IMG/VR virus record: IMGVR_UViG_3300025168_000273
Span: 1-35,824 of that record
DNA from: a virus
Reading direction: 5' to 3' (one strand)
Length of the DNA: 35,824 nt
Shown here: piece by piece, positions 1-35,824 of the stretch
How positions within the stretch are numbered: position 1 is the first letter of the stretch
Layout of the letters: every line of letters starts with the position of its first letter
Notes under the pieces: generated by a model
Databases searched by the model: none
What the model was told of the DNA's origin: nothing
What the model saw: only the letters and a program-made list of their open reading frames with translations
Program-made: the position numbers and the translations under genes

Positions 1-1
1 T

Positions 2-391
2 AAAGCAACGAATGTTGGATTGCGATATCTCAAGGAAAACAAGGAATTATTTCGCCCAATTCTCCAGTGGTGGGGAACTGAGTTCAGGCGCAATCTGACC
101 TGCCAGGACTATTGGGTGAAAAAGGTCAGAGCAAAACTGGAGCATGATCGACGCGATGGAATCACGTTTGTCACTGATGTGCGGTTTCCGAACGAGGCAG
201 AAATGATACGGGAGTTGGGAGGCATTGTAGTGAGAGTGGTTCGACCGGATCTAGAACAGAGAAACGGATCGGATCATTGCAGTGAATCTGAACTCGACCA
301 TTACGATTTCGATGCGGTTATTGAAAACGATGGAGCTCTTGAAACGTTAATACCGAAAATCAAGGATCTGATAAATGATCGACGAGTCTGA
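2..391 (+). CDS. Deoxynucleoside monophosphate kinase, C-terminal part (cut by window edge)
   Basis: The frame is open to the left edge, so the N-terminal part with the nucleotide-binding P-loop is missing. What remains matches the C-terminal half of phage dNMP kinases: an RPILQWWGTEFRR segment, the strand-plus-motif FVTDVRFPNEAE, then VVRVVRP followed by a His/Ser/Glu-rich SDHCSESEL segment. These are the usual substrate-binding and lid-region elements of the family. The enzyme phosphorylates dNMPs to dNDPs in the cytoplasm to feed phage DNA synthesis. A TTG at position 20 could be read as a start, but the upstream codons (KATNVGL) continue the family pattern, so I treat the gene as truncated rather than TTG-started. 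It overlaps the next gene by 17 bases. Confidence 0.82.
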   Translation, partial: KATNVGLRYLKENKELFRPILQWWGTEFRRNLTCQDYWVKKVRAKLEHDRRDGITFVTDVRFPNEAEMIRELGGIVVRVVRPDLEQRNGSDHCSESELDHYDFDAVIENDGALETLIPKIKDLINDRRV

Positions 392-788
392 ATTAAGCAG
401 AAATCTGGGCATTGATCGCAGGACCGTCAAAGGTTTGCGAGATGAACTTCTCGTCGAGGGTGAAGATTATGTCAGAGGCAAGCATCGTAAAATACAGGTC
501 ACCTTGCTGGGGCAGGAAAAACTCAAAGCACATTTATTCCCTGATCAATACAAACCTGAATCCCTTGCAAGTGATCAGCTTTCCGGTGTGGTCACTAACT
601 GGCAATACAGGAACCGCAAGATTGTGCAGGTTGATGACAAACACATTGTGCGAGTCAAGCATGCCGATCTCTATCGACCGAATCTATGGGGGCAATCTTG
701 CCCGATAAAATACAAGGAAATCGCAGGTCAGTTTTTTGGTGAACCACCAGATCCAGTGTGGCGCAAGACTCAGCCCAGAATGAAATGA
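375..788 (+). CDS. Helix-turn-helix hypothetical protein
   Basis: A 137-residue protein. Residues about 3-25 (SELSRNLGIDRRTVKGLRDEL) read as a helix-turn-helix, followed by a YVRGKHRKIQVTLLGQEKL stretch that could be a wing. The C-terminal half is basic and contains no motif I recognise. It overlaps the dNMP kinase upstream and ends in an ATGA overlap with the GIY-YIG-like gene, so the three are probably one transcript. It could be a small DNA-binding regulator or a terminase- or replication-associated binding protein. Position just before the terminase makes a packaging role possible, but nothing in the sequence proves it. Confidence 0.6.
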   Translation: MIDESELSRNLGIDRRTVKGLRDELLVEGEDYVRGKHRKIQVTLLGQEKLKAHLFPDQYKPESLASDQLSGVVTNWQYRNRKIVQVDDKHIVRVKHADLYRPNLWGQSCPIKYKEIAGQFFGEPPDPVWRKTQPRMK

Positions 789-1279
789 TCTATTTGCTGA
801 AAACCGAAGGATTGCCCTACTACAAGCTGGGTTTTACAGAAAGCAATTTGGAAGAACGAATCTCAAATCTTCAATGTGGAAATCCTCACACCATTAAAAG
901 CGTTGCAACTTTCGAGGGAGGTTTTCTGGAGGAATCGCTGATACATGCAGCACTACGTGACAATGCTGTTTTAGGCGAATGGTATGTCATGCAGCAAGCA
1001 CCCTTGCGAACGATACGTTATCTACTTTGGAGGGATGGTGAAGAAATGCCACAGATCGATAAAATCCTTGAACCTCTACCGGATCACAAAGGGTGTTATC
1101 GGATGCCTCCTGAAATAAATTGGGAGATTGAGATCCTGCGGAGTCGAGGGATGAAATACAGAGAAATTGTAAATGCTCTGGGAGTCAGCGAAGTCTGCAT
1201 CAAAAACAATTTAACCCCTGGTTATCGCAACAACATGATCAGGTTTAAAAAACGAAAGTCACAAGATGATAGAATATAA
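785..1279 (+). CDS. GIY-YIG-like nuclease-fold protein (T5orf172/MUG113 type) with C-terminal HTH
   Basis: The first 80 residues match the T5orf172/MUG113 branch of the GIY-YIG superfamily: MIYLLKTEG, then YYKLGFTES, an arginine in NLEERISNLQCGNP, the conserved glutamate and histidine in EESLIHAAL, and GEWY. The C-terminal 45 residues (EIEILRSRGMKYREIVNALGVSE) look like a helix-turn-helix, so the protein probably binds and may cut DNA. I chose the ATG at 785, which forms an ATGA overlap with the previous stop, over an in-frame GTG at 758. The domain order (nuclease fold, then HTH) resembles homing-type or regulatory phage proteins. It sits just upstream of TerL, where phages often carry HNH or GIY-YIG enzymes that assist packaging. 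That role is inference. Confidence 0.7.
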   Translation: MIYLLKTEGLPYYKLGFTESNLEERISNLQCGNPHTIKSVATFEGGFLEESLIHAALRDNAVLGEWYVMQQAPLRTIRYLLWRDGEEMPQIDKILEPLPDHKGCYRMPPEINWEIEILRSRGMKYREIVNALGVSEVCIKNNLTPGYRNNMIRFKKRKSQDDRI

Positions 1280-1733
1280 AGTCACACGTTGGGAACCACA
1301 ACTTAATTGCAGTAGCCACTCCTCTTGCGAAGATGTCCACAGTGTAGTTTTTGGATTGACCGCAACGAACACAGAAACCGGATCGACGGCATACGTCGAT
1401 GAGCGAGTCATTCTTGAACCCTGCATACCAGCAGATCAACTCAACCAGCAAGCCGAACAACTCTCTGAGACCTGGGCTGGAGCAAGAGGGTTTTACATGA
1501 CATTGCAAAAGATGCTTTTTCAGAAGGATATGGCACCCAGACCGATGCCAGACTCTTATGAATCACCAGATTTTGAGAACATGAACATTGGTGATGGATA
1601 CAAAGAATTTGTGATCAATGAGAACAACATGAATGATCAGGAATTGGTTGACGAAGTATTTGGTGATGCACTCCCAACTGATTCAGAACCAGAAGCAGAA
1701 CCAACTGAAGATGCTGAAACTCCTGCTGAATAA
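1266..1733 (+). CDS. Hypothetical protein with C...CEDV motif and acidic tail
   Basis: A 155-residue protein of unknown function. The N-terminal region has the pattern Y-x5-EP-x3-C...CEDV, followed by predicted beta strands and a second cysteine (EPCIPAD). The C-terminal 25 residues are very acidic and proline/glutamate rich. The N-terminal pattern recurs in the protein encoded at 17617-17949, so the two are probably distant paralogues. It overlaps the GIY-YIG-like gene by 14 bases and stops three bases before the TerL start. By position it could be a small packaging or virion accessory protein; I do not recognise a family. Confidence 0.6.
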   Translation: MIEYKVTRWEPQLNCSSHSSCEDVHSVVFGLTATNTETGSTAYVDERVILEPCIPADQLNQQAEQLSETWAGARGFYMTLQKMLFQKDMAPRPMPDSYESPDFENMNIGDGYKEFVINENNMNDQELVDEVFGDALPTDSEPEAEPTEDAETPAE

Positions 1734-1736
1734 TTG

Positions 1737-3341
1737 ATGTGGGAAGATTGGGCATTTAGACCTCATCCTGTTTATCCTTTGCCATCAAAGGAGCAGGTTG
1801 AGGTTGCAACATCAACTCCTGAAGGCACCGAAACCTTCAAGGAAATGATGCATGCGAGAGGCGAGAAATTGCGTCTCGAAATTGAAGATCCCTATAATCA
1901 CGGTTTTGAACCCGATCACTGGAAAGAGGCAGATGAACTTCTAGCAAAGCACAGCAACCTCCTTGTCAGTGGAGGAAATCGATCAGGCAAAACGGAATAC
2001 TGCGCGAAACACGTAGTTAAGCATCTCATGCAAAACCCGAAGTCGAGGGTGATCTGCATGCACACCACACATCAATCATCGTTGCAGACTCAGCAACCAG
2101 TCATTCATAAATATCTACCTTTACAGCTAAAAGGTAAGAAGATCAGGAAAGATGTTGAGAACATCAGCTATAGCCAGAAAAACGGTTTTAGCGATAACAC
2201 GTTTATTTTGCCAAATGGATCACAATGCTGGTTCATGCATTATAGCCAGGATCCAAAAGCATTTGAGGGGTTGGAAATTGATTTATGCTGGGCAGATGAA
2301 TTGATCCCTAAAAACCTGCTCGACACTCTCAAGTTTCGTTTGGTAACGAGGGCAGGAAAAATGATCGTCAGTTTTACACCAGTGTTAGGAATGAGTCCGG
2401 TTGTGAAGGACTTTGTCGCAGGTGGTGAGGTCACCGAATGGAGAGATTCGGAACTACTCCCTGATGTGAATATTCCAACGGGACCGAAGGGGAAAATGCC
2501 ATACAAGATGCGATGCAGAAATGAGCAGTCTGCATGCATTTGGTTTCATACTGAGTGGAACCCTTACAACCCGTATGAACAACTGAGGCAACGCTTGCAG
2601 GGGCAACATACCAACGAAATAAAAATACGTGCATACGGTTGGACAGAGTCTGCCATAGGCAATGCATTTCCTCGCTTTGGAGATGGTCACGTAATTGATC
2701 ACACGCAGATACCCAAAGAGGGTAAGAACTTCATGTGTGTTGATCCTGCTGGTGCAAGAAACTGGTTTATGCTCTGGGGAAGAAACGTTGACGATGTCCT
2801 CTACATATATCGTGAATGGCCCGATGCAAGTATGGGAGAGTGGGCTATCCCATCTGAAAAACCCGATGGTTCCGCTGGTCCTGCACAGAGAGCAGGTGGT
2901 GGAGGCAACTCAATCGTTTGGTATAAAAAACTGATCACCGATCTTGAAGATGGAGAAGAAATCTTTCTTCGATTAATTGATCCTCGCGCATGCAAGGCCA
3001 AATCACTTGATGGTCGAGAAATTCTTGATGAACTCAAAATGGGAGAGGCAGGAATGTGGTTTGATCCAGCTTCAGGCGCACAGATCCAGCTAGGTGTGGG
3101 ACTGATTAACGATTTGCTTTATTATGACAACCATCAGGAAATCGATGATGAAAATCGCCCCAGATTATTTGTAAGCAACAGATGCAAGAATCTCATTTTC
3201 GCAATCAAGGAATGGTCAGGAGCAGGAGGAGAAAAAAGCCCAACCAAAGATCCGATCGATGTGCTGCGCTACATAGTGCAGGAAGAAAACTTATTCACCC
3301 CACAAAACACACTAGGCACAAGCGGAGGAGGAAGTTATTAG
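1737..3341 (+). CDS. terL: Terminase large subunit
   Basis: This is the DNA-packaging motor ATPase and headful/cos nuclease. Counting from the ATG at 1737, the Walker A motif GGNRSGKT lies at residues 79-86 and a Walker B-like hydrophobic run plus acidic pair (IDLCWADE) near 181-188. The C-terminal RNase H-like nuclease is suggested by D336 in MCVDPAG, D415 in RLIDPRA and D508 in DPIDVLRY. At 534 residues it is the usual length. An in-frame TTG one codon earlier is possible, but the ATG is preferred. The enzyme acts at the portal, whose gene lies just downstream. The small subunit is not next to it; a candidate sits at the right edge of the window. Confidence 0.95.
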   Translation: MWEDWAFRPHPVYPLPSKEQVEVATSTPEGTETFKEMMHARGEKLRLEIEDPYNHGFEPDHWKEADELLAKHSNLLVSGGNRSGKTEYCAKHVVKHLMQNPKSRVICMHTTHQSSLQTQQPVIHKYLPLQLKGKKIRKDVENISYSQKNGFSDNTFILPNGSQCWFMHYSQDPKAFEGLEIDLCWADELIPKNLLDTLKFRLVTRAGKMIVSFTPVLGMSPVVKDFVAGGEVTEWRDSELLPDVNIPTGPKGKMPYKMRCRNEQSACIWFHTEWNPYNPYEQLRQRLQGQHTNEIKIRAYGWTESAIGNAFPRFGDGHVIDHTQIPKEGKNFMCVDPAGARNWFMLWGRNVDDVLYIYREWPDASMGEWAIPSEKPDGSAGPAQRAGGGGNSIVWYKKLITDLEDGEEIFLRLIDPRACKAKSLDGREILDELKMGEAGMWFDPASGAQIQLGVGLINDLLYYDNHQEIDDENRPRLFVSNRCKNLIFAIKEWSGAGGEKSPTKDPIDVLRYIVQEENLFTPQNTLGTSGGGSY

Positions 3342-3355
3342 ATGAAGGAAATCAA

Positions 3356-3553
3356 ATGAAATACCCTAAATTGATAGGATTTAAAGAAACTCGTTCGATG
3401 ACTGGTTTATCGACGTATGAAATACAGTATTTAATAGAGCAAGGCGAACTCACCGCAGTCATTCCTGTGAAGAGAAAGCGCAAGTTGATTCACCAGCAGG
3501 TGGTCGATTATATGGAACAATTGTATGAGTCAAGCAAACGAATCTCTGGTTAA
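3356..3553 (+). CDS. Small MerR/excisionase-type HTH protein
   Basis: A 65-residue protein: KETRSMTGLSTYEIQYLIEQGEL is a typical winged-HTH helix-turn-helix, followed by TAVIPVKRKRKLIHQQVVDYMEQLY, the usual HTH_17/excisionase wing and helix. The ATG at 3356 follows a GAAGGAA stretch and is preferred over a longer reading that would extend back into terL. It lies between terL and portal and overlaps the portal start by 29 bases. Small HTH proteins here may be small terminase-like or regulatory. The tyrosine integrase at 29.5 kb is far away, so calling this an excisionase would be unsafe. Confidence 0.65.
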   Translation: MKYPKLIGFKETRSMTGLSTYEIQYLIEQGELTAVIPVKRKRKLIHQQVVDYMEQLYESSKRISG

Positions 3554-5573
3554 CCTCTGCGAGGAATATAAACGTGCTGGTGGAACCAGTGCGACACATC
3601 ACTACCAAACCCGAACGGATTCCGTTCGTCTGGCTCGATGGAGAGGACAATCCGAATCTGGTCGCAAGGAGCAACGATACTATGACAAAGAAAAGGTGTT
3701 CCCCTGGGATGGTTGTAGTGATGTTCGATGCCGATTGACTGATCAGTTAGTTGGTGAATTTAAGGATCTCCTTGTCACCGCTTTTAAGCGAGGCACTTTG
3801 AGAGCAGGTGCGACTGAGGCAAACGATGCTGAGTCCGCACAAGTGCTTACCACCCTGCTTCGCTACTATCGAGAGAACCTGCTTCTGCAAGAATTGCATG
3901 AGGCAGCAAGCCTTTTGGCAGATTACGGTCAACAAGATGGTATCTCGTTTCTTCAAATCGGTTGGAAGTCTGAGGACACCAAAAAACGCATACCGATGTC
4001 GCTTCCAGTTTTGCAACAAATGGCACTTGCAGCAGATCCTGAAAGTTTGCAGGCCAGACTCCCAGAGTTAATCGCAGATGAGCTATCAGAAAACGAAGCC
4101 ATTGAAGCGATCAAAGGAATTTTAAACGTCACAACAAGGGACGCTCGCAAAGGAATTAAGAAACTTCGCAAGGGTGAGGTTGTGCAAATTCCGATCATTG
4201 AGCAGACGGTCAATCAACCTGACATTTCTGCATGCCGATTATACATCGACGTTTTCATTCCACCGGAAACAATCCATCTGGAAAATGCTCGATATGTTTT
4301 TCGTCGATACTACATGAGCGAGACAGAACTTCGCTCTTATGGTTTTGATGAAAAATTCGTTGAGAAAGTTTTAAGCACAAAAGACGATGTATCGCACACC
4401 TACCAAAACTCATTTGCGTCATACATTGTTGAACCTGGATTTCAGGATGGCATGTATGAAATTGTTTATGCATACGAACGCAAGCTTGATGAAGATGGAA
4501 TGCCTGAAATCGAATGCACTGTTTTCCAACCAGACCTAAATGACATTGAGGGCAAGAAGGAGACACTGGACTATCTCTCAGGAAAATATCCATTCATCGC
4601 ATACAGGCGAGAAAATGCAGTTCAGAAACTCGTTGAAACGAGAGGACTTTCTGAAATCTGTCACACCTGGCAGACTGAGATTAAAACTCAACGTGACATG
4701 CTTGCCGATCGAGCAAGTCTCTATGTCAACCCTCCCATAGTTCATGCTGCGAGATCCGGTGGTAATTATGAATTCCGGCCTGGATCGACTATCAGTGAAA
4801 TGCGAGCAGGAGAAATCCGCACACTTGATCCACCTAGATCTTCAATCACTGAAAGCATTCAGATCATTGATTACGTCGAACGGCAATGTAATGAATACCT
4901 AGGAAGAATGGGACCAGGAATGGACCCTACTGTGGTTGCGATTCGCAGACAGGCAACTGTTGATAACTTCATGACTGTTTGGTCAAAGGCATTTTCAAAA
5001 ATGTTCCAGTTGATGCAGATCTTCTTGACCGATGAAGATATGGTAAGGATCGCTGGTAAGTCATTAAACATGCCTAGATCCAGCAAGGAGATTCAAGGCA
5101 ACTTTGATTTCCGAATTGTTTTTGATAGCAAAGAATTGGACAACGATTATCTGCTTAACAAAATGCAAGCACTGACCAGTGTCGCACTTCCGAATGATTC
5201 CGCTGGTGTAATAGATCGAGGTGCGCTTGTGACAGAAATCGCAAAAGCCATTTCACCATCACTTGCAGACACGATCGTCATGCCGAAAGTTGGTGTATCG
5301 CAGAAAATTTATCAGGAGGTTATGGGGGATATTATCGCTATGGCTCAAGGCAATGCAGTTCCTCCTAAGCAAAATGATCCTGCTGCACAAACCAAATTGC
5401 AATTTGCAAATCAGATCATCCAATCAAATCCAAAATACCAGGAAGCTTTACAGAGCAACGCAGATGAACGCTTTGTTCAATTGATGCAAGGTTATTTGCA
5501 GAACCTTCAGTTCCTTGTGCAACAGGAGCAAAACGCAATCACCGGACGAACTGGTGTAGCACCCCAACAATGA
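3525..5573 (+). CDS. Portal protein (head-tail connector)
   Basis: 682 residues, placed directly after terL and before scaffold and capsid. Near residue 60 is the FPWDGCSDVRCRLTDQLVGE segment, characteristic of podovirus portal proteins (W-D/E-G-x-S-D-x-R). A helix-rich middle and a Gln/Asn-rich C-terminal helix (residues about 625-682, QFANQIIQSN...LQQ) fit the crown or barrel region. Twelve copies would form the ring at the capsid vertex through which TerL pumps DNA. The start overlaps the preceding HTH gene, and the stop overlaps the next gene by ATGA. The assignment rests on the motif, length and gene order together. Confidence 0.85.
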   Translation: MSQANESLVNLCEEYKRAGGTSATHHYQTRTDSVRLARWRGQSESGRKEQRYYDKEKVFPWDGCSDVRCRLTDQLVGEFKDLLVTAFKRGTLRAGATEANDAESAQVLTTLLRYYRENLLLQELHEAASLLADYGQQDGISFLQIGWKSEDTKKRIPMSLPVLQQMALAADPESLQARLPELIADELSENEAIEAIKGILNVTTRDARKGIKKLRKGEVVQIPIIEQTVNQPDISACRLYIDVFIPPETIHLENARYVFRRYYMSETELRSYGFDEKFVEKVLSTKDDVSHTYQNSFASYIVEPGFQDGMYEIVYAYERKLDEDGMPEIECTVFQPDLNDIEGKKETLDYLSGKYPFIAYRRENAVQKLVETRGLSEICHTWQTEIKTQRDMLADRASLYVNPPIVHAARSGGNYEFRPGSTISEMRAGEIRTLDPPRSSITESIQIIDYVERQCNEYLGRMGPGMDPTVVAIRRQATVDNFMTVWSKAFSKMFQLMQIFLTDEDMVRIAGKSLNMPRSSKEIQGNFDFRIVFDSKELDNDYLLNKMQALTSVALPNDSAGVIDRGALVTEIAKAISPSLADTIVMPKVGVSQKIYQEVMGDIIAMAQGNAVPPKQNDPAAQTKLQFANQIIQSNPKYQEALQSNADERFVQLMQGYLQNLQFLVQQEQNAITGRTGVAPQQ

Positions 5574-5782
5574 TGGACGAAGAACAGATCAAGGAAGCAT
5601 TTGCACAGATCAAGGGATCTCCTGCTGATAAAGCGATAACACAAATCCTTGAGCAATGCGTTCAGGATGGACTGGCAACCGCAATTACCGCAGGTAAACC
5701 TGACAGTGAACGTGCATACGATTGCGGATGGGCAGCAGCAATTTATTCGTTTGCCGAACGCATCAACACTTACAGATCCTGA
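5570..5782 (+). CDS. Small hypothetical protein following the portal
   Basis: A 70-residue mostly helical protein of unknown function (EEQIKEAFAQIKGSPADKAITQILEQ...). No signal peptide or membrane segment is visible. It is translationally coupled to the portal gene by an ATGATG overlap, and its stop is followed at once by a rho-independent terminator. It therefore closes the terminase-portal transcript. A small accessory role in head assembly is likely by position only. Confidence 0.6.
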   Translation: MMDEEQIKEAFAQIKGSPADKAITQILEQCVQDGLATAITAGKPDSERAYDCGWAAAIYSFAERINTYRS

Positions 5783-5785
5783 CAA

Positions 5786-5817
5786 GCACCCCTTCAATGC
5801 GAAGGGTTTTTTTGTGC
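5786..5817 (+). terminator. Rho-independent terminator after the portal operon
   Basis: The hairpin CCCTTC (5790-5795), loop AATGC, GAAGGG (5801-5806) is followed by seven T. Outer GCAC/GTGC bases at 5786-5789 and 5814-5817 can also pair across it. It directly follows the stop of the 70-residue gene. The 129 bases between it and the scaffold start hold only a possible 23-codon ORF and no clear promoter. Confidence 0.8.
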
Positions 5818-5946
5818 AAATTACAGGAATTGCATAAATGAGCAAAACTTCGATTGCCTGTTGTTTCAACCTCACCCTGGATCTCTCAATATTCAGGCAC
5901 TTCGCATAACGCGATGAGCCGAACTTGCTAGGCATTTTGAAAACGC

Positions 5947-6918
5947 ATGAGTGAAACCGAAACGGTTACGGAACCGCAAAATCTGGACAGTCAATTAACA
6001 GACTTAATTGGCGCAATTATCAAACCCGAAGAACAGCTTCAAGGTGAGGCTGCCGAAACTGAGACTGAAGCGTTAACAGACGAGTCAGTGGATGATTCAG
6101 TTGAGGATCGTGAAGAGGTTAATGAAATTGAAGATGATGAATCCGATGAATCCTCGTCTGATCCCGAATGGTATCAGAAGCGGATCAAACGATTCACACG
6201 GCAACTCCGAACTGCGGAGTCAGAACGGGATGAAGCTCTCACAGAGATCGAAGGTCTAAAGGAGAAATTAAAAACAACTCCTGCACCTGAAGCTTCAAGG
6301 GTTACCGCTCAATCTGAAAACGATTTGATTGAGTTGGAAAATCTTGAAAAGCAGAAGATCAAATTTGCGAGAGACCAGAAGCGATTGCTTTCACAGGGTG
6401 ACCTTGATGCAGTTGTCGAAAACATCAAAGAGGCAGGTAAAGATCTTGATGAAGCAAGTGATGAAACACTTGTACGAGATTTTCTTGATGAAATAATTGA
6501 TGATAGTCGAGACAACCTTTCGTTCGAAATCCCAAAGCGTCGAAACGAACTCCAACACAGAGTTCAATTCAACAAAGTTGCAGAGCAAAAATACCCCTGG
6601 CTCAAGGACAAAGGTTCAGAGCAGATGGAGTATTTTCAGGCTGTGATGAAAGCTTCACCTGCATTGGCTAATGTGCCATCAGGCAAGCTGGAGATTGCAC
6701 GTTACGTAACAGGTCTAATGGCTGAGACAACTGCTCAAGAGTTAGTATCTCAAAGGCGAAAGCCCAAAGCACCTAGGACACCTGTTCGTAATAACGCAGC
6801 ACCTGCATCGAAGCCTGAAGCATTGGAATCAATTTCAGCGGCATCAAAACGAGTTCAGAAAACGGGTAGTTCAAAAGATTTGGAAAGTCTTTTGTTGGCA
6901 GGTTTGACTCGTTCTTAA
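5947..6918 (+). CDS. Capsid scaffolding protein
   Basis: A 323-residue highly charged protein. The first 75 residues are strongly acidic (EIEDDESDESSSD). Residues about 77-150 form a predicted coiled coil (RIKRFTRQLRTAESERDEALTEIEGLKEKL), and the rest is helical with a basic tail (QRRKPKAPRTPVRNN). An acidic N-terminus, central coiled coil and basic capsid-binding C-terminus placed just before the capsid gene are the hallmarks of tailed-phage scaffolds. It would fill the procapsid during assembly and then leave or be degraded. No protease signature is seen in it, and no separate prohead protease gene is visible nearby. Confidence 0.82.
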   Translation: MSETETVTEPQNLDSQLTDLIGAIIKPEEQLQGEAAETETEALTDESVDDSVEDREEVNEIEDDESDESSSDPEWYQKRIKRFTRQLRTAESERDEALTEIEGLKEKLKTTPAPEASRVTAQSENDLIELENLEKQKIKFARDQKRLLSQGDLDAVVENIKEAGKDLDEASDETLVRDFLDEIIDDSRDNLSFEIPKRRNELQHRVQFNKVAEQKYPWLKDKGSEQMEYFQAVMKASPALANVPSGKLEIARYVTGLMAETTAQELVSQRRKPKAPRTPVRNNAAPASKPEALESISAASKRVQKTGSSKDLESLLLAGLTRS

Positions 6919-6936
6919 AATAGAAATTTAAAACAT

Positions 6937-8049
6937 ATGGCAGGTTTATTTAATTCAGATAACTCAACACCCTTCGGTCCTTTTTCAAGCGGATCTGGAG
7001 GTTCTCAAAGGGATTTGGCATCAGCCATCTTTTCCGTAGATGCGAAAAACACACCGCTGGTTTCAATGATTCCAAAAGCAGAGGGAGTCATCAATACCAC
7101 CTACGAATTTCCGGTAGACAAGGCACTTTCACCAAAGCATAACGCAACTGATGATACATTTGCAGCAGCAGAACTGAACGCAGATGGAGATTTTGAAAAC
7201 GCACTAGGCGATTACAGCATCATTCAGAATAATGTGCAGTGGTTTCGTCGCGCATCATTGGTAGGTAAGCTTGCAGAGTCTGCTAGTAATCTGGCAGGTG
7301 CTCCCGACATTCGTGCCACTTCGATTCGCAAGCAGTTAGAAGCGATCAAGCGTGATATGGAAGTTCGCATGTGCGCTGACACAATTCCGAATACTGCGAG
7401 TGGTCAATTCTACAACGGTAATAACGGCACTGGTCCTTACACCACACGTAGTTTGGGATCATACATCGACAACGGAAACACAAGCATTCCTGCTTCATTT
7501 AGAACCCCAACTACATCTATCAGTTCATCCGGTGCAGTAGGTTCTTTAACTGAAGCTAAAGTGCAAGATGTTCTCCAGAGCATCTATGAGCAAACTGGTG
7601 TTTCCAAAGAACTGACACTGCTCTGTGGTGTTGGTCTTAAAAAGCAATTCCGTAATTTCACGCAAATCGCAACTGAAGGAACGGATAACAAAGCAGCAAC
7701 GAGAATCCGCACATTCAACCAGGAGGCAAGTGATCGTTCGATCATCTCGACCGTTGATGTCTTTGAAGGAGATTTCGGAACTCTGACACTTGTCCCAACA
7801 CTTTGGAATGCTAAATCGGATTGGTCCTCTGGCACTACCGGAACAAGGCATGCAACCTGGGGTGATACCTCTGGTAAAGGCTACGGATACATTCTTGATA
7901 TGGACTTCCTTGAAATGAGATTTCACGAATTGCCATCAGTTACCCCTCTACCAAATCTGGGTGCTGGTGAGCGTTACGAGATTTCCTCGATCGCAGGTCT
8001 TAGCGTTAAAAATCCTTTGGGATTTGGCGCATTCAAACATCTCACTTAA
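6937..8049 (+). CDS. Major capsid protein (HK97 fold, DUF5309-like)
   Basis: 370 residues, immediately after the scaffold and followed by a strong terminator. The N-terminal segment (QRDLASAIFSVDAKNTPLVSMIPKAEGVINTTYEFPVDKA) is typical of DUF5309/SU10-type capsid proteins. The central helix with KQLEAIKRDMEVRMCADT (the spine helix) and the ELTLLCGVGLKKQF segment also fit. It should form the icosahedral shell. The leader is A/T-rich with no recognisable Shine-Dalgarno sequence, surprising for what is probably the most abundant phage protein. The assignment rests on family resemblance plus gene order. Confidence 0.88.
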   Translation: MAGLFNSDNSTPFGPFSSGSGGSQRDLASAIFSVDAKNTPLVSMIPKAEGVINTTYEFPVDKALSPKHNATDDTFAAAELNADGDFENALGDYSIIQNNVQWFRRASLVGKLAESASNLAGAPDIRATSIRKQLEAIKRDMEVRMCADTIPNTASGQFYNGNNGTGPYTTRSLGSYIDNGNTSIPASFRTPTTSISSSGAVGSLTEAKVQDVLQSIYEQTGVSKELTLLCGVGLKKQFRNFTQIATEGTDNKAATRIRTFNQEASDRSIISTVDVFEGDFGTLTLVPTLWNAKSDWSSGTTGTRHATWGDTSGKGYGYILDMDFLEMRFHELPSVTPLPNLGAGERYEISSIAGLSVKNPLGFGAFKHLT

Positions 8050-8063
8050 AACCCGACAAGGTT

Positions 8064-8097
8064 GGGAGGGGGATTCGTCTCCCTCCCTTTTATTTTA
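8064..8097 (+). terminator. Strong rho-independent terminator after the capsid gene, UUCG loop
   Basis: A 10-bp stem (GGGAGGGGGA, 8064-8073, with TCTCCCTCCC, 8078-8087, one G-U pair) is capped by a TTCG tetraloop and followed by TTTTATTTT. It lies 14 bases after the capsid stop. It may attenuate read-through so that capsid mRNA is made in excess of the downstream tail genes. Confidence 0.9.
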
Positions 8098-8104
8098 AAG
8101 CGAC

Positions 8105-8434
8105 ATGAGCAACTTATTGACTGAATGGGAAAACCTCCCTGCGGACCTGAGAAATTCCATTATGAAGGAAATTCAGACTGGTCATAAAATGGAAATGTGG
8201 CGTGCAGAAAAAAACCAGAAACGGGTTGCTAAAGAAAACCAGGTTGAACGCAAATCGGTTGACGGTCTGGGAAGACATGTCGCAAGCATTGACCTAGGAG
8301 GTTACCTAGGAAACATGATCACAAAGAACGAATCTGTGCGTGATAGAGATTATTTGGAATGGGTAATGAAACGTCACCCTGAAGTTCGCGTAAACAGCAA
8401 AGGCACCAAAACGCAGGTTGGATATTCGGGATGA
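8105..8434 (+). CDS. Hypothetical protein between capsid and head-tail adaptor
   Basis: A 109-residue basic protein. The first half is helical (TEWENLPADLRNSIMKEIQTGHKMEMWRAEK); the C-terminal half contains YLGNMITKNESVRDRDYLEWVMKRHPEVRVNSKGTK. It overlaps the next gene by ATGA. I recognise no fold. Proteins of this size and position in related phages are small head-completion or virion-associated proteins, but that is inference from order. Confidence 0.65.
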   Translation: MSNLLTEWENLPADLRNSIMKEIQTGHKMEMWRAEKNQKRVAKENQVERKSVDGLGRHVASIDLGGYLGNMITKNESVRDRDYLEWVMKRHPEVRVNSKGTKTQVGYSG

Positions 8435-9282
8435 GAACTGTATCTGCGTCAAAAGTTTTGCAAGGTGCAGTTGAGTTAACTGGACGCTTGTTCACCAAAC
8501 TCAGCAATGATGAACTTCCTTTATTCATTGGAAGTCTCAACCGCAATCTCAGGGATATATGGGAGAAAGAGTTTTGGCCCTCAGTGATGGCAATTGAGGA
8601 AAGATACTTTCGCTCTATCTGGGTTGCTGGCACATACACTTTGAATGCAGAGGTCTATCACACAGGAACAGAAAAGATTTACCGAAACACTGCAAACTCA
8701 ACAACGGGAGTTCCTGGATCAAGTTCCGATTGGGTTGAGCAGGAAACATACATCCCTTACATATCTTTTACGCAGACAAACGAAACTGAGATTGGTCAGG
8801 TCTATAGGGTGACTAATAAAGATCCTCGTCAAAACCTCAACTTTGATACCGAAGAGTTTTCACAGAAAGATGATCAAATTGTTGTCTGCTATCCAATGCA
8901 GAAATCCTACTGGATTGAGTTTCGCAAAAGAGCACCGTTGATCAAGGCAGAGAAATATTCATCAAGTGTGAATTACGTTAAAGGCGATCAGGTGTATTAC
9001 ACATCTTCTGGGCAGCAAGGATCAGACTTCTGGGAAGCAACAGATGCAAATGTAGATAGTGCTCCATCTACAACAAGCATTGCCTGGAATAAGATCAACA
9101 TCCCTTACATTTTCGGCCCATACCTTGAGCACGCTATTGCAGCAGATATTCTTTTAACCGATGAAAAAATCGAGCTTGCAGGAATCCAGATGCGTGATCG
9201 TGATCGCATGCTCGAAAGCGAAATACGCAAAGTGAAAAACCAAAGCGGAGACGCTTTCAAACCAATTTTCAAAACATACTGA
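8431..9282 (+). CDS. Head-tail adaptor / tail tube A-like protein with two CBM5/12-like inserts
   Basis: 283 residues. The N-terminal 60 residues (VLQGAVELTGRLFTKL...NLRDIWEKEFWPSVM) and C-terminal 55 (IPYIFGPYLEHAIAADILLTDEKIELAGIQMRDRDRMLE) are helical, like the adaptor ring proteins that dock under the portal. Between them lie two segments, about residues 64-103 and 176-222, with the pattern GTY/NY...GD/AE.VY.....IY/FW.A......P....DW/AW. This resembles carbohydrate-binding module family 5/12 repeats. They may be surface decorations that bind glycans. The gene lies after the capsid gene and before the small structural gene, as expected for an adaptor. Confidence 0.68.
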   Translation: MRTVSASKVLQGAVELTGRLFTKLSNDELPLFIGSLNRNLRDIWEKEFWPSVMAIEERYFRSIWVAGTYTLNAEVYHTGTEKIYRNTANSTTGVPGSSSDWVEQETYIPYISFTQTNETEIGQVYRVTNKDPRQNLNFDTEEFSQKDDQIVVCYPMQKSYWIEFRKRAPLIKAEKYSSSVNYVKGDQVYYTSSGQQGSDFWEATDANVDSAPSTTSIAWNKINIPYIFGPYLEHAIAADILLTDEKIELAGIQMRDRDRMLESEIRKVKNQSGDAFKPIFKTY

Positions 9283-9283
9283 C

Positions 9284-9535
9284 ATGATCGTTAAAGAAAC
9301 CCCATCCAACAAGACTACAGTAACAACGGCACAGGCACTGCCTGCAAACGGTGATCGCAAGAAGCTCAAAATCACAAACGTAGGAGCAACAATACTGTAT
9401 GTGAATTTCAGTGGGACAGCAGCAACAAACCTTTTGTTCGATGAGCAAATTGCGTCTAAGGCAACGTTAACCATTGAAAACTACGTAGGCGAATGCAAGG
9501 CAAGCGCAAGCATTCGGTATGTAGAATTCGAATAA
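9284..9535 (+). CDS. Small beta-rich structural protein
   Basis: An 83-residue protein with alternating hydrophobic strands: RKKLKITNVGATILYVNFSG, then an Ala/Ser-rich loop, then TLTIENYVGECKASASIRYVEFE. This 'ITNxGxxxLYVxF' pattern recurs in small phage virion proteins thought to be decoration or collar beta-sandwich domains. I cannot name the family. It starts one base after the adaptor stop, so it is probably translated with it. Confidence 0.6.
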   Translation: MIVKETPSNKTTVTTAQALPANGDRKKLKITNVGATILYVNFSGTAATNLLFDEQIASKATLTIENYVGECKASASIRYVEFE

Positions 9536-9563
9536 ACACAATAATAAATAAAAAACAAATCAT

Positions 9564-9740
9564 ATGGAATTAACACACGCTCAAGCCTTCAACATAATCG
9601 TCAATGTTAGCGGACAAGCAGCATTGTCTCGAAAGGATCATGAAACTGTCACCGCAGCATTGCAGAAGCTGAAAGAATTGATCGGTGAAGAAGAAGGTGC
9701 TGAAGGCACTGATGGGACGTTGGAAAATGGAGAGGGTTGA
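9564..9740 (+). CDS. Small acidic helical protein
   Basis: A 58-codon ORF, ATG to TGA, with sequence MELTHAQAFNIIVNVSGQA followed by a helical KDHETVTAALQKLKELIG segment and an acidic Gly/Glu tail. The N-terminal pattern is common in small phage proteins of the virion/lysis neighbourhood. The ATG follows an A-rich, Shine-Dalgarno-free leader. It overlaps the next membrane peptide gene by 14 bases, which supports it as a real member of the cassette. Function unknown. Confidence 0.55.
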   Translation: MELTHAQAFNIIVNVSGQAALSRKDHETVTAALQKLKELIGEEEGAEGTDGTLENGEG

Positions 9741-9879
9741 TGATATTAAAGTTTTTCTCGCAGGGATCGCAGGGATTGGCAATTGGGCAATACAAATTGA
9801 CCTGATCCTTAAAATCGGCATATCTGCGGTAAGCTTAATTTACATCAGCAAAAAGACTTTAGATCTATTTAAAAAATGA
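9727..9879 (+). CDS. Small membrane protein, candidate holin or antiholin
   Basis: A 50-residue peptide read from the ATG at 9727 (MERVDDIKVF...). It contains one long or two short hydrophobic segments (VFLAGIAGIGNWAIQI and LILKIGISAVSLIYI) and a basic C-terminus (SKKTLDLFKK). The frame stays open upstream to a GTG at 9685, but those codons lie inside the previous gene. Its stop overlaps the start of another two-segment membrane peptide. The paired arrangement directly before a spanin-like gene points to holin function: permeabilising the inner membrane at lysis. Confidence 0.55.
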   Translation: MERVDDIKVFLAGIAGIGNWAIQIDLILKIGISAVSLIYISKKTLDLFKK

Positions 9880-10040
9880 TGAAGGGTAAGAAAACATACA
9901 TCACTGGCATTGGCGCAATCCTAGGAGCAGCAGGTGCATTCATGCAAGGTGGTCTTGAATTAGCTGAAGCAATTCAGATCGGAATCACAGCACTGCTGGC
10001 GATGTTTATTCGTCACGGTGTGAAGTCTGAATCTGAGTGA
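9876..10040 (+). CDS. Small two-segment membrane protein, candidate holin
   Basis: A 54-residue peptide: MMKGKKTYITGIGAILGAAGAF, a short polar turn, then AIQIGITALLAMFIRHGVKSESE. The KTYI...GAILGAAG start and IRHGVKSES end fit a widespread family of small phage membrane proteins found in lysis cassettes. The ATGATG start overlaps the previous stop, and the stop overlaps a GTG start (GTGA) of the next gene. This tight chain of four genes (9564-10334) is the reason I call it a lysis cassette. Which of the two membrane peptides is the holin cannot be decided here. Confidence 0.62.
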   Translation: MMKGKKTYITGIGAILGAAGAFMQGGLELAEAIQIGITALLAMFIRHGVKSESE

Positions 10041-10312
10041 TCCAATTAATAGTCACTTTTCTAAAAGCCTTTCCTGCGCTCGCAAAAGTGGTAGGGAAGG
10101 CTTTTGATTTTTACAGAGAAGAACGTGCGAGAGAGGTCTATGAAACAAAGCTATCTGATATTGATTCTGCTGTTAATGCTCACCGGTCAGGGGTGCCGAA
10201 CGAAGACGATGCAGGGAGCAAAAGCGATGATGGCAAGGCCGGACTTTCCCAAAGCAGCACAGATGTCACCGGAGTGGACGAGGGCAGCACTCAAGGAGAT
10301 GGCAAGACTTGA
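10037..10312 (+). CDS. Inner spanin-like protein (Rz-like), host gene of a nested lipoprotein
   Basis: 91 residues from a GTG that overlaps the previous stop. The N-terminus is hydrophobic to amphipathic (MIQLIVTFLKAFPALAKVVG). A charged helix follows (DFYREERAREVYETKLSDIDSAV), and the last 45 residues are acidic, Ser/Gly-rich and probably disordered. The second half overlaps another gene in a different frame that encodes a small lipoprotein. This Rz/Rz1 arrangement is the main evidence for the call. The N-terminal segment is weak as a transmembrane helix, and the coiled coil is short for a canonical i-spanin, so confidence is moderate. Confidence 0.5.
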   Translation: MIQLIVTFLKAFPALAKVVGKAFDFYREERAREVYETKLSDIDSAVNAHRSGVPNEDDAGSKSDDGKAGLSQSSTDVTGVDEGSTQGDGKT

Positions 10313-10334
10313 ATATGAGTTGGAGCGAAAATGA
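10140..10334 (+). CDS. Outer-membrane lipoprotein, Rz1-like o-spanin, nested out of frame
   Basis: A 64-residue ORF starting at an ATG preceded by a clear GAGAGG ribosome site (10131-10136). The N-terminus MKQSYLILILLLMLTGQGC is a signal peptide ending in a cysteine that could be lipidated (residue 19). The -3 residue is Gly rather than Leu, so the lipobox is imperfect. The mature part is short and charged (RPDFPKAAQMSPEWTRAALKEMARLEYELERK). It begins inside the 10037-10312 gene in another frame and ends 22 bases beyond it, as in lambda-type Rz/Rz1 pairs. It would span to the inner spanin and fuse the membranes in the last step of Gram-negative lysis. Confidence 0.65.
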   Translation: MKQSYLILILLLMLTGQGCRTKTMQGAKAMMARPDFPKAAQMSPEWTRAALKEMARLEYELERK

Positions 10335-12367
10335 ATGTAGCCGATCAAGAGCAGTTTTTTACAGGAGTCGATGCAAGTGCAGATCCAGCACTTCTTCGGC
10401 CTGGTTTTGTTTCCGAAGCTGAAAACCGCAGGTTTGTCAAAGGCATAGCAATGCCTCGCAAAGGTGCAGTTGTGATGTGCTGGGCTAACAAGCAAGCGGA
10501 TTATTACAAAGACAGCACAACCTACAGTTCTGGTGATCTAGTTCGCTTCTCAGGAATGAAAACTGTTAACGGAACAAGAACACTTGTTACTGATGTCGAT
10601 GAGCTGGATAACGGAGTAACACCTACAGCAACAGTTGGACCGATGACCAACAACTTCAAGTCTGCAACTAATAATGCAGAACCTGCTGGACCTTATTTCC
10701 AAAGCACGATCACTCAGGTCAGTGATGCACCGATTACTGCCTTCGATGCAGGAAACAGCACCGTTACGGTTAGAAACAGTTGGACAGAAAAGGGAACTCT
10801 TTACCTCAAGTATCCTGGAATTATTTATGGTGCATCCAATTTTGAAACTCCAAACGGAGTTGAGCATCTTGTCATTGCTACATCTCAAGGAATCTTTGTT
10901 ACCTCACCGGATTCAGCAAGCGAAGAGGTGAAGGTAAATAATGTCCTCTATGGTCACTCGTCATACCCAACAATAACCGATGACAGCAAGGTTCGATTTG
11001 TTCAGTGTTTTAACAACCTGATAATGTTCAGAGGCGATTTGCATGCGCCCCTGGTTCTGACAGAAAATCTGACAAACGGATTCAATTCAATTGCACAATC
11101 CGAAACACCAGAAGCAGACGAGAATGACGATGACGGCACAGAGCAGATCCCGAACGCAAGCACCGGATTGTTTTTCGGAAACAGATTGGTCATTCCGTTT
11201 GGGAGAGATGAAGTAGCAGTTTCAGATTATCTTAACTACACACGATACCAACCTGTCAGATCTGCTTTCAGGGTTAACACAGGATCATCTGACAAGTTAG
11301 TTGCAGTATTTAAATTTGATCCAAACACTCTACTGGTTTTCAAGGAAGGTAGCATCTACGCAGTAAGAAATGTTTACGGAGATCTTGCCGATGCTCAACT
11401 TGATCAACTCACAGATCAATATGGTTGTGCTGCTGAACGATCAATTGTCAGTGCAGGATCAGATGTAATCTTTTTGTCAGATCAGAGAGGTGTGGTATCG
11501 ATTCGACAATCTGTCGCAGGAGAAACGCAATCGGTTGATGTTCCTTTATCGCAACCGATTCAGCCAATCATTGATCGAGTAGACTGGACGAAAGCTGGAG
11601 ATGCTGTTGGTGCATACAGCAACAATCGCTATTATCTGGCACTCCCATTGCGAGAAGTGAATGAAACAGCATCAGGAAACAATGCCATCATCGTCTACGA
11701 CTTCCTGACAAAGAGTTGGGCGGGAATTGACTTCATGACAGGTCTATCAGTCAAAGACTTTTTCATGATGACCTACAAAGGAGCAAAGCGATTGTTTGTG
11801 GTTGCGACCACAGGCAATACTGATGGACAGATCCTTCTTTACGACGATGAACAGTTTGGTGGTTTCGAAGATCAGAAAATCTCATCAGGCAACAAGACTG
11901 AAAATGTCACGATCGAAAGCAGGTTAAAAACCAGAGGACTCACATGTGGTCTTACTGAATTAAAACGTTTTCGATCTCTCGCAGCATTCGTCGAAACATA
12001 CTCTGGTGCTTATACAATTAGCGCACACGCAGACGGTCAAAACGAATCTGTGGAGGTCTCCAACGAATCTTTAAATCGCAATCAGTATGATGCGGTCAGC
12101 AAAGCAGATTATAACATCACAAACGCAAACGATGACTTTTTGGTATCTGGCAGAGAAGACTATTCGATTACTGTTGGAGACTCAATAAAACCGCAGAGCG
12201 GAATCAAGGTAGACCTGAAACAAAGCAAAGCGGATCGTGATCGATTCAACCTTGAGGGTAGTTATTTGCAACTGGAATTCAAAACAACATCTGGAGCAGT
12301 TGACATCAGAGGACTAAACGTCACTGGCACTGTCAGAACCAGATTAACTAATACAGAAACACAATAA
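10331..12367 (+). CDS. Tail nozzle / stabilisation protein (beta-propeller type)
   Basis: 678 residues. The N-terminus (FTGVDASADPALLRPGFVSEAENRRFVKGIAMPRKG) is the standard opening of podovirus nozzle/stabilisation proteins (T7 gp12/P22 gp10-like). It is followed by repeated beta strands typical of a propeller: FFGNRLVIPFG, LLVFKEGSIYAV, VIFLSDQRGVVSI, YYLALPL, AIIVYDFLTKSWAG. A YYKDSTTYSSGDLVRF segment near residue 62 resembles the CBM5/12-like inserts of the adaptor. It would form the distal tail tube to which fibres attach. The start overlaps the o-spanin stop by ATGA. Confidence 0.78.
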   Translation: MNVADQEQFFTGVDASADPALLRPGFVSEAENRRFVKGIAMPRKGAVVMCWANKQADYYKDSTTYSSGDLVRFSGMKTVNGTRTLVTDVDELDNGVTPTATVGPMTNNFKSATNNAEPAGPYFQSTITQVSDAPITAFDAGNSTVTVRNSWTEKGTLYLKYPGIIYGASNFETPNGVEHLVIATSQGIFVTSPDSASEEVKVNNVLYGHSSYPTITDDSKVRFVQCFNNLIMFRGDLHAPLVLTENLTNGFNSIAQSETPEADENDDDGTEQIPNASTGLFFGNRLVIPFGRDEVAVSDYLNYTRYQPVRSAFRVNTGSSDKLVAVFKFDPNTLLVFKEGSIYAVRNVYGDLADAQLDQLTDQYGCAAERSIVSAGSDVIFLSDQRGVVSIRQSVAGETQSVDVPLSQPIQPIIDRVDWTKAGDAVGAYSNNRYYLALPLREVNETASGNNAIIVYDFLTKSWAGIDFMTGLSVKDFFMMTYKGAKRLFVVATTGNTDGQILLYDDEQFGGFEDQKISSGNKTENVTIESRLKTRGLTCGLTELKRFRSLAAFVETYSGAYTISAHADGQNESVEVSNESLNRNQYDAVSKADYNITNANDDFLVSGREDYSITVGDSIKPQSGIKVDLKQSKADRDRFNLEGSYLQLEFKTTSGAVDIRGLNVTGTVRTRLTNTETQ

Positions 12368-12371
12368 AATT

Positions 12372-13490
12372 ATGGGACTCAGCGCAACAGTAACACCAGG
12401 GATCACCGTATCCAGTTCCACCCTGCTCAATGCAGCAAACCTTAACTTACTAGGCACACCAACAGTTTCGATTACAGGTGCAATCGACGCAAGCGACATC
12501 GGTGCAAACACTGTGGGATCTTCGGAGTTGCAGGACAATGCAGTCAAAGAACAGCATATAGGCAGCATCGGTGGAACCAATTTCATTTTACGAGGTGATG
12601 CCAGTGGCAACGGTCAAGGAATAACGACTTTGGCGCAAGAAGGAGACGAAACCCAGATCAGCTTACTCGTAAATGACAAGACTTCGCTGGGAGCAAGGTA
12701 CATCACAGGTGCCATTGAAGCGACAACTTCAGGAACAAATAAACTCAATCTTGCGATAGCAGAAGACTCCATCTCTGCTGCAATGTTGCAGGACTCTGCC
12801 TTGACCAGAAAGGTTTCGATTAAAGACATTCAGCCTGGTGGAGGGATCGGTGGTCGAGACGGTGTAGCCAGCACAAGTTCATCTGCTGTTACCGGAGGAC
12901 TTATTGTATTTGAACCTGATGGATCAAAAGCGGATATAAACGGGACAGACTATTACGGGAAACCAAAAGTTTTGCAGCCTACAAGTGCAAATCAATATTT
13001 AAAATCTGCTAACGCACAGGGCAAGCTTGAATTTGGATCGTTAACCGGTCTTCCAGCAGCACTCGTCAGTGCCTATGCATCAGCTCATGTGAATCATGAT
13101 TCTACTGCTACAAGTGGTTCATTTGTTAAAATGTATGGCACTAGCAATATACATTTAATTCGTAGAATCGGACTTACAAGTCCAACAGTAAATTACGGTG
13201 TGCTGCGAGTATTTTTTACTCCCAATGCATTTAGTGTGGGAGACAATTTAAAGGTTTTTGGCAACGCAGTATCTGGTCATGTTGAACATCAGCTAATACC
13301 AGCAGTTGTTTCATCAGCAGCAGAGCAGTCTATCAATTCGTCTGGAGATGTGGACACATCAAACGGAACCACTCATCCTTACGTCGATGTTAAATTTATT
13401 CGCAGCATTGAAACAGGGACACCTTCAGCACAAATAGGAGGCTATCTTCAAAACCCAAATTACATTCAGCTAACATTTTATAAATCCTAA
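12372..13490 (+). CDS. Tail fibre / appendage protein 1
   Basis: 372 residues, low-complexity, Ser/Thr/Ala/Gly-rich. It contains the fibre motif GAIDASDIGANTVGSSELQDNAVKEQHIG, which recurs in related form in the next two genes, and a SANQYLKSANAQGKLEFGS segment that also recurs in 16988-17275. The C-terminal 120 residues (SGSFVKMYGTSNIHLIRRIGL...YIQLTFYKS) look like a beta-rich trimeric tip domain. It follows the nozzle gene, so it is probably a fibre or collar appendage involved in host recognition. No enzyme motif is visible. Confidence 0.7.
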   Translation: MGLSATVTPGITVSSSTLLNAANLNLLGTPTVSITGAIDASDIGANTVGSSELQDNAVKEQHIGSIGGTNFILRGDASGNGQGITTLAQEGDETQISLLVNDKTSLGARYITGAIEATTSGTNKLNLAIAEDSISAAMLQDSALTRKVSIKDIQPGGGIGGRDGVASTSSSAVTGGLIVFEPDGSKADINGTDYYGKPKVLQPTSANQYLKSANAQGKLEFGSLTGLPAALVSAYASAHVNHDSTATSGSFVKMYGTSNIHLIRRIGLTSPTVNYGVLRVFFTPNAFSVGDNLKVFGNAVSGHVEHQLIPAVVSSAAEQSINSSGDVDTSNGTTHPYVDVKFIRSIETGTPSAQIGGYLQNPNYIQLTFYKS

Positions 13491-14137
13491 TGCCTGTTGA
13501 AAATCGCCAGATTGCCAGTGGTGCGATTACCGATTCAAAGGTATCAAAAAACGCTGGGATTAAAGGTTCAAAGCTTGAAGTAGCAGAACCTGGTCAAATT
13601 CTTGTTGCCGATGACAAGGGGCGATTTCAGCCAAAGCATTTAGATTTAACTCCAGAAAAAGATTGTTGCGAAGGTGCGATAAAGGGCATCGACATTGAGC
13701 CTGGTAAAATTTTAGTAGGGACTGATGACGGTGTTCCCATTCAAATCCCAGCTATCCCCGAACCCGAACTTGTTGTTAAGACCGATCCGATTGGAGTCAT
13801 TGAGGAAACGGTTACGATCCCGATAAAACAGGTCACACCTTCGCCAGTCGAAACATCTGCGGTGGTCATTACTGACAGTGCAAACAATAACCAGACATAC
13901 AGTGTCAATCAGATCTCGCAGGTCACAACTAAAGGCCATTTGGAGTTCGTCACACCGTCGAGCCCAGGCACGATAAAATCTTACACCTTCGATCACAACT
14001 TAGGATATCGACCAGATGTGATGGTCCTAGAGCACGATTCTCAAATCGAGATCGAAACACAAATTTCAGTAACAGAAAATACTGCAACCGTTGACCTCAG
14101 TGACTCAGGGCAGAGGTTACGAGTAATAGTTCAATAA
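13490..14137 (+). CDS. Tail appendage protein 2, shares C-terminal domain with the long fibre
   Basis: 215 residues with a one-base TAATG overlap to the previous gene. The N-terminus has the fibre motif RQIASGAITDSKVSKNAGIKG. A Pro/Val-rich linker follows (VVKTDPIGVIEETVTIP). The last 55 residues (TFDHNLGYRPDVMVLEHDSQIEIETQISVTEN) align with the end of the protein encoded at 14150-16981. The shared C-terminal domain suggests both are attached to, or displayed from, the same kind of fibre. It may act as a fibre adaptor. Confidence 0.62.
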   Translation: MPVENRQIASGAITDSKVSKNAGIKGSKLEVAEPGQILVADDKGRFQPKHLDLTPEKDCCEGAIKGIDIEPGKILVGTDDGVPIQIPAIPEPELVVKTDPIGVIEETVTIPIKQVTPSPVETSAVVITDSANNNQTYSVNQISQVTTKGHLEFVTPSSPGTIKSYTFDHNLGYRPDVMVLEHDSQIEIETQISVTENTATVDLSDSGQRLRVIVQ

Positions 14138-14149
14138 GAGAATACCGCT

Positions 14150-16981
14150 ATGGCAGGGAAGAAAATATTTGTAGATCATGAGTATCAGACAAGCGCACAT
14201 CTGGTTACTCCGAAAGTTCACACTGTTGGAAATATCTCAGGTCATGCTGGTGTTCTGGGACAATTGGTAGCATCAGGAAACAATCTGTATTTTCATGATG
14301 GTTCAAACTGGTTTGCGTTGATAGAAAGCAACTATGCAGGTGCGTTAACAGGTAAACCTAATTTCGATCCAGCAACCGGCAATATTCCGTTTACAGTTGG
14401 AAGTGGTCACACTGCTAAAGTTGATAATCTAAATGCGGATTTGCTGGATGGATACGATACTTCAGCAACGGCAACCGCAAACCGAATCCCCGTCTACGGG
14501 ACTGGAGGAATTCTGCCTGTCTCAACACCTACAGCAGATGGACATGCTGCAAATAAGCAATATGTCGATAATGCCGTTGAAGGCTTAGACATCAAAGCAA
14601 GCGTTGCAGCAGCATCGACTGCTAACCTTACCTTGAGCGGAACTCAGACGGTGGATGGAGTAAGTTTATCCGCAGGTAATCGTGTTTTGGTTAAGGATCA
14701 ATCTACTGCTTCTCAAAACGGGATCTACATTGTTGCAAGTGGAAGTTGGAGTCTTGCTTCAGATTCTGATTCAGGTTCTCTTTCTGAAGGCGCATATGTT
14801 TTCGTCGAAGCTGGAACTGCTAACAACAACAGTGGTTGGACATACACCGATTCTTCAGCATACACCTGGGCTCAATTTTCTGGTGCAGGCCAATTAAATG
14901 CCGGTGATGGACTCGTCAAAAGCGGTGATACGCTGAACGCAAATGTAGCAGCACCGATCAGCATTGTTTCCGATCAGATCACAATTGCAGACGGTGCAAT
15001 CACTGGAGCGAAACTTGCAAACAATACAGTCACCAGCACTCAGCTTGCAGACTCTATTCAGTTAAACCATATCGGTCTGGGAGTTGCTCCAGACACAACG
15101 TATCGTCTAAAAACCACTGGCAAATCGAGACTTTATAACACGACCGATTTTGCATTGCTGGCAGAAACAACGGGGAGCAATACAGCTATATTCAATGCGA
15201 CGAGCGCACCTCCTAACTACATTGTAGATTTTCGATTGGCTGGAAACAGTAAGGTCCGAATTGAACCTGATGGGGATCTTCATGCTGTTGAAAAAATCAG
15301 CGTTGGATCGGGATCTCCAGTTTACGATGTGCATGTTCAGCGAGCGAATGCAAGGATCGCAGCAGACAACGGAACCGTTGAAACATTGCTGCAAGCGGAC
15401 TCTACAATCGGTTATATAGGAACCAACACTAACCACAAGCTGATCCTTAAAACCAATAACACATCTCGTTTGGAAATCGAAAGTGGAGGTGATGTCAAAG
15501 TAAATTCGAAACTGGGCATCGGAGTTACACCGTCTGGAAAACTTCATGTTCGCGAATCAAACCCCGGATCATTCACCTACGACACAACAGCAGATACTTT
15601 GATTGTAGAGGGCAGCGGTGATTCGGGTATTACGATAGCTACTGCTGCTGCCAATACTTCACGAATTATATTTGCTAGTCCCAACGATCCCACTGGGGCA
15701 GAGATAGGTTATTCCAACGCGACCAACCTGCTGACGGTAGGCATTACTAGCGCAAGCGGTCAAACAAGATTTCTGTCGGGCAACGGAGTTGAAGCGATGC
15801 GTATTGATTCATCGGGCAACGTTGGCATAGGAATTTCGAGTAATATTGCTGCAAAATTAGACGTAAATGGACAAGCAATTTTTGGGCAATTTACTGGTAA
15901 ATTAAAGACTTATTCAGACAACGCTTATGCTGGCGTTTACAACGGATCTTCATTAGGTAGCGATGAAGCTTTTTACATTGGCAATGGCAAAGCTTATTTT
16001 GCGACAGATGGGGCAACTGCGCTGATGATAGATGCCAACCAGAATGTCGGTATAGGGACTACGAATATTGGCACAAGATTACACGTTCACAAAACATCCG
16101 GTCACAGTAGCACCTACATAACGACAGACGCAAACAGCAGTGGTAGTTCTGCACTTTGGTTCGCGCACAATTACTCAACATCTGGAGATTGGGCTGGAAT
16201 AGTTTTCGATACAGATGACAAGCTTCGCATCACAAATGGTGGATCTTCAGCGGGGACAGATATTGTAATTGATTCCTCACATAATGTTGGCATCGGAGCC
16301 AGCAGTATGAGCGCAAAACTGCAAGTGCTTAAAAGCGATTCAGGCGAAGCGTTTAGAATCGACGGTGCAAGCGGTGGATTCGCGGTGATAGTATCTGGAG
16401 GAAGTAGCTATAAGACCTCCCTGCGAACCGCAAGTATTGGAAGTAATTATACAACGGAAACACCTCCCACTAATGGACTGATCGTTGAGGGCAATACCGG
16501 CATCGGCACAGATACTCCTAACGTAAAGCATCACGTCAAACAGACTTCTGGCAGCACGACTATTTCTAAACTCGAAAACTCCCATTCGACCGGAGTTTGG
16601 CAGTCACTGACAAACTCGGCTGGCACAGCCTATATCGGGAGCAGTGCCGGAAGTTTCTTAGTCCAAACCAGTGGGGGGAGTTGGGCCAATAAACTTGAAG
16701 TTACATCCGCTGGTGCAGTCAAAGCAACCAGGGACGGTGGATCGAATCTGATTCAAGTTGCCCGAATTCACGATGGATCTTTGACCGGCAACGGATCGGC
16801 AACTTCTTTCACTGTCACTCATAATCTGGAAACACCTAAACCAATCGCAGTAGTCATTGATCATGATTCAGGGGCATACGTTGAAGCTCAAATTGTAGTT
16901 GCTTCAGACAACGCAATCACCGTCACTTTTAATAATCCTCCTGCTTCAGGCAAGGTCTACAGAGTTCCAGTAACCGGATAA
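14150..16981 (+). CDS. Long tail fibre with repeated GIG motifs
   Basis: 943 residues. Near residue 130 is the common phage fibre domain NKQYVDNAVEGLDIKASV...ASQNGIYIV, followed by an AKLANNTVTSTQLADSI segment. Residues about 300-860 carry at least six variants of a VGIG/LGIG repeat, each followed by a short beta strand such as AKLDVNG, TRLHVHK or AKLQVLK. The C-terminus (SFTVTHNLETPKPIAVVIDHDSG...YRVPVTG) is a beta-sandwich-like cap shared with the preceding gene. Such architectures form long trimeric fibres that contact the host surface. No intramolecular chaperone peptidase motif is seen. Confidence 0.8.
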   Translation: MAGKKIFVDHEYQTSAHLVTPKVHTVGNISGHAGVLGQLVASGNNLYFHDGSNWFALIESNYAGALTGKPNFDPATGNIPFTVGSGHTAKVDNLNADLLDGYDTSATATANRIPVYGTGGILPVSTPTADGHAANKQYVDNAVEGLDIKASVAAASTANLTLSGTQTVDGVSLSAGNRVLVKDQSTASQNGIYIVASGSWSLASDSDSGSLSEGAYVFVEAGTANNNSGWTYTDSSAYTWAQFSGAGQLNAGDGLVKSGDTLNANVAAPISIVSDQITIADGAITGAKLANNTVTSTQLADSIQLNHIGLGVAPDTTYRLKTTGKSRLYNTTDFALLAETTGSNTAIFNATSAPPNYIVDFRLAGNSKVRIEPDGDLHAVEKISVGSGSPVYDVHVQRANARIAADNGTVETLLQADSTIGYIGTNTNHKLILKTNNTSRLEIESGGDVKVNSKLGIGVTPSGKLHVRESNPGSFTYDTTADTLIVEGSGDSGITIATAAANTSRIIFASPNDPTGAEIGYSNATNLLTVGITSASGQTRFLSGNGVEAMRIDSSGNVGIGISSNIAAKLDVNGQAIFGQFTGKLKTYSDNAYAGVYNGSSLGSDEAFYIGNGKAYFATDGATALMIDANQNVGIGTTNIGTRLHVHKTSGHSSTYITTDANSSGSSALWFAHNYSTSGDWAGIVFDTDDKLRITNGGSSAGTDIVIDSSHNVGIGASSMSAKLQVLKSDSGEAFRIDGASGGFAVIVSGGSSYKTSLRTASIGSNYTTETPPTNGLIVEGNTGIGTDTPNVKHHVKQTSGSTTISKLENSHSTGVWQSLTNSAGTAYIGSSAGSFLVQTSGGSWANKLEVTSAGAVKATRDGGSNLIQVARIHDGSLTGNGSATSFTVTHNLETPKPIAVVIDHDSGAYVEAQIVVASDNAITVTFNNPPASGKVYRVPVTG

Positions 16982-16987
16982 TAATAT

Positions 16988-17275
16988 ATGGCAAATCGAG
17001 AACAGCACGTAGGAATTGATTTCAAGAATTCCACCATTGCAATAAACGGAACGACAACTGCCAGTAAATATCTAGGCACCGATGCAAACGGAAACCTGGA
17101 ATGGAAAGACGGTGGATCTGCTGGAACGATTAACTCAACTTCCTGCGACCTAAGTGTGACCGGAGAAATCTTGTTTTGCCAAATTTCGGTTACTGCCAGC
17201 AATGGAACAGTCACAGATACAGGATCAATTAATATGGTCAGCAACTTTCCTTGTCCATCAGATTGTGGCACTTAA
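16988..17275 (+). CDS. Small appendage-associated protein, Cys-containing
   Basis: A 95-residue protein. The first half (HVGIDFKNSTIAINGTTTASKYLGTDANGNLEWKDG) resembles the fibre N-terminal and repeat segments of its neighbours. The second half is beta-rich with four cysteines (STSCDLSV, FCQ, CPSDC). It starts seven bases after the long fibre stop and is probably a structural accessory or fibre-tip component. No family recognised. Confidence 0.6.
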   Translation: MANREQHVGIDFKNSTIAINGTTTASKYLGTDANGNLEWKDGGSAGTINSTSCDLSVTGEILFCQISVTASNGTVTDTGSINMVSNFPCPSDCGT

Positions 17276-17278
17276 AAA

Positions 17279-17620
17279 ATGATTACACTCGATCAGCTCA
17301 AACAAAAATTAACGGACAACGAGGATTATCAAACTCTCGTTAAACACTCAGTCATTCCAAACGATCTTCGGTGGGAACCGCATGTCGAGGCATCAAGTGA
17401 ATATGAGAAGATCGACGGTAAATCTGCGGTCACTGTCACTCTGAAATTTAGAAATTACGAGCAAGGCCCGATCTCATCGCAAGTCAGTCGAAAGATAAAT
17501 TACCCAGAACTCATGACTGAAGAAGAAGCTTACAAGCAGTTCCCTGATGACGGTTGGTCTGCCGATAAACAGAACAAATGGGAATACAATCAACTTAGCG
17601 AATTGATCAATAAATTATGA
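17279..17620 (+). CDS. Hypothetical protein, tail cluster
   Basis: A 113-residue protein of unknown function. The N-terminus is helical (LDQLKQKLTDNEDYQTLVKHSVIPNDLRWEP), the middle beta (KSAVTVTLKFRNYE), and the end is a Trp-containing helix (DDGWSADKQNKWEYNQLSELINKL). It has a faint layout similarity to the next gene product (WEP near the start, strands, then an Asp-rich helix), but no strong motif. It overlaps the next gene by ATGA. Confidence 0.55.
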   Translation: MITLDQLKQKLTDNEDYQTLVKHSVIPNDLRWEPHVEASSEYEKIDGKSAVTVTLKFRNYEQGPISSQVSRKINYPELMTEEEAYKQFPDDGWSADKQNKWEYNQLSELINKL

Positions 17621-17949
17621 ATCTAGATTACGAGTGGGTTCAAAGGGAACCAATGGCTGAGTGCGGTTGCGAGGATGTTTGCCAGTGGGTTTTGACGCTT
17701 CGTTGCTTTGGTTGGAAAGATAGCAAAGAAGGTGAACCTGAAGCAGTCGCGTTCGTGACAGAAACCGTTCCTTGCAGCGTTTGTAAACCCATCGATGATT
17801 TCACACCGGATGACGTTAAAGCCTTCTCAGAAGCAATGAGACGAATCCGTAAATGGGACAACAAATTGCAGGATGATGTAAGAAAGCAACTTTATCCAAA
17901 ACGAACATTGAGCAATTGGAATAACGAATCTCTCTGTTGTGATTCCTAA
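17617..17949 (+). CDS. Cys-rich hypothetical protein, paralogue of the 1266-1733 product
   Basis: 110 residues with eight cysteines, including CGCEDVC near residue 17, VPCSVC near 57 and CC at the end. The pattern EP-x3-C...CEDV...V.L....AV.FV.E.V....C.P.DD matches the N-terminal half of the protein encoded before TerL, so the two are probably distant paralogues. The spaced cysteines could bind a metal or form disulphides. It overlaps the glycosyltransferase gene by 11 bases. Confidence 0.55.
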   Translation: MNLDYEWVQREPMAECGCEDVCQWVLTLRCFGWKDSKEGEPEAVAFVTETVPCSVCKPIDDFTPDDVKAFSEAMRRIRKWDNKLQDDVRKQLYPKRTLSNWNNESLCCDS

Positions 17950-18604
17950 GATCATACACCAGACAAGCGGACCTCATGTTCCTCCAGGAGGACAGGAGTG
18001 TTTTGACTCAGTGAAGAGGCATCACAAAGGATGGGACATTCGGTATTACAACGATCAGGAAATGTATTCCGCATTGGGTTTTGATGGGAACAAGGTGGTT
18101 GGTGTAGAGGCAGCAGACCTGTTTCGATTGCATGTGCTTTATGAATATGGAGGGTGGTATCTCGATGCAGACATGTATGCGATCGGAACCCTGCCAACAG
18201 AAGCAGATCATTATATTTCTTATGAAGAACCAGGCTGGATGCCTCACAAAGTTATATGCAATTGGGCGATAGGAGTTATGCCGAAGAACCCGTTCATCAA
18301 AGCGTGTCTGGATGAAGGCTGGAAGAGGTTACCTGACACCGGAATCAATGTGCTTTACAGGACAGGTCCAGCAATGATGAGCCAATTGTATGAGCGAGGA
18401 GATTGGGACTTTGAACCGCATGATTGGAAGCTAATTGGCAGTAGAAAATTTGATAGAATGGAACGATCCCGTTATGTGCCGAAGGAAGCAAAGGCATTGC
18501 ATTTATTTATGGGATGCTGGTATCGAGAAAATTGGGCCGGAGGTTTTTTGCCAAAGGTCCGAATGGTAGAGCAATATGAAAAAGCCTTTAGAACTTGCAG
18601 TTAA
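17939..18604 (+). CDS. Glycosyltransferase, GT32-like with DXD motif
   Basis: 221 residues from a GTG start. The N-terminus IPKIIHQTSG is the classic opening of GT32 (Gly_transf_sug, OCH1-like) sugar transferases, and AADLFRLHVLYEYGGWYLDADMY at residues 58-80 is the conserved core, with the metal/nucleotide-sugar DXD as D76-A77-D78. It would transfer a hexose or similar sugar from a nucleotide donor in the cytoplasm. It sits inside the virion gene cluster between fibre and ejection-type genes, which suggests modification of a virion protein or of a host surface polymer. The GTG start and absence of a clear ribosome site are odd. Confidence 0.85.
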   Translation: MIPKIIHQTSGPHVPPGGQECFDSVKRHHKGWDIRYYNDQEMYSALGFDGNKVVGVEAADLFRLHVLYEYGGWYLDADMYAIGTLPTEADHYISYEEPGWMPHKVICNWAIGVMPKNPFIKACLDEGWKRLPDTGINVLYRTGPAMMSQLYERGDWDFEPHDWKLIGSRKFDRMERSRYVPKEAKALHLFMGCWYRENWAGGFLPKVRMVEQYEKAFRTCS

Positions 18605-18956
18605 AGAATACGAAGGTGGTGAGCGATCCTTTCAGGAGGATCTGACTAATTACCTGACTAGAGGATATGTGTATTCAGGGGAAGACGCTTTCATAATGGC
18701 CCGACCAATCGAAACAAAAAACAAAAACCGTTGGGACGATTTTAATTTTAAACACAAAAAGCCTGATTGCTGGTTTGTCTTTTTAGCAGCAGGAAAACAG
18801 AAATTGCATAGATTCACTGAATTAGCACCTTTTAAGCTACCTCTTATTGGTTGGCACAGACGCACAGACGATAAACTCAGAACCTACCAATGGAGTAGGT
18901 TCGCAAATTTTCACAAACGATATGGGATCAACAAAAATAAAACCACCTGCGCCTAG
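18576..18956 (+). CDS. Conserved phage hypothetical protein (GED...MARP family)
   Basis: A 126-residue protein with a conserved core I have seen in many phage genomes: YVYSGEDAFIMARPI, then CWFVFLAAGKQKLHRFTELAPFKLPLIGWHRR. The Trp/Phe-rich strands, GWHR motif and position before ejection proteins are typical; the function is not known. It could be a small enzyme-fold or a virion-assembly helper. It overlaps the glycosyltransferase by 29 bases and the next gene by 35. Confidence 0.65.
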   Translation: MKKPLELAVKEYEGGERSFQEDLTNYLTRGYVYSGEDAFIMARPIETKNKNRWDDFNFKHKKPDCWFVFLAAGKQKLHRFTELAPFKLPLIGWHRRTDDKLRTYQWSRFANFHKRYGINKNKTTCA

Positions 18957-19776
18957 AGATTCAGGCGAGGAATATTCCTCAATGCTTGAAACTCAAATCG
19001 AGTATGCACCGCAGTTGTTTGAACTAGAACAACAGTATGCGCCAATGTATGCCCAGCTAGAGGTAGACACGCTTGCAAAAACACTTCCACAACTCAGCTC
19101 ATTATACAGTCAAGTGATGCCTGAACTCGCAGCAGCAGAGGCTGCAAACAGGCGAGCAATGATCGAAGGTGATCTGCAAACAATCAAGGATTACGGAGAG
19201 GATGTGAGAATGGCAGTGGATCCGCAGAGGGAAGAAATGCTGAACCTATTAAGCGAAAGAGCAATTGAAGGTTTAAATCAAGGGTCTTCAGTTTCTGCGG
19301 AAATGGAACGTGATTTTCAGCAGTCATTCAGAAGAGGCAGAGCGGACGCAGGGTTTGGCTATGGTGTTGCTGACCTTGCTGGCGAGGCTGCATTTACTTC
19401 AATGCAAAAACAGGGAATGAGAAATCAACGAACTCAGGAGGCTGCAAATATAGTGAACCTCAGAGCAACAACAGGTGTTGATCCGTTTATGGCACTTCTG
19501 GGAAGACAATCATCCGCAGGTGGTATGGCTCAAGGTCTGGGAGGTCAAGCGCAGCAGATGGGCTTGCAGGGCATGCAGTCAGCAGACTTCGGAATGAACG
19601 CTTATTTTCAGGATCTGAACAATACAAACTTCAACGCTGCCTACAATACTGCTTCGGCAAATGCCAATGCATCTAATGCCTTTAAGGGGGCCTTGATCGG
19701 AGGCGTTGGTAAAGTTGCTGGTAGTGTGGCAGGTGGAATGTTTGGTGCAGGTGGAATGTTTGGTAAAACAGTTTAA
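18922..19776 (+). CDS. Internal virion (ejection) protein, Gly/Met/Gln-rich
   Basis: 284 residues from the ATG at 18922; a TTG at 18847 would add 25 residues but lies deep in the previous gene. The start (IKPPAPRDSGEEYSSMLETQIEYAPQLFELEQQYAPMYAQLE) is typical of small podovirus ejection proteins. A helical middle follows, then a Gly/Met/Gln/Ala-rich C-terminus (QGLGGQAQQMGLQGMQ; GALIGGVGKVAGSVAGGMFGAG) that could insert in a membrane. It would be packaged in the head and form part of the trans-envelope channel during DNA entry. Confidence 0.7.
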   Translation: MGSTKIKPPAPRDSGEEYSSMLETQIEYAPQLFELEQQYAPMYAQLEVDTLAKTLPQLSSLYSQVMPELAAAEAANRRAMIEGDLQTIKDYGEDVRMAVDPQREEMLNLLSERAIEGLNQGSSVSAEMERDFQQSFRRGRADAGFGYGVADLAGEAAFTSMQKQGMRNQRTQEAANIVNLRATTGVDPFMALLGRQSSAGGMAQGLGGQAQQMGLQGMQSADFGMNAYFQDLNNTNFNAAYNTASANANASNAFKGALIGGVGKVAGSVAGGMFGAGGMFGKTV

Positions 19777-19780
19777 TATT

Positions 19781-22030
19781 ATGGCACTTCAGTTATTTAC
19801 AGACCCTAGCGAGGGTGGACGAGCATATGCTAGAGGTATCGAAAAAGCTTTTGATAGTATTGGTGATGCTGCTGGTGGGATTTTGCAGTCATACAATGAT
19901 GCAAGGGTGCAAAAGGAAGCAGCATTAAACATGCTTGCTGCAAGCGATATTGACGGTTTTAAAAAGCAAAAGGAATACCTTGTTCAGCAAAATAGCAAGG
20001 ATAAGGAACAAGTTTTGCTAGGTCATTATGAACGTAAATACGAAACTCTTGCCTCGATGCAGGGAGCATTGAAGGGATATGCGATTGAGAATGAAAATAA
20101 AACGCGAATGCTCGATCACGCCTTTAAGACAACTCAGATTGAGAAAGCAAAGATTGATTTAGCAAACGCACCAGAAGACCGTAGGAGATTACTTGCTAGG
20201 GATAAGCAGCAAGGGAAACTTTTGAAAGGTCAGATACAGCAGCAAAAATTAAAGAACGATCAAATCACAAGTGCATCAGCTCAGATCAAGGAGGTTTTAA
20301 ACAATCAGGGCAACGGTTCAGATCTAGGGTTCACCGGCAATGTCCTTCAGGACGAACAAGGGCCAATGCGGAAATATCGAAAGGCAAAGACTCTGGTTGA
20401 ACAGTATCCTGATCTGCCACAATCCTCCGCACTCAGATCATATATTTCTGAAATTGAAAACTCTCCTGATTTTACCCGTCATAACGTCAAAAACAAATCA
20501 GGTGCGGTAACCTATAACAAGCTTTCAAGCGAAGCAGTGTATTACAATCACTATTTTGCTGGAGACATGTTTACGGGTAATGCTGAACCAATCGACAATG
20601 ACTCTTTAATGACAGAGTCATATAACAACGAGATCGGTAGCGAGACCAACAAGGTGAGGATGGGCAACTTTGCAAAGACTCAATCCGAATACCTAGCACA
20701 ATCGGTTGCGCCTGGTTTAATGCTCGACGCAATGGGTGTGCCTTCCTTGCGACAGATCAAATCGGAAAACCGATTACCTACTATCGATGAAGTCAAAGCG
20801 ATGGAGAACTTTGACGAAAGATACAGGGCAGGTGATTTATCACTGTTTGCAGGAGTTACTGATACAAGAGCAGTAATGCAGTTATCAGCTATGAATCTTG
20901 ATAACAATGGCAAGCCTGTCCAAATCAGCGAGAATGACGAAGACTTGATTGCATCACTGCTTAACTCTGCAAGGGGGATTAAAGATGTGTTGTCAATGCT
21001 GGGTAGCGAGGAGCAAGGAGATTACGTCATTAACGGCAAAAAGATCGATGTTAGCGAGACCAATAAACTTCGCACTCAGTGGGAAGGTCTTAAGGAGTTC
21101 ATAAGTCCTAGTGGCAGAAAACAAGAAGATCTTGCTGCATTCCGAAATCAACTTTCAATGATGGTAACAGATCTTGCGAGAGGTGTATTCGGTGAGGTTG
21201 GTGTTCTGACAGATGCAGATATAAGGCGTTACGAAAAGCTACTTGCAGATCCTAGGACACCTGCTGATACAAACATTATCCTTAGCAACATGCTGCTGGA
21301 TACTGTCAGAAACAAAGCGGATGATCACTTTGGGACTTTAGCAAAAAGCGGAAAAAACGTGTCTGGCTTTTTGCCTTCATACGCTGAACTGCAACCCAGA
21401 ATTCCTATGAGCATTTCCGAAGGTCTGAAACTTGCCAGAGAAGGCAGGATCATTCCTGGAAGAACCATTAGTCTTAAAAGGCCCGACACAGGTAAGGTTT
21501 ATAATTATCAGATAGCAAACCCAAAGAACCTTGAATCAACTTTAATGCAGATGCAGAGAGAGGTTAAGGAAAGCTTAACAACAGCAACACCAGAGCAAGC
21601 AGACGCTTCACCGTCTTCTAGTGATCAGGGTGATGTTTCTTACGATTCACAGACAGAATCTTCATATGCTGCCACTGCTCAAGATCAATCATCATCGCAA
21701 GCAAATGATGCGTTGCCTGACCTGCTAAATGCACCTAGAGCCTTATTTGAGTCAAGACCTGGTGGTGGTGATTTTTTCAGAAATAAACAGTATCAGTTCC
21801 CCAGCAAACGGGAACAAAGCAATCTTGAATTGGCCTTTGCTGCTGAAGGTAATAATTCAAAAGATTTTGCAGGTCTTTTATCGAGAGCAAAACAAGGTGA
21901 TAAAAACTCACTGAGACAACTGCAAGACTTGATGCGACGAAATAAGCAGATGAATGCGAGAGTGACATTAGGATCGCAGACTCCTGCAAACATATTCCTA
22001 CCTAAAGGTGGGGCTTTTTTAAATCGGTAA
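19781..22030 (+). CDS. Large internal virion (ejection) protein
   Basis: 749 residues from the ATG at 19781. The first 230 residues are helical and coiled-coil-like (YERKYETLASMQGALKGYAIENENKTRMLDHAFKTTQ; KQQGKLLKGQIQQQKLKNDQI). The middle is of mixed structure, and a Ser/Gln/Asp-rich linker (residues about 610-650) precedes a short C-terminal domain. Its size, helical start and place between two other ejection-type genes suggest the middle member of a T7 gp14/gp15/gp16-like set. No enzymatic motif is seen. The assignment is by architecture and gene order, not sequence identity. Confidence 0.65.
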   Translation: MALQLFTDPSEGGRAYARGIEKAFDSIGDAAGGILQSYNDARVQKEAALNMLAASDIDGFKKQKEYLVQQNSKDKEQVLLGHYERKYETLASMQGALKGYAIENENKTRMLDHAFKTTQIEKAKIDLANAPEDRRRLLARDKQQGKLLKGQIQQQKLKNDQITSASAQIKEVLNNQGNGSDLGFTGNVLQDEQGPMRKYRKAKTLVEQYPDLPQSSALRSYISEIENSPDFTRHNVKNKSGAVTYNKLSSEAVYYNHYFAGDMFTGNAEPIDNDSLMTESYNNEIGSETNKVRMGNFAKTQSEYLAQSVAPGLMLDAMGVPSLRQIKSENRLPTIDEVKAMENFDERYRAGDLSLFAGVTDTRAVMQLSAMNLDNNGKPVQISENDEDLIASLLNSARGIKDVLSMLGSEEQGDYVINGKKIDVSETNKLRTQWEGLKEFISPSGRKQEDLAAFRNQLSMMVTDLARGVFGEVGVLTDADIRRYEKLLADPRTPADTNIILSNMLLDTVRNKADDHFGTLAKSGKNVSGFLPSYAELQPRIPMSISEGLKLAREGRIIPGRTISLKRPDTGKVYNYQIANPKNLESTLMQMQREVKESLTTATPEQADASPSSSDQGDVSYDSQTESSYAATAQDQSSSQANDALPDLLNAPRALFESRPGGGDFFRNKQYQFPSKREQSNLELAFAAEGNNSKDFAGLLSRAKQGDKNSLRQLQDLMRRNKQMNARVTLGSQTPANIFLPKGGAFLNR

Positions 22031-22053
22031 ACTTACAATAATTTAATATTTCG

Positions 22054-25000
22054 ATGAGTGAAAAAGTAAGCATTTGGGATTCGCCCAGAGGTATGATCTT
22101 GCAAGGATCACACACACCTGGATCTGCCAGTGATGACGCAGTAGATACTAGTCTATCAATAATCGATAGAGATCTGTTTTACGATCCCAATGACGAGGAA
22201 CTCGATGATTACATTGCTCAACAAATCAAAGATGGGTTTGATATTGAGGAAATGTTTGAAGCACTCCCTGAAGCATTCTCTGGTATCTACAATCAGATTA
22301 AGGAAACAGTTGCTGCGGTGCCGAACACCGAATTAAAAAAGGTTCCTGGAACTGCCATCGAAGCATTGGCCAGAGGAGGAACAGACACCGCTGATCTGTT
22401 GATGCGAATTGGTTCAGGTATGGCAACGATGGGACTTAAAGTGTTGCCTGGAGATGCTGCGACTCAATACCACAATTTGCCTGAAACGATTAAGTCATTT
22501 TCAAGAGGTTGGTTTAGGCAGCAGAGGACAATTGAACAGCATCGTGCGAAGCAGATGATGGGTGATGCGAACTATTCATACCTTCCATCCGCACTAGTTG
22601 ACAACACGATTGCAGAAGGTCTCACACTGTTTGCTGATCCTGGAATGGTTGCTGGATTCGGTGCATCAACAGCAGCAAGAGCAATGGCACGAGCAGCAAT
22701 CAAGGGAGGCAAGTCTGGCATTGTCAGTCGAGGTTTGGTTAATGCAGCAGTCAAGACAGGTCAGATGCAAGATGCTTTGTTTGGTGCTGTTGGTTCAGTA
22801 GCTAAACTTCCTGTCACCGGATCTGTTAAAGCGTTGCAAGGGGCAACTGAATTTATCAGTGAAGGTTTTGAAGCAGTCAAAGCAAACCTGCCAAAAACAA
22901 CAAAGGGACTGCCGGTCGAAGTTGATATCCCTACCGAAGGCAAGATCGGTTTCCTTCGCAAAAAAATAAACCAGGCATCCAATCTTGCGGATGATGCGAT
23001 GGAACTATCCTCACAAATTAAGTTGCAGAGCAAACGCCAAAACCTGCCATCAGCACTTGATCGCATAGCAAGGGATTCATCTGTAAGACCTGGTGCTAGA
23101 GACCTGGCGAGCATGTTTGATGCGATGGCAAAGAACCCGTTGAGCAGAGGTCTCCTGATCCCTGCTTACAAGACGGGAAAGAGCATTTCCAAAGGTGCTG
23201 CAACTGGTGGTGCATTAGGATTGCTATCCTTTGATGAAGAGTTTGCTGCAAGCTCTATCGCAGGTGGTGCTATGTTTGGTCCCTTTGGTGAATTATCTTC
23301 TGAAATCATTTTCAGCAAAGAGAAAAACAGGCAACAGATTTCAAACTTCGTTGATGATTTCAAAGTAAAACTGGACCCTGATGACCTGATCAACTTTGAA
23401 GCATTCACTGAAGGAAGCAGAGAAGACCAAAAGTTTTTCGCTGGTCTATCCTACATGTTTAAAAACGGTCACTTTCGCAACGGTGAAGGCAACCTTGATG
23501 TTCGCTTTTTGGACGATCAGCAATACCAAAAATTCGGTGAACTCAGAGGTGAAAGATTCGGTGACACCAGTGGCGTGAATTACGTCAGCAGTGGTGGTCG
23601 AAACACAGTGTTAATCAACACCGATAAAAAGAAGTATAAGAGAGAAGCACTGGCGCATGAATTAGGTCATGCGATAATGAAGATGCCTGAAGTGCAAGAC
23701 TCCTTGCAGGTCCAGGACAAGTTATTGTTTGGCGATCGTGTGGTGAAAGCCGAAGGAGGAAAGGAAGTTCTCGCTTTTAATTACGAAGGTCTTTTAAACA
23801 AGGATTGGGTTGATTCGTTCTTCGAAAACTACGTAAACGGATTGGATGATATTACGCAAAAAGAATATCGATCGCTTTCCGCTGAGAAAAAATTTCTGGT
23901 AGCAAGAGACGAAATACACGCTGACTCAATGCGCTATTTCTTTAAGGAGTTTGATCCCGAATCTTTCATACGTGCAGGTAAGGTTAACAACCTGAAATTC
24001 AGAACAAAGGGAAGTTATGAGCGCAACCTCTATAATGGTCTAGGAGGTTCTTTAGCGAGAGGCATTGTTAACAACGTGCTGTTGGCTAGAAACAGTTTAG
24101 GACTCTATGCAGTGCGGAATATGGCTAAGTCAATGGGCTTAATCAAAGACGGCACACCTCTTAAACTTAATGATGGTAGGGTTTTCTCAAACATTTCGGA
24201 AATACTACAAAAGAAAAGAGAGAACATCAGGGCAACAGATGATCCCATTACCGATGTAATCGGAAACAAATGGAACCTTGCTAAAATCAACTCAAAGGAC
24301 AGTCGAGATATTCTGTCATCTTTCCTTCCAACCGTTGACATTATTCGTGATGAAAATGGTGATCCAGTTATACGCAATGGACGCTATAGATTCCTCAACA
24401 AAAGGCAGAGACAGAAGCATGACGCTGAACGTGCGAAGATTGTAAAAGAGGCTATCGACTCTTCTGCACAGTCAGGCGAAAGTCGTATGCACTTGTCGAG
24501 GTTTCAGGAACTTTCAAATGAATCCTACAGTGGCGATTACTTCACACAAGAAGCGATCGACGCAATGATTGCTACCAGCAAAAGAGTTATCACTCCTCAC
24601 TTACTAGACACGATCATGCGTTTAAATGACCGTATGAAGGGGCGCACAACTGATTCGGGATTCATAGCTGAGTTTGTGTATAATCAGGTCACTGAAACTG
24701 GAAAAATCACACCGGACATTACAACGTCTTACAGGCAGATGGTTCCGATGGTTTTTGAAATGTCAAAAACGGGAAAAAACTTTCGAGTCACAGGCATCGA
24801 CATGAACGATTTAATGTCACGCCTGGATCGTTTTGAAAAAGCAGATTTCAAATCGGAACGAGGAAAAGTATTTGATATATGGAGGCAGGATTACAGAAAG
24901 TATGGAGGAAAGGATGCGGACGTAGATCTATCTCACAATCCAATACGTGAACTGTTCCTGCAAGACCTCTGGCTATACCTCTCAGGACTGTCTGAGGGCA

Positions 25001-27807
25001 AGTCTGGGATCGATGCACTAGGTGGGAAGGGTAACACCACCGCAGACCTGCAAACGGTCACTCAGAAACGAGATGGGCTTATGCGTTTTCTGGGTTTTGA
25101 AAAGAAGGATCAGGAAGCGATCAACCCTAACATGTTTCAGGAGTTGGTCGATCGAAACAGGATCATAAAATCCTTCAGGCTTGATCGAATGCAGAACCTG
25201 TCTATTTCCGATCATGACGGGAAGATCAACTTTGGATCTTATCTAGGTGTCCAGCTTAACCGCATGCCTACGCAACGGTCCTCCTTTATGGGAGATCCCG
25301 ATGCAAGCGCAAGAAAGGTCAGAGAACAAGAAATCCCGATCGAGGTAATCACTACCGGAGTTGCTCCTGAAGCAAAGAGAATCCAGGAAGTTATAAATAA
25401 AATCGGAGAACAGGCAATGACTGAAACTGTTGCCGAAAACTTAGGTAGTGATCTAAATGCTGCTTTCAAAAAAGTAGGTGTGGACCTTCAGGTCACAAGC
25501 ATGAAGGTGGGGCAAGGTGGTTATGAGATGAGTGGTGAAATCACTGTTGCGCCTAATATCGTCATTTCTGTCAAAGGAGACGTTAGCCAGGGCAAACTGG
25601 TAATGGACTCTTTGAGTCTAGCCTGGGACCAGGAGGGTGGAAACATTATCCGAAGACCAACCGTTGATGAAATGAATGCAACGGATGTTAAAAAATACAA
25701 TGCAGTCAGGTTTGGAACAGGGAATTTAACTGCGGATCAGAAGAAAGCATTTTTTACAGACCTATATCAACTCAAGGATGAAGACGGTAATAGTTTCTTA
25801 ACAGGATACACAGAGACATCTGAGGGCATGTTCATTGGTGATCAATGGTATGATGAGGGCAACGGAAGGATGGTTAGTGAGTTAGAGCGAAACATTGCCA
25901 ATATTAAATCGATAATCGATAAGCATAAAGTTTCTGGCTTTAGAGTTGAAAAAGTTATTATGGATACCTTTGATCGACCAACTGCTGATGACCGATCGAA
26001 GATTATCGAGGGAATGGGAGACCTTGAACGTGCAGTATTTGACGTTGGTGTTAACCGAATAAAGACTGCTGTGAGAAAGCATCAAACCAAAGGAGATGCT
26101 CCTGGTATGGATGATGCGACGATGGACCTTGTTTACGACCGCAATAAAAAAGGAGAAATTATTTATGAAAAGGAAGACAAACCAAAGGTTCTCAAAAAGA
26201 ATTATGATTTCCTGGATTCGCCTTTAGTGCAGTCAATTATCGATGACGCTGGGGATACTGTTCAAGCAACGAAAGATTTGCAGGCAATTATTAAAAGCCT
26301 GAATACTTCAAAGCTGGATAAACGAAACAAACTTAGTGAGCGTCAACAGAAGCTTTACGATAAGATCGTTGATCAGTATTCAGACGCATTTGCTGAAGAC
26401 TTTGGGCAGTGGAAAGATGACCCTGACATTCTTTCTGCGATTGGTTGGTATAGCGGTGTTGCTAAAAACATTGGTAAACTTATACCGAATGATTCTGACA
26501 GGCATATCTTCCTTGAGTTTCTGGGAGGGACATCCCCAAACACTTCTGTAGAGCAAAACTTTCTTTACGCTATAGATCTATTCAATCGCTGGAAAACAGG
26601 TGGATTGAAAAAGTATGTCAATGCAAGGGATAAAACTTTTAAAGCATATGAAAACGGATCATTGATCGCTCAATCTATCTTTCAAACTGAAATTCCTGTT
26701 TGGAGCAAGACCAAAGGTAAGTTTGATAAAGACGCTAAAGGAAATAAAATTCAGCAGACTGACAAAGATGGAAATTTGGTTTTTGAATACAAATGGAAAT
26801 CCACTCAATCAAGAAACAGATTTATTAAATCTTATGCAAAAGCTGAGTCCGGTAATAAATCGAAAAACGAATACGACCGATCCGTTTTAAAGGCACGATC
26901 GATCGCCAAAAAAATCACTCCACACGATCTTTTAAATGTCGCGTTGTTTGATGCAGGAGCAATTCCGGTCAGGAAGAATGGGGGCAAATACGGAGTTCAT
27001 ACCGATAGAGTTTTTCAAATTGTTGAGGGTGTCTGGGAACGAGATACTGATGCGCCTAAAGCAGTAAACTTTACAGGCAACCTCAAAGGGACCAGGACCA
27101 CTGCAACAATTGACGTTTGGGCAGCACGACTACTTAGACGTATCGGATATGACAAAGGGGTTGGACCCTGGAGGATTCAACCTATGGCTGAGTCTGGCGT
27201 CAAAAACTCAGACTTTTATTTTGGCCAGGATGCGTTTGAGGCAGCAACCACAAAAATTGCAAAAAGGTATGGGGATAAGTTCAAGATGAGTCCCGATGAT
27301 CTTCAGGCAGTTATGTGGTTTGCCGAAAAACGTAATTGGGCGCAGAAGGGTTGGAGTAGGGTTGAAGATTTTGGTGATTTCAGGGATTACCTTTACTCGA
27401 TGCAGCAGCAAGGTGATGGAACCTTAAAGCTTAAAGATGCAGTTCTAGGTTCTACGTCAGAGGACTTTTTCAACTCACTTGAGTTTGATGCAGAGGATCT
27501 ATTAATGCCTGCTGCAACTCGAAAACGAAGAGTTGATCTGGTGGACAAGATTCTAGGATCGGGCCGAAAGATTGAACGTGCCAGGGGCAAGTTGAATAAG
27601 ATGATCGCTCAAGTGGATGCTGCTAAACTGCGAGTGACTAATTCAAAAACGGATGCTGCTAAAAGTAGAGCTAAAGTAGCTTTGGCAACAAAACGGAAAC
27701 TGTCAAAACAGGCGCAAAAATCCCTTGATGAACTGAACGATTCATTGAGAAATATGCGAGGAATTAGGATGACATTGGAAGAAAAGCCTGTTACGTATAA
27801 CCGATAG
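22054..27807 (+). CDS. Giant multidomain ejection/polyvalent-type protein with HExxH metalloprotease
   Basis: 1917 residues, 16% of the window. In order: a helical N-terminus with Ala/Gly-rich segments (near 200-280) and a hydrophobic stretch (GAATGGALGLLSF...GGAMFGPFG, near 385-415). Next, a zinc-metallopeptidase signature HELGH at 535-539, with a downstream acidic/His segment DEIHADSMRYF near 618-628 that could supply the third ligand. A long helical middle follows. Then a C-terminal module (about 1440-1790) with GGTSPNTSVEQN, NFTGNL and ATIDVWAARLLRRIGYD motifs, and finally a Lys-rich coiled coil. It resembles large phage proteins injected with DNA (gp16-like or 'polyvalent' proteins). It may digest envelope or host proteins on entry. 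Confidence 0.72.
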   Translation: MSEKVSIWDSPRGMILQGSHTPGSASDDAVDTSLSIIDRDLFYDPNDEELDDYIAQQIKDGFDIEEMFEALPEAFSGIYNQIKETVAAVPNTELKKVPGTAIEALARGGTDTADLLMRIGSGMATMGLKVLPGDAATQYHNLPETIKSFSRGWFRQQRTIEQHRAKQMMGDANYSYLPSALVDNTIAEGLTLFADPGMVAGFGASTAARAMARAAIKGGKSGIVSRGLVNAAVKTGQMQDALFGAVGSVAKLPVTGSVKALQGATEFISEGFEAVKANLPKTTKGLPVEVDIPTEGKIGFLRKKINQASNLADDAMELSSQIKLQSKRQNLPSALDRIARDSSVRPGARDLASMFDAMAKNPLSRGLLIPAYKTGKSISKGAATGGALGLLSFDEEFAASSIAGGAMFGPFGELSSEIIFSKEKNRQQISNFVDDFKVKLDPDDLINFEAFTEGSREDQKFFAGLSYMFKNGHFRNGEGNLDVRFLDDQQYQKFGELRGERFGDTSGVNYVSSGGRNTVLINTDKKKYKREALAHELGHAIMKMPEVQDSLQVQDKLLFGDRVVKAEGGKEVLAFNYEGLLNKDWVDSFFENYVNGLDDITQKEYRSLSAEKKFLVARDEIHADSMRYFFKEFDPESFIRAGKVNNLKFRTKGSYERNLYNGLGGSLARGIVNNVLLARNSLGLYAVRNMAKSMGLIKDGTPLKLNDGRVFSNISEILQKKRENIRATDDPITDVIGNKWNLAKINSKDSRDILSSFLPTVDIIRDENGDPVIRNGRYRFLNKRQRQKHDAERAKIVKEAIDSSAQSGESRMHLSRFQELSNESYSGDYFTQEAIDAMIATSKRVITPHLLDTIMRLNDRMKGRTTDSGFIAEFVYNQVTETGKITPDITTSYRQMVPMVFEMSKTGKNFRVTGIDMNDLMSRLDRFEKADFKSERGKVFDIWRQDYRKYGGKDADVDLSHNPIRELFLQDLWLYLSGLSEGKSGIDALGGKGNTTADLQTVTQKRDGLMRFLGFEKKDQEAINPNMFQELVDRNRIIKSFRLDRMQNLSISDHDGKINFGSYLGVQLNRMPTQRSSFMGDPDASARKVREQEIPIEVITTGVAPEAKRIQEVINKIGEQAMTETVAENLGSDLNAAFKKVGVDLQVTSMKVGQGGYEMSGEITVAPNIVISVKGDVSQGKLVMDSLSLAWDQEGGNIIRRPTVDEMNATDVKKYNAVRFGTGNLTADQKKAFFTDLYQLKDEDGNSFLTGYTETSEGMFIGDQWYDEGNGRMVSELERNIANIKSIIDKHKVSGFRVEKVIMDTFDRPTADDRSKIIEGMGDLERAVFDVGVNRIKTAVRKHQTKGDAPGMDDATMDLVYDRNKKGEIIYEKEDKPKVLKKNYDFLDSPLVQSIIDDAGDTVQATKDLQAIIKSLNTSKLDKRNKLSERQQKLYDKIVDQYSDAFAEDFGQWKDDPDILSAIGWYSGVAKNIGKLIPNDSDRHIFLEFLGGTSPNTSVEQNFLYAIDLFNRWKTGGLKKYVNARDKTFKAYENGSLIAQSIFQTEIPVWSKTKGKFDKDAKGNKIQQTDKDGNLVFEYKWKSTQSRNRFIKSYAKAESGNKSKNEYDRSVLKARSIAKKITPHDLLNVALFDAGAIPVRKNGGKYGVHTDRVFQIVEGVWERDTDAPKAVNFTGNLKGTRTTATIDVWAARLLRRIGYDKGVGPWRIQPMAESGVKNSDFYFGQDAFEAATTKIAKRYGDKFKMSPDDLQAVMWFAEKRNWAQKGWSRVEDFGDFRDYLYSMQQQGDGTLKLKDAVLGSTSEDFFNSLEFDAEDLLMPAATRKRRVDLVDKILGSGRKIERARGKLNKMIAQVDAAKLRVTNSKTDAAKSRAKVALATKRKLSKQAQKSLDELNDSLRNMRGIRMTLEEKPVTYNR

Positions 27808-27808
27808 T

Positions 27809-27985
27809 ATGAAGCTAGATCCTAAACAATTTGAAGGTATGGACCTTAAAGCATTGGTGGAAGGCGCACAAAAATTCGCAAAACCGGATGCGTCAAAGAC
27901 TCCACCAGATCTGCTGGAAGCATTCAGGAGAGCTGATGAAATGCTCGAAAATCGAGAACGAATAGATCGCGAAAATGGAAACTGA
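27809..27985 (+). CDS. Small charged helical protein A
   Basis: 58 residues (MKLDPKQFEGMDLKALVEGA...LLEAFRRADEMLENRERIDRENGN), mostly helical and charged. It starts one base after the giant gene's stop and overlaps the next small gene by 11 bases, which supports translation. Unknown function; possibly a minor virion or assembly protein closing the late operon. Confidence 0.5.
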   Translation: MKLDPKQFEGMDLKALVEGAQKFAKPDASKTPPDLLEAFRRADEMLENRERIDRENGN

Positions 27986-28145
27986 AAATAAAGCTAAAAC
28001 TACTGACGAGATTATCGAGAGATTGCATTCCAGGTTTAAGAGTTGGGGAATGCTCGCAGAGGGCAGCATGTTCGATAAAGACGAGACTGCAAAAATCGTC
28101 CTCGATGTAAGCAAAGAAAAACGCAGTGATGGTCAATCGGATTAA
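27975..28145 (+). CDS. Small charged helical protein B
   Basis: 56 residues (METENKAKTTDEIIERLHSR...GMLAEGSMFDKDETAKIVLDVSKEKRSDGQSD). Highly charged, no membrane segment. The ATG overlaps the previous gene and its end overlaps the next, a chain typical of real phage micro-genes. No function can be assigned. Confidence 0.5.
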   Translation: METENKAKTTDEIIERLHSRFKSWGMLAEGSMFDKDETAKIVLDVSKEKRSDGQSD

Positions 28146-28323
28146 TCCACAAGAAGATTTTGAAGGGGATTTTGAAGACTTCGCTTCAGGTCTCGAAAAC
28201 CTGATAGAAATGTATGCAAAAAAACTTTCGATTGGTGAGTTGATTTCCACCCTTCAAGTGACTCAGCACAGCTTAATATCTCAATCCCTCAATCATCTCA
28301 AGGATCTCGATGATGAGGACTGA
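28129..28323 (+). CDS. Small acidic helical protein C
   Basis: 64 residues (MVNRINPQEDFEGDFEDFASGLENLIEMYAKKLSIGELISTLQVTQ...LKDLDDED), acidic and helical. I use the ATG at 28129; an adjacent in-frame GTG at 28126 is equally possible. It is the last gene of the long rightward structural series and stops where the non-coding attP region begins. Function unknown. Confidence 0.55.
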   Translation: MVNRINPQEDFEGDFEDFASGLENLIEMYAKKLSIGELISTLQVTQHSLISQSLNHLKDLDDED

Positions 28324-28485
28324 TTGCACAGAATTTGCACAGAAATACCTGATTTTCCTTGATCTTCCCAACAGGCACCCACTAGCCTGAACCCCATCAA
28401 CAGTATGACCTTAAACCACACAACATACACTCCTAGTATGTGTTACAACAGTAGCGAACGTAAACGCTACAGTGTGGGATATCTT

Positions 28486-28526
28486 GCCGGTGTGGCGAAA
28501 TTGGCAGACGCACAAGACTTAAAATC
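28486..28526 (+). other. 5' half of tRNA-Leu(UAA) (attP core, not a complete tRNA gene)
   Basis: The sequence has the acceptor 5' strand GCCGGTG, the TGGCGAAATTGGCAGACGC D-arm with paired GCG/CGC, and an anticodon arm through CTTAAAA, giving anticodon TAA. After AAAATC the tRNA pattern stops: the 3' anticodon strand does not pair, and there is no variable arm, T-arm (GTTCGA) or acceptor 3' strand. The phage therefore carries only the 5' half up to the anticodon loop. On integration the phage would supply the 5' half, and its promoter, to the rebuilt host gene. Confidence 0.75.
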
Positions 28527-28544
28527 ATTCACAAATCCTAGAAA

Positions 28545-28570
28545 ACCCCTGTATTTGCAGGGGTGTTTTT
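28545..28570 (+). terminator. Hairpin terminator downstream of the tRNA half
   Basis: ACCCCTG (28545-28551), a six-base loop TATTTG, and CAGGGGT (28558-28564), followed by GTTTTTATTT. It is a good rho-independent terminator that would end late-gene transcription before it enters the integrase region. Confidence 0.8.
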
Positions 28571-28574
28571 ATTT

Positions 28575-28614
28575 CTGCACAGTTTTCAATCCCCTTCTGC
28601 ACAGCATTGCACAA
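28575..28614 (+). repeat. Right-arm TGCACA repeats
   Basis: CTGCACAG at 28575-28582 and 28597-28604, and TTGCACAA at 28607-28614. Spacings of 22 and 10 bases place them on one face of the helix. They match the left-arm copies at 28324-28343 in the same orientation. Likely integrase arm-binding sites. Confidence 0.6.
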
Positions 28615-28633
28615 AAAAACTTACAAAAAAGTT

Positions 28634-28686
28634 TGACGGTGTATGTCACCTATGCGAATGTATATCCATCAGGGAGACATACACCC
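28634..28686 (+). promoter_or_regulatory. Promoter-like element flanked by two operator-like palindromes
   Basis: TTGACG (28634-28639) could be a -35 box; an AT-rich TGTATATC lies 19-21 bases downstream, a loose -10. Operator-like copy A, GGTGTATGTCACC (28638-28650), overlaps the -35. Copy B, at 28672-28686 on the opposite strand (GGGTGTATGTCTCCC read from the minus strand), lies past the -10. The inner ten bases of A and B (GGTGTATGTC) are perfect inverted repeats. A regulator bound to both could loop or block the promoter for 28717 onward. The -10 match is poor, so the promoter itself is inference. Confidence 0.55.
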
Positions 28687-28700
28687 TCTCAAACGTAAAA

Positions 28701-28711
28701 CAAACCATAGA
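28701..28711 (+). repeat. Conserved leader element CAAACCATAGA, copy 1
   Basis: The 11-mer CAAACCATAGA lies between operator B and the ATG at 28717. An identical copy is at 30837-30847, between operator D and the ATG at 30858. The shared operator-leader-start layout suggests duplicated regulatory modules, or a transcription start/translation signal. Confidence 0.5.
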
Positions 28712-28716
28712 AATAA

Positions 28717-29070
28717 ATGAATCACATAAATCAATTTTACAAATACGTCGAATCCACTGCAAAAGAAATCTACGAACAAACCCTGGACAAAGAGAAAGCT
28801 TATGAGCTGATCTGGGAACACGCAGATTCGAGCGAACACGTTATCTACTACAGCAAAGCGCATGATCTGGTTCATCTGGTCCGTAACTGGAACTCCAGTC
28901 TCTACGATGAGGCTCATGATGAAGTTGAAGAGTTAGGTGGTGGTGAGTTTCTAGACTACGACACATTTGCGACCAGATTAGCTTTCTCAATGATCCGCAT
29001 TCACCTGTCACAACTTGTCAATGAGTTCATTGATGAGTGTGATGAAAATTTAGAGGAGGTAACCGCATGA
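28717..29070 (+). CDS. Acidic hypothetical protein, first gene after attP
   Basis: 117 residues, acidic, helical, with a pattern I recognise only loosely from other phage genomes (YELIWEHADSSEHVIYYSKAHDLVHLV). It has no cysteines forming a metal site, no signal peptide and no membrane segment. It follows the promoter-operator element and overlaps the lysin gene by four bases, so it is probably the first gene of the integrase operon and under the same control. Function unknown. Confidence 0.6.
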   Translation: MNHINQFYKYVESTAKEIYEQTLDKEKAYELIWEHADSSEHVIYYSKAHDLVHLVRNWNSSLYDEAHDEVEELGGGEFLDYDTFATRLAFSMIRIHLSQLVNEFIDECDENLEEVTA

Positions 29071-29495
29071 TATTTTCAAAAAAAAATCTATGGGTGTATT
29101 GCATCCTACTATTCTGCACAGCAGCACAAGCCAAAGACTTCACTGTTGCACTCACGATCCTTGCAGAAGCAAGGGGTGAAGGTGAGATCGGTCAGAGTGC
29201 GGTGATGGCAGTTATTGTGCAACGAAGCCTTGAGCGTAATCTGAGTATGAAAGATGTCTGCCTTGAGCGGAAACAGTTTTCATGCTGGAACGGCAAAACC
29301 TACAAAGACCTGCTTCCGCTACTCGAAACCCCACAAGCAAAGTTCGCGATCTGGCTACAGGATCACGCACACCTTGTTGACCTCACAGCAATGGAATACG
29401 CAAACCATTATCATGCGGATTATGTTTCCCCCTATTGGGCTAAAGGAAAAAAACCTCTTTATAAAATTCAGAACCACATTTTCTACAGACTATGA
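29067..29495 (+). CDS. Secreted cell-wall hydrolase, SleB-like endolysin
   Basis: 142 residues with a strong ribosome site GAGGAGG upstream. Residues 1-22 are a Sec signal peptide (basic MIFSKK start, hydrophobic core, AQA cleavage). The mature domain is SleB/Hydrolase_2: LAEARGEGEIGQSAVMAVI at 32-50 with the likely catalytic Glu34 or Glu38, KQFSCW at 69-74, then NHYHADYVSPYWAKG. It would cut peptidoglycan glycan strands in the periplasm after export. The gene lies 19 kb from the holin/spanin cassette, between attP and the integrase, so it may be expressed differently from the late lysis genes or act as a lysogen-expressed enzyme. An exact 15-bp operator-like motif lies inside its signal sequence. 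Confidence 0.85.
   Translation: MIFSKKNLWVYCILLFCTAAQAKDFTVALTILAEARGEGEIGQSAVMAVIVQRSLERNLSMKDVCLERKQFSCWNGKTYKDLLPLLETPQAKFAIWLQDHAHLVDLTAMEYANHYHADYVSPYWAKGKKPLYKIQNHIFYRL
29092..29106 (+). promoter_or_regulatory. Operator-like 15-mer C, inside the lysin signal sequence
   Basis: GGGTGTATTGCATCC, identical to both copies at 31436 and 31454, here encoding part of the lysin signal peptide (VYCI). A copy inside a coding region could act as a roadblock or 'stoperator', or reduce translation initiation downstream. Confidence 0.5.
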
Positions 29496-30778
29496 AGATC
29501 AGGAATATATCGAAAAATAAGTTTGAGATCCGCAAGGGATCGTTGGCAGCAACTGTGCTGCTCACTGCTAGGAATGGCAATTGGTATTATCGTTCTCAGG
29601 GATCTGACAAAAAGGTTGCAGCGAAAACTTCAAACAGAGAAGAGGCACTAGCAATTGCAGCAAACAGGATTTTTGACAAGCAACCTGGTTATTTTGAGAA
29701 AAGCGAAAAGGGTGCGACGATGGGGGACATTGTCAAACGATACTGGAAAGCTTATGAGATGGGCGAAATCGAAAACGGAAAAGGCAGACCGATTTGCGAG
29801 CAGCATGCAAAGGCAGTTGTTCGTGAAGCTTATCGGGTTTGCAACACTAAAAACCTTGATCGGTTTTACTTCAAGGATTTGTCTGAAAAACAGGATGGAG
29901 TTTTCAAAATTATTTCGATCCTGAAATCAAGGCACTTTGTTTCTAAGGGCAAAGTTTTACGAGAAGGTCAAGAGTATGTCTCAGCAGCAAAACGATACAA
30001 TGCACAACTGAAACAGTTTAGAGGACTGTTTAAAAAAGGACTTTGCGACAGTATCTACAGTGACCTTGACCTTGATGCAGTCACACTTGCAATCATCAAT
30101 AACCTTCCAACAAAGAAACTAGAGAAGAAACCTGTCAAAACATCACCAGAATCAGTTATGCAAAAAATGGATTTGCACTTCAGCGATCAGAACAACTTCA
30201 CAGAAATCCGAATCAACAGAGTTGGATACAACGTCTACGTGCGATACTGGATCGCAAGATGTTGTGGGTTGAGGAAAAGTGAAATCATCAATGCGAGGCA
30301 CGAATGGATAAGTGAAGGTCCAAACGGATGGACAATCGAAGTTCAAGATACCGCAAATTACAAGGAAGGAATTGTGTCCCTGAGTGGATGGAGCAGCAAG
30401 AGCACAAGATCCAGAAAAATTCCAATACCTGCCTGGTTAGTTATGAAAATAAAACAGAACAAAATTACAGAGAGGGAAGATGAGCCGATTTGCCATCATG
30501 CAGGTAGTTGTAAACTGCATCGATCCTTTGATGAATCTTATTCAAGGGAGTTCAGGAAAGCATATGAAAACTGTGGTGGTGATAATGAATCATTGCGATT
30601 GCCAACACACAATCTGCGAAAAGAATTTATTACCGCAGTTGGAAAAGCTTCTGACCTCTCGACAGCATCTCAGTATGCAGGACACAGCAGCATGTTGACA
30701 ACCGAAGCGCACTATTTTGATAAATCAAAAAATCAAAAAAGAGTAACATTTGATCCCCTAGGACAGTCTTTGTCCTAG
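29492..30778 (+). CDS. int: Tyrosine recombinase (integrase)
   Basis: 428 residues overlapping the lysin stop by ATGA. The C-terminal catalytic domain (about 225-420) has R261 in CCGLRKSEI, a beta-hairpin lysine near K309, H373 and R376 in HNLRKEF, H398 in AGHSS and the nucleophile Y408 in EAHYFD, the complete set. The N-terminus (about 1-60) looks like an arm-binding beta domain, and about 75-200 is the helical core-binding domain. It would recombine attP with a host tRNA-Leu gene, using the arm repeats near 28.3-28.6 kb. It is long for the family, mostly in the linker. Temperate lifestyle follows directly. Confidence 0.93.
   Translation: MKIRNISKNKFEIRKGSLAATVLLTARNGNWYYRSQGSDKKVAAKTSNREEALAIAANRIFDKQPGYFEKSEKGATMGDIVKRYWKAYEMGEIENGKGRPICEQHAKAVVREAYRVCNTKNLDRFYFKDLSEKQDGVFKIISILKSRHFVSKGKVLREGQEYVSAAKRYNAQLKQFRGLFKKGLCDSIYSDLDLDAVTLAIINNLPTKKLEKKPVKTSPESVMQKMDLHFSDQNNFTEIRINRVGYNVYVRYWIARCCGLRKSEIINARHEWISEGPNGWTIEVQDTANYKEGIVSLSGWSSKSTRSRKIPIPAWLVMKIKQNKITEREDEPICHHAGSCKLHRSFDESYSREFRKAYENCGGDNESLRLPTHNLRKEFITAVGKASDLSTASQYAGHSSMLTTEAHYFDKSKNQKRVTFDPLGQSLS
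30758..30778 (+). other. Perfect 8-bp hairpin at the integrase stop codon
   Basis: CTAGGACA (30758-30765), loop GTCTT, TGTCCTAG (30771-30778), perfectly paired and ending in the integrase stop codon. There is no T-run afterwards, so it is not a rho-independent terminator. It may control int mRNA stability, as retroregulatory hairpins do in other phages, or be a protein-binding site. Confidence 0.55.
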
Positions 30779-30809
30779 CGAATGTGATAGAAAACATTGA
30801 CAACGCAGA

Positions 30810-30824
30810 GGGTGTATTGTCTCC
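30810..30824 (+). promoter_or_regulatory. Operator-like 15-mer D upstream of the first RHH gene
   Basis: GGGTGTATTGTCTCC in the 79-base gap after int. A TTGACA hexamer at 30797-30802 stands just upstream, a possible -35, although no good -10 follows at normal spacing. The conserved leader CAAACCATAGA (30837-30847) lies between this site and the ATG at 30858. Confidence 0.6.
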
Positions 30825-30836
30825 TGTGGGCGCAAC

Positions 30837-30847
30837 CAAACCATAGA
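30837..30847 (+). repeat. Conserved leader element CAAACCATAGA, copy 2
   Basis: Identical to 28701-28711 and in the same position relative to an operator-like site and a gene start. Confidence 0.5.
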
Positions 30848-30857
30848 CAATAATAAA

Positions 30858-31073
30858 ATGCCGTCAAAAAGAGATCCTAATAAAAAAATTGTAACATTGT
30901 GGCTTGAAAAAGGAAATGCCTCCGAACTTAAAAAACTAGCGGAAAAACGAGGAATTCCAGTTTCAGACTTGATACAAGAAGCGATACAAAATCAATGCGA
31001 ATTATGGGGCATCGACTACAATGAATACGTAGAGTCCAAATATTCCAACCGTAACGAGAAAAAGGAAATTTAA
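30858..31073 (+). CDS. Ribbon-helix-helix DNA-binding protein 1
   Basis: 71 residues. The first strand is KKIVTLWLEKGNA, followed by two helices ASELKKLAEKRGI and PVSDLIQEAIQNQCELWGID, the Arc/CopG ribbon-helix-helix layout. Such proteins dimerise and read operators with a paired beta strand. It is preceded by operator-like copy D, which suggests it controls itself, or is controlled by a related RHH protein encoded at 31478. It follows the integrase, a typical place for lysogeny or excision regulators. The start has an A/T-rich leader without a Shine-Dalgarno sequence. Confidence 0.7.
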   Translation: MPSKRDPNKKIVTLWLEKGNASELKKLAEKRGIPVSDLIQEAIQNQCELWGIDYNEYVESKYSNRNEKKEI

Positions 31074-31080
31074 AAAAACT

Positions 31081-31389
31081 ATGATTATGGACAGGGTGGT
31101 AGAACAGGGTAAGGAAGAACTCAAAGACGTTCGCGATTTGAGTCAGCAAAGAGCGAATAGGTCAGTGAAATCGATTGACCTGCGAACAATGAACATCGAG
31201 CGATACCTTATCGCGATTATAAGTTTGGTTGTGGTTTCGCTCGCAATACAGGTTTACGATCTAAAAACTTCGATGCAAGCAAGCCTTCATGCACAGAATG
31301 AGTTTGCTCAAAGAAACTTGAATATGAACTGGGTGACTTCTGAATTGCTTGCTGAAATTCTGAAAGAACTTAAAGATTCCAACATTTAA
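31081..31389 (+). CDS. Small single-span membrane protein
   Basis: 102 residues: a charged N-terminal helix (VVEQGKEELKDVRDLSQQRANRSVKSIDL), one membrane helix (YLIAIISLVVVSLAIQVY, residues about 42-59), and a helical C-terminal tail. The topology and location after a regulator gene suggest a membrane accessory of lysogeny, such as superinfection exclusion, but no family is recognised. A GAAAAAGGAAA upstream stretch may be a poorly spaced ribosome site. An alternative ATG at 31087 exists. Confidence 0.55.
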   Translation: MIMDRVVEQGKEELKDVRDLSQQRANRSVKSIDLRTMNIERYLIAIISLVVVSLAIQVYDLKTSMQASLHAQNEFAQRNLNMNWVTSELLAEILKELKDSNI

Positions 31390-31394
31390 AACAA

Positions 31395-31430
31395 AGGCAT
31401 GATCCCCTGAAGGACATGCCTGTTTTTTTT
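31395..31430 (+). terminator. Rho-independent terminator before the second RHH gene
   Basis: AGGCATG (31395-31401) pairs with CATGCCT (31415-31421), with an inner TCC/GGA extension, followed by G and eight T. It separates the first RHH/membrane gene unit from the second RHH gene. Confidence 0.85.
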
Positions 31431-31435
31431 AAAAA

Positions 31436-31468
31436 GGGTGTATTGCATCCAAAGGGTGTATTGCATCC
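31436..31468 (+). promoter_or_regulatory. Tandem operator-like 15-mers E1 and E2
   Basis: Two exact copies of GGGTGTATTGCATCC (31436-31450 and 31454-31468), 18 bp start to start, immediately after the terminator and ten bases before the RHH gene 2 ATG. The tandem arrangement, close to the start codon, is typical of an autoregulated operator. No separate -10/-35 is obvious, so the promoter may overlap these sites or be supplied by the terminator region. Confidence 0.65.
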
Positions 31469-31477
31469 ACAACAACT

Positions 31478-31669
31478 ATGAAAAAAGAACATTACACAGC
31501 AGTTCGAATGACTGCACCACAGAGGCGAGATCTCGAAAGAGTTTCCGGTCGAATCCTGCACTCACTATCTGAGACAAGCAGATTACTTCTTACCTATGCA
31601 ATTGATCAGGTGAAAGACGATCCATACATGCTGCTCGATTATGCCTCCAAAAATAAACAGCAGGATTAA
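31478..31669 (+). CDS. Ribbon-helix-helix-like DNA-binding protein 2
   Basis: 63 residues: strand YTAVRMTAPQ, helix RRDLERVSGRI, turn, helix LSETSRLLLTYAIDQVKDD. This matches the ribbon-helix-helix layout but with a longer turn, so the family call is less sure than for the 30858 product. It is directly preceded by the E1/E2 tandem sites, whose sequence is identical to copy C, so it is the prime candidate for the protein that binds this operator family. Its C-terminal end overlaps the resolvase-like gene. Confidence 0.6.
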   Translation: MKKEHYTAVRMTAPQRRDLERVSGRILHSLSETSRLLLTYAIDQVKDDPYMLLDYASKNKQQD

Positions 31670-32027
31670 AGGAAAACGAGGTGAACTTGAATGGAGCAAG
31701 GTTCTGATTGCTGAAGGTTTTCACGCTTTCAGAGGTGCTCAACACTCAGGGAAAAATCACTTCACTGGTGAATCTGCGCCCGATGTCATTTGCCCAGATC
31801 TACTGATCCACTACGAGGTTAAGCGTGTTGAAAAGCTGAACCTCCAGGATGCTTTATCTCAATCGCAACGAGACTCAAACGCAGAGGAAATTAGCGCAGT
31901 TGCTCACCGTAAAAACAATTGCAAATGGATGGTGACAACCAGCGCAGAAGACCACTTTCGACTAGTTCGTGAATCGAGCTTTGTCGTAGCGAAAAAAGAA
32001 AAAAACGAAAACAAAAAGAAAGAATAA
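31641..32027 (+). CDS. PD-(D/E)XK nuclease, Holliday junction resolvase-like
   Basis: 128 residues with the layout of phage resolvase-type PD-(D/E)XK nucleases: E15 in GKRGELEW, then H35-S36-G37-K38, P47-D48 (APDV), and E59-V60-K61-R62 as the (D/E)XK pair. A VAHRKNNCKWMVT strand follows. A Lys/Glu-rich C-terminal tail (KKEKNENKKKE) adds basic charge. It would resolve branched intermediates during replication or recombination. It begins in the previous gene and precedes a probable replication accessory gene. Confidence 0.78.
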   Translation: MPPKINSRIKGKRGELEWSKVLIAEGFHAFRGAQHSGKNHFTGESAPDVICPDLLIHYEVKRVEKLNLQDALSQSQRDSNAEEISAVAHRKNNCKWMVTTSAEDHFRLVRESSFVVAKKEKNENKKKE

Positions 32028-32031
32028 AAGA

Positions 32032-32511
32032 ATGATAATGATCCCAACAACAGTGCAACAGGACCTTCCTAAAGAGGGTTGGCACAACGCAGAAATCGTC
32101 GAGGTTTACGAATTCTCACAATACGAGGATGCAAACGGAAAAATGATCAAAGACGCTGACCTTGAAACATATCAGGGACCGAAAAAAATGAAGGACAAAC
32201 TGAAGATCATTTTTGAAGTTGATGAAGTCGGAGAAAACGGAATGAAGATTCAGGTGAAATCAAAACCGATGAATCAGACGTTGGGTATGAAAAGTTCATT
32301 GAGAGCATTTTTGGATATGATCGACGATTCAATTCTGAAAACGAACGCTAATTTTACGGAGGATCTTATTCTAGGTAAGCGAGTAAAAATTAAGCTCGAC
32401 CACTACACATCTCCAACAAACGGTCGCACCTACGCAAACATCAAGCAGATCGTTGAGGACGCAAAACCAAAAGTCACTGAAGACGATATTCCATCCTTTG
32501 ACAGAGGCTAA
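32032..32511 (+). CDS. Probable replication/recombination accessory protein
   Basis: 159 residues, beta-rich with a helical end. KEGWHNAEIVEVYEF...KMKDKLKIIFEVDE and GKRVKIKLDHYTS look like OB-like or DUF669-type strands seen in phage single-strand-binding or associated proteins. The C-terminus (EDDIPSFDRG) is acidic, as in SSB tails. The position between two nucleases supports a DNA-recombination role. No signature is strong enough to name it. Confidence 0.5.
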   Translation: MIMIPTTVQQDLPKEGWHNAEIVEVYEFSQYEDANGKMIKDADLETYQGPKKMKDKLKIIFEVDEVGENGMKIQVKSKPMNQTLGMKSSLRAFLDMIDDSILKTNANFTEDLILGKRVKIKLDHYTSPTNGRTYANIKQIVEDAKPKVTEDDIPSFDRG

Positions 32512-32513
32512 TT

Positions 32514-33320
32514 ATGGCAACGATACCGCAGACCAAAAGCACCGCAGCAAGTGACGGTGATCACTACTATACTGCTCAAGGCGATCCTGCCTATGGTGCA
32601 GGAATTAGGATAGCAAGAGCAGAAGGCTTGCTTCCATCTCCATCAACGATCCTGTCAGTTATGAATAAACCAGGGATTGCAATTTGGATGCAGAATCAAG
32701 CGATTGAAACTGCTCTGGATATGGCAGATGAGGTGCAATCTCACTACACCAATCGGAAAGATCAGGTGAAGGCGATTGCCGATGCTACCAAAGAGCGGAA
32801 TAAGAAACCGATGGAATTAGGGACGCTGATCCACAGCAAGGCTGAACGCATCCTTGAGGGTGGTGAAGCTGAAGTGGGTGAACCTTATTCTGTTGGAATA
32901 TCGGACTACGTCACGCAGCACATTTTGCGAACACGTTGGTGCGAGAAATCAGTGATGCACATTGGCCCGAAGATCGCATTTGCAGGTCGAGTCGATGCAC
33001 TTGTAGAGCATCAATCCTGTGGGTTGTCAGTGCTGGATTGGAAGTCATCAAAAGTGGCAAGAGGGAAAACAGGTAATGCCAATCCGAAATGGTATGATCC
33101 CTATATCATACAGTTGAGCGCATACTCATATGCAATCGACGGTCAACCGCAACCGATCAGTGTAGCAATAGACACCACCCCAAATCATGAAGGTGGAGTT
33201 TACGAAAAAATATGGGAGCAGATGGAAATTGAGCGAGGGTGGAGAATCTTCAACCTGCTCTACCGTCTATGGTGCGAGGAAAAGAAATATTCGCCTCATG
33301 AGTATTATTTGAACCGTTAA
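32514..33320 (+). CDS. RecB/Cas4-like PD-(D/E)XK exonuclease
   Basis: 268 residues. The core motifs are in order: GTLIHSKAE with H107, GRVDALVE with D161, LDWKSSK with D175 and K177 (DXK), and QLSAYSYA with Q200 and Y204 (the family's QxxxY). The N-terminus (PSPSTILSVMNKPG) is typical of phage RecB-like exonucleases. It would degrade or resect DNA ends in phage recombination, probably working with the accessory protein upstream. The downstream terminator ends the unit. Confidence 0.88.
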   Translation: MATIPQTKSTAASDGDHYYTAQGDPAYGAGIRIARAEGLLPSPSTILSVMNKPGIAIWMQNQAIETALDMADEVQSHYTNRKDQVKAIADATKERNKKPMELGTLIHSKAERILEGGEAEVGEPYSVGISDYVTQHILRTRWCEKSVMHIGPKIAFAGRVDALVEHQSCGLSVLDWKSSKVARGKTGNANPKWYDPYIIQLSAYSYAIDGQPQPISVAIDTTPNHEGGVYEKIWEQMEIERGWRIFNLLYRLWCEEKKYSPHEYYLNR

Positions 33321-33328
33321 CCAACAAT

Positions 33329-33362
33329 CCACAGGTTCAGCGATGAGCCTGTGGGCTTTTAC
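33329..33362 (+). terminator. Rho-independent terminator after the exonuclease gene
   Basis: CCACAGG (33329-33335) and CCTGTGG (33348-33354) form a 7-bp stem; the nearby TTCA/TGAG bases can extend it. GCTTTTACTT follows. The T-run is short, so termination may be partial. Confidence 0.65.
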
Positions 33363-33364
33363 TT

Positions 33365-33790
33365 ATGCTCTACGAATCACAGCAAGATTTAAAAAATCAG
33401 CGACAAGCTCAACAAGTGGTTGAGGAAATGTTTGGTTGGGACTTGCAGGAACTTAACATCAGATATCACGCTGATTGGATTGCATATGTTGATAAGAAAC
33501 CGCATGCGCTGATTGAGTATAAGCGAAGGCATTGTGAACATGATCGATACGACACAGTTTTTCTTGATGTCCAAAAATATGTTGAATGTAAAAAATACGC
33601 AGATGCTCTCGATATCCCTTTTTACTATCTGCAAGAGTGGGACGATTATTACGGAATTACTCAGCCCAAAATGACAGACGCAATCCGCAGCAAGATCAGC
33701 ATCGCAGGATCATCAAGGCGCGATGATGTGAATGACTTTTATCTCATGATGCATCTGCCACTGAAACGCTTCACATTAAAGAGCAAATGA
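33365..33790 (+). CDS. PD-(D/E)XK-like nuclease, second type
   Basis: 141 residues. E20 lies in VVEEMFGWD, D37 in RYHADWIAYVD, and E51-Y52-K53 in LIEYKRRH forms the (D/E)XK pair. A DVQKYVECKKYADAL helix follows. This is a compact phage nuclease of the endonuclease fold without an obvious QxxxY. It is the third nuclease-like gene within 2.2 kb. The start is only three bases after the terminator's T-run, so it may have its own promoter or depend on read-through. Confidence 0.7.
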   Translation: MLYESQQDLKNQRQAQQVVEEMFGWDLQELNIRYHADWIAYVDKKPHALIEYKRRHCEHDRYDTVFLDVQKYVECKKYADALDIPFYYLQEWDDYYGITQPKMTDAIRSKISIAGSSRRDDVNDFYLMMHLPLKRFTLKSK

Positions 33791-34071
33791 GACCTAGGAT
33801 TTGGATGAAGGGGATCACACAGGAGATCCTAGAAGAGCGGATCGAGCAGATTAAAGATCCACAGATACGTCAACAGGTAGCATGTCTGGTCTGGTATGAT
33901 TTTATGGGTGAACGATTGGTTGCAGACATCATAGCCAGAGAGAGAGGCTATTTTGAACCATACCTCAACGCACCTCCTGTCTATCTAAGCGAAGAACAAA
34001 TAATACCAGGCTTGCGCTGGGTAGGTTACCCGAAGGAGACCGCAAGACTCAGGGCAAGGAGGCTGGAGTGA
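33787..34071 (+). CDS. Hypothetical protein upstream of replication initiator
   Basis: 94 residues, helical, basic at the end (GYPKETARLRARRLE). No motif recognised. It overlaps both neighbours by ATGA-type joins, so it is part of the replication operon. A basic tail suggests DNA or protein contacts, nothing more specific. Confidence 0.6.
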   Translation: MRPRIWMKGITQEILEERIEQIKDPQIRQQVACLVWYDFMGERLVADIIARERGYFEPYLNAPPVYLSEEQIIPGLRWVGYPKETARLRARRLE

Positions 34072-34988
34072 AGACCAATATTTTTGACCTGATCGGAATA
34101 TACTGGCAATGCCAGAAGCATTTCGGACTGAGTAATGGTGCAGCATCTCTCTATTTTTATTTGCTCTACAAAATGAACGATGCCCGATGGCCTGACACTT
34201 TAGGGATCTCATCTCTAGAGATCGGTGGTGTGTTGGGAATATCTAAACCAACCCTTTTGAAATTCAAGGATGAGCTATCATCTACAGGTCTCATTGAGTG
34301 CCAGTTTGTGACTGGAAAGATCAGGCAGAACTACTCACTTAGGAACCCGAAATTGATGTTCGATGGAGTCAGTTTTGATCGAGATAGTAAAGTAGATAGT
34401 AAAGAACATAGTAAAGTAGATAGTAAACAACATAGTAAAGATTCTTTACCATCATATATATATAAGACAAATACCAAAGACAAAGACAGTAACCCTATAG
34501 TCCCTGAAGGGACCAGAGTGAGACAATCTCATGCGAATGCTGAGAGGATTTATCAGGCTTATCCTCGCAAGGTAGCGAAGCCTACAGCACTGAAAGCCAT
34601 TCAAAAACAGATCACCAAATACGGATTCGATGATGTGTTAGCCAAAACGGAACTATTCGCCAAAGCAACTCAAGGAGAGGATCTGAAGTTCATCCCCCAT
34701 CCAGCAACATTTTTTAATCAGGAGCGATTCAATGATGATCCTGACACCTGGAGCAACTGCAATAGCAACTCAGCAACTCCAGTGAAGAAAGGAGTCTCAG
34801 ACGCTCAGAAGCTGATGATAATGCAAGATCAACAGAAGACGCTGAAGGCAGAGATGCAGACCTATCGGAATAGGCACCTATCTCAGTGCGCGATGACCAG
34901 CGTCTGGGATCAGGGATCGAAACCGAAATACGATGAGATGGCATCGATGATGAAAAAGCTGAAAGAAAAAATCAATGAACTGCTATGA
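34068..34988 (+). CDS. Replication initiator (O/DnaD-like) with embedded origin
   Basis: 306 residues from a GTG preceded by the strong ribosome site AAGGAGG (34056-34062), which supports this start over any downstream ATG. The N-terminus is a winged helix (WPDTLGISSLEIGGVLGISKPTLLKFKDELSSTGLIE, residues 41-77). The middle (residues 106-125) is a low-complexity run of DSK/HSK four-residue repeats encoded by iterons. The C-terminal part (IYQAYPRKVAKPTALKAIQKQI...) is a helical domain common in phage replication proteins. It would bind the iterons in its own gene and load the host helicase, as lambda O does. No helicase-loader gene is visible in the window. Confidence 0.8.
   Translation: MKTNIFDLIGIYWQCQKHFGLSNGAASLYFYLLYKMNDARWPDTLGISSLEIGGVLGISKPTLLKFKDELSSTGLIECQFVTGKIRQNYSLRNPKLMFDGVSFDRDSKVDSKEHSKVDSKQHSKDSLPSYIYKTNTKDKDSNPIVPEGTRVRQSHANAERIYQAYPRKVAKPTALKAIQKQITKYGFDDVLAKTELFAKATQGEDLKFIPHPATFFNQERFNDDPDTWSNCNSNSATPVKKGVSDAQKLMIMQDQQKTLKAEMQTYRNRHLSQCAMTSVWDQGSKPKYDEMASMMKKLKEKINELL
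34384..34466 (+). repeat. Iteron array and AT-rich tract: candidate replication origin
   Basis: Five perfect ATAGTAAA units start at 34384, 34396, 34408, 34420 and 34432, exactly 12 bp apart and alternating GAT/CAT prefixes, giving a 24-bp super-repeat. About 13 bases further lies an AT-only run (ATATATATATA, 34453-34464), a likely unwinding element. The array encodes the D/H-S-K repeats of the initiator. Iterons plus an AT-rich element inside an initiator gene is the lambda ori layout. Confidence 0.75.
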
Positions 34989-35227
34989 TACCAAAAGCCA
35001 TAGTTCGATCCCTAAAGGGTGCTTCTACGTTCAGGGTGTATGTTACCCTCTACGGTATGGAAAACCCAGCAGGAGCGAGACTAGGACGCTTAAAACCCCT
35101 GCCAGATGATAACTACACCTTTGATAATGAAAAAGACGCACAAAAAGCAGCAGAAAGACTCCAGAAATACCTCGACGAACACCACCAACCTCGATCCAGA
35201 AAGCGAAGAGGAAAACGAAGGAGATAA
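34985..35227 (+). CDS. Small basic hypothetical protein
   Basis: 80 residues. The start has a short strand pair (STFRVYVTLYGMENPAG), then a charged helix (DNEKDAQKAAERLQKYLDEH), then a very basic tail (RSRKRRGKRRR). It could bind DNA. The gene overlaps the initiator stop by ATGA, contains an operator-like copy near its start and overlaps the next, longer gene by about 100 bases in another frame. Confidence 0.55.
   Translation: MIPKAIVRSLKGASTFRVYVTLYGMENPAGARLGRLKPLPDDNYTFDNEKDAQKAAERLQKYLDEHHQPRSRKRRGKRRR
35034..35048 (+). promoter_or_regulatory. Operator-like 15-mer F
   Basis: GGGTGTATGTTACCC, with perfect outer GGGT/ACCC dyad arms, inside the 34985-35227 coding sequence. It matches the mirror copy B in all but two positions. 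It lies 600 bases after the iterons. Confidence 0.5.
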
Positions 35228-35824
35228 TGTCGGATCTAAAACGAACCTTTTAGAAAAGACAGAAGAGTATGAGTTCAAATCACCGCTTAAAGGGCCAGGA
35301 TCGAGCCTGAGTGATCGAGCCTACAATCAGGTATGCAGAGACCTCATTGACGGGTTCAGCCTCACAATCACTGCTACACGCAATCAGATAGCAAGACAGA
35401 GTGTTGCCAGCATCAAGGCATCCATCTCTGATCGTGTGCCTCATTGGAAGCAATCAACGAGTAGGAAGATGGGTGATCTCATCACTCAGTTCATGCATTC
35501 GCTAGAGGATGACTTGAGTAAGGGGAAGCTGAGTCCAGATAGGAAATCCATTACCATTGGTATTCTCTCAGACAAGAAGAGGGATCTCGACGGTGACAAC
35601 AACATCACTATCACACACAGGAAGTCCAACATTGACAACGACTTCCTTGAAAAGATGGATGATTACCTTGATTCACTGAAGAACGTCACAGGATCTACGC
35701 AACAGACTGATGGTCTTGTGCAGAGCGACCATAAGCCACTGATAATCAACGATGTGCCTGGGGATTGCACAGATTCTGCACAGATAGGGGTGGAGGGGGA
35801 TCAGGAAGTTTCCGGCCCCGAACA
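35127..35824 (+). CDS. HTH protein, possibly small terminase-like, cut by window edge
   Basis: The frame from ATG 35127 (or an alternative ATG at 35106) stays open to the window end, giving at least 232 residues. The N-terminus is charged and disordered (DPESEEENEGDN), then LSDRAYNQVCRDLIDGFSLTITATRNQIARQSVASIKASI, an HTH-like segment, then HWKQSTSRKMGDLITQF and a helix ending in SITIGILSDKKRDLDG. This last motif ('xxGILxDKxxxLxG') recurs in phage HTH proteins encoded near terminases, so it may be a small terminase subunit or replication regulator. A TTGCACAGA/CTGCACAGA pair 11 bp apart lies near its 3' end (35765-35784). Confidence 0.62.
   Translation, partial: MKKTHKKQQKDSRNTSTNTTNLDPESEEENEGDNVGSKTNLLEKTEEYEFKSPLKGPGSSLSDRAYNQVCRDLIDGFSLTITATRNQIARQSVASIKASISDRVPHWKQSTSRKMGDLITQFMHSLEDDLSKGKLSPDRKSITIGILSDKKRDLDGDNNITITHRKSNIDNDFLEKMDDYLDSLKNVTGSTQQTDGLVQSDHKPLIINDVPGDCTDSAQIGVEGDQEVSGPE

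Follow-up and report, generated by a model that had tools for sequence, protein, structure and literature searches.

The window, that is, the whole stretch of DNA analysed here, comprises positions 1-35,824 of the virus record IMGVR_UViG_3300025168_000273 (35,824 bases, 43.8% GC). Terminase and portal genes occupy its left end, and an open reading frame of 1917 amino acids (22054-27807) is followed, in order, by small open reading frames, the attP region, a hydrolase, and an integrase. The hydrolase is of the cell-wall type (Hydrolase_2, PF07486, E 1.1e-12; 29067-29495, +), and the integrase is a tyrosine integrase of 428 amino acids matching PF00589 and the PHROG integrase family (29492-30778, +). 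Residues R261, H373, R376, H398, and Y408 of the integrase, which we take to be those expected in a tyrosine recombinase, are unchanged across three homologues. Downstream of the integrase gene, a small open reading frame (30858-31073) has a weak ribbon-helix-helix match (PF12651, just under the cut-off) and is a possible regulator.

The half tRNA and its flanking repeats

The central feature of the region is a core of 41 nucleotides (28486-28526, +), GCCGGTGTGGCGAAATTGGCAGACGCACAAGACTTAAAATC, that matches nucleotides 1-41 of tRNA-Leu(UAA) exactly in six Verrucomicrobia genomes. Among 84,980 prokaryote species genomes, the exact core has seven matches, six on Verrucomicrobia contigs and one on a related phage contig, and on each of the six Verrucomicrobia contigs ARAGORN calls a complete 89-nt tRNA-Leu(TAA) that starts at the first base of the core. 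The match stops at ordinal 41, having just passed the loop and taken in two bases of the 3' strand of the anticodon stem, so that the extent given in the earlier note, from the first acceptor base to the anticodon loop, was right within 2 nt. ARAGORN calls no complete tRNA in the window, and the 48-nt 3' half is not present there, the best ungapped match on either strand being 25/48 and at unrelated places; the claim that the 5' half, not the 3' half, is carried is thereby borne out. Alignment of the core to host tRNA genes, a check named beforehand, gave exact rather than degenerate matches in the six genomes. Exact copies of the inner 37 bases occur in just 6 of the 320 host-order genomes, once in each, and the core recurs ahead of the integrase, at a matching position, in four further phage contigs: exactly in L004 and L035, with one mismatch in L215, and over nucleotides 3-39 in L216. 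The 41 exact bases, the rarity of the inner 37, and this conservation together exclude a chance match.

Repeats of the arm type lie on both sides of the core. On the left, TGCACAG occurs at 28325 and 28336 (28325-28342, +), about -161 and -150 from the core start in all five phages; on the right, TGCACA occurs at 28576, 28598, and 28608 (28576-28613, +), with the copies at +90 and +112 present in all five phages, the third at +122 in three of the five, and the remaining two having an inverted copy at +104/105. Five TGCACA repeats are observed near the core compared with 0.25 expected, and their conserved offsets mark them as putative integrase arm sites of the arm type flanking the core. The four relatives, whose integrases are 94% (L004), 53% (L215), 49% (L035), and 49% (L216) identical to that of the window, each carry the half tRNA ahead of the integrase and have arm repeats at nearly the offsets of the window. 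Because the integrase has the residues of a recombinase, the TGCACA repeats are present, and the relatives have kept this layout, the site is read as an attP, and comparison of sequences confirms 28486-28526 as an attP carrying the 5' half of tRNA-Leu(UAA).

Several other candidates were set aside. The pattern of GACTTAAAATC, a gap of 35-65 nt, and TGCACAG was found in 21 stretches of viral contigs, with an attP layout only in a relative already known. In L218, whose integrase is 34% identical, the tRNA-Leu half was not found. Matches in "phage" records of Staphylococcus and Enterococcus proved to be tRNA clusters with complete tRNA-Leu genes rather than att sites, and TGCACA arms were rejected as a motif shared with the cyanophages, most of which gave no significant result. 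Near the end of the window contig, at 35766-35783, is a further TGCACAG pair with 11-bp spacing like that of the left arm at 28325/28336, within a 22-nt match of 91%.

The host can be predicted from the core. Two of the six Verrucomicrobia genomes with the exact core are labelled Pedosphaera, and the host is probably a marine, Pedosphaera-like member of the Verrucomicrobia. The further tRNA-Leu genes that were called among weaker matches in these six draft genomes have other anticodons, so that tRNA-Leu(UAA) appears to be single-copy in the predicted hosts. The same integrase/att logic earlier assigned another phage, uvMED G11, to a marine Verrucomicrobia host, reported as the first phage of that group (PMC3861242); it is likened to the window by GC content (43.8% in both) and by the logic of host assignment. 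The L035 contig comes from a bin labelled Flavobacteriales, in which it is the sole match to the Verrucomicrobia tRNA region, and most probably represents phage DNA placed in the wrong bin. L009, from a Flavobacteriales bin, was likewise rejected as evidence of a further host phylum: the contig is a phage in attP form, and nothing else in its bin matches the Verrucomicrobia tRNA region.

Predicted consequences of integration for transcription

The stretch 28325-28613 would thus serve a temperate-type tailed phage of marine Verrucomicrobia as its attP, in which the integrase would act near the anticodon loop to recombine the core with the identical 41 bp of the single tRNA-Leu(UAA) gene of the host. 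When phage and host are joined at the core in silico, attR has phage DNA followed by a full tRNA-Leu(UAA), and attL has no tRNA. The predicted attR junction consists of phage 28440-28485, the core, and TTGCGAGGGTT, and the predicted attL junction of host upstream sequence, the core, and ATTCACAAATCCTAG. We infer both integration and the position of the crossover. The earlier note expected prophages with this integrase to show junctions at tRNA-Leu(UAA); in 388 genomes of the phylum and 320 of the order, the integrase has no close homologue, its matches being weak and partial, and neither prophage, attL, nor attR was found, so that integration is neither proven nor refuted by the search. The lack of integrated copies fits rare or transient integration, or poor sampling.

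As the target is single-copy and the rebuilt tRNA lies behind phage DNA, transcription of this tRNA must start on the phage side, within 28344-28485 or further upstream if the predicted junction is right. Two candidate promoters occur in this region. One, TTGATC-18-TAGCCT (28359-28388, +), agrees with the TTGnnn-16/18-TAnnnT pattern seen in host tRNA promoters, with a score that is not significant; with spacers of 16 to 18, this pattern occurs in 20 of 44 regions upstream of host-clade tRNA genes compared with a 6% background, some near-identical orthologues being counted separately among the 44. Its hexamers are identical in L004 and L215, while its spacer has changed. The other, TTAAAC-17-TAGTAT (28411-28439, +), lies 46 nt before the core, has the best sigma-70 score in the 90-nt upstream region (p 0.18-0.28), and is conserved in L004 and L215. 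No promoter upstream of the core was picked up by a general promoter scan, and a position weight matrix built from host tRNA promoters singled out no promoter in the window. For the promoter in 28344-28485 whose possibility was raised in the earlier note, there are two candidates that L004 and L215 share, but in the window the score of each is no better than background, and the more distant relatives L035 and L216 have no match to them. The broader argument of that note, that the phage must supply transcription of the rebuilt tRNA, is sound, given the position of the tRNA at attR and the single-copy target, but unproven for this phage, neither candidate being a proven promoter.

Between the candidate promoters and the core is a small inverted repeat, GTAGCG/CGCTAC (28448-28473, +), whose stem is retained in L004 and L215 and whose loop varies. 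Beyond the core, an operator-like inverted repeat, GTGTATGTC / GACATACAC, with 16-nt arms that are 88% complementary and with TTGACG (28633-28688, +), suggests a probable early control region; at the same position, L035 and L216 have TTGACA-17-TAC[CT]TT. An 8-mer of the operator-like repeat, ACATACAC (28635-28688), recurs upstream of the core at 28423-28443, and these copies might give a phage regulator a binding site on each side of the core.

On the other side of the integrated phage, at attL, the host tRNA promoter would be left driving a 41-nt stub and pointing into the early/lysogeny region of the prophage, which is the obvious problem of this class of integration. A terminator appears to be the answer. 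Directly behind the half tRNA, a terminator scan identifies a strong terminator of the intrinsic type, with a hairpin and T tract (28539-28574, +; fold -15.9 kcal/mol, z -4.1), which starts 12 nt after the stub and could stop transcription from the host promoter before it reaches the early/lysogeny module. Terminators are present in all five phages (the window, L004, L215, L035, and L216), starting 12-19 nt after the core, and the change of the stem from CCCCTG/CAGGGG in the window, L004, and L215 to CCCCAG/CTGGGG in L035 and L216 is compensatory, with loops that vary. The half tRNA and terminator would then act as one unit, the tRNA being restored on the phage side and the captured host promoter silenced on the other.

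Known systems and alternative explanations

Integration into the 5' part of a tRNA gene is uncommon. In Islander, 3760 islands carry a 3' fragment and 159 of 3919, or about 4%, a 5' fragment (PMC4383910), in agreement with the statement of the earlier note that the 3' half is usual among tRNA integrators. The 5' tDNA-fragment islands have the same geometry as the window, although those are integrated whereas only the phage form is seen here. A close formal parallel is archaeal pTN3, whose core is likewise 41 bp and the 5' half of tRNA-Leu and whose rebuilt tRNA is parted from its original promoter (PMC5495485, PMC8371274); according to a review, this tRNA is expressed from the integrase promoter (PMC8371274, PMC5495485). 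The pTN3 attP differs in lying inside an integrase gene that is split on integration, whereas that of the window is intergenic. T7-like cyanophages, including P-SSP7, S-TIP37, and their relatives, have an attP that consists of the first half of the host tRNA-Leu and adjoins a tyrosine integrase gene, and integration at tRNA-Leu has been demonstrated for S-TIP37 and P-SSP7 by PCR and knock-outs (PMC8776855). Their hosts are cyanobacterial, their integrases are of another lineage, and their attP lies downstream of the integrase gene rather than upstream as in the window. A clear TATAAT/TACAAT box, located 19-20 nt before the tRNA in P-SSP7, P-SSP2/3, L075, and L102, is found only in the Prochlorococcus-type phages. 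The window integrase has no tblastn match in the phage collection, and a comparison of the integrase and terminase gave no near match among its T7-like phages.

Two further precedents do not apply. The pelagiphages were rejected because HTVC011P has a nearly complete tRNA-Leu sequence and the examined part of HTVC019P has no match to the probe. In tRNA-dependent lysogeny of the Fionnbharth type, the core is short and leaves the tRNA unrestored, and the phage itself has a complete tRNA of that isotype (PMC10865867); here, the 41-bp core rebuilds the tRNA, and the window has no phage tRNA. The class of 5'-half attP sites is therefore already known, and the window adds to this small class a member with a different predicted host phylum and with attP upstream of the integrase gene, from an uncultured lineage that probably infects Verrucomicrobia and for which it gives a specific host prediction.

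The terminator is shared by the T7-like cyanophages and the window. With lengths scanned that varied slightly (110-140 nt), a strict scan found a terminator behind 9 of 11 cyanophage 5'-half attP sites (P-SSP7, P-SSP2, SS120-1, S-TIP37, S-CBP2, S-SRP01, S-TIP28, S-CBP3, and L102); S-CBP1 and L075 have imperfect hairpins behind the half tRNA. No terminator was found there in L066, which has an integrase, or in L123, in which no integrase was found. The L066 arrangement (IMGVR_UViG_3300037390_000082, 2102-3223), with the 5' half of tRNA-Leu(UAA) after an integrase gene, is thus an exception. In total, 14 of 18 sites have a terminator compared with 2.4% of random 110-nt windows (P 6e-20 if the sites were independent, which, as the phages are related, they are not). 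This association of half tRNA and terminator was not found described in the open-licence literature searched, within which it appears to be new. Together with the arm sites and the published precedents, it was missed by the earlier note, to which it is the most useful addition, and laboratory cyanophages in which integration has already been measured offer a test of it.

The best explanation as a whole, to which we assign a probability of about 0.75, is that the locus is an attP, that the rebuilt tRNA would be transcribed from the phage side, and that the terminator would insulate the prophage; of these elements, we infer insulation, promoter, and integration. A rather unlikely alternative accepts the attP while having the terminator only end the operon upstream of it in the free phage, the late genes here and the integrase gene in the cyanophages, with no role after integration. 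In its favour, genes of the same orientation precede the half tRNA and terminator in both groups of phages. In nine cyanophages, however, the terminator follows the core in every case, without ever occurring in the gap of 82-120 nt between the integrase gene and the core, and in two phages that have an integrase and in which the tRNA-Leu half was not found, there is either no terminator within 450 nt after the integrase gene (Syn5) or a marginal one 168 nt after it (S-CBP42), which makes a mere operon end less likely. Both roles, ending an operon and insulating the prophage, may also be combined in the same terminator.

That no promoter in the window is significant, that no prophages were found in the genomes of the phylum and order, and that S-TIP37 integrates in only 0.3-1% of infected cells (PMC8776855) would also be expected if the attP were real but the rebuilt tRNA were promoterless and made by read-through from upstream phage genes, or if integration were a rare dead end as in the T7-like cyanophages. 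This reading is nevertheless unlikely, given that the 413 bp of non-coding sequence upstream in the attP region are 92-93% identical across L004 and L215 despite an L215 integrase that is only about 50% identical beyond residue 40, that the hexamers of the candidate promoter are retained, and that with a single-copy target a stable lysogen needs the tRNA to be made. Far less probable is the idea that the 41 nt have no att function and that a transcript of the half tRNA is kept as a decoy or small RNA. In the free phage, a half tRNA followed by a terminator would yield an RNA that is short and discrete, yet the integrase adjoins the site, arm repeats stand at fixed places on both sides, and the match ends just past the anticodon loop, as expected of sites with crossover in that loop (PMC8371274).

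The preferred reading, that of an attP with an insulating terminator, can be extended to the class as a whole, although the extension is doubtful. The 5'-half attP could be a recurrent and self-contained design of phage promoter, half tRNA, and terminator that unrelated phages have reached independently; the lysogen would then depend on a phage-controlled tRNA, which in the lineage of the window the operator-like sites upstream of the core could tie to the phage repressor. If such a design exists, the prophage takes over transcription of an essential single-copy host tRNA while cutting off the host promoter.

Variation in the relatives

The integrase of L215 (IMGVR_UViG_3300025108_000176; 5001-6281) is identical to that of the window (29492-30778) over residues 1-40 (40/40) and about 50% identical over the remainder, while the 413 bp of non-coding attP sequence are 92% identical between the two. 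The N-terminus of the integrase, presumably the part that binds the arm sites, seems to travel together with those sites. The L215 core (4079-4119) is one base off the host tRNA, with TGA in place of the anticodon TAA. A leucine tRNA body with a UGA anticodon would result if exchange took place to the right of the changed base, whereas exchange to its left would produce the normal tRNA; the change could also be a host variant or a sequence error. In the L216 core (3269-3307), nucleotides 1-2 are AT where the host tRNA has GC, and pairing with the host 3' half is possible as A-U and U-G. When this core is joined to the host 3' half, ARAGORN calls a tRNA-Leu(taa).
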